This document shows positions 1-40,354 of a DNA stretch of 40,354 nucleotides, in pieces. The notes under the pieces were generated by a model that did not search any database, was not told where the DNA came from, and saw only the letters and a program-made list of their open reading frames with translations. The stretch is from a virus, in IMG/VR virus record IMGVR_UViG_3300036832_000801, positions 1 to 40,354 of that record; one strand, given 5' to 3'. Position numbers and translations under genes: made by a program. The stretch's first letter is position 1, and every line of letters begins with the position of its first letter.

Positions 1-693
1 CTGCCGGTTCACCGTGAAGCCGTGCGCGGCGAGCATGATCACGATCCGCTGGTCAAGTTCGTCGTCGTCGTCCGGGTTGTTCGAATTACTCGAAATCCGG
101 TCGTCGTCCGGGTCGCGCGCGCGCCCACGTGCGGGCGCGCGCGAGTCGACAACCCCGGCCGACGACTCTTTTGACTCTGACTCTGACTCTGTCTCTGACT
201 TAGCATTGCCCGTCGCACTGCGACCTGCATTGCCCGTCGCATTGCGGCCCGTAGTGCGACCCGCAGTGCCCGACGCACTGCCATGCGCATGCGGATCGCT
301 ACGCGGACCGCTGGAGTTCCAGCGCTGCCGCGCCGCGCTCCGCGCCTGGTCCGCGCGCTTTTCCGCGTCGGCGCGGGTGCCGTTCCGCTTGACGTACGCG
401 GGAACAGTCCAGCCCGTACCGTCTGATGACACGCGTGGCCGGATCAGCTTTTCGTCTTGAAGAAGGTCGGCAAGACGCCGTGCGGTTCTGATGCCGACTG
501 GGTATGCAAGTGCTCCTAGTTGCTCAGTTGGCACGAATCCGTCGGTCAGTTCCTCGCGGCAGTAGCAGGCCATCATGAGGTACAGATAGGCCGCTGCCAT
601 CCCCTCGCTACCGGACGCCTGCACGAGGCGCCGCACCTTCGGGTCGCGGCCGAAGCCGACGTAGAGCGGGATGTAGATTTCGCCGAATGGCAT
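1..693 (-). CDS. Replication initiator, DnaD/lambda-O-like, N-terminal part (gene continues across the window edge)
   Basis: This is the N-terminal 231 codons of a 404-residue protein; the rest is at 39676-40354, because the window ends overlap by 157 bases. ATG at 691-693 follows GAGGTGACGT and overlaps the stop of the upstream nuclease gene. The first ~110 residues (starting MPFGEIYIPLYVGFGRDP) look like the winged-helix domain of phage replisome organisers: a short strand, helices, then a turn around RTARRLADLLQDEKLI. Residues ~134-165 are a low-complexity Gly/Asn/Arg/Thr linker encoded by 12-bp DNA repeats, followed by a Ser/Glu-rich stretch. Proteins of this design (lambda O, DnaD-like) bind origin iterons and recruit the helicase or its loader. 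The fold assignment is by eye; the initiator role is inferred from domain order and early-operon position. Confidence 0.75.
   Translation of the reverse strand, partial: MPFGEIYIPLYVGFGRDPKVRRLVQASGSEGMAAAYLYLMMACYCREELTDGFVPTEQLGALAYPVGIRTARRLADLLQDEKLIRPRVSSDGTGWTVPAYVKRNGTRADAEKRADQARSAARQRWNSSGPRSDPHAHGSASGTAGRTTGRNATGNAGRSATGNAKSETESESESKESSAGVVDSRAPARGRARDPDDDRISSNSNNPDDDDELDQRIVIMLAAHGFTVNRQ
164..201. repeat. GACTCT hexamer tract, purine-rich on the minus strand
   Basis: The hexamer GACTCT recurs (around 164, 173, 179 and 185), followed by the related GTCTCT and GACTTA. The tract is far less GC-rich than its surroundings and strongly purine-biased on the minus strand. It encodes a Ser/Glu run of the initiator. 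It directly abuts the 12-bp repeats at 203-294, the arrangement seen in lambda ori, where iterons border an asymmetric purine-rich, easily melted segment. Confidence 0.7.
203..294. repeat. 12-bp tandem iterons inside the initiator gene: candidate replication origin
   Basis: Seven consecutive 12-bp units start at 203, 215, 227, 239, 251, 263 and 275, with a partial eighth at 287. They follow the pattern G-C-A-(T/C/G)-T-G-C plus five variable bases; units 1 and 3 are identical. They lie in the linker region of the initiator gene and border a purine-biased, lower-GC tract. Phage initiators of the lambda O type bind iterons located within their own gene. That this is the origin is an inference; the repeat itself is directly visible. 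Confidence 0.65.
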
Positions 694-1034
694 CACGTCA
701 CCTCGGTAGGTTGTGGGGCGTACCCGGCTGCGGTGAGCAGCGGCATGACCTGGCGCAAGGGAAGCACCACCAGGGCATCGCCGACCGCCGTCTCGCCGCA
801 GCCGGGCGGCAGGTAGACGACCAGCGCGATCTCGCCGTCACCCGCGTACTTGGCGGCCTGGGCGAGCCACTTGTGCGACCACCGCATCTCGGTCTTGACC
901 TCGATGGCGGTGCCCGGCGTGCCGAGGATGTCGCGCCCCGGCCGCGAGTTCGGGGTCTTCTCCGCGTCAGGCCACCAGGGCCGAAGCCACGCGGCAACCC
1001 AGGCGGGCGCGGCGTTGCCCTTGTCCCGGCTCAC
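693..1034 (-). CDS. Holliday-junction-resolvase-like PD-(D/E)XK nuclease
   Basis: 113 residues. GTG at 1032-1034 overlaps the stop of the preceding gene (GTGA), and its own stop overlaps the initiator start. The core segment reads GRDILGTPGTAIEVKTEMRW, giving the Asp, Glu-Val-Lys arrangement of the PD-(D/E)XK nuclease fold as in archaeal Hjc-like and many phage resolvases, followed by a helix (KWLAQAAKYA) and a strand (EIALVVYLPP). Such small nucleases resolve branched DNA before packaging or during recombination, in keeping with the RecT/RecB-like genes of the same operon. The exact substrate (junction or other branched DNA) cannot be told from sequence. Confidence 0.75.
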   Translation of the reverse strand: MSRDKGNAAPAWVAAWLRPWWPDAEKTPNSRPGRDILGTPGTAIEVKTEMRWSHKWLAQAAKYAGDGEIALVVYLPPGCGETAVGDALVVLPLRQVMPLLTAAGYAPQPTEVT

Positions 1035-1288
1035 CGCGCGTCCTTCGGCCTCTCCCGCTCCTCGGCGTCGAGCATCCCTTCGGGCATGGGCATCGCGCCG
1101 AGCAGCTCGGCGATGCGGTGCAGGTCCTCGGCGATCGACACCATGGCCATGCACGCGGCGGTCTCGGCGGCGGCCTTGCCCCGCTCGCCCATCCGGGCGG
1201 CCATCGCCCGCGCCGGGTCCTCGCCCTGGGCGATCGCGTAGAGCTCCACGTTCTTCGCGGCGTTGCGCGCCATCTCCAGCGGTGTCAC
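1031..1288 (-). CDS. Small early protein of unknown function
   Basis: 85 residues, beginning MTPLEMARNAAKNVELYAIA from GTG at 1286-1288. The upstream GGAGG lies in the end of the previous gene, whose stop overlaps this start (GTGA). The protein is almost all helical, rich in Ala, Met and Glu, with no Cys motif, signal peptide or membrane span. Its stop overlaps the GTG start of the nuclease gene, so the two are probably translationally coupled. I do not recognise the family. Position between small early genes and the resolvase suggests an accessory role in replication or recombination, but nothing in the sequence shows this. Confidence 0.75.
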   Translation of the reverse strand: MTPLEMARNAAKNVELYAIAQGEDPARAMAARMGERGKAAAETAACMAMVSIAEDLHRIAELLGAMPMPEGMLDAEERERPKDAR

Positions 1289-1632
1289 GTTGCCTCCTGC
1301 TTTGGCCAGTCCAGCAGCCGTGCCAGCCACGGCCGGTCGAGCGCCATGAGCCGCAGCCCGGTCGCGGCGGCGAGGATGATCTGTTCACGGGCCACGGGCA
1401 GCCCGCGGGGGTTGCCCGACTGGCTCATCGGGCGTGATGACGGCTCGCGGAGGTCTTTCCACAGCACCCGCCAGGGCACGCCGGCCATGGAGGCGGCGGC
1501 GGCCGTCAGCAGCAGCCGCGCCTCCAGGTCGCGCTTGAACGCCGGGTGCATCGACTCGGGGCAGAAGCTCACCTCGAGTACGACGGTCAGGCCGACCATC
1601 ATCCGCACCTGGCAGCAGTCGTGATCGCTCAT
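1285..1632 (-). CDS. Early protein of unknown function
   Basis: 115 residues from ATG at 1630-1632, starting MSDHDCCQVRMMVGLTVVLE. The start overlaps the stop of the 51-residue gene upstream, and the end overlaps the next GTG start. The N-terminal half carries a Cys pair (CC at residues 6-7) and a later Cys; the middle is Ala-rich helix, and the C-terminal part is an amphipathic helix with several Trp and Leu (RPWLARLLDWP). No recognised domain. It belongs to the same tightly coupled early operon. Confidence 0.75.
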   Translation of the reverse strand: MSDHDCCQVRMMVGLTVVLEVSFCPESMHPAFKRDLEARLLLTAAAASMAGVPWRVLWKDLREPSSRPMSQSGNPRGLPVAREQIILAAATGLRLMALDRPWLARLLDWPKQEAT

Positions 1633-1784
1633 ACCGGCCTCTGTCCCGACCCGCCGCACCTGGCGGTGGGGTTGCGCGGGTCGTCGGTGCGGCGCATGTG
1701 CTGGCGCAGCCGCCCGTCCTTGGTGAGCGACTTCGTGACCCCGCACCAGCGGCACTTGGCGCGGCGCTTCCGCTCGCGGCTCAT
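1629..1784 (-). CDS. Small Cys/His zinc-binding-type protein
   Basis: 51 residues from ATG at 1782-1784, with a purine-rich GTGAGGAAAAC immediately upstream. It starts MSRERKRRAKCRWCGVTKSL and continues through a basic segment to a final Cys (RCGGSG). CxxC, then a His near the centre (RQHMRR) and a last Cys, could bind one zinc ion, like small actinobacterial zinc-finger proteins. It overlaps both neighbours by ATGA-type junctions, which supports it being a real gene despite its size. Nucleic-acid binding is likely from the basic charge but not shown. Confidence 0.7.
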   Translation of the reverse strand: MSRERKRRAKCRWCGVTKSLTKDGRLRQHMRRTDDPRNPTARCGGSGQRPV

Positions 1785-2179
1785 GTTTTCCTCACGGTCA
1801 CGGCGTCATCGAACAGGTGGCCCGCGAAGTCGATCGAGACCAGGCCGGGCTGATCGCCGACCGCCTCCGTGACGTGGATCGCGGTGGGGGTGATCGCGGC
1901 CGCGACGTCGAGCCGGGCGCGGGTCACCGCCTCGTTGAGGTCCGCCGACGCCTTGTTGGCCTCGCGCTGGAGGTGCTCCTGGAACGCGAGGATCTGCTTG
2001 TCAGCGGCGTCGTAGGCGGCCTTGTCGGCGGCGGCCGCCCCGGCGGCGATCGCGGCGCGGACCTCCTTCAGCAGGCGGGTGAGATCTTGAATCGCGCCGT
2101 GCGCGTCGGCGAGCAGCTCGCGCAGCGCCGCCTCCGCCTCGGGTACCTGCTCGGCGCGGGCCCGGCGGCCCGTGCTCAC
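1781..2179 (-). CDS. Coiled-coil early protein, paralogue of the gene at 2433-2918
   Basis: 132 residues from GTG at 2177-2179 (start overlaps the upstream stop). Residues ~15-90 form a long Ala/Glu/Arg-rich helix, probably a coiled coil. It is followed by a short beta-rich C-terminal part (PGLVSIDFAGHLFDDAVTV). The product two genes upstream (2433-2918) has the same layout: a long helix containing FQxxLxxE and a (A)VxRAR stretch, then TGWVTVQFDG. The two therefore look like diverged duplicates flanking an unrelated 86-residue gene. Function unknown. Confidence 0.75.
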   Translation of the reverse strand: MSTGRRARAEQVPEAEAALRELLADAHGAIQDLTRLLKEVRAAIAAGAAAADKAAYDAADKQILAFQEHLQREANKASADLNEAVTRARLDVAAAITPTAIHVTEAVGDQPGLVSIDFAGHLFDDAVTVRKT

Positions 2180-2436
2180 CAGAAGCTCCCCACGTCGTGC
2201 AGGCCGGCCAGGTCGACCATCTCGTCGTCCACCGCGACGTCCAGCGCCACCAGGGCCTCGACCATGAGCGAGAACGCCCACGGGTCAATGCGGTGGCTCT
2301 CGCGCAGCGTGGGCGGGTCCTCGCCGCCGTTCTTGGCTTTGACCGCCTCGGCGGCCTCGTGGTACTGCCGTGCCCACTCCGCGCGGGAGCGGACCACGAA
2401 CCACTGGCCCGGCCCGAAGCCGAAACCGTCGCTCAT
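2176..2436 (-). CDS. Small early protein of unknown function
   Basis: 86 residues from ATG at 2434-2436, beginning MSDGFGFGPGQWFVVRSRAE. The start overlaps the stop of the upstream coiled-coil gene (ATGA) and the stop overlaps the GTG of the next gene. It has several aromatic residues at the N-terminus, then charged helices (AKNGGEDPPTLRESHRIDPW). Acidic C-terminal half. No motif I can name. It is sandwiched between two paralogous coiled-coil genes. Confidence 0.75.
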   Translation of the reverse strand: MSDGFGFGPGQWFVVRSRAEWARQYHEAAEAVKAKNGGEDPPTLRESHRIDPWAFSLMVEALVALDVAVDDEMVDLAGLHDVGSFW

Positions 2437-2918
2437 CGCTCACGCTCCGCCCTGGCCGTCTCGGACGGCATGTCGCCGTCGAACTGGACGGTGACCCAGC
2501 CGGTCCGCGCGTCGATCTGCACCAGGCGCGGCCGGATGGAGCTGAGAACCGCCTGGCGGGCACGGTGCACCGCGCCGTCGAACCCCTGCATCGCGACCGT
2601 CATCTCCCCGGCGAGGAACGTCTGGAAGCGCTGCACCTCGGCCTGCCCGGCGGCGAACGCGGCGCCGCGCGCGGTGTCGGCCGCCTCGGTGGCGGCCTGG
2701 CGGTGCTCGCTGATCAGGCCGCGCAGCTCGCTTAGCACGCCCTCGGCGCGCTGGATCTGGGCGCGCAGGTCATCGGCGACCCCGGCGGCGAGCAGCTCCC
2801 CGCCGATCGGGCCTGTGCCGTCGACCGTCTCGGCGCTGAGCGTGTCGTTCCCGCCGGGCGGGGTCCGCACGGCACGGTTCGAGCCGGTGCGCCTGGTGCC
2901 GCCCTCGCCGCCGTTCAC
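2433..2918 (-). CDS. Coiled-coil early protein, paralogue of the gene at 1781-2179
   Basis: 161 residues from ATG at 2916-2918. Residues 1-35 are a flexible Gly/Thr/Arg segment. Residues ~40-125 form a long helix with heptad-like hydrophobic spacing, then a beta-type end (LVQIDARTGWVTVQFDGDM). The C-terminal half matches the 132-residue product downstream in order and key residues (FQ, RAR, V.I/V.F, FDG/FAG). The start overlaps the previous stop. A structural or adaptor role in a protein complex is possible; no catalytic residues are evident. Confidence 0.8.
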   Translation of the reverse strand: MNGGEGGTRRTGSNRAVRTPPGGNDTLSAETVDGTGPIGGELLAAGVADDLRAQIQRAEGVLSELRGLISEHRQAATEAADTARGAAFAAGQAEVQRFQTFLAGEMTVAMQGFDGAVHRARQAVLSSIRPRLVQIDARTGWVTVQFDGDMPSETARAERER

Positions 2919-3295
2919 TGGGGACCGCCCCCGTCCTGTTCCGGGTCGTCGCCGCCGTCGTCAAGGGGCAGCTCGGCGGGCATGTCGCGGAACGCCTCCT
3001 CGATCTCGTCTTCCAGGTCGAGCGGCAGCGTGGTCTGCCCCAGGCGGTGCTCCAGCGCGCGGCGGATCAGCCGCTCGGCCGCGGCGAGGTCCTCGGGCAG
3101 CACCACCTCGGCGCGGCGGATGCGGATGGTGGCCGCCTCCTCGCCGTTATCCTGGTCGATCGTGACGCGGCGGCAGTCCACGATCGCGATGACCGCCCGG
3201 TACTTCTTGGGGTCGGCGATCAGCTCGGCGGCGATGGTGTAGAGGCCGTTCTCGTCGCCCTTCGGGAGAACGGCGTTGGTCTTCACGGTGGGCAT
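2915..3295 (-). CDS. Conserved-type early protein next to the recombination genes, function unknown
   Basis: 126 residues. ATG at 3293-3295 is preceded by GAGGAG with about 8 bases spacing; an upstream in-frame extension is possible but would be Arg-rich and unlike a coding N-terminus. The body is a compact alpha/beta unit: GLYTIAAELIADPKKYRAVI, then IVDCRRVTID and IRIRRAEVVLPEDL, followed by helices and a very acidic tail (LPLDDGGDDPEQDGGG). Proteins of this general look often sit beside RecT in actinophages, without an assigned role. Its stop overlaps the next start. Confidence 0.8.
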   Translation of the reverse strand: MPTVKTNAVLPKGDENGLYTIAAELIADPKKYRAVIAIVDCRRVTIDQDNGEEAATIRIRRAEVVLPEDLAAAERLIRRALEHRLGQTTLPLDLEDEIEEAFRDMPAELPLDDGGDDPEQDGGGPQ

Positions 3296-3300
3296 GGTGG

Positions 3301-3525
3301 TTACTCCTCGGGTGTCGGGTAGCCGAGCGCCAGGTTGACGGCCCGGACGGCGAGATGATGCGCCGCGACGAGCTGGCCGGAGCCGACGCCCGCGCCACGG
3401 GCGTAGGCGACGTTCACCGCCTTCTGGATCGCGGGCGGGACCAGCCGCCAGTGCGGCAGGCACATGAACAGGTGATCGGGGATGTCGTCGCGGGCGCAGG
3501 CCCGCACGGGGCAGTGGTGCGTCAT
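3301..3525 (-). CDS. Small Cys/His early protein
   Basis: 74 residues from ATG at 3523-3525, with a perfect AGGAGG about 9 bases upstream, which fixes the start. The first 30 residues carry MTHHCPVRACARDDIPDHLF followed by MCLPHW: three Cys plus His residues spaced like a small zinc knuckle. The C-terminal half is an Ala/Val-rich helix. Zinc binding is inferred. Like the other early genes it has no recognised catalytic domain. Confidence 0.8.
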   Translation of the reverse strand: MTHHCPVRACARDDIPDHLFMCLPHWRLVPPAIQKAVNVAYARGAGVGSGQLVAAHHLAVRAVNLALGYPTPEE

Positions 3526-3614
3526 CGGCGGTTGCCTCCTCGCCGATCGGGCCGCGCGGCGGGGAGCCAGGGGGTAGGGAGCACAGGAGAGGCTCGCCCG
3601 CCGCGCGGCGTCTG

Positions 3615-3839
3615 TCACGGCGGATCGCCGCCGTCGTCGGGGTCGTTGACGTCGTGGAGCATCTGGCGGGTGCGGGCCAGCAGCGAGCGGCGCAGCGCCC
3701 ACAGCTCGCGGATCTCGCGGATCAGGTCGGCTACGTCCTGCTCGCGCAGCGCGGCCGGGTCGCCGTGGTGGAAGCACAGGTCGGCGCGCTGCTCGATGCC
3801 GGCCAGTTCGGCCTCACTCAGCTGGCGGGGCATCTCCAT
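3615..3839 (-). CDS. Small acidic helical early protein
   Basis: 74 residues starting MEMPRQLSEAELAGIEQRAD at 3837-3839. Helical throughout (ADLIREIRELWALRRSLLAR), ending in an Asp-rich tail. The start lies inside the 3' end of the recT-like gene (26-bp overlap in another frame), as expected for a coupled operon. The general pattern of an N-terminal IExRAD segment followed by DVxxLIxEIRxL resembles short proteins found in many actinophages, none with a known role. Confidence 0.75.
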   Translation of the reverse strand: MEMPRQLSEAELAGIEQRADLCFHHGDPAALREQDVADLIREIRELWALRRSLLARTRQMLHDVNDPDDGGDPP

Positions 3840-4941
3840 CGCCGCTCACCTCCCCGGCGGGCTCGGCGGTCCCGGCGTCCTGGCCGGGCTGCCCGGCGGG
3901 CGGCGGGCGCATCGGCTGGCCGCCTTCGGGCGGCGGCGGCTGGTCCTCGCCCCGGTCGGCGGCCCGAGCCGCGGCGATCTCCCGCAGGTGGATCAGCACG
4001 GCTTTCACCTCGTCAGGCATCAGGTGCCCGGTGCTGGTGATCGGCCGCCCGGCCCATATCGAGATCAGGGCCAGGCCCTCAGCCGCGCCGGTCACCCCCA
4101 TGTCACGCAGCCCGGCGTGGATCTTGCCGAGCGCCTGCTTGCTCGGCGGCGGGGTGCCCGGCGGCGGCGTCGAGTCGGCCGGGGCCGGGGGCGGCGCCTG
4201 CGTGCCGAGCGGCGCGGCTACAGGCAGCCCGGCCCGCACGGCGGCCGAGCGCGGCGGCCGGGCGCGCGTGGTGGTCGAGGTGGAGGTGGCGGCCGAGCCG
4301 GGGGGCGGCGCGTCCGGGTCGGGCGCCTCGGCGGTGCCGCGCATCTCATCGGCGACCTCCTCGGCGAGCAGCGGCAGGCCGAGCAGCGCGTCAGCGGCGA
4401 CCCACCGGCAGCCCTCGGCGGTGGCGCGGGCCACCAGCATGGATTTGGTCTGGGTGCGCCACTGGCCGTCGACCCGGCCGGGGTACAGGCCCGCGAGGCG
4501 TGCCCGCTCGGTGTCCCATACGACCTGCTGCCAGTCGTCGGAACCGGCGCGGCGCACCCGGACGATCGCGCGGGAGGCGGTCGACTCGTGCACGACGATC
4601 TCGTGGCCGTGGCGCAGCAGCAGCGCGCGGGCCGCGACCGCGTACAGGGCGACGGTGCCCCGGATGATGACGAACGCGCGGAGGCTGGCCATGGGGCCGA
4701 ACTCAAGCTCCTGCCCGGCCAGCAGCACGGCCGTGACCTGGGCGACGGTGCCCTCGAAGTCGAGCACCCGCTTGGCCGGGTCGCGCTCGGCCGGGTTAGT
4801 CCAGACGCGCAGGTGATCGGGAATGAACGCGGTGGGGGCCAGGGAGCGGGCGATCCCGGCGGCGGCCTCGGCCTCCAGCGCCCAGGTGCGCAGGGACAGG
4901 TTGGCGCCGCCGTCATTGGCGGCGCTGTTTCGCGCGGCCAT
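3814..4941 (-). CDS. recT: RecT-family single-strand annealing protein
   Basis: 375 residues from ATG at 4939-4941. Residues ~30-210 match the RecT pattern: IPDHLRVW, then a strand-helix block with GQELEFGPMASLRAFVIIRG, a central QQVVWDTERARLAGL segment and TKSMLVARATAEGCRWVA, typical of the conserved RecT core (the usual text is GLSP-LEA-LQ, then K-x-ML-RA-KA). A Pro/Ala/Thr linker (~215-270) leads to a separate C-terminal helical domain (KQALGKIHAGLRDMGV and following). RecT proteins coat and anneal single-stranded DNA made by a partner exonuclease, here the RecB/Cas4-like gene at 5089-5889. A weak start signal and a short leader ORF overlapping the ATG suggest translational coupling. Confidence 0.85.
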   Translation of the reverse strand: MAARNSAANDGGANLSLRTWALEAEAAAGIARSLAPTAFIPDHLRVWTNPAERDPAKRVLDFEGTVAQVTAVLLAGQELEFGPMASLRAFVIIRGTVALYAVAARALLLRHGHEIVVHESTASRAIVRVRRAGSDDWQQVVWDTERARLAGLYPGRVDGQWRTQTKSMLVARATAEGCRWVAADALLGLPLLAEEVADEMRGTAEAPDPDAPPPGSAATSTSTTTRARPPRSAAVRAGLPVAAPLGTQAPPPAPADSTPPPGTPPPSKQALGKIHAGLRDMGVTGAAEGLALISIWAGRPITSTGHLMPDEVKAVLIHLREIAAARAADRGEDQPPPPEGGQPMRPPPAGQPGQDAGTAEPAGEVSGDGDAPPAE

Positions 4942-4985
4942 CAGGTTCGGTGTCCGTTCGTGGTGGTAATTGTGGTGGTGGTCAT
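4942..4985 (-). other. Short threonine-rich leader ORF between the 35-residue gene and recT
   Basis: An ATG at 4983-4985 overlaps the stop of the 35-residue ORF, and reads 14 codons (MTTTTITTTNGHRT) to a TGA that overlaps the recT ATG. The recT start itself has no clear ribosome-binding site, so ribosomes may reach it by reading this leader. Nine of 14 codons are Thr. It is too short to prove coding; translation as a coupling device is an inference. Confidence 0.35.
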
Positions 4986-5089
4986 CGGGGTATCTCTTCC
5001 AGGTGTGTGCGGCGGAGGTGCTCGCGGATGGCTGCGGGCGTCACGCTGTCGTCAGCAGCGGGGCGCCCGCCCCGTTCCCTAGGGCGCAT
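4982..5089 (-). CDS. Possible 35-residue protein between the exonuclease and recT
   Basis: ATG at 5087-5089 overlaps the exonuclease stop by one base (TGATG) and has GGAG upstream within the exonuclease gene. The product is basic (MRPRERGGRPAADDSVTPAA, then a helix IREHLRRTHLEEIPR) with a His in the helix. Its stop overlaps the Thr-rich leader start. The end-to-end packing supports translation, but the product has no family I recognise and could be merely a ribosome-relay ORF. Confidence 0.5.
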   Translation of the reverse strand: MRPRERGGRPAADDSVTPAAIREHLRRTHLEEIPR

Positions 5090-5889
5090 CACACGGCCTC
5101 CAGCTCGGCCGGGGCGAGCGTTCCGCCGATCCACGTATCCAGCTCGTCGCGGTGGTCGTACTGCCAGCGCAGGGACAGGAAGTAGTCCCACGTCGCGTCG
5201 GTCGTGCTGACCGGGCGGAACTCCCAGCAGTCCGAGCGGATCCAGACCACGCCGGTCCGGTGGACGCCGAGCCATTCCATGCGCCGCTCGTCCTCGGGCG
5301 CGGCGGGGTCCACGAAAACCTCGGCCTTGGTGTAGGCGCACGCCTGGATGGCGGACTCGGGCCAGATCTTCGAGCGCGTTGACTTCAGCTCGAGTAGCCA
5401 GCGGTCGGCGGGGATGTGCTCGCCGCCGAGGGTGAGCGCGGGCAGGTCGGCCACCAGGTCGACGGTGCCGCAGTAGCGGTGCGTGCGGTTCGCCACGACG
5501 AGCTCGGTGCCGTTCAGCAGCGGGACGGGCCGTACGACGCGCAGGAAGTCGCGGTAGGCGTCGATGTGCCCTTCCAGCTCCTCGGGCACCTCGGCGTCCA
5601 GGCCGTCGTTGAGCGCGGCGGCGATCTTGTGGATCTCGGTGCCGCGCTTGGCGGCCACGTCGAGGTCACGGCGGTGAGCGGTCAGCAGCCGGTTGTGGAT
5701 CACCTCGTCGGGCAGTTCCGCCAGCTCATCCCAGCAGCTCACGGCCTCGTCGGCGGCGCAGCGGGCGGACCAGTTGACCAGGCCGGGCTTGGGCATGGTC
5801 TTGCCGAGGATGGTGGTCACGCCCGGCACCCACTGGCCGTCGACCTTGTAGCGGTGACCCTTGCCGTGCTCGTGGCGCGCGACGCTCAT
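5089..5889 (-). CDS. Cas4/RecB-like PD-(D/E)XK exonuclease
   Basis: 266 residues. I chose ATG at 5887-5889 (MSVARHEHGKGHRYKVDGQW), since a longer in-frame start at 5982 lies upstream of a likely promoter. Features in order: GVTTILGKTMPKPGLVNW near the N-terminus, typical of phage RecB-like exonucleases; a helix with RGTEIHKIAAAL carrying the conserved His; GTVDLVADLP giving the catalytic Asp; and LLELKSTRS giving Glu-x-Lys. These are the PD-(D/E)XK nuclease residues. It would degrade one strand to give the substrate for RecT annealing, as in lambda Exo/Bet or RecE/RecT pairs. The polarity of digestion is not visible. Confidence 0.85.
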   Translation of the reverse strand: MSVARHEHGKGHRYKVDGQWVPGVTTILGKTMPKPGLVNWSARCAADEAVSCWDELAELPDEVIHNRLLTAHRRDLDVAAKRGTEIHKIAAALNDGLDAEVPEELEGHIDAYRDFLRVVRPVPLLNGTELVVANRTHRYCGTVDLVADLPALTLGGEHIPADRWLLELKSTRSKIWPESAIQACAYTKAEVFVDPAAPEDERRMEWLGVHRTGVVWIRSDCWEFRPVSTTDATWDYFLSLRWQYDHRDELDTWIGGTLAPAELEAV

Positions 5890-5953
5890 GTCGCGACCGC
5901 CCCCCTGCCGTTCCTGCACCTCCGGACGCTGACCGGAACGTCCCTCCGGTTCG

Positions 5954-5982
5954 ACGGTAGGCCGCAGACGATTTCCAGACAA
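5954..5982 (-). promoter_or_regulatory. Candidate promoter before the exonuclease gene
   Basis: On the minus strand TTGTCT (5977-5982) and TACCGT (5954-5959) are separated by 17 bases, about 65 bases before the exonuclease ATG. The segment lies in the only AT-richer gap within the early operon, after the stop of the 72-residue gene. Match to a sigma-70-type promoter is moderate. Confidence 0.4.
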
Positions 5983-5997
5983 TACCTAATGATTGGT

Positions 5998-6216
5998 TCA
6001 CCGCACATTTTGGTATGCCCTCCGACCTGCACGGACGCCTGCCCGTGTGATTGCACGGGGCGTTTGCACGTGCGCGGCGTCACGGGCCTGCCGTGCCCGC
6101 CAGGAAGCGAAGAACTGACGGTCCTCCTCGCGGTCGTCGGCGCTTCGGCCAGGCGCCGCGGCGAACGCCTCGCGCAGCCGCTCACGGAACGCCGCCAGGC
6201 GCTCGGCGGGGATCAT
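5998..6216 (-). CDS. Small basic early protein, function unknown
   Basis: 72 residues from ATG at 6214-6216, which overlaps the stop of the XRE regulator (ATGA). It is one or two long, Arg- and Ala-rich helices (AERLAAFRERLREAFAAAPG, then QFFASWRARQARDAAH) with a basic end. No Cys or membrane segment. Its tight coupling to the regulator suggests a shared control or nucleoid-type role, but that is only context. Confidence 0.7.
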   Translation of the reverse strand: MIPAERLAAFRERLREAFAAAPGRSADDREEDRQFFASWRARQARDAAHVQTPRAITRAGVRAGRRAYQNVR

Positions 6217-6443
6217 CCGGCACCGGCCAGCAGCTCGCCGGGCTCGTGCCCGTAGAAGCGCGCCAGGCGCCCGAGCATGTCCAGGCTGGGGATGGCGCGG
6301 CCGGCCTCCAGGTCGCGCAGCCACGCGACGGAGCAGCCGGTCCCGGCCCACACCTGCTCGCGGGTCAGCGCGGCGTCATAGCGCCACTGGCGCAGCATCA
6401 GGTAGTTGAAAAGCGGCCCGGTGTCGGGCACGGCGGCAGTCAA
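6213..6443 (-). CDS. XRE-type helix-turn-helix regulator
   Basis: 76 residues from TTG at 6441-6443, chosen because GGAGG lies seven bases upstream; a GTG at 6474-6476 would add 11 residues without a good ribosome site. The helix-turn-helix is at LTREQVWAGTGCSVAWLRDL with EAGRAIPSLDMLGRLARFYG following: the typical XRE pattern of a recognition helix, the E-x-G turn and P-x-x-x-x-x-x-L-A. It is the first gene of the early operon. It may be the lysogeny repressor, a cro-like factor or an early activator; size and lack of a C-terminal dimer domain favour a cro-like role, without proof. Confidence 0.8.
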   Translation of the reverse strand: MTAAVPDTGPLFNYLMLRQWRYDAALTREQVWAGTGCSVAWLRDLEAGRAIPSLDMLGRLARFYGHEPGELLAGAG

Positions 6444-6558
6444 GACCCATCCTCCACGGATGATCGGTGACCGCACGGCCCGCAGCGCGGGGTGTACGCT
6501 GCGAGCCGGGCGGAGCCCAATGGGTGGGTCTCGGAGGTTTCACGCCTCCCGAGCGGGG

Positions 6559-6624
6559 CGTTCTCGGGCCTTTACCGACCGTCCGGTGGTCGTTCTCGGA
6601 TCTTTAACGACCATCCGGCGGTCG
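6559..6624. repeat. Two tandem ~32-bp repeats with internal CGACC/GGTCG inverted repeats
   Basis: A 34-base block starting at 6559 is repeated at 6591 with four or five differences. Both share CGTTCTCGG, then CTTTA, then CGACC, CCGG and GGTCG. Each copy can form a small hairpin with CGACC/GGTCG arms. They lie between the likely promoter and the XRE gene, so they are either operators or structured parts of the mRNA leader. Confidence 0.6.
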
Positions 6625-6674
6625 GCCGGGGGTGTGTCTCGCGCCCCGGCAAGCGGTTAAACGTTCAGTTCTGC

Positions 6675-6704
6675 AACGTACGTCTGTGTATCGATCGGTG
6701 TCAA
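6675..6704 (-). promoter_or_regulatory. Candidate early promoter
   Basis: On the minus strand a perfect TTGACA (6699-6704) is followed after 18 bases by TACGTT (6675-6680). This lies about 230 bases before the XRE start and reads into the early operon. The surrounding 40 bases are much richer in A/T than the genome. The leader between promoter and gene contains the 32-bp tandem repeats. Confidence 0.45.
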
Positions 6705-6780
6705 CCCCTACGGTGCTGTACCGGGTGGCGCGTGCCCGTACGGCCGGGCACCACGGGGAGACACCCATCCCCCTCGCGTA

Positions 6781-6865
6781 CGGCTGCACGCGGCCCGTAG
6801 GCGGCCGTGCGGGTGCCCCGGCGTCCGTGCGCCCGCCGGGGCCGCCACGGGGCCGCGTGCAGCCG
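6781..6865. repeat. Nested inverted repeats (16-bp outer arms, 9-bp inner arms)
   Basis: Outer arms 6781-6796 and 6850-6865 are perfect reverse complements over 16 bases. Inside, GCCCCGGCG and CGCCGGGGC form a second stem. The right outer arm lies in a 21-base sequence (6846-6866) found exactly again at 29467-29487, also just before a terminator-like hairpin. Confidence 0.6.
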
Positions 6866-6874
6866 CGCACAGCA

Positions 6875-6918
6875 CACGGGCCGGGCGGCCCTGATCCGGC
6901 AGGGCGGCCCGGCCCGTG
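6875..6918 (-). terminator. Strong terminator hairpin after the integrase gene
   Basis: Arms 6875-6893 and 6900-6918 pair over 19 bases with one mismatch, with a six-base loop (ATCCGG). It lies 12 bases beyond the integrase stop. No U-tract follows, as is common for hairpin terminators in very GC-rich actinobacteria. Confidence 0.65.
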
Positions 6919-6930
6919 GCCTCCGCCAGG

Positions 6931-8379
6931 CTAGCGCGGGATGATCAGCAGCCGCTCGTCCGTCGGGACCGCCTTCGGGCCGGGTGTGCCCGGCAGCACC
7001 CGGATCGGGGTGACCACGGCGCGCTGCACGGCGCGCAGCCGCTCGGGCACCGTCATGTCGTCCCAGCCTTCCCCGGCGGGAAGCTGGCCGCCGTCGTCCT
7101 CCAGCGCGTCCAGCTCGTCCAGCTCCCGGCGGGCCGCGTCGATCATGGCCGCCGCCTCACCGGACAGTTCCGCGCACTTCTCGGCCCGCATGTGGCGCGC
7201 TAGCCGCTGGGCGGCGAACTCCGCGATCATGTCCTGCTGGTCGGCGATCAGCTCCTCCAGCTCCTCGCGCCGCCCGCTCGCGCGCGGCGCCTCGGCGGCG
7301 GCCGCGCGGGCGGCCGGGGAGCGCAGCCATTCCTCGACGGTGACCCGCAGCAGCTCCTCCACGGCGGCGGCGCTCACCGAGACGCCCCGGCACGGCGTGA
7401 GCATCGTCCCGTTGACCTTGCGCGGGCTGCGGCACCCGTACATCCGGCGCCCCTTGTAGCCGATCTCGCCGGTCAGCGTGTTCCCGCACTTGGCGCACCG
7501 CAGCAGCGGCCCGAACGGGTAGTAGACCAGGCTGGGCGTCCGCCCCCTGCTCCGCGCGGCGAAGATCCCCTTGAGCCGCTTCCACGTCTGCTCATCCAGC
7601 GGGCCGCCGCACTCCGCGAGCCCGATCTCCACGTCGCGGACCGTGATAATGCCGGCCGAGGCGGCGCGCTTCAGCGCGCTGCGGAACATCTTGACGTTGA
7701 CCGGCGTGCCCGTGCTGTCGGTCATCGGCGGCAGCGCCTTGAACGCGGTCTCCACCCGGTGCTGGGGATCATCGAGCACCATCCTCGCCCCGGACGCGAG
7801 CCAGTCCGCGGCGCGCGGGTCGAGCACCCAGTCCCGGTCCGGGGCGCCGCCGGGGTCGCGGAACCCCAGCGGCGGCCCGCCGCCCGCGATGCGGCGCATG
7901 TTCCCGGTCAGCCGCACGACGGCCTGCGCGTCCACCGTGCGCTCGATGATCAGGTCACGCTCGAACTCGGCGATCACCGCGAGGATGCCGAAGAACAGCT
8001 TGCCCATCCCGGTGGGCTGCTCGGTGTCAATGCCCTGGTCGAGTATCCACAGGTAGCAGCCGCGCGACCGGAACAGCTCCATCGTGTCGTACAGGTTCTT
8101 CACCGACCGGCCGATCCGGTCGAGGCGGACGGCGGCGATCTTGTCGCCGGGCTCCATGTCGTTCATCAGCCGGTCCCACGCGGGCCGCTTAGCCTTCGAC
8201 CCGCTCTGTCCCTTATCGACGTAGATCTGCCCCGCCGCGATCCCGGCGGCGATCAGCCGCTCTATCTGCACTTCCGGGTGCTGGTCGACGGTAGACACCC
8301 GCGCGTAGCCGCGCATGACGCCTACGGGCGCGGGGGATGCGGTGGCGGCGGGCGCGGTCATCTTCCTGGTGGCGCTCAT
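6931..8379 (-). CDS. int: Large serine integrase
   Basis: 482 residues from ATG at 8377-8379, with AGGAAGG upstream. N-terminal resolvase domain: Ser29 in GYARVSTVDQ is the expected nucleophile, followed by GDKIAAVRLDRIGRSVKNL with the catalytic Arg residues and the ILAVIAEFERDLI helix. A recombinase domain follows (LGFRDPGG, then NVKMFRSALKRAASAGI), then a zinc ribbon (CAKCGNTL, later YGCRSP and PCRG), and a coiled coil (~360-430). This is the plan of phiC31/Bxb1-like integrases, which join attP to attB without accessory factors and need a directionality factor for excision. It marks the phage as temperate. The neighbouring divergent operon and 44-bp near-palindrome are natural candidates for partner functions. 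Confidence 0.95.
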   Translation of the reverse strand: MSATRKMTAPAATASPAPVGVMRGYARVSTVDQHPEVQIERLIAAGIAAGQIYVDKGQSGSKAKRPAWDRLMNDMEPGDKIAAVRLDRIGRSVKNLYDTMELFRSRGCYLWILDQGIDTEQPTGMGKLFFGILAVIAEFERDLIIERTVDAQAVVRLTGNMRRIAGGGPPLGFRDPGGAPDRDWVLDPRAADWLASGARMVLDDPQHRVETAFKALPPMTDSTGTPVNVKMFRSALKRAASAGIITVRDVEIGLAECGGPLDEQTWKRLKGIFAARSRGRTPSLVYYPFGPLLRCAKCGNTLTGEIGYKGRRMYGCRSPRKVNGTMLTPCRGVSVSAAAVEELLRVTVEEWLRSPAARAAAAEAPRASGRREELEELIADQQDMIAEFAAQRLARHMRAEKCAELSGEAAAMIDAARRELDELDALEDDGGQLPAGEGWDDMTVPERLRAVQRAVVTPIRVLPGTPGPKAVPTDERLLIIPR

Positions 8380-8593
8380 TCGGGTAATGCCTTCCTGGGT
8401 GTGGTGGCACCGTAATTCGGGCTACCCGGAAGTATAGGTAATAACGACTCCGCATGGTTCCATGCGGGTTCGTTATTACCACTACCCCGGCGGAGATGTC
8501 CCTCGTTACGGGCTTTTTTCGTAGTAGTACTAGGACTAGCCTATACGGATGGCCCCGGACGCCATTTACCGGGCCGCACGAGAAAGGGAACCC
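8380..8593. other. Divergent control region between integrase and the plus-strand operon
   Basis: Contains the 44-bp near-palindrome and, further right, AT-rich DNA with TAGTAGTACTAG and CCTATACGG. TATACG at 8541 is a fair -10 for rightward transcription, but I see no good -35 box at 17 bases. No gene is supported here. Confidence 0.45.
8437..8480. other. 44-bp near-palindrome next to the integrase start: attP or operator candidate
   Basis: Arms 8437-8457 and 8460-8480 pair over 21 bases with two mismatches around a central TT. It lies 58 bases upstream of the integrase ATG, in low-GC intergenic DNA. Serine-integrase attP sites are imperfect palindromes of about 40-50 bp, often beside the int gene, with a two-base core (TT in phiC31). 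A repressor operator or RNA hairpin would look similar, so the role is unproven. Confidence 0.5.
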
Positions 8594-8659
8594 GTGTTCA
8601 CCACCGATGCCACCACATTCGGTCCCCCGCCATTCGGTAAGAGGGCCAAACGCCAGTGA
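8594..8659 (+). CDS. Possible 21-residue leader protein of the plus-strand operon
   Basis: GTG at 8594-8596 follows AAAGGGAACCC, a good ribosome site. It reads 21 codons (MFTTDATTFGPPPFGKRAKR plus Gln) to a TGA at 8657-8659 that overlaps an in-frame GTG of the next gene. The composition is not repetitive. It is too short for certainty and has no family I know. Confidence 0.4.
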   Translation: MFTTDATTFGPPPFGKRAKRQ

Positions 8660-8682
8660 CCACGCCAACAGGAGGCGCCGCC

Positions 8683-8919
8683 ATGGGCAAGCAGGGACCG
8701 CCGACGTCACTACGGTTCACCTCCGGGTCGGACCTGCTCAGCTGGTATGAGCACTACGCCGACCGGCTGGGCGTAAGCGTTAACGCGGCCCTGCTGAGAG
8801 GGCTGGAAGCACACCGCAATTCCGTCGACGGGACGGAATTGGATTACCCCGAAAGGATCTCCGATGACCACCGCCAAGAACCCGCAGAAGTCACCACAAG
8901 CCGCCTACGGACGCGGTGA
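8683..8919 (+). CDS. Small ribbon-helix-helix-like DNA-binding protein
   Basis: 78 residues from ATG at 8683, with AGGAGG nine bases upstream; an in-frame GTG at 8656 would add nine residues. The segment PTSLRFTSGSDLLSWYEHYA then DRLGVSVNAALLRGLEAH resembles a ribbon-helix-helix: one strand, two helices with LGVSVNAALLRGL as second helix. The C-terminus is charged and overlaps the next gene by 56 bases. Divergent placement from the integrase suggests a regulator of lysogeny or an excision factor. That role is inferred. Confidence 0.65.
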   Translation: MGKQGPPTSLRFTSGSDLLSWYEHYADRLGVSVNAALLRGLEAHRNSVDGTELDYPERISDDHRQEPAEVTTSRLRTR

Positions 8920-9151
8920 CGGCGACCCGGTTACGCAATTCGCGGCGATCGTGTGGAAGGGGGGGCACGCGGAAAACATCCGCAAGCTGTGGTTCAACGA
9001 CCCGGTGGAGGCCCTCGCTGCGGCGGTGGAGTACCTGAAAAAGGGGTACCAGGCGCGGCTGTCGGACGGCACCGTGGCCCACTTCGCCGAGATCGACAAG
9101 GTGCCGGTCGGCCCGCCGTCCGTGGTCCCGTTGAGCGGCGGCCCGTCATGA
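8864..9151 (+). CDS. Small protein of unknown function in the lysogeny-side operon
   Basis: 95 residues from ATG at 8864, with GAAAGGA nine bases upstream. It overlaps the previous gene by 56 bases in another frame, an unusually long overlap for this genome. The core AAIVWKGGHAENIRKLWF then PVEALAAAVEYLKKGYQARL reads as an alpha/beta unit. The last residues are Pro/Ser-rich. No recognised domain. Its stop overlaps the next ATG. Confidence 0.75.
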   Translation: MTTAKNPQKSPQAAYGRGDGDPVTQFAAIVWKGGHAENIRKLWFNDPVEALAAAVEYLKKGYQARLSDGTVAHFAEIDKVPVGPPSVVPLSGGPS

Positions 9152-9756
9152 TCCATAGCCAGCTCAACAAGGCGATCTCCCACGCGCTGGCGGACATGGT
9201 GGAGCGTTCCCAGGTGTGGGACGCCGACCCGGAGCTGCTGCGCGTCTACGTGGCGGGCCGGGTCGTCACCATGGTCCCGGTGCAGGTGCCCCGCCTCCAG
9301 TGGGAGGCGTTCGGCGGGACCGCCGCCGGGCTGGAGAGGATCGCCGAGGTGATGGCCATGTGCGGCATCACTGACCGGGAGCCGACCGAGCACGGCACGC
9401 TGCACGCGGTGGCGTTCTTGCACGAGGGGTGGACCGTGTGGCCTGAGCCCTCGATGAACGACCACCACGCGTGGCGGCGGGTGCAGAAGATGGCCGCCGA
9501 CCACCGGCTGTACCAGCACCCCGACGCGGTGGAGGTCCGCGCCTGCGTGGCCGTCGACCGGGACGGCTGGACCTACCAGGCCGAGCACAAGCGGGGCCAC
9601 ATCGGGGTGGTGCGGCGCGTCATGGCGCCGGACGACCCAGAGACCAAGGCGGCCGGGATCGTCGTGGAGGCGCTCGACCGCATGGTCACGCTGCTGACCG
9701 GCGCCGCCCTCGGCCCGCGCCCCGATGCCCGAGTCCAGACAGGGGAGATGAACTGA
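9148..9756 (+). CDS. Protein of unknown function
   Basis: 202 residues from ATG at 9148-9150, overlapping the previous stop (ATGA). The sequence is a mixed alpha/beta globular protein: MIHSQLNKAISHALADMVER, LHAVAFLHEGWTVW, and a C-terminal KAAGIVVEALDRMVTLLTG helix. Trp and His are frequent in the middle (MNDHHAWRRV). No membrane segment, Cys motif or nucleotide-binding loop. The next gene overlaps by one base (TGATG). It is third in a five-gene operon opposite the integrase, ended by a strong terminator. Confidence 0.8.
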   Translation: MIHSQLNKAISHALADMVERSQVWDADPELLRVYVAGRVVTMVPVQVPRLQWEAFGGTAAGLERIAEVMAMCGITDREPTEHGTLHAVAFLHEGWTVWPEPSMNDHHAWRRVQKMAADHRLYQHPDAVEVRACVAVDRDGWTYQAEHKRGHIGVVRRVMAPDDPETKAAGIVVEALDRMVTLLTGAALGPRPDARVQTGEMN

Positions 9757-10142
9757 TGGCCGACGACGCACTCACCGCGGGGCAGCTCGCGGACTGGGAA
9801 CGGCGGTTCGGGGAGCTGACCGAGCCGGAGCGCGAGCTGCTGACCGCCGCAGGGCCGTCCAGCACGATAGACGGGCAGCGGCGCTACGTGCTGCGGATGT
9901 TCATGAACCCGATGAGGTGCCCGGCGTGCCTGCGCCTGGTGCCCGCCCGGCAGGCCCTCGGCCACGCGATCCACCACAAGGTGCCCGGCGACCGGTTCAC
10001 GTGCCCGCACTGCCGCCGGGAACTGGAACGGGTGGTGCCGTTCATCGGCAGCGAGTCATGGCGGCTGAAGTACCCGCTCGGCCCGGCCACAGACGAGGAA
10101 CTGGCGGCGGCCGCCGCCCAGGCAACAGGAGAGGGGAACTAG
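9756..10142 (+). CDS. Zinc-ribbon protein
   Basis: 128 residues from ATG at 9756 (TGATG overlap with the previous stop). The centre has CPACLRLVPARQALGHAIHH and later FTCPHCRRELERVVPF, giving two CPxC knuckles that would bind one zinc ion. N-terminal helices (LTAGQLADWERRFGELTEPE) precede it. Zinc ribbons of this kind bind nucleic acids or proteins; no catalytic domain is attached. Position in the operon beside the integrase hints at regulation. Confidence 0.75.
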   Translation: MADDALTAGQLADWERRFGELTEPERELLTAAGPSSTIDGQRRYVLRMFMNPMRCPACLRLVPARQALGHAIHHKVPGDRFTCPHCRRELERVVPFIGSESWRLKYPLGPATDEELAAAAAQATGEGN

Positions 10143-10474
10143 TGGGCGAGCACGAGAAGCCGAAGGGCGGCGGAGGTCTGGATAGCTTCTGGACCGGCTA
10201 CGAGGTCACGCTGGAGCGGGTGCGGGACCTGAAGCCCGATACCCTCGCGGCGCTGGCGAAGATCCTGAACGCGTTCCAGCCGCCGTCGTCGGGGGTGGCG
10301 TTCTTCGGCAACAACGCCGACGACCACCTGTCCGACGCGCTCACGGCCGCCGGGTGGGACGTGCGGTTCATCGACGGCGACTACCTGTATGACGCCTACC
10401 ACCCGGTGAGCGGCGAGTGGCTGCACTACGTCGAGGGCGACCTGTACGCCGGGCGCTGGAGGCTGCGCACCTAG
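10142..10474 (+). CDS. Protein of unknown function, last gene of the plus-strand operon
   Basis: 110 residues from GTG at 10142-10144, overlapping the previous TAG by one base and preceded by AGGAGAGGGGAACTA. After a flexible start (GEHEKPKGGGG) comes a helix-rich part, then GVAFFGNNADDHLSDALTAA and a Tyr-rich end (DYLYDAYHPVSGEWLHYVEG). Acidic overall. I do not recognise the family. A bidirectional terminator follows 16 bases after the stop. Confidence 0.75.
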   Translation: MGEHEKPKGGGGLDSFWTGYEVTLERVRDLKPDTLAALAKILNAFQPPSSGVAFFGNNADDHLSDALTAAGWDVRFIDGDYLYDAYHPVSGEWLHYVEGDLYAGRWRLRT

Positions 10475-10490
10475 CCAGCGCGGGACGTAG

Positions 10491-10531
10491 AAAGCCCGCC
10501 CGGTCTGCCTCGGGGGCACCGGGCGGGCTTT
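10491..10531. terminator. Bidirectional rho-independent terminator between converging operons
   Basis: Perfect 14-bp arms at 10491-10504 and 10518-10531 (AAAGCCCGCCCGGT and its complement) with a 13-base loop. The arms end in A-run and T-run, so the hairpin can stop transcription from both the plus-strand operon (ending 10474) and the late minus-strand operon (ending 10559). Confidence 0.9.
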
Positions 10532-10558
10532 TCCCTGCCAGGGTAGCGGGCCGGCCGG

Positions 10559-11422
10559 CTATCCGCCGTAGTACAGCGTCCAGGCGACGCGTACGCCGCC
10601 GTTGTTCGTCATCGAGGCGACGTCGGTGGTCGCGGGGTGCGGGAACGCCTGCCCGCCGACCCCGTTGTCGGTCACGTTGACGGTCACGATGCTGTTGCCG
10701 TTGTTCGGGCCGTCAGCCGAGTGGAAGGTGCACCGCACCGGGCACCCGACGTCGGGAGTCGTGTGGAACAGCATTACGCGATCGAACGACTTCTTGGGGA
10801 ATGGGACGGTCGTGGTCTCGCCGGGCTCCAGCATGCCGGTTAGCAGCATTGGCTCCTCCTCCTCCTGCTCTGGCTCGATCGGCGCGGCCTCGCCGCCGCC
10901 GCCCGCCGCCTTGTCGAGAACGTAGTCGATCGGGAAGCCGCCGCCGCAGTCGGAGTGACCGCCGCCCCAGCTCCCGAGGTCCATGTGCTGGCACACGCCG
11001 CGCCCGCCGCCCTGTGCCTGGCTATCGCTGAGGCCGACGATGGGGATGCCGAACGCGGCCGCCTCCTCCGCCACCCAGTCGGCGGCGTTGTCGAGCAGGG
11101 TCCGCTGCTGGTTCAGCCAGTAGTCGCGGGACCAGCCCGCGGCGGCCCCGGCCGGGGTGCACAGCTCGGCGGAGACGCACGACGGGTTGGCGTTGGCCTG
11201 AGTCCACGCCTTGTTGCCCCGCTTGACGTACTCGCCGATCGTGCCGCGCACCGCGTTGTCGATGCCGGTGTGCGAGCTGGCCTCAACTGGCCCCTGGAAA
11301 TAGGAACCTAGCGACTGGTAGGTCTGGGCGCCCTCGGACGTGTGCAGCACGATGAGGCGCACGGCCGAGCCGCCCCTGCTCGAGTAATTCGGCGAGCCGA
11401 TCCATACGCGCTTGAGGCTCAC
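10559..11422 (-). CDS. Endolysin, N-acetylmuramoyl-L-alanine amidase
   Basis: 287 residues from GTG at 11420-11422, overlapping the stop of the small acidic gene. The amidase_2/PGRP-like domain spans ~20-170: LIVLHTSEG gives His27 as first zinc ligand, SSHTGID lies in the substrate cleft, and GGHSDCGGGFP near residues 154-164 supplies the second His and the Asp/Cys ligand region. An acidic linker (EPEQEEEEP, ~185) leads to a C-terminal domain with beta pattern (~195-287: TTTVPFPKKSFDRVMLFHTT, VRVAWTLYYGG), probably a cell-wall-binding or carbohydrate-binding domain. It would cut the bond between muramic acid and the peptide in the host wall at lysis. No holin gene is adjacent. Confidence 0.9.
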   Translation of the reverse strand: MSLKRVWIGSPNYSSRGGSAVRLIVLHTSEGAQTYQSLGSYFQGPVEASSHTGIDNAVRGTIGEYVKRGNKAWTQANANPSCVSAELCTPAGAAAGWSRDYWLNQQRTLLDNAADWVAEEAAAFGIPIVGLSDSQAQGGGRGVCQHMDLGSWGGGHSDCGGGFPIDYVLDKAAGGGGEAAPIEPEQEEEEPMLLTGMLEPGETTTVPFPKKSFDRVMLFHTTPDVGCPVRCTFHSADGPNNGNSIVTVNVTDNGVGGQAFPHPATTDVASMTNNGGVRVAWTLYYGG

Positions 11423-11547
11423 CGCTCGCTTGCCCCGTCCTCGTCTTCGTCGCGGTCGCCGGGCCGGTTCCAGTTCTCGGCCTGGCGCTCCGGCGGCGGT
11501 TCCGGGTTGGGGGCCGGCTCGATGCGGGGGTCGTCGTCATCGGTCAC
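11419..11547 (-). CDS. Small acidic protein before the endolysin
   Basis: 42 residues from GTG at 11545-11547, with GAGAAAGGA about nine bases upstream. The product is very acidic and Pro-rich (TDDDDPRIEPAPNPEPPPER, then a DRDEDEDG end). Its stop overlaps the endolysin GTG, so it may serve to couple endolysin translation. No membrane segment, so it is not a holin. Confidence 0.6.
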   Translation of the reverse strand: MTDDDDPRIEPAPNPEPPPERQAENWNRPGDRDEDEDGASER

Positions 11548-11587
11548 GGTGGGGTCCTTTCTCGCGGCGGTGCGGTCGCCCCCTACG

Positions 11588-12652
11588 CTACGGCGTTATC
11601 TGCGCCGTGGGGTCCTGCCCGCCGTCACGCTGGAACACCGATGACCAGGTGTCCGCCGACCCGCCGGTCACCTGGGCGAGGTTGGTGCGGACCACCATGA
11701 AGCTTGCCGACTTAGGGATCGGCTGGTTGATGATCGACGCGACGGTGGTGTACGAGCCGAGCGACGCGGCGGTGAGGTCGACCTTGATGGTGACGAACGC
11801 GTTGACCGCCCCGGTGTCGAGCTGGGCGTGCGCCTCGCACCAGAAGTTGAACGTGGTGCCCGCCGGGTAGGTGCCTGAGGGGAAGGTGACCCGCGCGAAG
11901 CCGACCCCGTTCAGGCTGACGTCGAACCAGAACGCGGCGGCCGGGTTGGGCGCGTGGCCGACGCCGGAGGTCCACAGCCGGTAGTGCGACCAGGCCACCA
12001 TGTCGGCCTGCTGGATGGTCCACTTCGGGGTGATCGACACGCCGTCCGTCGCGGTGGCGGCGCTGCGGTGCAGCCCGTCCTGAAGCGAGCAGACGAGCGT
12101 CCCGGCGGCGGCGGGCGGGTTACGCGACTCAACGTAGAGCATGCCCGACTTGGTGGCGTACAGGTAGGCGGCCCCCCCGGTCTCCACGGTGGCGATGTTC
12201 ACGCCGTCGACGGTGGCGAAGCTCGGCGCCGCCGAGGTCAGCGTCATGGACGCGGAGGTGTTGTTGCCCGCGTTCGCGATGACGGTGCCGAGCAGCACGC
12301 CCGAGCGGCCGGCGGCCTGCGCGGGCGTGATCACGTTGACCGTGTAGAGCGCCGAGTCAGGGTTCACGTCGGCCCAGATGTAGGACGTCAGGCTGCCCGA
12401 GGACGGCCCGGCGGGCACGGTCACGGACTGCGCGACCCGGCTGCCGATCACCGCGCACGTGCCGTCGCCGCAGTTCGCCACGGCCAGCCAGCCGGAGGCG
12501 ATGTTCACCACCAGGCCGGAGCCGGCCGACAGCGCCGCCGCGATGACGACCCCGTTGCGGGTGTTGGCGAGCGCAGTGATGACACTGCGGTCGTCCACGG
12601 CGTTGTACTCCCCGGCCTGGCCCCAGGCGAGAAGCCCGCTCGGCGTGGTCAT
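11588..12652 (-). CDS. Minor tail or receptor-binding protein
   Basis: 354 residues from ATG at 12650-12652, with GGAGG six bases upstream. The N-terminal 150 residues (SGLLAWGQAGEYNAVDDRSV, then AGRSGVLLGTVIANAG) resemble the virion-attachment part of actinophage minor tail proteins. The C-terminal half is beta-rich with aromatic clusters (YRLWTSGVGHAPNPAAAFWF, FNFWCEAHAQL), as in receptor-binding or carbohydrate-binding domains. It is the last tail gene before the lysis genes. The host ligand cannot be deduced. Confidence 0.7.
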   Translation of the reverse strand: MTTPSGLLAWGQAGEYNAVDDRSVITALANTRNGVVIAAALSAGSGLVVNIASGWLAVANCGDGTCAVIGSRVAQSVTVPAGPSSGSLTSYIWADVNPDSALYTVNVITPAQAAGRSGVLLGTVIANAGNNTSASMTLTSAAPSFATVDGVNIATVETGGAAYLYATKSGMLYVESRNPPAAAGTLVCSLQDGLHRSAATATDGVSITPKWTIQQADMVAWSHYRLWTSGVGHAPNPAAAFWFDVSLNGVGFARVTFPSGTYPAGTTFNFWCEAHAQLDTGAVNAFVTIKVDLTAASLGSYTTVASIINQPIPKSASFMVVRTNLAQVTGGSADTWSSVFQRDGGQDPTAQITP

Positions 12653-13860
12653 GGAGTGCCTCCTGGTGTGTCGGTCTGCTGCGCCGCTACGGGCGCCAGG
12701 TTCTTGTGGGTCATCCGCGCCATCTGCACGGTGCCGCCCCATAGGCGGGCGGTCAGCGTGTCGCGGGCCTTCGGCGCGGGCTGGCTGACGGCGACGGTGA
12801 GCGCGACCGTGCCCGCCGCCGCGTCCATGTCCATCTGCGTCAGCCGCGCCGTGCCGACAAGCGCGCCGGGCAGCAGCGGGTCCGAGACGAGTAGGGACAC
12901 GTCGTCGCCGGGGTCGTAGGTGCCGAGCGCGGGCAGCGAGGCGGGCAGCGTGCCGCTGATCGACACGGCGGGCGCGGCGTACTGGGCGGCGGCGGTGTTG
13001 GCGCGCGCGGTCAGCGTTGAGACCAGGGAGACGTCCTGGTAGTCATCGATGGCGTCGAGGCGGGGCAGGTCGGCCTGCGGAAGGTCGACCACGACGACGG
13101 GCGCGGTCGCGTCCGAGGCCGCGCCCGCGGGCACTGTGCCGGTGGCGAAGGTGCGGGTCCGCAGCCGGTCACTGTCCCACGTGCCGCTGTAGTCGGTGGC
13201 GTTGCCGGGCACGATCAGCCCCAGCCCGGTCGCCGCGCCGACGCGCGGGTAGACGATGCGCAGGCGGCAGTGCGGCCGTCCCCCGGCGTCGGTGTAGTAC
13301 TCGGCGCGGAACTCCGGCGCGGACAGCGACGTCGCGAACGTGGTGAGCAGCTGGGCGCGGTCGGTGCTGGCTAGGTAGTCGAAGAACGCGTCGCGCAGGT
13401 AGCCGGGGCCGGGGTCGGTGAGGACGCTCACGCCGACGTCGGCGAGGGGCTGCGCGAGGAACGCCGCGATCGCCGTCTGCTCGGCCTGCGTGTAGGTGAC
13501 GCCGCCCACCACGTCGAGCGCCCGCTTCGACAGGTAGCCGGGCAGCTCCGTCAGGGTCAGCGTCACGGTGCCCGCCGCCTGGTCGGCGATGCCGTTCGGG
13601 ACGCCGCACCAGACCGGCTTGCCGTTGTAGAAGACCCACAGCCGCCACGACCACAGGCGCAGCAGCCGGTCGGGCGGCAGTGACGTCGACCCGGACGGCA
13701 CGGTCACCGACCCGGTGCCGAACCCGGACAGCAGCCGTGAGCCGGTGAACGCGGTGCAGGTGACCGGCCCGAGTGGCTGCCCGGTCACGATCATGTCGGC
13801 CCAGAAGCGCCATGCGCCGGGCAGCGGGACGGGCCGCAGTGACGGCGGGGCTATTGCCAT
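12649..13860 (-). CDS. Minor tail protein downstream of the distal tail gene
   Basis: 403 residues if started at ATG 13858-13860 (MAIAPPSLRPVPLPGAWRFW); another ATG four codons upstream (13870-13872) is equally possible, since neither has a strong ribosome site. The protein is beta-rich (VTCTAFTGSRLLSGFGTGSV, LWSWRLWVFYNGKPVWCGV), in the way of tail-tip hub (Tal-like or gp37-like) proteins that follow the distal tail protein. It has no obvious peptidase motif. It overlaps both neighbours by short start-stop overlaps. Confidence 0.75.
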   Translation of the reverse strand: MAIAPPSLRPVPLPGAWRFWADMIVTGQPLGPVTCTAFTGSRLLSGFGTGSVTVPSGSTSLPPDRLLRLWSWRLWVFYNGKPVWCGVPNGIADQAAGTVTLTLTELPGYLSKRALDVVGGVTYTQAEQTAIAAFLAQPLADVGVSVLTDPGPGYLRDAFFDYLASTDRAQLLTTFATSLSAPEFRAEYYTDAGGRPHCRLRIVYPRVGAATGLGLIVPGNATDYSGTWDSDRLRTRTFATGTVPAGAASDATAPVVVVDLPQADLPRLDAIDDYQDVSLVSTLTARANTAAAQYAAPAVSISGTLPASLPALGTYDPGDDVSLLVSDPLLPGALVGTARLTQMDMDAAAGTVALTVAVSQPAPKARDTLTARLWGGTVQMARMTHKNLAPVAAQQTDTPGGTP

Positions 13861-15392
13861 GCCGCCGACCATTGCGCCGTGACCTGCCCGGCCCCGGTGG
13901 AGTACAGCGTCCAGGTGGCCGAGCCCGTCGCGGGCACCATCAGCGGCGCCGATCCGGGCAGCACGTAGGACGCGCGCGACACGCCGCCCGGCGCCCACGC
14001 GTTCAGCGTCTCGGAATCGACGGTGACCTGCGCCTGGCCGGGCACCGCTGCCAGGTAGATCGTGTTCCCGGTCGCATTGTCGACCAGCCGCGAGGTGCCC
14101 AGGTCGCCCAGGTAGTTCAGCAGGACCGGCGCGGGCACGTTGCCCGCGTTCTCCAGCACGAGGGTGTTGGCCAGCACCTTGTCCCCGTACAGGCGCTTGT
14201 ACCCGCGCACGTTGTTCGCCACCGGCCAGACCGGGGCGGTCAGCAGGCCGGTGCGCAGCCCGACCGAGTACAGGTTGCCCGTGCCGAGCAGCTCGTAAGG
14301 CGTCCAGACGCCGCCTGGCGGAGTGAGGAACGCCAGCCCGCTCGGGCCGGACAGGCTGGCGAGCACGACCGCGGTCTGCTGCGGCAGCCACAGCGACGCG
14401 TTCGGGATGTCAGAGTGCCCGCTAGAGGTCGCGGCGGCCATGAGCTGCCCGACGACGCCCTTGAAGCCGGTCACCTGCGCGGTGCCGACCCACCCGACAT
14501 CGGTGGTGACGGTCACCTTGTCCGCCGCCGCCTGCGTCATCGCCTTCGCGTTCGGGCACAGCCAGATGTGATGCTGCCGCCCGGCCGCCGTGCTCACGTA
14601 CGCCTCGGTGTAGACGTTGCCCTGGGTGTCGGTGACCGTCAGCACCTTGACCGGCCGGTCGGCGACGAGCAGCAGCAGCGCCACGTCGCCGTTGTCGACC
14701 AGCTTGGCGCCGACGTAGGAACTCAGGACCAGGGACGTGGCGCTGCCGCCGTTGTAGGTATAGCAGAACGCGTTGTGCGACACGGCGCCGCCGGTCGGCA
14801 CGAGCCCCAGCATGGTCATCACCCAGTCGTAGGGGGCGTTACCGTTGGCGGGGACCGTCACCCCGACCCGCCAGTCGCCCGCCTGGGCATAGCGCCACCC
14901 GGTGCCCACGCTGACCGGGGCCAGGTTCCCGTCATAGGAGGTGCCGTACTTGCGCGGGTCGGCGGCGGTCAGGGTGAGCTGCCAGGCGAACAGCCCCGGC
15001 CCGCTGAACGTGTGCTTGAACCCATCGCTGTCGCACCGCACGCTCGCGGTCATGTAGCGGCCCGCCGCGTCGGGGATCATCAGGTCAGCGGGGACCAGCC
15101 TGGCGGCGCGGGTGACGAGCTGGTCGCGGAACAGCGCCAGGGCGGGCGGCGGGCCGACCGCCGAGCCGTTGATCGTCACGGTGCGCGCCGCCGCCGTTTT
15201 CGGCCCGGTCAGCGACCCGTCGGACAGCACGAGCGCCGTGTCGTGCCCGTCGTAGTCCGGTGAGTCATACCAGCCGGTGACGTCTTCCACGACGCACAGC
15301 ACGCCGTTCGCGTCGTCGGCCAGCGGGTTGAGGGCGAGCCCGTCCCAGGTGACCGGCGGGCTTGCGGTCCACGTCCAGCCCGGATCGCTCAA
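13851..15392 (-). CDS. Distal tail protein (Dit-like)
   Basis: 513 residues from ATG at 15390-15392. The first ~170 residues match siphovirus distal tail proteins: WDGLALNPLADDANGVLCVV, then RTVTINGSAVG, helix LALFRDQLVTRAARLV and LTAADPRKYG. The last ~140 residues (GDKVLANTLVLENAGNVPAP onward) look like the C-terminal galectin-type half. Between them lies an insertion of roughly 200 residues with beta pattern and hydrophobic runs (VTTDVGWVGTAQVTGFKG), which may be an extra host-binding domain. The Dit hexamer joins the tail tube to the baseplate; the gene follows the tape measure gene as usual. Confidence 0.85.
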   Translation of the reverse strand: MSDPGWTWTASPPVTWDGLALNPLADDANGVLCVVEDVTGWYDSPDYDGHDTALVLSDGSLTGPKTAAARTVTINGSAVGPPPALALFRDQLVTRAARLVPADLMIPDAAGRYMTASVRCDSDGFKHTFSGPGLFAWQLTLTAADPRKYGTSYDGNLAPVSVGTGWRYAQAGDWRVGVTVPANGNAPYDWVMTMLGLVPTGGAVSHNAFCYTYNGGSATSLVLSSYVGAKLVDNGDVALLLLVADRPVKVLTVTDTQGNVYTEAYVSTAAGRQHHIWLCPNAKAMTQAAADKVTVTTDVGWVGTAQVTGFKGVVGQLMAAATSSGHSDIPNASLWLPQQTAVVLASLSGPSGLAFLTPPGGVWTPYELLGTGNLYSVGLRTGLLTAPVWPVANNVRGYKRLYGDKVLANTLVLENAGNVPAPVLLNYLGDLGTSRLVDNATGNTIYLAAVPGQAQVTVDSETLNAWAPGGVSRASYVLPGSAPLMVPATGSATWTLYSTGAGQVTAQWSAAWQ

Positions 15393-18300
15393 TGTGCACC
15401 TCCCTGTGCCGCCCAGCCGAGCGACCGCGAGACGGCGGCGGCGATCTCCGTCTCGGACTGGCTTGCGCGCGGGTACACGTTGACGGTCACCAGGCCGCGG
15501 CGAGCCCGCTCGGCCGCCTTGCGCAGCGCCGCCTCGTGCTCGGCCTCCACGATCGCCTTCTTGCGCGCCGCCTCATCGGCGAGCTGGTCGTGGATCGCCA
15601 CGGGGCCGGTCGAGACGAGCCCCGGCGTGACCCGCATGCCGCCGAGCCGGGGGTGGAGGCGCACCCGGACGTTGCCGAGCGTCGGCTTGACCGGCTTGCC
15701 CGCCGCCGCCGCGACGATCCCGGCGGTCTGCGCGGCGAGCCTACGCATTGCCTCGGCCGCGCTGATCCCGGTTTTCTCGAGGTTCTCCAGCGCGGTCGCC
15801 TGCGCCTTGGCCAGCGCGGCGGTGTTGGCCGCTTCCGCCTTGGCGAGGTTGGCGGTGTTGCCCGCCTTCGCCTTGGCGAGCGCGGAGTTATCGTTGATCT
15901 GCGCCTTGGCCAGCGCGTTGGCGTCGCTGGTGTTCGCCTTCGCGAGCCGGGCCGCGTTGGCGCTCTGCGCCTTGGTGAGCCGCTCGGCGTTGTCGATGCT
16001 CACCTTGCTCAGCGCGTTCTGCCGCGCCTTCGCGTTGGCGTACTGGTGGGCCTGCGCCTTGGCGAGTTCAGCGGCGTTGGTCTGCGCCGCCCGCTGGAGC
16101 GCGGCCGTGTTCTCCGTGCGGGTCTTGGCGTTGCGGGCGGCATTGTCAGACGCGGCGCGCTGGTCGCGCGCCGCGATCGACGCCTGCGCCTTGGCCAGCC
16201 GGGCGGTGTTCTCGGCCGCCGCCTTCGCCAGCCGCTCGGCGTTGTCGGCCACGGTCCGCGCCATCGCCGCCGTGTTGGTCGCGGCCACCTTCGCCGCGCG
16301 CGCCGCGATCGTCGCGGCCACCTTCGCCGCCGCCACGGCCGCCGTGTGCGCCGCCTTCGCCGCCCTGGCCGCCGCCCCGGTCGTCGCGCCGCCCGCTTTG
16401 GCCGCCGCCGCCGCCGCGATCGCCGCGAGCCGCACCGCCTCGCTGGCAGCCGTGTGCGCCTTGACGGTCTTCGCAGCGGCCTGCTTGGGCGCTGCGGTGA
16501 CGGCGGGCAGCGGCGACCCGGCCCACACGTTGCCGAGGTTCGCGCCCTTCGGCGCGCGGGCCGCCGCCATCCTGGCCAGCAGCCGCCGCAGGTACTCCAG
16601 CAGCTTGGCGGGCAGCACGCCCTCGGGCCCGGCCTCGCCGAGCAGGTAGCGGGTGCCGGACGCGCCGAGGCCCGCGACCGGCTCGCGGATCACGCCGCCG
16701 CTCGCCATCTTGACCGTGGCCGACTGCCGCAGCAGCTCGAAGATGTTGCGGGCCATCGCGGCCCGCGAGCTGCCCGCGCTGGTGCCCGACCCGCCGTAGA
16801 ACGGGTTGGACTGGCTAGAGCCCGCCGGGCGCTCGCCCATGTTCATGATGACGAGCGCGGCGCGGCCCGCGTCGGACTGGGCGTTGGCCAGGGACCAGTA
16901 GCGGCCCATGTTGCCCCGGAAGAACGAGTTGACGAGCGGCAGCTGCCGCGACAGGGACGCCGAGGGGTTGCCCGCGATGAACGCCGAGTTAGGCAGCGTG
17001 TTAGGCGGCGTCCAGCCGATCAGCCCGCGCCCGCCGCTGCCGTAGGACAGCGGGTCACCGAGCGACTCGCGCCAGACGTTACCCGCGACGCCGGCCGCGC
17101 CCGGCAGGCTCCAGCCGTGCCCGGCCATGTAGCGGGCGATCGTCTCCAGGTTCTGGCTGGACGAACCGGCGATGACCGGCACGAGGCCCTGGCTCTGGCT
17201 CAGCAGCCCGGCGAGGGCCTGGGCGAGCACGTCGGCGCTGCCCGCCACGCCGCCGCCGACTCCGCCGCCGCCAGGGAACCGGCGGATCGTGTAGACGCCC
17301 CGCGGTACGCTTTGCGCCCCGGTGCCGCTGGCGGTCGAGCGGGCCGCGAACCCGGTGCCCTTCCCGGTGACGATGCCCATATGGCCTGTGTTGATGTACA
17401 GGTCGCCCGGCATCATCGAGTCGTAGGGGACGGTGGTCAGCCCGCCGTAGCCGAGCCAGTTCGTGGTGACCGGCCCGTGCTGCGAGCTCGGCGCGCGGAA
17501 CCCGCCGGGGATCGGCAGGCCCGCCATCCCGGCGACCATGTTGACGAATGACGAGCAGTCGAACCCGGTGGCCGGGTTGGCGCCGCCGCCCCACACGTAC
17601 GGGTGCCCGCCGAACCCGAGCGCCCGCGAGACCAGGCCGCCGCCGCCGCCGAGGCCGGCTAGGCCCTTGGCGAAGTTCCACGCGCCCGACAGGCCGGAGC
17701 CCAGCCAGCCCATCGCGGCCTGGACGCCGGGGATCTTCTCCAGCACGCTCATTGCCTCCAGCGGCAGCGAGTTCGCCGCGACCACGCCCCGGACCACCAT
17801 CCAGCCCAGCGCCTTGGCCATCGAGCCGAACACGTGCTCGGCCGTCTCGACCGGGTTGGCGGACACCACGTCGTGCAGCATGCCCTTGAACATGTCGCCG
17901 ACGTTGCCCCACAGGCTCCCGCCGCCGCCGCCGCCTCCGGCCGCCGCCGCCCCGGCCGCGCCTCCGGCCGCCGCCGCCGCCACGGAGGCGCCTCCGCCGC
18001 CCTGCGGGCCGCCCGCGCGGCCCGTGGCGGCCCCGCCGCCGCCGCTCCCGCCGGGAATGTGGAACCAGCGCCGCACCGCCCCGATGATCGGGTCAACGAT
18101 CTGCGCCTTAACCCACGAGCTGATGTCTTTCCACGCCGTCTCGAAACCGGACTTCAGCACGCGGAGCACGTCCCCGCCAACGCCGGTGGCGGCGGACACG
18201 ATTGCGGCCCAGGCGCCGGAGAACAGCCCCTTGATCCAGTCCATCATCTTGGTGAGCGGCGTCTTGATGACGTTCCAGAAGCCGAGCAGCGGCGCGGCGA

Positions 18301-21300
18301 TCTTGCCCCACAGGGTCGCGGTGGTGTCGGACACCCAGCGCCACGCGGCGGCCAGCCTCGACTTGACCCAGTTGAACGCGGCGGTCAGCCAGCCGACCAC
18401 GTTGTGGTACCACGACAGGACGACCGCGCCGGTCGCGTTCCACGCCTGGGCGGTGTTGGACGTGACCCAGCTCCACACCGCCGAGGACGCGCCCTTGATC
18501 CAGTTCAGCGCGGTCTTTACCCAGCCGACCACGTTGTGATACCAGTGCGAGACGGGCGCTGCGATGTCATTCCACGCCCTGGCGGTCACGGCGGTGATCC
18601 AGTGCCAGGCGGCCGGGATCGCGGTCTTCAGCCAGTTCACCGAGGCGGTCACCGCGATGCGGATCAGGGTCCAGGCGGCGGTGATGATCAGCACGATCGG
18701 CGCCATGAAGAACTTGATCACCGCGACGAGCGCGCGGAACACCGCCATGACATACGGGCCGATCCAGCCCCAGAAGGTGCGGAAGATCCCCCGCCAGATC
18801 TCGAACGCGGCCAGGAAGATCGCCCGCACCAGGATCAGCCACACGTTGATCACGAAGCCGATGACGGCCAGCGCGAGCTTGATCACGGTCACGATCACGT
18901 TCCACACCGCGACCGAGGCGGCCCACACCGCGTTCCAGGCGGTCGTGACCGCGTGCACGATGGCCATCACGACCCCGGCGACCGCCTTGTAGGCGACGGT
19001 CAGCGCGCCCACCACGGCGTTCCAGATCCGCACCGTCTCGGCCTCGAACGGCCGCCAGATGCCGAACAGCACGCGCGCGATGGTGGTGAAGACCACTTTG
19101 GTGTGGTCGGTGAAGAACTTCAGCTTGATGAACACCCAGATCATCGCCTTGACCAGCCAGGTGAGCGGCCCGTCGATGAGCCAGATGAGCACGTCGCCGA
19201 TGATGCGGAACGCAACCTTGAGCACGGGCGCGAGGAACTTCGCCTCCATCGCCAGCTCCTTGAAGATCACGTGCGCCATGAGGGCGAGCAGCACGCCGAG
19301 CGGCTTGAGGAACTTGGTGAGGTGCTGCACCACGGGCGTGAGGCTGTCGCCGATGGTCTTGGCCAGGTTCCAGACGTAGGGCCACAGCTCCTTGAACCCG
19401 GCCACGATCTGGGTCAGCACGGGCCGCATGTCCTTCATGAACGCCTTGCCGAACTGGCTCAGCGAGGCCCGCAGCTTGGAGCTGGCCACGACGATCAGGA
19501 TGATCCCGTCGACCACCCAGGCGATCGGGTTGGTGATGTCGAGCATGAGCCCGGCCAGCTCGGTGAACGGCCCGAGCAGCCCGGTCACGACGTCGCCGAT
19601 CAGCGGGATGCCGGCCAGGAACTTGCTCGCCGTGATGGCGCTGAGCGCGACGCCCACCCCGAGGGCCGCCGCGCCGAACTTCTTCACCGCGTCGGTGGCG
19701 GTCTTCATGTTGGCGCCCGACAGCTTGTCCACCTGGTTGAGCAGCCAGTCGATCGCCTTGTTGACCGCGTTGATCGCGGGCGCCAGCGACACCATGAGCG
19801 CGTCGGCGAGCGGCTGCACCAGCGGCTCCAGCTTCCACAGCACCTTGCCGAGCTTGTTCGCCCACTGGATGGCCAGGCCGCCGCCCTTCTTGGAGATGAA
19901 CGGCTCCACCAGCGCCGAGCCGATGTCGCGCATGGCGGCCTGGATCGACTGCTTCGCGCCGGTCCACGTCGACTTCAGCCCGGCCGCCGCGCCCCGGTAG
20001 CGGATCTGCATCTGCTGGACCAGCACGGTCATCGCGGTCTGGGAGTTCAGCGTGTCTTTCGTGATCGCCTTGCGGACCTGGGCCGAGGTCATGTTCATGC
20101 CCTTGCCGATCAGGGTGGCGGCGTCGATGCCGCGTATGCCCATCTCGTTGAGGGTGCGGGCGGTGAACTTGCCCTGTGACTGGACCTTGGCCAGCACGTT
20201 GACCACGCCGAGGATGTCGTTGGCGTTCCCGCCGACCGCCGCCACGGCGTCCTGCACCGCGCTCAGCGTGGGGATGACGTTTTTGGCGCTGACCCCGAAG
20301 CCGAGCATCTGCTGGGTGGCGGTGATGAACGTCTGCCGGGGGAACGGGCTGGTCTTGGCGAACTTGGCCAGGTTCGTCATCATCTTGTCGGCGGCCTTCT
20401 GGCTGCCCAGGATGGTCTCGAACGCCTTCTGTGACTTCTGGTACAGCACGTTGTAGGCGACGCCCGCCTTGATGGCGTAGCCGAGGAACCCGCCGCCGAG
20501 CACTCCGGCGACCAGGCCGACCGCCTTGACCGCGTTGCCCGCCGTGCTGGCCACGTGCTTCATGCCGGTCTTGACCGACGCCCCGACCCTAGCCATGCCG
20601 GGCCGGATCATCTCGTCCATCGCGGCGGTGAACCGGGCGCCCGCCTCGCGGCCCAGGACCGACATGCGGGTCCTGAGCCCGGCATCCATCGCGTCGCCCG
20701 CCGTGATGGCGGCCATGCCTCCCGCCTTGGCCATGCCGGGGATCACCTCGGCCCGCCAGGTCCAGGCGGCGCCCGCGCCGCCGGCCTTCATGCTGGCGGC
20801 CAGGGCCGCGTTGAACGCCTCGCCCGTCCCCGCCCCGGCCTTCGCCCCGGCCGCCTCGGCACCCGCCGCCCAGCCGCCCAGGTCGGGGCCTGCGGTGATC
20901 GCTTTCATGCGCCGGCCCATCGTCAGGGCGAACGCCCGGCCCGCCGCTGCGCCCGCCTCGGCCCCGGCCGCCTCGGCCCCGGCGGTCATCGGTCCCGCCA
21001 TCGCGTCAGCGGCCGCCCTGCCGGCCGCTGCGACGGCCGGGACGAGCGTCTTGCTGAACGTCTCGCCCGCCGCCGCCGCTGCGGCCTTGGCCGACCTGGC
21101 GGCGGGAGCCTTCATCGACCCGAGCGCCTCCCCGGCCGCCGCCCCGGCCTTCGCGACGCCCTCCGTCATCGCCGCGCCGAACTCCGCCGCCGCGGCCGTC
21201 GCCGCCGCCCTGGCCGCGCTGCGCGACGCGGTGTCCGACCAGCCCGCCCGCAGCCCGTTCCTGATCCCGGCCGAGATCGTCTTCTCCAGCGCCAGCGACG

Positions 21301-21403
21301 CCGCCTCGCCCGCCGCGACCGCGTCCTTGCGGATCGCGGCGGTCATCGGCTCGGTGACCGCCCGGACGACGACCGACAGCCCCGCGTAGCTGTACTCAGC
21401 CAT
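15389..21403 (-). CDS. Tape measure protein with NlpC/P60 and tail-lysozyme domains
   Basis: 2004 residues. ATG at 21401-21403 overlaps the chaperone frameshift product. N-terminal ~270 residues are Ala/Gly-rich helix; ~280-480 is the typical tape-measure region (KAFETILGSQKAADKMMTNL, MLGFGVSAKNVIPTL). A hydrophobic, Trp-rich repeat region spans ~600-1090, including copies of WYHNVVGW. After a Gly-rich linker (~1115-1170) comes an NlpC/P60 peptidase: Cys in FDCSSFVN near 1284 and His in GHMGIV near 1341. Next is a phage tail lysozyme domain with the likely Glu in GNVWRES near 1445. Residues ~1715-1875 are an 11-residue repeat (LAKAxxxxxxx). It sets tail length and, through its wall-cutting domains, helps DNA cross the cell wall. 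Confidence 0.92.
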   Translation of the reverse strand: MAEYSYAGLSVVVRAVTEPMTAAIRKDAVAAGEAASLALEKTISAGIRNGLRAGWSDTASRSAARAAATAAAAEFGAAMTEGVAKAGAAAGEALGSMKAPAARSAKAAAAAAGETFSKTLVPAVAAAGRAAADAMAGPMTAGAEAAGAEAGAAAGRAFALTMGRRMKAITAGPDLGGWAAGAEAAGAKAGAGTGEAFNAALAASMKAGGAGAAWTWRAEVIPGMAKAGGMAAITAGDAMDAGLRTRMSVLGREAGARFTAAMDEMIRPGMARVGASVKTGMKHVASTAGNAVKAVGLVAGVLGGGFLGYAIKAGVAYNVLYQKSQKAFETILGSQKAADKMMTNLAKFAKTSPFPRQTFITATQQMLGFGVSAKNVIPTLSAVQDAVAAVGGNANDILGVVNVLAKVQSQGKFTARTLNEMGIRGIDAATLIGKGMNMTSAQVRKAITKDTLNSQTAMTVLVQQMQIRYRGAAAGLKSTWTGAKQSIQAAMRDIGSALVEPFISKKGGGLAIQWANKLGKVLWKLEPLVQPLADALMVSLAPAINAVNKAIDWLLNQVDKLSGANMKTATDAVKKFGAAALGVGVALSAITASKFLAGIPLIGDVVTGLLGPFTELAGLMLDITNPIAWVVDGIILIVVASSKLRASLSQFGKAFMKDMRPVLTQIVAGFKELWPYVWNLAKTIGDSLTPVVQHLTKFLKPLGVLLALMAHVIFKELAMEAKFLAPVLKVAFRIIGDVLIWLIDGPLTWLVKAMIWVFIKLKFFTDHTKVVFTTIARVLFGIWRPFEAETVRIWNAVVGALTVAYKAVAGVVMAIVHAVTTAWNAVWAASVAVWNVIVTVIKLALAVIGFVINVWLILVRAIFLAAFEIWRGIFRTFWGWIGPYVMAVFRALVAVIKFFMAPIVLIITAAWTLIRIAVTASVNWLKTAIPAAWHWITAVTARAWNDIAAPVSHWYHNVVGWVKTALNWIKGASSAVWSWVTSNTAQAWNATGAVVLSWYHNVVGWLTAAFNWVKSRLAAAWRWVSDTTATLWGKIAAPLLGFWNVIKTPLTKMMDWIKGLFSGAWAAIVSAATGVGGDVLRVLKSGFETAWKDISSWVKAQIVDPIIGAVRRWFHIPGGSGGGGAATGRAGGPQGGGGASVAAAAAGGAAGAAAAGGGGGGGSLWGNVGDMFKGMLHDVVSANPVETAEHVFGSMAKALGWMVVRGVVAANSLPLEAMSVLEKIPGVQAAMGWLGSGLSGAWNFAKGLAGLGGGGGLVSRALGFGGHPYVWGGGANPATGFDCSSFVNMVAGMAGLPIPGGFRAPSSQHGPVTTNWLGYGGLTTVPYDSMMPGDLYINTGHMGIVTGKGTGFAARSTASGTGAQSVPRGVYTIRRFPGGGGVGGGVAGSADVLAQALAGLLSQSQGLVPVIAGSSSQNLETIARYMAGHGWSLPGAAGVAGNVWRESLGDPLSYGSGGRGLIGWTPPNTLPNSAFIAGNPSASLSRQLPLVNSFFRGNMGRYWSLANAQSDAGRAALVIMNMGERPAGSSQSNPFYGGSGTSAGSSRAAMARNIFELLRQSATVKMASGGVIREPVAGLGASGTRYLLGEAGPEGVLPAKLLEYLRRLLARMAAARAPKGANLGNVWAGSPLPAVTAAPKQAAAKTVKAHTAASEAVRLAAIAAAAAAKAGGATTGAAARAAKAAHTAAVAAAKVAATIAARAAKVAATNTAAMARTVADNAERLAKAAAENTARLAKAQASIAARDQRAASDNAARNAKTRTENTAALQRAAQTNAAELAKAQAHQYANAKARQNALSKVSIDNAERLTKAQSANAARLAKANTSDANALAKAQINDNSALAKAKAGNTANLAKAEAANTAALAKAQATALENLEKTGISAAEAMRRLAAQTAGIVAAAAGKPVKPTLGNVRVRLHPRLGGMRVTPGLVSTGPVAIHDQLADEAARKKAIVEAEHEAALRKAAERARRGLVTVNVYPRASQSETEIAAAVSRSLGWAAQGGAH
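15780..16260 (-). repeat. Hendecad (11-residue) repeat region in the tape measure
   Basis: In the reading frame of the tape measure, LAKA-type motifs recur every 11 residues (LAKAN, LAKAQ, LAKAK, LAKAE, LAKAQ) with Asn/Thr/Ala between. The DNA shows matching 33-base periodicity of CCTTGGCC/CCTTCGCC words. Eleven-residue periodicity suggests a right-handed or nearly straight coiled coil. Confidence 0.75.
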
Positions 21404-22150
21404 CGCCGCTCACCCGCACTCCCGGCGACCCGGCGATCGCCTCGATGGCGTCCGCCCAGCTGCCGGTCTGCTCGTCGCCGTCGTGCTGCTCCTTGCCGAG
21501 CGGGCGGCGCGGCCGGGGCGCCCTGGCCTTCGGCTGGGGCCGCCTGCGCATCGGGGGCCGCTCGACCGGCTTGGGCTTGGACGCGTTCGCGCCGTTGGCC
21601 TTCAGCGTCACGTAGGTCAGCACCGCGACGTGATCGATGAGGCTGGCCATCAGCTCAGCCTCGGTCGACCACTGCTCGCCGCCCCGGCGGGCATGCGGGG
21701 GCAGCCGCTCCAGCAGTACGTGGACACGGCGAAGCGACGTGCCGGGGTCGAGCACGTCGACCCCGTACGCGGCCAGCATTGCCGCTTCTACGTCCGGGTC
21801 GAACCGGGCCGCGCTGGCCGCTTGGAGTTTGGGAGGTTCCCGACCCCTGCGTCCGCTGCGGCCGCCTCCATCAGCAGGTGCAGCTCGCCCACCACGAGCC
21901 CGGCCGCCGCCAGGCCCTCGTACACCTCGGGCTTGGCGCCGATCCCGGTCAGGAACGTGCCGATGTCGCCCTTGGTGTCCTCCATGGCCGACAGCGGCCA
22001 TAGCTTCTGGTTGGGCAGCTCGTAGATGACGCCCTTGTAGGTGAAGCGGAACGGCCGCTCGATCGCCTCGGCCAGCGCGGCGTTGGCCGCCGCGCTCAGG
22101 TCGTACAGGTCCAGGTCGAGGTCCGCCGCCGCCGCCCTCGGCGGGGTCAC
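21396..22150 (-). CDS. Tail assembly chaperone, long form made by -1 frameshift (gpGT-like)
   Basis: Begins at GTG 22148-22150 and follows the short form until the slippery heptamer at 21827-21833, then continues in the -1 frame to the TGA at 21396. The product would be about 251 residues; the extension begins LQAASAARFDPDVEAAMLAA and ends in a basic segment (KPKPVERPPMRRRPQPKARA) and a short acidic tail. Almost all long-tailed phages make such a pair just upstream of the tape measure gene; the two forms bind the tape measure protein and guide tail tube polymerisation. The extension has no usable start of its own. Confidence 0.85.
21788..22150 (-). CDS. Tail assembly chaperone, short form (gpG-like)
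   Basis: 120 residues from GTG 22148-22150, overlapping the tail tube stop (GTGA). The core RPFRFTYKGVIYELPNQKLW then PLSAMEDTKGDIG and LVVGELHLLMEAAAAD is typical of actinophage chaperones. Stop TAG at 21788. The C-terminal part of this frame is replaced when ribosomes shift at 21827-21833. An unexpected relative of this protein lies at 36677-36943. Confidence 0.85.
   Translation of the reverse strand: MTPPRAAAADLDLDLYDLSAAANAALAEAIERPFRFTYKGVIYELPNQKLWPLSAMEDTKGDIGTFLTGIGAKPEVYEGLAAAGLVVGELHLLMEAAAADAGVGNLPNSKRPARPGSTRT
21827..21833 (-). promoter_or_regulatory. -1 programmed frameshift site CCCAAAC
   Basis: On the minus strand the heptamer reads C CCA AAC in the frame of the short chaperone, a perfect X XXY YYZ slippery sequence. 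Slipping back one base joins the short frame to the long frame that stops at 21396. The site lies 39 bases before the short-form stop. Confidence 0.85.
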
Positions 22151-22782
22151 GAGCTGGCGCCCTTCCCGGTCGTGATGCTGGTCTTGGTGGTCTCCGGCAT
22201 CTGCCCGTTCATGCCGACGTCGGCGGACGGGCCGACCAGGACGTCGGCGAGCACGCCCGCGTCGTCCAGCGCGGTCAGGGTGACTTCCAGCGGCACGGCG
22301 GCGCCGGACTGGATCTGCATGTCGGCGGCGTCCGACAGCGACGCGCGGTGGAAGATCACCCGCATGGCGCGGGGGCCGTCGGCGGTGTCCACCATGATCG
22401 CGTACAGGTGCTGGTCGCCGTCCGTGCGGACCTCCAGCTTGAACGCCCCGGCGACGGCCGTGGGCACGTCGGCGTCGAAGTACATCGCGAGGGTCTGCTC
22501 GTTGATCTGCCACAGGATGAACTTCACCGTCATCGTGCGCTCGGTGACCACCGTGCGGATCGGCGAGCGTGACTGCCACGGCTTGATGTCCTGCGTGGTG
22601 GTGCTGGAGCCGACCGTGGGGCCGTCGTCGGAGATGTAGCCGAGGATCTCCCACGGCGCGGCGGGCGCCGTGGAGGTGTCGGCGGGCGGGGTGGTGCCGA
22701 CTGGCGCGACGTAGAGACCGGGGCCGTTGCTGGTGCCAACTTGCACCTCGGCCGGGTCTAGCTCATAGACGGGAGTCGTCAT
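22147..22782 (-). CDS. Major tail (tube) protein
   Basis: 211 residues from ATG at 22780-22782. It opens MTTPVYELDPAEVQVGTSNG and contains EILGYISDDGPTVGSSTTTQ and IKPWQSRSPIRTVVTERTMT, the usual pattern of tail tube proteins that recount an epitope against a control and then a beta-sandwich. It is beta-rich throughout with LEVTLTALDD near the end. Gene order (after the tail terminator, before the chaperones) supports the call. Confidence 0.85.
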   Translation of the reverse strand: MTTPVYELDPAEVQVGTSNGPGLYVAPVGTTPPADTSTAPAAPWEILGYISDDGPTVGSSTTTQDIKPWQSRSPIRTVVTERTMTVKFILWQINEQTLAMYFDADVPTAVAGAFKLEVRTDGDQHLYAIMVDTADGPRAMRVIFHRASLSDAADMQIQSGAAVPLEVTLTALDDAGVLADVLVGPSADVGMNGQMPETTKTSITTGKGASS

Positions 22783-23210
22783 GACCTGATCCCTTCCTTG
22801 CGGGGGTCGGCCGGCGTCGCGGTCGCGCGCCGGGGATTGGGGGTCGCGGGCCGCCAGGCGTCACGCGAGGGATGCACCCGCACCTCGTAGCGGGCCGTGT
22901 AGCGCGGCCCGCCGTCCGGGTCGGGATTCCAGAAAGCGCCGGCCTCGGCGCGCACGTAGTTGACCGTCCCGGCGTCCCAGGGGGGCGCGGACGTCAGCCC
23001 GGCCATCACCTGGCGGGCGGACTCGGCCAGGTCGCGGGCGGCGGCCTTGCGCCCGGCCCGCGCGTCGACCTGGATCATGTAGGACCACAGCCAGCCCGCG
23101 AGGTCCAGCTGCGCTGAGGAGTAGGCGAAGCAGGTCACGCCGGGCAGCGGCACGAGGCACTCCACCACGAACTTCTCCAGGTCGGGCTGGGCGGTGACCG
23201 GGTAGCTCAT
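22779..23210 (-). CDS. Tail terminator / tail completion protein
   Basis: 143 residues from ATG at 23208-23210, overlapping the previous stop. MSYPVTAQPDLEKFVVECLV, then YSYMIQVDARAGRKAAARDL-like residues and a Trp/Tyr-rich beta segment (RYTARYEVRVHPSRDAWRP) fit the small alpha/beta fold of gpU-type tail terminators. These cap the tail tube and join it to the head. Family assigned by position and general pattern. Confidence 0.7.
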   Translation of the reverse strand: MSYPVTAQPDLEKFVVECLVPLPGVTCFAYSSAQLDLAGWLWSYMIQVDARAGRKAAARDLAESARQVMAGLTSAPPWDAGTVNYVRAEAGAFWNPDPDGGPRYTARYEVRVHPSRDAWRPATPNPRRATATPADPRKEGIRS

Positions 23211-23521
23211 CGCAGCGCCCCCCACCTGACGCGGGCCTCGTGCAGCGCCCGGCCGAACGCGGGCCGCGCCGCCTCGGGGGTGCCGTCGGGGCGCCGGAAG
23301 CCGAACTCCACGAACCGCCAGTAGGGGACGCCGTTGCGCACCGCGTAGTGGGCGGTGCCCAGCCGCACGTAGTGGTAGCCGTCGGCGAGATTGCCGGTGT
23401 GGTACGGGCTGCCCGCCCTGGCCTTGTCCGACAGGTCGAACGCGATCAGGAAGATGTCGGGGTCGACCGCCTCCATCGGCGCGTTCGGGTGCGTCACGGT
23501 GAACACTGACCTAGCCGGCAT
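23207..23521 (-). CDS. HK97 gp10-like neck protein
   Basis: 104 residues from ATG at 23519-23521, overlapping the stop of the head-tail connector upstream by 11 bases. AGSPYHTGNLADGYHYVRLG, then AHYAVRNGVPYWRFVEFGFR and a C-terminal RPAFGRALHEARVRW correspond to the common gp10 pattern: P.dTGnL..S, Y...vE.GtrrmpArPf..pA. These small proteins sit in the neck of siphovirus virions. Confidence 0.8.
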   Translation of the reverse strand: MPARSVFTVTHPNAPMEAVDPDIFLIAFDLSDKARAGSPYHTGNLADGYHYVRLGTAHYAVRNGVPYWRFVEFGFRRPDGTPEAARPAFGRALHEARVRWGALR

Positions 23522-23903
23522 CGGGCGCCTCCCAGCCAGCGGTGCCCGCCACGGCGCAGGCCCAGCACGAGATGCCCTCGCCGGGCGGGCAGGTCGGGTC
23601 GGTGACCAGGCGGGCGCGGGAGACGGCGAACCACTGGCCCCGGATGAGGGCCGCCGAGCCTTCCTCGAGCGGGCAGTCCGGCGGAAGGTAGAGCTGGCCC
23701 TGAAGCGCGGCCTGCGGCTCGTAGGGTCCGTGGCCGCCTCCGGCGGCGGCCTGCGGGTCGGACGGGCCGGGGGTCAGCTGGAGGCTGCCGGGGCCGGTCC
23801 AGTACGGGTCAGCGCCGGGCTGCGCCCACCCGTGTTCGTCCGCACCCGTGGCGGCCGGGTACAGGACCACCGTGTCGGTGCCGAGCAGCAGGCCGGGCAT
23901 CAT
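23511..23903 (-). CDS. Head-tail stopper/joining protein
   Basis: 130 residues. Three start codons in a row are possible (GTG 23904-23906, ATG 23901-23903, ATG 23898-23900); I chose the middle one, eight bases after GGAGG. Beta-rich: LLLGTDTVVLYPAATGADEH, LQGQLYLPP, ALIRGQWFAVSRARLVTDP. Two Cys near the end (TCPPGEGISCWAC). Size and place between the adaptor and gp10-like genes suit a stopper of the gp16/gpFII type. Confidence 0.65.
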   Translation of the reverse strand: MMPGLLLGTDTVVLYPAATGADEHGWAQPGADPYWTGPGSLQLTPGPSDPQAAAGGGHGPYEPQAALQGQLYLPPDCPLEEGSAALIRGQWFAVSRARLVTDPTCPPGEGISCWACAVAGTAGWEAPDAG

Positions 23904-24286
23904 CACGGCGCCTCCGTGACCGGCCAGTAGTGCCCCTCGTAGTAGCCCCAGGCGGGCGGGTGGTGCGCGTGCATCCGCACGGAGACGAGCTCACCCGTGA
24001 CGAACGAGCGGTGCCACGCCGCGCGCGCCATCGCCGCCCCGAGCTGGCCCGGCGCGGACGCCGGGCTGTAGCTCACGTTCTGCGCGCCGGTCGTGACCTG
24101 CGCGACCGGGACGGCTGGCGGCAGCATCGCCGCGTACGCCTCCCACTGGATCGCCGCGCACATGTGCGGGTCGGTGTCCCACCACTGGTCGGCGATCGCG
24201 GCGGCCTGGTCAGCGGGCAGGCCGCCGTCCGTGGGCGGGTCCAGCGGGGGCGCCCACTCCTGCCACGGCACCGCCGGGCTCGTCAC
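23903..24286 (-). CDS. Head-tail adaptor-like protein
   Basis: 127 residues from GTG at 24284-24286, three bases after the capsid stop. Helices (DQAAAIADQWWDTDPHMCAA) alternate with a His/Trp/Tyr-rich end (HHPPAWGYYEGHYWPVTEA). Its order directly after the capsid gene and before the stopper is that of adaptor (gp15-like) proteins. The sequence itself does not prove the fold. Confidence 0.6.
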   Translation of the reverse strand: MTSPAVPWQEWAPPLDPPTDGGLPADQAAAIADQWWDTDPHMCAAIQWEAYAAMLPPAVPVAQVTTGAQNVSYSPASAPGQLGAAMARAAWHRSFVTGELVSVRMHAHHPPAWGYYEGHYWPVTEAP

Positions 24287-24289
24287 GGC

Positions 24290-25279
24290 TTACGCGGGCT
24301 TCTGCGCGGTGCCCGACTTGGCCGGCGCGTGAGTGCCCGCCTGTGACGTCGCTGCGGCGGGCGGCACCCATCCGGCGAGCTTGGTCTGCGCGAACGGCTT
24401 GGCGCCGGCCGGGACCTGGCGGGTGACCGGGTTGATGATGGTGCAGGCGAACCGCGCCCACACCTTCAGCGGCGTGGTGTTGTCCTGGAACCCGGAGATC
24501 GCCACCGCGCCCGTGTCGTCCACGATGACGCCGCTGGGGTCCATCAGGTAGCGGATGTCCTGCCGCACGCCGACGACCAGCGAGGACCAGTCGCCCGTGA
24601 TGAAGTTGGTGTTGCCCGTGATGAACGGCGTGTAGGTGATCGGCTGGCCCCACAGCGTCTGCGTGTCGCGGCCGTTAATCTGGTCGAAGCCGAGCAGCAG
24701 CGCGCCCTGGGAGTCACGCAGCCCGCGGAGCATCCCCTTGACGGTCAGGTCGGCGGCGTCGCCGTTGACCTGGAGACCCTGCGCCTCGACGGCGGCCATC
24801 GCGTTGTTCACCGTGTCGGCTGCGTCGAACCCCGCCGGGGTCGCGATGCTGTACGCGGGGTCCAGCACGCCGCCGGCCGGGAAGGTGGCCGGGTTGTTGT
24901 GGCCGAACAGGATCGCCTCATCGATGGCGATCGCGATGGCCTCGGCGAGGCGCGGGCGTACCCAGCCCCACAGGTTGATCGACACGTCTTCGAGGTACAC
25001 GTCGGGGATCGCGGTCACGGCCGCGACCTCCTCGGCGTGCAGGGTCTTGGTGCCCAGGCCAAGCGCGGTGTACGGCTTGCGGCCGCCCGCCACGGAGACC
25101 CAGCCCGCCTGCGGCAGGGAGGTAGGGACCGGCATCTCGGCGATGCCGGTGCCCATCGGGACCAGGTTGGCCAGTTGCAGCACCGCTGAGCGCTGCAAAG
25201 CCTCCTGGATGATCTGCGTGCTGTACTCGATCGGGATCAGGCCCGAGAAGTCCAGCGGGGCGATTGGGGGTGTGGTCAT
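24290..25279 (-). CDS. Major capsid protein, HK97 fold
   Basis: 329 residues from ATG at 25277-25279, with GGAG upstream. The N-terminal helix region LIPIEYSTQIIQEALQRSAV and VLQLANLVPMGTGIAEMPVP are typical of HK97-type capsid proteins, as are the E-loop-like GTKTLHAEEVAAVTAIPDVY segment, the spine helix WGWVRPRLAEAIAIAIDEAI, and the late GVVIVDD/ KVWARFACTIINPVTRQ region. The final ~35 residues are Pro/Ala/Lys-rich. The gene is followed by neck genes and preceded by the scaffold, in standard order. No separate protease gene is seen in the window. Confidence 0.9.
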   Translation of the reverse strand: MTTPPIAPLDFSGLIPIEYSTQIIQEALQRSAVLQLANLVPMGTGIAEMPVPTSLPQAGWVSVAGGRKPYTALGLGTKTLHAEEVAAVTAIPDVYLEDVSINLWGWVRPRLAEAIAIAIDEAILFGHNNPATFPAGGVLDPAYSIATPAGFDAADTVNNAMAAVEAQGLQVNGDAADLTVKGMLRGLRDSQGALLLGFDQINGRDTQTLWGQPITYTPFITGNTNFITGDWSSLVVGVRQDIRYLMDPSGVIVDDTGAVAISGFQDNTTPLKVWARFACTIINPVTRQVPAGAKPFAQTKLAGWVPPAAATSQAGTHAPAKSGTAQKPA

Positions 25280-25484
25280 GGCAGCGCTCCAGCGTGACGG
25301 CATGAACAGGTCACGCCGCTTTCCGCGCCACCTGGCCCCCGCTGGCATCACGCCTCGCGCAGTCCCGGCCCGGCATCACGCCTAGTGAAGCGCCCAGATT
25401 CGGCTACTGGCTGCCAGGAGCATCACGCCGCCCGGCAACACGGCCAGTATGCATGACGCCCCAGGTGCCCGCTAGCTGGGCGCC
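25280..25484. other. Gap between scaffold and capsid genes with a repeated GCATCACGCC motif
   Basis: No gene. The word GCATCACGCC occurs at 25345, 25373 and 25420, and GCATGACGCC at 25451. Just after the scaffold stop, AGGCGCCC and GGGCACCT (minus strand) can pair around AGCTAGC, an imperfect hairpin that might trim or slow transcription, or raise capsid output relative to scaffold. Confidence 0.5.
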
Positions 25485-26051
25485 TTAGCCGCGCACCCCT
25501 CGCGGGCCGCGCTGCACGCTGCGGAGCCAGTCACCGTTTCCGGCCGCCGCTGGCGCGGCCGTCCGTGCCCCGGCCGGGATCACGTGCCCGTTGGCCGTCT
25601 GCTGGGGCTGCGGCGGGGCGAGCTGGTCGACTAGCGCGGCGATCGCCTTGCGGTCGGGCTCGCCGTCCTTGCCGACCAGCTTGGACAGGTCGAGCGCGGC
25701 GAGCGCCCCGTCCGGGTTGGCTAGCCGGCCGCTGGCCGCGACGCGGAACTCAGCCGCCGCGAGCCGCCGTGACGCCGCCCCCTCCGCCTCGGCCTTACCC
25801 TCGGCGCGAGCCGCGGCGACCGCCTTCTCCTGGTCGGTCATGGCGGCCTGCTGCGCGGTGGCCAGCTTCACCTCCGCGTCCTTGCGCGCCTGGCGCTCCT
25901 GGTCCAGCGTGGCCCGCAGGCGGGTGATGTCATCATCGCCGCCGTGCCCGGCGGGCGGTGCCGGGGCTGGCGGCGCGGGCGGCGCGGGGGGCACTGGGCC
26001 TGGTGCCGGTGCCGGTGCCGGGGCGCCGGGGCCGGTCGGTGGTGTGGTCAT
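25485..26051 (-). CDS. Scaffolding protein
   Basis: 188 residues from ATG at 26049-26051. A Pro/Ala-rich start (~1-35) is followed by a long charged helix (ITRLRATLDQERQARKDAEV to AARAEGKAEAEGAASRRLAA), then a conserved-looking C-terminal part ANPDGALAALDLSKLV and an end rich in Gly/Arg. This is the standard actinophage scaffold plan, and the gene lies between portal and capsid. It would guide procapsid assembly and leave before DNA packaging. Confidence 0.9.
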   Translation of the reverse strand: MTTPPTGPGAPAPAPAPGPVPPAPPAPPAPAPPAGHGGDDDITRLRATLDQERQARKDAEVKLATAQQAAMTDQEKAVAAARAEGKAEAEGAASRRLAAAEFRVAASGRLANPDGALAALDLSKLVGKDGEPDRKAIAALVDQLAPPQPQQTANGHVIPAGARTAAPAAAGNGDWLRSVQRGPRGVRG

Positions 26052-26071
26052 CTGCTGTTCCTCTCAGAGGC

Positions 26072-27565
26072 TTACTGCGCCGGGGCTGGCGCTGGCGGTG
26101 CGGACGGGTTGACGGCGAGCGCGTCGGGCTGCGGCGGCGCGGTATCCGCCGGGGCCGCCTTGACGCCGCGCGGCAGGGCGGGCTGGATCTCGACGGTCTC
26201 GGACGCGCTGGCGGCCAGCAGCTCGTTCCACTCATCGATCTCCTGCGGCGTCGCGCCCCACTTCTGCCACAGGATCTCGCGGGGCACGCCGAGGGTGGCC
26301 ATCTTCACCAGGGCGTCGACACGCTGGCCCTCGCTGCGGGTTTCCATGTCGGCCCAGACGACTTCGGCGGAGGTGTCGGCCGCCGCCGCGCTGCCGGTCA
26401 GCGTGAACGCGCAGCGCATCACCTCCTCGAACGACTCGCCCGCGTAGCGGGACCGCTCGCCGCACTTGGACACCAGGCCGGTCTCGGCCGCCTTGATCGC
26501 GTCGGCCGCCAGGTTGACCATCTGGCCGAGCAGGTAGTGCGGCGGCGTCTGGGTGATCGCGGCGAGCTGCTGCACGTCCTGGGTGACTGACGACAGGTAG
26601 CCCGCCAGGGTCGACTCGGGGAAGCTGCCGAACTTGCCGTCCGGGGCCTCGTTGGCGAGCAGCCGGTTGGCGCCCACGTCGAACGGCCGCGCGACCACCC
26701 TAGAGGTCACGGTGCCGCCGGTCGCGGTGTCGTCGTCCTTGATGACCTGGCGGGCGATCTTGATGCCGGTGGCCCATATCTGCCGGAACGCGCCGTAGTC
26801 GGTGGCGACCAGGCGGTTGAAGATCGTGGTGTGGATGCGGTCCTGAATCGAGACGGCGCTGTGCAGCTCGGACCGGCCGGGCCCGAGGGTGCGCGGCTGC
26901 GGCACGATCTCGATGAGACCGACGAACCCGGCCGGGTTCGGCTCCACGGACGGCTGGGAGCTGCCCGGCAGCCACGTGTAGATCTCGTCGGGCAGGATCA
27001 GCACCTCGACCTGGCTGCCGGTCGCGGTCAGCAGCGAGCCCTCCGCGAACTCGGACATCTCCATGTTGACCCAGGGGTCGACGGGGAACCGCTTGTAGCC
27101 CGCGATCCGCTTGCGCCGCGAGCCCGGCTCGTACAGCACCGTGGCCTGCATCGCCGACTCCCCGCTGATGCACACCCCCGAGGGGTTGTCGTCATCGGGC
27201 TGGACCAGCATGAACGCGCTGCCCTGCACGAGGGCGTCCTTCAGCACGAGGGAGGCGTCCGCGTCCAGGCTGTTGGCCTGCCAGATCGCCCACGCCGCGT
27301 CCGAGTCGTCCTTGGAGCCGAACCGGAACCCGACCACCTTGAGCCGCTCGGCGACCGCGTTGACGACCAGCTCGCACCAGTTAGCGTGCGACTCGGCGAG
27401 GAACGTCTGGAACGTGCGCCGCTCGGCGGTGTCCAGCAGCGCGATGATGCCCGCCTCCAGGTCATAGTGCGACTGGTAGAAGCGGGCGCGCGCCGCCTGG
27501 AAGTCCAGCTTGGCCGCCGCCATCTTGCGCAGCTCGCCGGGGTCGAGACTGGCCGCGTAGTCCAC
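26072..27565 (-). CDS. Portal protein (SPP1 gp6-like family)
   Basis: 497 residues from GTG at 27563-27565, with GGGAGGCGCC upstream. Typical features: YYQSHYDLEAG-type N-terminus (ARFYQSHYDLEAGIIALLD), NWCELVVNAVAERLKVVGFR, a wing region ending ILPDEIYTWLPG, and the clip/stem region with SIQDRIHTTIFNRLVATDY, AITQTPPHYLLGQMVNLAAD and AIKAAETGLVSKC. The C-terminal ~40 residues are Pro/Ala-rich. The dodecameric portal is the DNA gate of the head and contacts the terminase; it follows TerL by 16 bases. Confidence 0.92.
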   Translation of the reverse strand: MDYAASLDPGELRKMAAAKLDFQAARARFYQSHYDLEAGIIALLDTAERRTFQTFLAESHANWCELVVNAVAERLKVVGFRFGSKDDSDAAWAIWQANSLDADASLVLKDALVQGSAFMLVQPDDDNPSGVCISGESAMQATVLYEPGSRRKRIAGYKRFPVDPWVNMEMSEFAEGSLLTATGSQVEVLILPDEIYTWLPGSSQPSVEPNPAGFVGLIEIVPQPRTLGPGRSELHSAVSIQDRIHTTIFNRLVATDYGAFRQIWATGIKIARQVIKDDDTATGGTVTSRVVARPFDVGANRLLANEAPDGKFGSFPESTLAGYLSSVTQDVQQLAAITQTPPHYLLGQMVNLAADAIKAAETGLVSKCGERSRYAGESFEEVMRCAFTLTGSAAAADTSAEVVWADMETRSEGQRVDALVKMATLGVPREILWQKWGATPQEIDEWNELLAASASETVEIQPALPRGVKAAPADTAPPQPDALAVNPSAPPAPAPAQ

Positions 27566-27581
27566 GGCGCCTCCCTTCGGT

Positions 27582-29192
27582 TCAGAACCCGGCCGCCGCG
27601 TAGTCGCGTTGCGGCTCAGCGTGCCGTATGGCCCGGTCAAGAGCCATGATGCCAGCCACCATCGAGTCGATCTTGTCGGCGCTTCGCGCCCGGTCGGGTT
27701 TCTGGTTCCCGCTCGGGTCGGTGCGGACGATCAGGTTGGCCGCCTGCCAGCGCGCGACCGGGTTGCCGCCGTGCCGGTAGGCGCCCGCCGCGACCAGCCG
27801 CAGGAACTCCTTAGTCGGCCCGGACATCGATGCGAAGCCCTGACCAGTCTGGAACAGCGGGAACCCCTCGTCCAGCAGGTCGAGCGACAGCTGGGTAGCG
27901 CCCCAGCGGTCGAACGCTATCTCGCGGATCTCGTAGCGCTCGGCGTCTTCGCGCATGGCCGCCTTGATCGCCTCGTAGTCGATGACGTCGCCCTCGGTCA
28001 CGGTCAGCAGCCCGGCCTCGCGCCACGCGGTCGCCTTGCCGCCCGTGCGCCGGTCCAGCTTGGGCAGCGCCGCCTCGGGCGCGAACACCCGGTAGAGCAC
28101 GTCGTGGCCGCCGCCGCCGGGGAAGTCCAGCGCGTAGGACGCCAGGTCGATGGTGGATCCGAGGTCCAGGCCGCCGTAGCAGGCGCGGCCGGCCAGGTCC
28201 TCCGTCACGGGCGCGCAGCGGTCCCACGCGTCCAGCGCGATGGCGCGGCCCGCTTCCTGTGACTGCTGGTTAAGCCGGAACTGGCGGAACGCCCGCTCCG
28301 CCGCCGGGTTGGCCTGCGCCTTACGGCACTCATCGGCCAGGATGCGCGGGTCGAGATAGTCGCCGAGCGCCGGGTTGGCCAGCTTCCAGGTCTCCTCCTT
28401 CGTCCAGTCCGCCTCTGCGGGCGCGGCGTGCAGCACCACCAGGCGGGCCGGGTCCAGGCTCGGGTCTTCCAGCACCTTCTCCGACCAGGCTCGCTCCGAG
28501 GCGGCGAACCCGCTGGGGTCGCTGTCGGCGGTGGTGACCAGCATGAGCACCGGCTGGGGGCGGGTGCCGAACCCGGTGCGGATCGCGTCGTAAAGCTCGC
28601 GGGACGGCTGGGCGAGCAGCTCGTCAATGTAGGCGGCCTGCGGCGCGGTGCCGAGCGCGCCGAGCGCGTCGCCCGCCGCGACGGTGAAGAACGAGGCGGT
28701 GCGCTCGTCGTAGATGCGCCGGGCGCCGAGCGCCACCGACAGGCGGCGGGCCAGCGGCGGTGACAGCGCCACCATGCGGGCGGCGGCGGCGAACGCTAGG
28801 CCGGCCTGGTCCTTGTCGAGCGCTAGGCCGTACATTTCCGCGGCTTCCTCGCCGTCGGCGATGGTGAAGTAGAGCGACAGCCCGGCGATCAGCTCGGTCT
28901 TTCCGTTTTTACGACCCGTGCTCAGGTACAGCTCGCGGTACTGGCGCACGTACATGCCCCAGCCCGGCTCCCAGTAGACGGTGCCGAACAGCGGCCGGAT
29001 GACCTCGGCTTCCTCCCAGGCCGCGGGGATGAACGCCTGCCGGGCCCACACGCCTTTGGTGTGCACGAGCAGCTCGGTGAAGAACGCCATCGCGTGGTCG
29101 GCGCGCGGCGCGCAGTAGTGCGCGCCCCGGCGGAGGCAGGTCTGCCCGTCGAAGACCCGCCCGCACGGCGGGAATCGGCGCCGGTCAGCCAT
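27582..29192 (-). CDS. terL: Terminase large subunit
   Basis: 536 residues from ATG at 29190-29192 (no clear ribosome site; it may be leaderless or coupled). The start carries Cys/His residues (CGRVFDGQTCLRRGAHYCAP) as in many actinophage TerL. ATPase: STGRKNGKTELIAGL is a Walker-A-like loop and QAAYIDELL a Walker B with Glu. Nuclease: GGLDLGSTIDLASYAL supplies the first Asp, IREIAFDRWGA the next, and SADKIDSMVAGIMALDRAI the last acid. It cuts concatemeric DNA and pumps it into the head. Unusually it is separated from the small subunit by over 4 kb. Confidence 0.92.
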   Translation of the reverse strand: MADRRRFPPCGRVFDGQTCLRRGAHYCAPRADHAMAFFTELLVHTKGVWARQAFIPAAWEEAEVIRPLFGTVYWEPGWGMYVRQYRELYLSTGRKNGKTELIAGLSLYFTIADGEEAAEMYGLALDKDQAGLAFAAAARMVALSPPLARRLSVALGARRIYDERTASFFTVAAGDALGALGTAPQAAYIDELLAQPSRELYDAIRTGFGTRPQPVLMLVTTADSDPSGFAASERAWSEKVLEDPSLDPARLVVLHAAPAEADWTKEETWKLANPALGDYLDPRILADECRKAQANPAAERAFRQFRLNQQSQEAGRAIALDAWDRCAPVTEDLAGRACYGGLDLGSTIDLASYALDFPGGGGHDVLYRVFAPEAALPKLDRRTGGKATAWREAGLLTVTEGDVIDYEAIKAAMREDAERYEIREIAFDRWGATQLSLDLLDEGFPLFQTGQGFASMSGPTKEFLRLVAAGAYRHGGNPVARWQAANLIVRTDPSGNQKPDRARSADKIDSMVAGIMALDRAIRHAEPQRDYAAAGF

Positions 29193-29221
29193 GGGGCCAG
29201 TATGACCGGCTGTGTCGCGGT

Positions 29222-29252
29222 GTCTCACCGTGTCAACCGGCGTCTCACGGTG
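29222..29252 (-). promoter_or_regulatory. Candidate control site upstream of terL
   Basis: Direct repeats GTCTCAC (29222-29228 and 29242-29248) interlock with inverted repeats CACCGTG (29226-29232) and CACGGTG (29246-29252); TTGACA lies between on the minus strand (29231-29236). A CATACT near 29204 is too far (26 bases) to be an ideal -10. Operator or late promoter are both possible. Confidence 0.35.
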
Positions 29253-29466
29253 CCGCGCGGCGGCTGTGCGCGGCACGCTCCGGCCATCCCCGGCCCCGCA
29301 CGGCCGCGCACCCGCTCCGGCCCCGCTCCGGCCGCCTACGGCCGCCTACGGGCCGCGCGGAGGGCACGCGGCGGCCGGGGCACGCTGCGGGCGGCTGTGA
29401 ACGCTCGCGTGCGGCTCGGTCCGGGCCGCCGTGGAGAATCACCCGGCCCGGCCCGTCCCGGCCCCG

Positions 29467-29527
29467 CACGGGGCCGCGTGCAGCCGCACAGCATGACGGG
29501 CGCGGCCCCGGAATGGGACCGCGCCCG
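29467..29527 (-). terminator. Repeat element plus hairpin downstream of the gene at 29549
   Basis: The first 21 bases repeat 6846-6866 exactly and the match continues loosely (ACAGCA, ACGGGC). CGGGCGCGG and CCGCGCCCG then pair (about 29498-29506 with 29519-29527), which would end the transcript of the small gene that stops at 29549. Confidence 0.55.
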
Positions 29528-29548
29528 CCGCTGGCGCCTAGCGGACGG

Positions 29549-29977
29549 TCACCGCCACTCGGTCACCGTCACATGCCCGTCACGGCTGATCGTCGCGTAG
29601 GCCACGGTGCCGCCCTCATCGGTCTCGGCCAGCCGCGCCTGCGCCAGCGCCACGGCCGCGCCGCGCGCCACCCGCCAGGACATGAACCGGGTGTCATCAT
29701 CGGCCGCCAGGAACAGCGCGCCCCGCACCGTGAACACCCGCTGGCCCAGCATCCAGATGCCGCGCTGCTTGCCAGGCTGCACCATCCCGACCACCACGTA
29801 CTGGAGTTCGCCCGGCAGCATCCCGAACAGCCCCGCCGCTATGCCGCGCGTCAGGTCATCCGGCAGCCAGCGCTCGCGCAAGTCGGCCCCGACCATGCGG
29901 TGCGAGTGGTGGCCGGCCAACTCCTGGCTCGGGCCGCGCTCGCCCGGCCCGAGGTCACGGTCTCGGTGGTCCGTCAT
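29549..29977 (-). CDS. Accessory-island protein of unknown function
   Basis: 142 residues from ATG at 29975-29977, preceded by GAAGGGA. After a charged start (TDHRDRDLGPGERGPSQELA) comes a globular beta-rich body: AAGLFGMLPGELQYVVVGMV, GIWMLGQRVFTVRGALFLAA, and a last beta hairpin (GTVAYATISRDGHVTVTEW). No Cys, signal peptide or membrane span. It has its own flanking terminators, as expected of a moron-type gene between terminase subunits. Family not recognised. Confidence 0.75.
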   Translation of the reverse strand: MTDHRDRDLGPGERGPSQELAGHHSHRMVGADLRERWLPDDLTRGIAAGLFGMLPGELQYVVVGMVQPGKQRGIWMLGQRVFTVRGALFLAADDDTRFMSWRVARGAAVALAQARLAETDEGGTVAYATISRDGHVTVTEWR

Positions 29978-30008
29978 CAGTGTTTCCCTTCGGTGGTGGA
30001 ATCGGCTC

Positions 30009-30036
30009 GGGGCCGCCCGCGCGTGCGGGCGGCCCC
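30009..30036 (-). terminator. Terminator hairpin after the gene at 30057
   Basis: Perfect 12-bp arms GGGGCCGCCCGC and GCGGGCGGCCCC (30009-30020, 30025-30036) with a four-base loop, 20 bases past the stop of the minus-strand gene at 30057. Confidence 0.75.
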
Positions 30037-30056
30037 GTGCCCGGCGTAGGTGGTGG

Positions 30057-30713
30057 CTACGCCTCGGCCTTGCACTTGGCGCACCACGCGGGCCGCCCCG
30101 CGTTAGTGCCGAGCACGTCACCCTCCTTGGCCGCCTTGATCGGCTTCGTCGTCCCGTGCGCGTTACACCGCACCAGCCACACCGGCCGGTCGGCCGACTT
30201 GTCCGTCGTCGCCAGCAGGTCGTAGCCGCCGTGCGGCCACTTCAGCACGTAGCCGGGGATGGCCACGCCCCGGAACTTCTGCTCGGCCTTCGGCTTGGCC
30301 GGGGCCTTCGGCGCGGCGGCCTCCTTCGGCGCGACCTCATCCATGGCCGCGTTCCATGCGGCCGCGCGCGTGGCCCCGCCCTCCAGCGCCAGCCGCGCCG
30401 CCTTGACCGCCGCCTTCCGCTTGCCGACGCCCAGCGCCTCGAACCGCGTGCGGAGGGTAGCGGTGTGCGGCTCCTCGCCGATCGCCGCCGAGACCTTGGC
30501 CGCCGCCTCCTTGGCCAGTGCGGCGGCCGTGGGCGCGGGCTTGGCGCTGGCGCCGCTCGCCGCGGCCTGCTTGGCGGCCGAGTCAGCGCGGGCGCGCTCA
30601 CGGGATGAGGGCCGCCGCGCCGCGCGCGCCGCGTCCAGGTCGGTGGGCGCCTCTGGCGCGGCCGTCTCGGCGGTCGCGGTCTCGGCCTCGGTGGTGGTGG
30701 TGTTCTCGGTCAT
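30057..30713 (-). CDS. Basic protein with C-terminal zinc-ribbon-like domain, paralogue of 32561-32995
   Basis: 218 residues from ATG at 30711-30713. Residues 1-80 are Ala/Thr/Glu/Lys low complexity; ~85-130 a helical segment (TRFEALGVGKRKAAVKAARL). The last ~70 residues are the shared domain: FRGVAIPGYVLKWPHGGYDL, then WLVRCNAHGT and PAWCAKCKAEA. One Cys, one His and a final CxxC could hold a zinc ion. The 144-residue product at 32561 has the same domain behind a Thr/Lys-rich tail. A histone-H1-like nucleoid or DNA-binding role is suggested by the basic tails, but nothing proves it. Confidence 0.8.
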   Translation of the reverse strand: MTENTTTTEAETATAETAAPEAPTDLDAARAARRPSSRERARADSAAKQAAASGASAKPAPTAAALAKEAAAKVSAAIGEEPHTATLRTRFEALGVGKRKAAVKAARLALEGGATRAAAWNAAMDEVAPKEAAAPKAPAKPKAEQKFRGVAIPGYVLKWPHGGYDLLATTDKSADRPVWLVRCNAHGTTKPIKAAKEGDVLGTNAGRPAWCAKCKAEA

Positions 30714-30800
30714 GATCTCGGGTTCCTTCCCGGTCGGTTACTCGGTTCGCGTCACGTGCCCGCCAGCGCGGCGGCGCGCGCGCGCCCGGACGGTAAGGCG

Positions 30801-31178
30801 TCACGCGCGGCCCTCTTCCTCGGCGTCGCACACCGCGCACCTAATCGAGCCGACCATCTCGCTCCCGACACCGTAAGCCGAGGTGATCGGGTCGGCCAGG
30901 AACGCCTCCTTCGGGCAGTCATGGCTCGGCCCGTAGCGCTCCTCGTCGCGGATCAGCATCAGCGCCTCCGCCACCGCGCCTATGTGCCCGGCCGCCGCGT
31001 GCCCCGTGCGGAATTCATACTCACCACGCGCGTTCATCATGAACGCGTAGGTCGGCGTGCCGTCGGGCTCCAGCAGCTCGGCGTCGGGGTTCAGCAGCGA
31101 CGCCGCCATCTCCCGCACCACGGGCTCCGCCGCCAGCGCGCGCACGGCCGCGTCATAGCTCTCGTCCCGGAGCGTCAC
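30801..31178 (-). CDS. Accessory-island protein of unknown function
   Basis: 125 residues from GTG at 31176-31178, overlapping the stop of the gene upstream. Begins MTLRDESYDAAVRALAAEPV and is mostly helical. Its middle (TPTYAFMMNARGEYEFRTGH, then GAVAEALMLIRDEERYG) is alpha/beta. It ends with a CxxC (IRCAVCDAEEEG), with another Cys and His earlier (SHDCPKEAF), so zinc binding is possible. Coupled to the 68-residue gene before it. Confidence 0.75.
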   Translation of the reverse strand: MTLRDESYDAAVRALAAEPVVREMAASLLNPDAELLEPDGTPTYAFMMNARGEYEFRTGHAAAGHIGAVAEALMLIRDEERYGPSHDCPKEAFLADPITSAYGVGSEMVGSIRCAVCDAEEEGRA

Positions 31179-31381
31179 GGGATCAGCTCCACGAGGGTGC
31201 TGCCGTCGGACACCGGGTACATCGACTCGGCGCAGTCGCCCGTCTCGATCGCGTCGGCCAGGGAGCGGAGCACGGCGGCCACCTCCTCCGCCGTGATCCC
31301 GTGCCCGCGCGCCACGCGGGCCGCCAGGGTCAGGTTGTAGGCCAGCAGGTTGGAGGCGAACGCCTCGGCTTCGGGTGTCAT
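31175..31381 (-). CDS. Small acidic accessory protein
   Basis: 68 residues from ATG at 31379-31381, preceded by GAAAGG nine bases upstream. Helical (AEAFASNLLAYNLTLAARVA, then EEVAAVLRSLADAIE). Its stop overlaps the next GTG. The leader upstream contains four CCTCCTT copies that could pair with the purine-rich ribosome site, see findings. Unknown family. Confidence 0.7.
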   Translation of the reverse strand: MTPEAEAFASNLLAYNLTLAARVARGHGITAEEVAAVLRSLADAIETGDCAESMYPVSDGSTLVELIP

Positions 31382-31419
31382 CGGTCGTGCCTTTCGTCGG
31401 TGCGGAGGGTCCGCGCGGG

Positions 31420-31600
31420 AAGGAGGGCCACGGCCGAAAGGAGGGCCATGACCTGGGGGGGGTTGCAGCTCGGCAGCTCGGCAGCTTCGCAGCTCGGCAG
31501 CCCGGCGCCAAAGGAGGGCCAGGCCCGAAAGGAGGGCCACGAGCCTGGCAGCTTTGTAGCTCGGCAGCTTTGTAGCTCGGCAGCTCGGCAGCTCGCCAGC
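31420..31600. repeat. AAGGAGGGCCA and AGCTCGGC repeat array
   Basis: AAGGAGGGCCA occurs at 31420, 31438, 31511 and 31529, two pairs each with an 18-base period, 91 bases apart. Around them lie many copies of the eight-base unit GCTCGGCA and the variant GCAGCTTTGTAGCTCG (31462-31500 and 31545-31600). On the minus strand, the direction of the downstream genes, the first motif reads TGGCCCTCCTT. Confidence 0.8.
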
Positions 31601-31609
31601 AATCGGCAG

Positions 31610-31637
31610 CGCCCCGGCCGCGAGTGCGGCCGGGGCG
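31610..31637 (-). terminator. Hairpin with 12-bp perfect arms
   Basis: CGCCCCGGCCGC (31610-31621) pairs with GCGGCCGGGGCG (31626-31637) around GAGT. It lies in the leader upstream of the 68-residue gene, so it would act as an attenuator or end transcription arriving from the right. Confidence 0.65.
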
Positions 31638-32067
31638 CCAGGGACGGCCCGCGCCAGTGCGCGGGCGGGGGGTGGGCGGACATGGTGCCCGGTGACCTCC
31701 GGTGAGGCGGATGAGACGGATGGAACATCCGTGAAACGCTTTCGGCGCCGCTGGTTCATCCCCGATTTAGAACACCCGGTCGTGTGAGCTAGGTCACGCG
31801 CTGTACGGCTGCGGAACGCACCGTAGCCGGTCGCGGGGGGCCGCGCGGGTGAATACCGCCGGGCGCCCGGCGCGACCGCCTACGGGGGCACCCACAGTCG
31901 CGCGCGGGCACGTCACTAAGGCGGTATGGCCGCACGGCGGCGGCCGGGGCACGGCGGCCGGGCACGCGGCGGCGGCCGGGGCATCACCTCCGGCGGCCGG
32001 GGCACGCGGCGGCCGGGCATCACCTCCGGCGGCGGCGGCCGGGCACGCGTGTGCCCCGGACAGCACT

Positions 32068-32098
32068 ATGCCCCGGCCGCGTGGTGCGGCCGGGGCAT
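32068..32098 (-). terminator. Terminator after the 29-residue ORF
   Basis: Perfect 13-bp arms 32068-32080 and 32086-32098 (ATGCCCCGGCCGC and its complement) with a five-base loop, 16 bases beyond the TAG at 32115. The end of the minus-strand transcript just past the hairpin is not U-rich. Confidence 0.8.
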
Positions 32099-32114
32099 TA
32101 GGTGGTGGTGCGGG

Positions 32115-32204
32115 CTAGCGGGCTAGATCCGGCGGGATCTCTAGCTCACCTCCGGTTAGCGCCACTAGGGCACGGTCTATGAGGGCTAGGACGCGCGCTT
32201 TCAC
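32115..32204 (-). CDS. Possible 29-residue protein
   Basis: GTG at 32202-32204 overlaps the stop of the 108-residue gene (GTGA) and reads KARVLALIDRALVALTGGEL then EIPPDLAR to a TAG just before the strong terminator. The helix is amphipathic. The tight start-stop overlap and terminator placement suggest translation, but length is too small to be sure. Confidence 0.45.
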   Translation of the reverse strand: MKARVLALIDRALVALTGGELEIPPDLAR

Positions 32205-32527
32205 GGCACTAGACCGGTCATGTCCGCGCCCATGGCGGAGAGTGAGTTAAGTACCTCCGTGGCCACGGTGAGCGTGCGGACCGCGCGGCGGTAGTCATCT
32301 ACCGCCAGCTCCAGCTCCTCCGGCATCTCCCGCACGGCCGCCGCCGCTAGGCGGGCGGCGGCCGGCTCACTCATCCCCGGCCGGGTGATGCCCGCACGGG
32401 TGAGCGCTTCCCGCACTTCCCGCACCACTTCCCGGAACGGGATGGCGCCACCACTCACGGTGTGCACGCACGGGTTACCCCCCGCGCATGCCTCACACCG
32501 CACGCACGGGCCGCTAGGCGTAGTCAT
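32201..32527 (-). CDS. Accessory-island protein with N-terminal Cys cluster
   Basis: 108 residues from ATG at 32525-32527. The N-terminus has four Cys within 20 residues (GPCVRCEACAGGNPCVH) plus a His, a possible zinc or metal site. The rest is helical: FREVVREVREALTRAGITRP, AAAAVREMPEELELAVDDYR, and LTVATEVLNSLSAMG. No known family. It lies between the Thr/Lys-rich zinc-ribbon paralogue upstream and the 29-residue ORF downstream. Confidence 0.75.
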   Translation of the reverse strand: MTTPSGPCVRCEACAGGNPCVHTVSGGAIPFREVVREVREALTRAGITRPGMSEPAAARLAAAAVREMPEELELAVDDYRRAVRTLTVATEVLNSLSAMGADMTGLVP

Positions 32528-32560
32528 GATGGCGTTCCCCTCCCCTACCGTGCCCCGGCC

Positions 32561-32995
32561 CTACGCCGCGCGCCGTGCGGCGCTACGCGCGGCGGCGGCG
32601 GCCGTGCGCTTACATGCCGGGCACCACGTGGCGCGGCCGGCGCGGCTACCGGCCGCATCTCCGGCACGCGTGTTCTCCACGGTGCCCACGGTGCCGTGGT
32701 CATTACACCGCACTAGCCACGCGGCACGCTCCGCCGTGGCGTCCGTGGTCTTAAGGAGGTCATAGCCACCATGGGGCCACCGCACCGTGTAGCCGGCCAC
32801 GGCCACGCCACGGTAGGACGTAGGCGCGGCCGGCGCGGCGGCCGTGCTCTTACGCGTGGCCACTTCCGTGCCCTTACGCGCGGTGGTGGTGGTGCTCTTA
32901 CGTGCGGTGGTGGTGGCCATGGTGGCGTTCCCCTTACGTGTGGTGGTGGTGGTGGCGGCCGTGCTCTTACGCGTGGTGGTGGTGGTGCGTGCCAT
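32561..32995 (-). CDS. Thr/Lys-rich protein with C-terminal zinc-ribbon-like domain, paralogue of 30057-30713
   Basis: 144 residues from ATG at 32993-32995 (MARTTTTTRKS), GGGAG upstream. Residues 1-55 are imperfect repeats of Thr runs with RKS/RKG, unlike any other protein in the window. They are followed by the domain shared with the 218-residue paralogue: YRGVAVAGYTVRWPHGGYDL, WLVRCNDHGT and ATWCPACKRTA, then an Ala/Arg tail. The Thr/Lys tail resembles, in composition only, histone-like tails that coat DNA. Tail and domain have clearly been recombined in the two paralogues. Function unknown. Confidence 0.75.
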   Translation of the reverse strand: MARTTTTTRKSTAATTTTTRKGNATMATTTARKSTTTTARKGTEVATRKSTAAAPAAPTSYRGVAVAGYTVRWPHGGYDLLKTTDATAERAAWLVRCNDHGTVGTVENTRAGDAAGSRAGRATWCPACKRTAAAAARSAARRAA

Positions 32996-33485
32996 GTGTC
33001 CGTGTCTCCCGTGTTCCGTGTCCGTGCCGTGCTTACGCCATAAGACTATGTCGCGTTTTCGCTGGTTGGACCGCTTTTCCGCACCTTTTTTCGTAACGGG
33101 CACGGTGAGTGATGTCACACGGTGACCGAACGACTGCGGGCAAGGCGATCGGCGATGCGTGCCCGTTCACGCGAGGTGAGCATGGTCACATCACGGCCAT
33201 GGTGCCCGGCCGACTAGGCGCCAGCTGTGGCCGAGCCCGTGAGCCGTCCGCGCCGAGGCACCCGCACGGACACCCCCGACAGCCCTCGGCGCCAGGGAGG
33301 GCCGACGTGCGACGACGTGGGGGGGTACCCCCTCGTCGGCGGAAGTGGCGCGGGCGGTCCCCGTCCGCGCGCAATGCCGGCCAGGTTTTGCCCGAAAAGC
33401 CGGGTCGTGCCGAGCCGCGCCGACGCCGATTCGGCCCGGGCGCCGATTTCATCGCCGATTATGCGCCGAAACCGCCGATTCGGCG
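32996..33485. other. Non-coding region between the accessory island and terS
   Basis: 490 bases. The left part (33040-33100) is AT-rich for this genome, with several T and A runs, and probably holds a promoter for the minus-strand Thr/Lys-rich gene, though no box pair is convincing. The middle is GC-rich and featureless. The right end holds four CGCCGATT repeats and a terminator hairpin next to terS. Confidence 0.5.
33424..33480. repeat. Four CGCCGATT direct repeats beside terS
   Basis: CGCCGATT occurs at 33424-33431, 33441-33448, 33453-33460 and 33473-33480, spaced 17, 12 and 20 bases, all in the same direction and close to the end of the small terminase gene. Confidence 0.7.
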
Positions 33486-33486
33486 C
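33463..33486 (-). terminator. Hairpin at the terS stop
   Basis: GCGCCGAA (33463-33470) pairs perfectly with TTCGGCGC (33479-33486) around an eight-base loop; the right arm touches the terS stop codon. It probably separates terS transcription from the island. Confidence 0.55.
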
Positions 33487-33944
33487 TAGGACAGCAGGCG
33501 CTCGGCGCTGCCCGGCGCGGTCGAGTGCTCCACGCGGAGCGGCTGGCGGGCGGCCGGGGTCAGGCCGAACTCGCGCGCCCACTGGCGCACCTCGGCCCCG
33601 GCGTCGCGGGCCATGCCGACCGCCGGGTTCTTCCGCACGATGCCGTCGCGGTCCTTCAGCATCAGCCCGGCCCGGCTGACGATCTCGGTCGCCACGCGGA
33701 ACCGGGCGACCGCCTCGCAGTAGCACGCCAGCGCCGTGGCGTCGGCCGCCTTGACGGTGCCCATCACGATCAGGTCGGGCACCAGCCGCGCCCATTCCTC
33801 GGCGGCGGAGGCGCTCAGCCAGTCCGGGGGCTCGGGCAGCAGTTCCCGCGGCTTGGGCTCCTGGCGGTTGATCCGCGACGGCCGGGACTCGCCGCGCAGC
33901 AGCCGCAGGTTGGTCGGCACCGGCTGGGGGCCTCTACGCCCCAT
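33486..33944 (-). CDS. terS: Terminase small subunit, P27 family
   Basis: 152 residues from ATG at 33942-33944, overlapping the end of the gene upstream by 11 bases. MGRRGPQPVPTNLRLLRGES is the family signature (P.P..L.lL.G), followed by the EPKP...LPEPPDWLSASAAEEW segment and the helical part VPDLIVMGTVKAADATALAC. P27-type small terminases recognise the packaging site and activate TerL. In most phages TerL follows directly; here the accessory island comes between. Confidence 0.88.
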   Translation of the reverse strand: MGRRGPQPVPTNLRLLRGESRPSRINRQEPKPRELLPEPPDWLSASAAEEWARLVPDLIVMGTVKAADATALACYCEAVARFRVATEIVSRAGLMLKDRDGIVRKNPAVGMARDAGAEVRQWAREFGLTPAARQPLRVEHSTAPGSAERLLS

Positions 33945-34950
33945 TCGGCGCCGCCTTGTGCTTGTTGGCGTGCTCGGCGACGCGGCGGGGCAGGTCGGCG
34001 TGCACGGCGGCGGCGGTGGCCCGCGCGACGTCAAGGGTCTTGTCGCGGGCCGCGCTGAACAGCACCCGGTCGAGCACGACGAGCGGCGTGCGGATCGCGT
34101 CGGGGCTCATCGCGTGGAACACGCGCGGGTCGCCGCGCCCGTTGGACCGCGCCCGGCGCACCACCAGCCTGGCCGCCTCCGGGTGCATCCGCTGGAGGCC
34201 GACGCTGCGCTTGTCGTCATACCAGCGGCGCAGCCCGCCGTCGTAGCGGGTGTTGTCCTTCTGGTAGCGCAGCGGCAGGATCAGCCCGGCGGTGACCGGC
34301 GCGGCGCTGGCGCCGTACTGGATCGCCTGGATGATGTCGTCTTCGCTCGGCCCGTGCCACGGCATCCGGCGCGGGCCGGTCCGCTCGAGGAAAAGCGAGT
34401 ACGGGAAGCCGCGCCGGGCGAAGACCATGCGGGCGCCGCCGGGGTTGACCGACGCCAGGTTGGCGCCGCACATCGCCGCGTTGGTCGACAGGGCCACGGC
34501 GGCGATGATGTCGGCGTACATCCCCAGGCCGCCCAGCTCGTGCATGGTGCGGGCCGCGACCCCGTAGGCGGTGGACACGTAGAACTGGACGATGTTGTCG
34601 TCCAGCTGGAGCACGGCCCAGTAGCCGCGCTGCTCGGCGAGCCGGGCGGCCCATTCCCGGCCGGGGAACGCGCCGAGGAACCCGCCCTCCTCGTACGGCT
34701 TGACGTCGGTCCAGTGCTCGCGCGCCCAGGTCTCGGCCCAGGCGCGCGGGTAGGCGGCGATCTCGTGCCCGTCGTCCTCGTACGCCCCCGCCTCGTCGTC
34801 GCGCACGACCCATACCGGGTCGGCGGTGACGCCGTGCAGGGCCGAGAGCCACCGGGCGGTGCGCCGCTCGTCCAGGCTCGGCCGGCCGCCGGAGACGACG
34901 CACGGCAGGATGCCCGCCAGGGCCTCAGTGCTTGTGACCGTAGCGGACAT
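33934..34950 (-). CDS. Candidate TET-associated/GREB-type glycosyltransferase
   Basis: 338 residues from ATG at 34948-34950, overlapping the ParB-like gene by 26 bases. N-terminal strand LPCVVSGGRPSLDERRTARW (GR at ~22-23), then DPVWVVRDDEAGAYE, and at 110-120 YWAVLQLDDNI with an Asp-Asp-Asn triplet, like the metal-binding acid motif of GT-A type glycosyltransferases. This order resembles the TAGT/GREB proteins described in phages that glycosylate hydroxymethylated bases, where ParB-like proteins are common neighbours. The C-terminal 120 residues are basic helices. I saw no TET/JBP hydroxylase in the window, so the sugar acceptor is unknown. Assignment is by pattern only. Confidence 0.6.
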   Translation of the reverse strand: MSATVTSTEALAGILPCVVSGGRPSLDERRTARWLSALHGVTADPVWVVRDDEAGAYEDDGHEIAAYPRAWAETWAREHWTDVKPYEEGGFLGAFPGREWAARLAEQRGYWAVLQLDDNIVQFYVSTAYGVAARTMHELGGLGMYADIIAAVALSTNAAMCGANLASVNPGGARMVFARRGFPYSLFLERTGPRRMPWHGPSEDDIIQAIQYGASAAPVTAGLILPLRYQKDNTRYDGGLRRWYDDKRSVGLQRMHPEAARLVVRRARSNGRGDPRVFHAMSPDAIRTPLVVLDRVLFSAARDKTLDVARATAAAVHADLPRRVAEHANKHKAAPNGA

Positions 34951-35518
34951 TGAGCACCCCCGGAATCTTCGCCAGCACGACCGGCCCGGCCTCCTCGGCC
35001 TCCCGGCGGCTGGCGAACACCAGCGTCAGGGTGAACCCGGCGCCCAGCAGCGCGGCCGTCTCCGGGTCGTCATCCAGCGGCTCTCCTTCGGGCGGGCTGG
35101 CCGCGTAGCCGTCGATGATCTCCTGCCAGTCGGCCAGGTCCAGCACCCCCTCGAACTCGGCGCCGATGCCGTCCAGCTCGGCCGCTAGCAGCGCGTAGTC
35201 CCACATCGTGTAATCGTGCGTGCGGTTGTCCGCGATGCGGAACGCCTTGACCTGCTCGGGCGTCAGGTTCGCCGCCACCACCACCGGCACCTCCGTTTCG
35301 GACAGCTGCCGGGCCGCCTGCCAGCGCACGTGCCCGGCGATGATCACCAGGTCCGGGTCGGCGACGATGGGCTGCTGCCAGCCGAACGCCTTGATCGACT
35401 TGGCGGTCTGGTCGACGGCCTTGGCGTTGATCCGGCGCGCGTTCTTCGGGTACGGCCGTAGGTTCGCCAGCGGCATGACGGTGACCGGCCCGAGCGGCGT
35501 GACGGCGGGCGCGGTCAC
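34925..35518 (-). CDS. ParB-like (sulfiredoxin-fold) nuclease-domain protein
   Basis: 197 residues from GTG at 35516-35518, overlapping the HNH gene stop. MPLANLRPYPKNARRINAKA, IKAFGWQQPIVADPDLVIIA and GHVRWQAARQL (the GHxRxxA ParB box) are unmistakable. The C-terminal half (FRIADNRTHDYTMWDYALLA onward) is that of phage ParB-like proteins often fused to DNA methylases, but no methylase domain follows. It may act as a nicking nuclease or as a DNA-modification partner of the next gene. Confidence 0.88.
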   Translation of the reverse strand: MTAPAVTPLGPVTVMPLANLRPYPKNARRINAKAVDQTAKSIKAFGWQQPIVADPDLVIIAGHVRWQAARQLSETEVPVVVAANLTPEQVKAFRIADNRTHDYTMWDYALLAAELDGIGAEFEGVLDLADWQEIIDGYAASPPEGEPLDDDPETAALLGAGFTLTLVFASRREAEEAGPVVLAKIPGVLNVRYGHKH

Positions 35519-35829
35519 GGACGCGCCAGTGCCCGCGCTGCCGCGGCCTGCGCCAGGGTGACCGCCAGGTGGCAGTCCGGGCACAGCGACACCATCATGG
35601 CCTCGTCCTCGTTGCCCGGCTCGACATGGTGCACCTCGTTGGCCAGCGACCCGCAGCGGCGGCAGCGGTACCCGTCGCGGTGCAGCACGCGCGCTCTTGT
35701 CGCTGGCCAACCGGGCGGCATCCGGCGGCCGCGCGCCCCCTCGGCCCAGCGCGCGGGCGGGTGAACCGGGCAGCCCCGACGCGGGTACGGGCAGCCCGGA
35801 CGGCACGAGCTCGGCGCGCGGGTCGGCAT
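35515..35829 (-). CDS. HNH endonuclease
   Basis: 104 residues from ATG at 35827-35829. After a Pro/Arg/Cys-rich N-terminus comes the HNH unit: RARVLHRDGYRCRRCGSLAN, EVHHVEPG (catalytic His pair) and CPDCHLAV. Two CxxC pairs bind the structural zinc. HNH enzymes next to terminase genes are part of the packaging machinery in many cos phages, stimulating TerL cleavage. First gene of the terS operon. A homing-type role is less likely given its size and location. Confidence 0.9.
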   Translation of the reverse strand: MPTRAPSSCRPGCPYPRRGCPVHPPARWAEGARGRRMPPGWPATRARVLHRDGYRCRRCGSLANEVHHVEPGNEDEAMMVSLCPDCHLAVTLAQAAAARALARP

Positions 35830-35973
35830 GGCGCCAGTGTGCCCCGCGCCCGCCGCCAGCGGCAAGAGTGGGGCGCGGCTTGCCACCACGCGCGCCGCGC
35901 CCCGGACACGAAAGGGTTACCCGATTCGCACCACCAGTCGCAATCCTACTGGCCGCGGGGCGACACTGGGAGC
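35830..35973. other. Divergent intergenic region
   Basis: 144 bases between the leftward HNH gene and the rightward zinc-ribbon gene. It should hold promoters for both, but I see only weak candidates (TTACCC at about 35915 and CAATCCTACT at 35941 for the plus strand). Confidence 0.4.
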
Positions 35974-36333
35974 ATGCCACCAGCGCCGCCGTTCACCTGC
36001 CCCCGGTGCCAGCGCACCAGCCACCACCCCGACGACGCCGCTAACGGCTACTGCGGCAACTGCCACGCCTTCACCCGCGCCCAGCTCCGCATGCGGGTCT
36101 ACGTCGCCGGGAAGATCGCCGCCGAGGAATGGGTCGGCTCGCCCGAGCTGGTCGAGGAGATCGGCGTGCGCCACCAGGCGATCGCTGAGGACGCCGACCG
36201 GGCCGGCCGCGTGTGGCTAGTCGAGATCTGGGACCCCGACGCGCCCGAGGCAGCCGCCTGCCTCCGGTTCGGCACCGACCGGGCCGGAATGGTCGAGCCG
36301 AGCCAGGTCAAGGTCTGGCCGTGGATGCAGTGA
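35974..36333 (+). CDS. Zinc-ribbon protein
   Basis: 119 residues from ATG at 35974. GGGAG is only one base from the ATG, so the mRNA could be leaderless. The N-terminal TCPRCQRTSHHPDDAANGYC plus GNCHAFT is a classic two-knuckle zinc ribbon, seen in many actinobacterial and actinophage proteins. A second part (LRMRVYVAGKIAAEEWVGSP, then RVWLVEIWDPDAPEAAACL) is alpha/beta. First gene of a three-gene operon that runs against the rest of the late genes. Confidence 0.8.
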   Translation: MPPAPPFTCPRCQRTSHHPDDAANGYCGNCHAFTRAQLRMRVYVAGKIAAEEWVGSPELVEEIGVRHQAIAEDADRAGRVWLVEIWDPDAPEAAACLRFGTDRAGMVEPSQVKVWPWMQ

Positions 36334-36347
36334 CAGGAGAACCGGAG

Positions 36348-36680
36348 ATGATCGCAAACGAGCCCCTCCCCGAGGGCCACACCGCCCGCGTCCTGGCCGC
36401 CGCACTGGAGGCCGCCGGGGCGCCGCGCTCCATCGTGCGCCGCGCCGAACGCGGCTACTACCACGACTACCTCTCGCCGCTGGCCATGCCCGAGCTGTCG
36501 CTCATCACCGAGCTGCGCCGCGCCGCCAAGCGCGACCCGGACAACGCCGTGGCGCTGCTGCTCGTCGCCCAGTCGGTCGCGGACGGCGAGCATGACGCCA
36601 GCAGCGCCGAGGGCGACGAATGGGCGCGGTCCCCCGAAGGCCAGGAGACGTGGCGCCAGTTCCGGGGGCGGCTGACATGA
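36348..36680 (+). CDS. Protein of unknown function in the plus-strand operon
   Basis: 110 residues from ATG at 36348, with ACAGGAGAACCGGAG directly upstream. Helical (TARVLAAALEAAGAPRSIVR; NAVALLLVAQSVADGEHDA) with an acidic end. Its first part, ending RRAERGYYHDYLSPLAMPEL, is followed by SLITELRRAAKRDPDNAVAL. The stop overlaps the start of the chaperone-like gene. Not a family I know. Confidence 0.75.
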   Translation: MIANEPLPEGHTARVLAAALEAAGAPRSIVRRAERGYYHDYLSPLAMPELSLITELRRAAKRDPDNAVALLLVAQSVADGEHDASSAEGDEWARSPEGQETWRQFRGRLT

Positions 36681-36943
36681 GCGAGCCCGCCGAGCCGTTC
36701 CAGCTCGACGGCGCCGCCAAGCCCGGCGCCCCGTTCACGTTCACTTTCCGGGGCCTCGGCTACGTGCTGCCGCCGGTCCAGTCCTGGCCCATCACCATCA
36801 TGACGATGCTCTCCAACGGCCTGGTCGAGCAAGCCCTGGCCGACCTGCTCGGCGAGGAGCGCGCCCAGCGGCTCGCCGACGACGGGATGACCGTGGGGCA
36901 CATGTCCGCGCTGATGGACGAGGCGTCGAAGCCCGACCGCTAG
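36677..36943 (+). CDS. Tail-assembly-chaperone-like protein (second copy, opposite strand)
   Basis: 88 residues from ATG at 36677, overlapping the previous stop. The sequence PFTFTFRGLGYVLPPVQSWP and then MTVGHMSALMDEASKPD lines up with the short tail chaperone at 21788-22150 (PFRFTYKGVIYELPNQKLWP and LVVGELHLLMEAAAAD), with about the same spacing between blocks. It lacks the frameshift extension. Its TAG stop lies in the palindrome CTAG that is also the stop of the converging tail fibre gene. Either a duplicate from another phage or a chaperone working with the neighbouring tail fibre. Confidence 0.7.
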   Translation: MSEPAEPFQLDGAAKPGAPFTFTFRGLGYVLPPVQSWPITIMTMLSNGLVEQALADLLGEERAQRLADDGMTVGHMSALMDEASKPDR

Positions 36944-39243
36944 GGCGCCACGCCCCAGATGCCGCCGCCCGCAGCGGCCAGCACCGACCACGCGCAGCCG
37001 ACCACGGCCTTGCTCGGCGTCCAGTCGTAGGACGGCGAGGTGTCGGTCACGTAGGGGAACGACCCGTCCGGCGCCTGGATCGCCAGCATGTCGGTGATCG
37101 TGGAGTACCACCGGGCCTGGTCGCCGACGGCGAGGAACGCCAGCGCCGCCGCCATGGTGCCCTCGGCCCAGATCGTCGGCACCGAGCCGGGATACTGCGG
37201 GTCGGCCGGCCGGATCGGCGCGTACCCGGCCCCGCCGTGCATCACGTGCCGGTAGGGCGCCAGCACCGCCGGGGCGGTGATCGCCACGGCACGGTCCGGG
37301 TGGCCGCTCTGCGCCGCCATGATCGCCGCCCACGTGTGGCAGTCCAGCGGGTCGGCGGTGTCCGGCCCGGTGTCTTTCATGCCCTGGTAGTAGCGGCCGT
37401 TCACCGCGTCCCACAGCGTGCCGTGGATCGCCGCCGCCAGCGTGTCCGCCTGCTGCTGCCAGGTGCCGCCGAGGACCTGCGCGGCCCGCGTCAGGCAGTG
37501 CCACGCGTCCAGGTTGTGCTCGGTCGACGCCCACGTCAGGTCTTGCGCCGGGTCGAACTGGCCGCCGCTGGTCGAGTCGTAGACGCCGGTCCCGCCCAGG
37601 TACAGGCCCGCCGTGGTGCCCGCCGCCGACATCATCGTGCCCAGGTAGGCCAGCGCGCGGCCCGCCGCCGCCGCCAGCACCGAACGGCGCGCGTACACCG
37701 GGGCCTGCCCGGCGAACTCGGCCGAGCAGAACGCGCCGATGTAGGCCAGCAGCGCGTCGGTGCAGATCGCGTGCGACCCGGTGCGGTAGGCGGGGTCGCC
37801 GAGCGACGGCGCGAGCTGCTGGCCCGAGAAGATGAACCCGCCGTCCGACGCCCCGCCCGCCGTCTGGAACCGCAGCAGCCCGGCCACCAGCTGGCCGGCC
37901 TGCGCGCGGTCGCCGCGGGCGATCGCCGCGAACAGGCACAGCGCCTGGTCGTAGGCGTAGGACTGGGTGACGAAATTCGACCCGAACCCAGGCTCCCCCG
38001 GCGCCACCAGGTAGGAGCGGACCGCGCCGGACAGCGGCGGCGCGTCGGCCAGCACCGCCCCGGTCGAGCGGCGCGTCAGCCGGTAGCCCTTGCGCCCCGC
38101 CAGCGAGTGCGTGAACGAGAACCGCCCGGCCGCCGTCGCGGTCTGCGACGACACCGGGTAGACCGCATCGGTCACCACGTAATGCTCGGCCGCGACGTCG
38201 GCGAACGCCGCCGCGCTCGGCCACTTCTCGCCCACCTGCGCATTGCCGTTCGCGGTGTCCAGCAGGCCGAAGAACCACTGACCCGCCTGGTCGGGCGCCA
38301 CCGACGACAGGTCAACCGCCCACGTGCCCGTCCCGGCGTCCACCGGCTGCGGCGCGATGAACGGGTAGAACACGTCGGTCAGCTTGTACGCCTGCACGAC
38401 GAGCCCGGCGCGCGGCGCGATCGCCAGGCCGCCGAACACCGTGCCCCGGAACGAGTCGGGCAGCGCCCCGACCGGGTTGGCCACCGTCACCGGGCACGGC
38501 GCCGACGGCTCGTCTGTGCCCAGCACCAGCGCGTAAGCGCCGGCCACCGGCCCGGTGTAGGACGCCTGCCAGTCGCTATCGGGCCGCAGCCACGACGCCG
38601 AGGTGGGCACCGCCAGCGGCCCCGCCTGGCTGGCGATGAAGCCCGCCGAGCGCGCCGCCATCGCCGACACCGCGCTCTGCACGCCGCCCGCGCCGCCCGC
38701 CCAGCTCACCAGGCCGCCCGCCGACGTTGCGACCGCGCCGTCCGGCGTGCCCGGCGGCGGCGTGTTCACGCCAGGGTCGCCCTGCGGGCCGCGCACCACC
38801 GTGGCGCCCGCCGGGGTCGACGGAATGGGCTGCTGGTCGGTCAGGTACACCGTGCCGCCCGCCGGGACGTCGACGCGGAACGCGGTGCGCGTCGCCCCCT
38901 CGATCGTCGGCTTGCACGTCCACCACCACGCCTGGTCGGTGCCCGGCTGCCCGGTGTTCGCCACCAGGTACAGCGGATCGCCGTCCGGGGTCACCGGGTT
39001 GCCGCCGCCGTCGATCACCGCGCCGACCGCCGCCAGGTAGACCGTGTCGTGCTGCGCGGTGAAGATCAGCGTGTCGACGCTCGGCGTGAAAGCCAGCTGT
39101 GACCCGGCCGGGAACCGGGCATCCGGCGCCGTGTCGGCGTCCCCCGCCGTGTCGACGCCCACCACGATGGAGCGGCCGAGCACCAGGCCCGTCAGGATGT
39201 ACGGCGGCAGCGGGACCGGGGCCGGCGCCGCGAGGACGGTCAC
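36940..39243 (-). CDS. Tail fibre/receptor-binding protein with glycosidase-like C-terminal domain
   Basis: 767 residues from GTG/ATG-type start at 39241-39243. The N-terminal ~150 residues are beta-rich; a short collagen-like patch (VVRGPQGDPGVN, ~155) follows. Residues ~190-390 are beta repeats. From ~410 a helical toroid appears: NFVTQSYAYDQALCLFAAIA, YRTGSHAICTDALLAYIGAF, LTWASTEHNLDAWHCLTRAA, VPTIWAEGTMAAALAFLAVG and DGSFPYVTDTSPSYDWTPSK. Repeated helix pairs with aromatic and acidic residues in the turns (STEHN, IWAEG) are the hallmark of (alpha/alpha)6 glycosidases. It probably binds or cuts a host surface polysaccharide. The specific family cannot be named from here. Confidence 0.7.
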   Translation of the reverse strand: MTVLAAPAPVPLPPYILTGLVLGRSIVVGVDTAGDADTAPDARFPAGSQLAFTPSVDTLIFTAQHDTVYLAAVGAVIDGGGNPVTPDGDPLYLVANTGQPGTDQAWWWTCKPTIEGATRTAFRVDVPAGGTVYLTDQQPIPSTPAGATVVRGPQGDPGVNTPPPGTPDGAVATSAGGLVSWAGGAGGVQSAVSAMAARSAGFIASQAGPLAVPTSASWLRPDSDWQASYTGPVAGAYALVLGTDEPSAPCPVTVANPVGALPDSFRGTVFGGLAIAPRAGLVVQAYKLTDVFYPFIAPQPVDAGTGTWAVDLSSVAPDQAGQWFFGLLDTANGNAQVGEKWPSAAAFADVAAEHYVVTDAVYPVSSQTATAAGRFSFTHSLAGRKGYRLTRRSTGAVLADAPPLSGAVRSYLVAPGEPGFGSNFVTQSYAYDQALCLFAAIARGDRAQAGQLVAGLLRFQTAGGASDGGFIFSGQQLAPSLGDPAYRTGSHAICTDALLAYIGAFCSAEFAGQAPVYARRSVLAAAAGRALAYLGTMMSAAGTTAGLYLGGTGVYDSTSGGQFDPAQDLTWASTEHNLDAWHCLTRAAQVLGGTWQQQADTLAAAIHGTLWDAVNGRYYQGMKDTGPDTADPLDCHTWAAIMAAQSGHPDRAVAITAPAVLAPYRHVMHGGAGYAPIRPADPQYPGSVPTIWAEGTMAAALAFLAVGDQARWYSTITDMLAIQAPDGSFPYVTDTSPSYDWTPSKAVVGCAWSVLAAAGGGIWGVAP

Positions 39244-39247
39244 CGCG

Positions 39248-39610
39248 CTACGGCGTCAGCCGCACCGCGAGCAGCCACCACAGCGGCCCGGCAAGCAGGA
39301 TCGCGGCCAGCAGCACGAGCAGGACGCCGATTACCCGCCACCGCGTCCAGCCCGGCCCGAGGATGAAGTCGCCGATGGCTTCGAAGCCCGTGGCGAGGCC
39401 GTCCGTGACGTCGGCGGCGAAGGCGCCGAGGGGGCCGAGGGTGACGCCGGGGGTGCCATCCGGCCCGGCGGCACGAGCCCCGGCGCGCTCGGCGGGACGG
39501 CGGCCCGGTGCCGAACCGGAGTCTCCGTGAACCGGCCCGACCCCGTGCGCGGCTGATGCCTGGCCTGGCTCTGCGCCGAGTGTCGTTTCGCGGCCATCGT
39601 TCGCCTCCAT
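39248..39610 (-). CDS. One-span membrane protein, holin candidate
   Basis: 120 residues if started at ATG 39608-39610. The C-terminal third is GVTLGPLGAFAADVTDGLAT, then a Trp-rich hydrophobic span (RVIGVLLVLLAAILLAGPLW) near the end. The first 60 residues are flexible Gly/Ala/Arg. A second ORF in another frame (39331-39597, MAAKRHSAQSQARHQPRTGS) starts with a much better ribosome site (GGAGG, six bases), so the true product may begin there and shift frame, or both may be made. A holin or membrane anchor role is possible since no holin is found near the endolysin. Confidence 0.55.
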   Translation of the reverse strand: MEANDGRETTLGAEPGQASAAHGVGPVHGDSGSAPGRRPAERAGARAAGPDGTPGVTLGPLGAFAADVTDGLATGFEAIGDFILGPGWTRWRVIGVLLVLLAAILLAGPLWWLLAVRLTP

Positions 39611-39639
39611 CGGCGGTCACCGTCCCCCGGTCGCATTCT

Positions 39640-39655
39640 GCACGCCGAGGCGTGC
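39640..39655 (-). terminator. Small hairpin between initiator stop and the membrane-protein start
   Basis: GCACGCC and GGCGTGC are perfect complements around a two-base gap (GA). It lies 21 bases beyond the stop of the initiator gene on the minus strand. Short and without U-tract, so only a weak terminator candidate. Confidence 0.3.
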
Positions 39656-39675
39656 CCCCGGCAAGACCCTAGCGC

Positions 39676-40354
39676 TCAGAACGGCGGATCGTCGCCGTCT
39701 TCGGGCAGGTCAACGTCGGTGATGTCCCTCGGGTCTTCCTCGCCGTCGTCCGGAGCCTCGGCCACGCCCGCCGCCGCCAGCGCCTCACGGGCCTCGGCGA
39801 GCTGGGCCGCCGCGAGGGCCTCGCCGTGCAGCTGACGCGACGGCGGCGCCACCGGGACCGCCTCGGCGCGGGGCCGCTCGGCGAGCCGCTTGCGGGCCTC
39901 CGCCGCGCCACGGTGCGCCACGTCGGCCGCCACGTCGTCATCGAGCGTGTCCTGCACCGGCCGGGGCTGGTCCCACGGCGGCATCGGCGCGTCGCCGACG
40001 GACTCGTACCCGCCGGAGCCGCGCAGGCCCGCCGACCGGATCGCCGTCACCGGGTCCAGCCCGCGGGGCGGCATGCTCGGCGCCGACGGCGCCCACTTGC
40101 GCGCCCCGTCACGGGTCGCCAGCGCCGCCGAGACGTACCGGGCCGCGTTGTCGATCTTCCGCCCGCCGATGATGCGCAGCCGGACCCCTCGGGCCTGCTG
40201 CCGGTTCACCGTGAAGCCGTGCGCGGCGAGCATGATCACGATCCGCTGGTCAAGTTCGTCGTCGTCGTCCGGGTTGTTCGAATTACTCGAAATCCGGTCG
40301 TCGTCCGGGTCGCGCGCGCGCCCCCGGGCGGGCGCGCGCGCGTCGACAACCCCC
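39676..40354 (-). CDS. Replication initiator, C-terminal part (gene continues from window position 693)
   Basis: Continuation of the initiator whose N-terminus is at 1-693. This half reads ELDQRIVIMLAAHGFTVNRQ, then VRLRIIGGRKIDNAARYVSA as a small alpha/beta unit, then PRGLDPVTAIRSAGLRGSGG, a long Ala/Glu-rich helix (AAEARKRLAERPRAEAVPVA), and an acidic end (DDGEEDPRDITDVDLPEDGD). The full protein is 404 residues. C-terminal regions of such initiators contact the replicative helicase or its loader. The last 157 bases repeat window 1-157 with three changes. Confidence 0.75.
   Translation of the reverse strand, partial: GVVDARAPARGRARDPDDDRISSNSNNPDDDDELDQRIVIMLAAHGFTVNRQQARGVRLRIIGGRKIDNAARYVSAALATRDGARKWAPSAPSMPPRGLDPVTAIRSAGLRGSGGYESVGDAPMPPWDQPRPVQDTLDDDVAADVAHRGAAEARKRLAERPRAEAVPVAPPSRQLHGEALAAAQLAEAREALAAAGVAEAPDDGEEDPRDITDVDLPEDGDDPPF
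40198..40354. repeat. Terminal repeat of window positions 1-157
   Basis: 157 bases identical to 1-157 except three substitutions close to the right end (window 127, 130 and 144 of the first copy: A, T and A against C, G and C here). It shows the genome closes on itself. Read as codons of the initiator, two changes are silent third-position changes (Ala, Arg) and one is Ser to Ala. Confidence 0.9.

Follow-up and report, generated by a model that had tools for sequence, protein, structure and literature searches.

The window, that is, the whole stretch of 40,354 bp of viral DNA that was analysed, carries at its beginning the 5′ part of a replication initiator gene (positions 1–696, minus strand), which starts with a GTG codon at 696 and runs for 232 codons to the contig end. 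The 3′ part of the same gene is located at the opposite end (39676–40197, minus strand), where the encoded C-terminal region aligns with that of a relative from IMG/VR (L007). Bases 1–156 are repeated at 40198–40353 with 4 mismatches. This terminal repeat indicates that the contig is circular and that the gene is complete across the join, so that the ORF, which the sequence-only reading had running off the window, closes into a protein of 405 aa. Genes for RusA, RecT, and an exonuclease are found near the initiator gene, and a serine integrase is also encoded in the window.

The initiator is matched by PHROG_2447, annotated as “replication initiation protein”, with E = 3.4e-10 over residues 14–188, which comprise the winged helix-turn-helix (wHTH) domain and the linker (E = 4.7e-16 in the genome search). 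Its PHROG matches consist of this family and PHROG_1882, and none of the O-like PHROG families matched at the thresholds used. In Pfam, no family scored above its cut-off, Lin1244_N alone appearing at E = 0.078, below its cut-off; neither a DnaD-like or Phage_rep_org_N domain nor any of the Rep families of iteron plasmids (Rep_3 etc.) was found. The NCBIfam search gave nothing useful, fold and sequence searches against solved structures returned generic winged helices or nothing, and the family searches detected no homology to G38P of phage SPP1. AlphaFold2 modelling with five homologues (mean pLDDT 76) predicted a wHTH at residues 19–97, with the recognition helix at approximately residues 69–81 and the wing strands at 86–90 and 93–97. 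This N-terminal domain, encoded at 397–696 (minus strand), is presumed to bind the iterons.

Seven 12-bp iterons with the palindromic core GCANTGC are located at 203–286 on the minus strand (unit starts at 203, 215, 227, 239, 251, 263, and 275). They had been placed at the same coordinates from the sequence alone, and the partial unit listed at 287 is a degenerate continuation of the array containing no full iteron (GCATGCGGATCGCT, 287–300, minus strand). The core is exact in six of the seven units, the unit at 251 being GTAGTGC. GCANTGC is palindromic around a free central base. The 40,354 bp contain 13 copies of it, of which 6 lie here within 79 bp; no second copy of the array was found in the window. 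On the coding strand, the wHTH domain comes first, followed by the units (from 286 down to 203) and the hexamer tract (from 201 down to 164).

The GCANTGC core is constrained at the DNA level beyond the encoded peptide. When the peptide was held constant and the codons were drawn by the phage’s own usage, the resampled segment, which carries 5 cores, gave a mean of 0.08 cores, and none of the 20,000 resamplings reached the observed 5. The codons building the core are rare in the genome (for example, AAT 4.6%, AGT 1.4%, and ACT 2.8%). Lag-12 periodicity of the DNA against the codon-resampled peptide gave p = 0.037, so the 12-bp periodicity comes mostly from the four-residue peptide repeat and is by itself weak evidence for DNA constraint. 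A count of the most-repeated k-mer across the whole gene was dropped, because GC-rich words dominate it.

The tract beside the array (164–201, minus strand) reads TCAGAGACAGAGTCAGAGTCAGAGTCAAAAGAG on the coding strand. It is a strand-asymmetric hexamer repeat, presumed to act as a melting or single-strand recognition element, in which TRF called TGACTC at 172–200 with 4.8 copies and 91% matches. Its GC content is about 0.43–0.48 versus ~0.72 genome-wide, the 40-bp stretch that contains it (GC 0.425) is among the four with the lowest GC in the genome, and its purine bias is confined to the coding (minus) strand; GC content, TRF call, and strand bias all agree with the low-GC, purine-biased tract first noticed there. 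The codons of the tract are rare (TCA is 5% of Ser and ACA 1.7% of Thr codons), and their joint probability is 3e-9, compared with 5e-3 for the likeliest alternative seen. Directly 3′ of the tract lies a GC-rich palindrome (114–143). As it is strong only in the window and in the relative L010, it was rejected as a third conserved element and may at most be an optional feature. The two copies of the end repeat (114–143 and 40311–40342) differ only in or beside this palindrome, with a CACGTG versus a CCCGGG centre, and since the contig broke at a strong hairpin, the base sequence at this point is uncertain.

Four distinct relatives were obtained from IMG/VR (L007, L009, L010, and L012). In each of them, the same linker contains short recurring words and, after these, a AGACAGAG-type tract, and the words differ: GGCTCAAGCC in L009, GGCCATAGCC in L012, CGCATAGCG and GCAATGCG in L010, and GCAGTGC and GCGATCGC in L007. 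Within the 5.5-kb locus of L009, all motif matches (11/11) fall inside the initiator gene in three reading frames, which means that the DNA sequence is conserved even though the encoded residues differ; the frame of the motif also varies in L010 and L007. The wing of the wHTH holds a second iteron cluster in L009 (4280–4340), L010 (4255–4310), and L012 (2875–2960). In these three loci the same DNA words recur in wing and linker more than in codon-shuffled controls; in L007 the sharing was not beyond chance by the same controls. The L007 protein is ~50–60% identical, and its locus has no regular array, the 12-bp periodicity having been lost together with the peptide repeat. The expectation that relatives retain the DNA repeat despite changed amino acids is thus borne out by the reading frames of L009, L010, and L007 and by six phages with non-coding copies (see below), but not by the periodicity in L007. 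Scans of genome contigs found no relatives, further scans of viral contigs returned the same five loci, and tblastn of the window initiator and of that of L012 gave no match in cultured phages. The link to cultured phages was made through PHROG families and tract-bearing loci.

Viral contigs were scanned with the tract AGAGWCAGAGWCAGAGWCA, and the set with AGAGAC (AGAGWC) comprises at least 80 loci, from which 68 ORFs were picked by eye, roughly twelve ORFs that were short, duplicated, or clearly of another kind having been set aside. The fractions from this and the following scans are approximate, the loci being a sample and those listed a lower bound. At least 50 of the 68 tract-bearing ORFs match one replication-protein PHROG, and other common matches are primosomal, DnaD-like, or O-like. 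The tract is translated in the TE frame in most of them, in the RD frame in L040, L044, L055, and L060, and in the QS frame in L073. By a statistic that is blind to degenerate arrays, a 6-mer recurs at least three times in the 100 bp ahead of the tract in 56% of the loci, versus 4–13% at twelve other offsets. Iteron spacing at these loci peaks at 11 and 12 bp; the repeat length of the window, at first regarded as unusual, falls within the commonest spacing across the whole class. For the CCCGA and control scans, the ORFs were picked mechanically as the longest open frame over the tract. In the CCCGA scan, at least 40 of the 66 ORFs match PHROG_2447, the window’s own family, and repeats are located upstream of the tract in 61% of the loci and downstream in 14%. 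With its five-base period, the CCCGA tract is not codon-derived. With a control hexamer of identical composition, about one ORF out of 67 was replicative, the rest being structural and unnamed proteins, with no upstream bias of repeats (29% upstream and 40% downstream).

Twenty-five annotated initiator regions of cultured phages were inspected, and in most cases iterons and tract are located inside the ORF; in several phages the automatic 6-mer count was not above control, and the layout there was recognised partly by eye. For instance, AGAGAC tracts follow CGCTAAGCGACC iterons in Typha and AATCGCATG iterons in Rousseau, GTGAC/GTCAC is followed by CCCGA in Murp and Malibo, and TCGCGA by an 8-base tract in Brujita, all within the ORF. 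Lymara, KBurrousTX, DrYang, TripleJ, MargaretKali, and Doucette have short initiators (134–176 aa), with iterons and tract non-coding after the stop codon. As three of the six are members of a single genus, four lineages are represented. In Lymara, GCGATCACAAAC repeats precede (AACCAG/C)n, and in Doucette, CTCGCTAT repeats precede AGAGATAGAGGTAGAGG. The iteron of the IMG locus L055 (GCGATCGCAAAC) is nearly identical to that of Lymara, yet it lies inside the ORF. A DnaB-type helicase gene adjoins the initiator in several cultured members. Streptomyces phage SF3, whose initiator is distantly related, has neither iterons nor tract. The repA gene of Mycobacteriophage Miko, which with a further 171 bp is a proven replicon, was considered as a positive control and discarded, as it encodes another type of RepA and lacks the layout. 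For mycobacteriophage RepA-like initiators, an origin upstream of or within repA was suggested and no repeats were found (PMC7157519). That RepA family differs, and many other actinophage initiators show the iteron-plus-tract layout.

Proven origins inside initiator genes exist in lambda and Stx phages (gene O, with 4 or 6 iterons; PMC7466680) and in SPP1 (oriL in gene 38; PMC6316719). Similarly to lambda and Stx, the iterons of the window lie within the initiator ORF between the parts for the DNA-binding domain and the C-terminal region, and a compositionally distinct tract of low GC follows directly 3′ on the coding strand, although across the wider class this tract is partly not AT-rich. 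The window differs from Stx in the iterons (7 × 12 bp vs. ~20 bp, where two extra iterons add 13 residues; PMC7466680) and in the tract, which is a tandem hexamer. Lambda-type iterons measure ~18–20 bp, unlike the 12-bp units here, and the initiator, unlike O, matches neither Pfam nor O-like PHROG families at the thresholds used. The lambda-type designation given by the sequence-only reading therefore holds for the layout, which the relatives and the cultured phages retain, and not for the protein. The oriL of SPP1 likewise places direct repeats bound by the initiator (G38P) and a DNA-unwinding element within the initiator gene itself (PMC6316719); SPP1 has a second, distant origin (oriR), whereas a search of the window gave no second copy of the array. 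In actinophages with PHROG_2447 or “RepA-like replication initiator” proteins (Typha, ThulaThula, Catfish, CheeseTouch, Murp, Malibo, and Lymara), the same gene region holds iterons of ~11–12 bp followed by a tandem tract, but both sequences vary by phage and are non-coding where the initiator is short; no mapped origin for these initiators was found in the open-access literature. Iteron plasmids (P1, R6K, and pSC101) share the replicon-specific arrays of initiator sites near the region to be opened (PMC5043065). On the other hand, their iterons usually lie outside the rep gene and are bound by Rep monomers, and the window protein has no Pfam Rep match.

The array could represent an autoregulatory or copy-control site, where the initiator represses its own gene or titrates itself and replication starts elsewhere. 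In iteron plasmids, initiator binding sites can serve in both replication and autoregulation or copy control, and the layout alone fits both readings. However, the sites are found hundreds of bases into the gene or downstream of its 3′ end, and not at a promoter, next to a conserved tandem tract with no obvious role in repression, and the same order in lambda and SPP1 marks origins; autoregulation as the sole role is improbable. Even less can be said for low complexity at the protein level, that is, a flexible Gly/Ala/Asn linker and a Ser/Glu tail expanded by slippage, with no function in the DNA. It predicts the lag-12 periodicity nearly as observed, but it is largely refuted by the rare codons forming GCANTGC, the codon choice in the tract, the three frames of the motif in L009, the translation of one DNA tract as TE, RD, or QS, the tracts that repeat every 5, 7, or 8 bases, and the non-coding copies, and we consider it very improbable.

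The parS sites of mycobacteriophages are arrays of short direct repeats (PMC7157519), and the window encodes a ParB-like protein, as would suit a partition (parS-like) or packaging site placed by chance inside the initiator gene. Across phages, however, the layout follows initiator genes and not par or terminase genes, the window has a serine integrase, and the ParB-like protein adjoins a DNA glycosyltransferase, which suggests DNA modification; a site of this kind is highly unlikely here.

The segment 164–286 is very probably an intragenic iteron origin, lambda-like in working, in the linker-coding part of the initiator gene. By analogy with lambda, an initiator on iterons should strain the DNA, after which the neighbouring tract would open and the helicase load (PMC5043065; for lambda, PMC7466680), and for the window we infer iteron binding, tract opening, helicase loading, and origin activity along these lines. 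The winged-helix domain would bind the GCANTGC iterons, which follow one another at intervals of roughly one helical turn; the protein–DNA complex would bend and strain the duplex, and the adjacent tract would open. The exposed strand would then receive a DnaB-type helicase, assumed to be the host’s because the window genes examined included no recognisable one, and might also be read by sequence via the C-terminal part of the initiator or a partner. The asymmetric melting region first proposed beside the iterons agrees with the low GC here, but related initiators carry GC-rich (CCCGA)n in the same place, so the tract must do more than melt easily. DnaD of B. subtilis has been shown to read one strand of its DRE (PMC10201434), and it is a reasonable idea that the initiator or a loader reads one strand of the tract in a like manner. 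GC skew, a check put forward along with the origin, gave no support for this location (block-shuffle p = 0.10, detrended minimum at 3,014).

On balance, we lean towards a wider interpretation, namely a two-part origin type common to phages of many hosts. It would consist of 11–12-bp iterons, replaced from phage to phage, and a tandem tract built from a small set of favoured units (AGAGAC, CCCGA, AACCAG, and others) and recognised as a one-strand sequence, not just for ease of melting, at a fixed place after the wHTH, coding or not, locatable genome-wide by the tract alone and joined by a second cluster in the wing in L009, L010, and L012. The open-access literature searched yielded work on lambda and SPP1 and plasmid reviews but no report of the tract, whose novelty is accordingly provisional, and no binding, footprint, or replication experiments on a phage of exactly this layout.

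To our knowledge, the origins of most phages are unmapped. The two-part signature selects replication initiators from viral contigs by a DNA string of 19–20 bases, with a clean control. With it, the position of the origin can be tested in numerous phages, among them cultured ones that grow on laboratory hosts. The coding and non-coding versions form a natural set of one origin, and a tract that is not necessarily AT-rich bears on how initiators open DNA.

Other features of the window were also recorded. A TET-associated glycosyltransferase (TAGT, E = 1e-13) is located beside the ParB-like protein at 33934–35980; the pair suggests DNA hypermodification, and the ORFs scanned near it had no Pfam match. 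Non-coding direct repeats at 31420–31610 comprise GCAGCTCG units as well as a duplicated block of 91 bp with GGAGGGCCACG, possibly a regulatory, partition, or second-origin site. At 6559–6624, two 32-bp tandem copies of CGTTCTCGGACCTTTAACGACCATCCGGCGGT lie close to the serine integrase gene. The tape measure protein, encoded at 15389–21403, contains phage tail lysozyme and NlpC/P60 domains.
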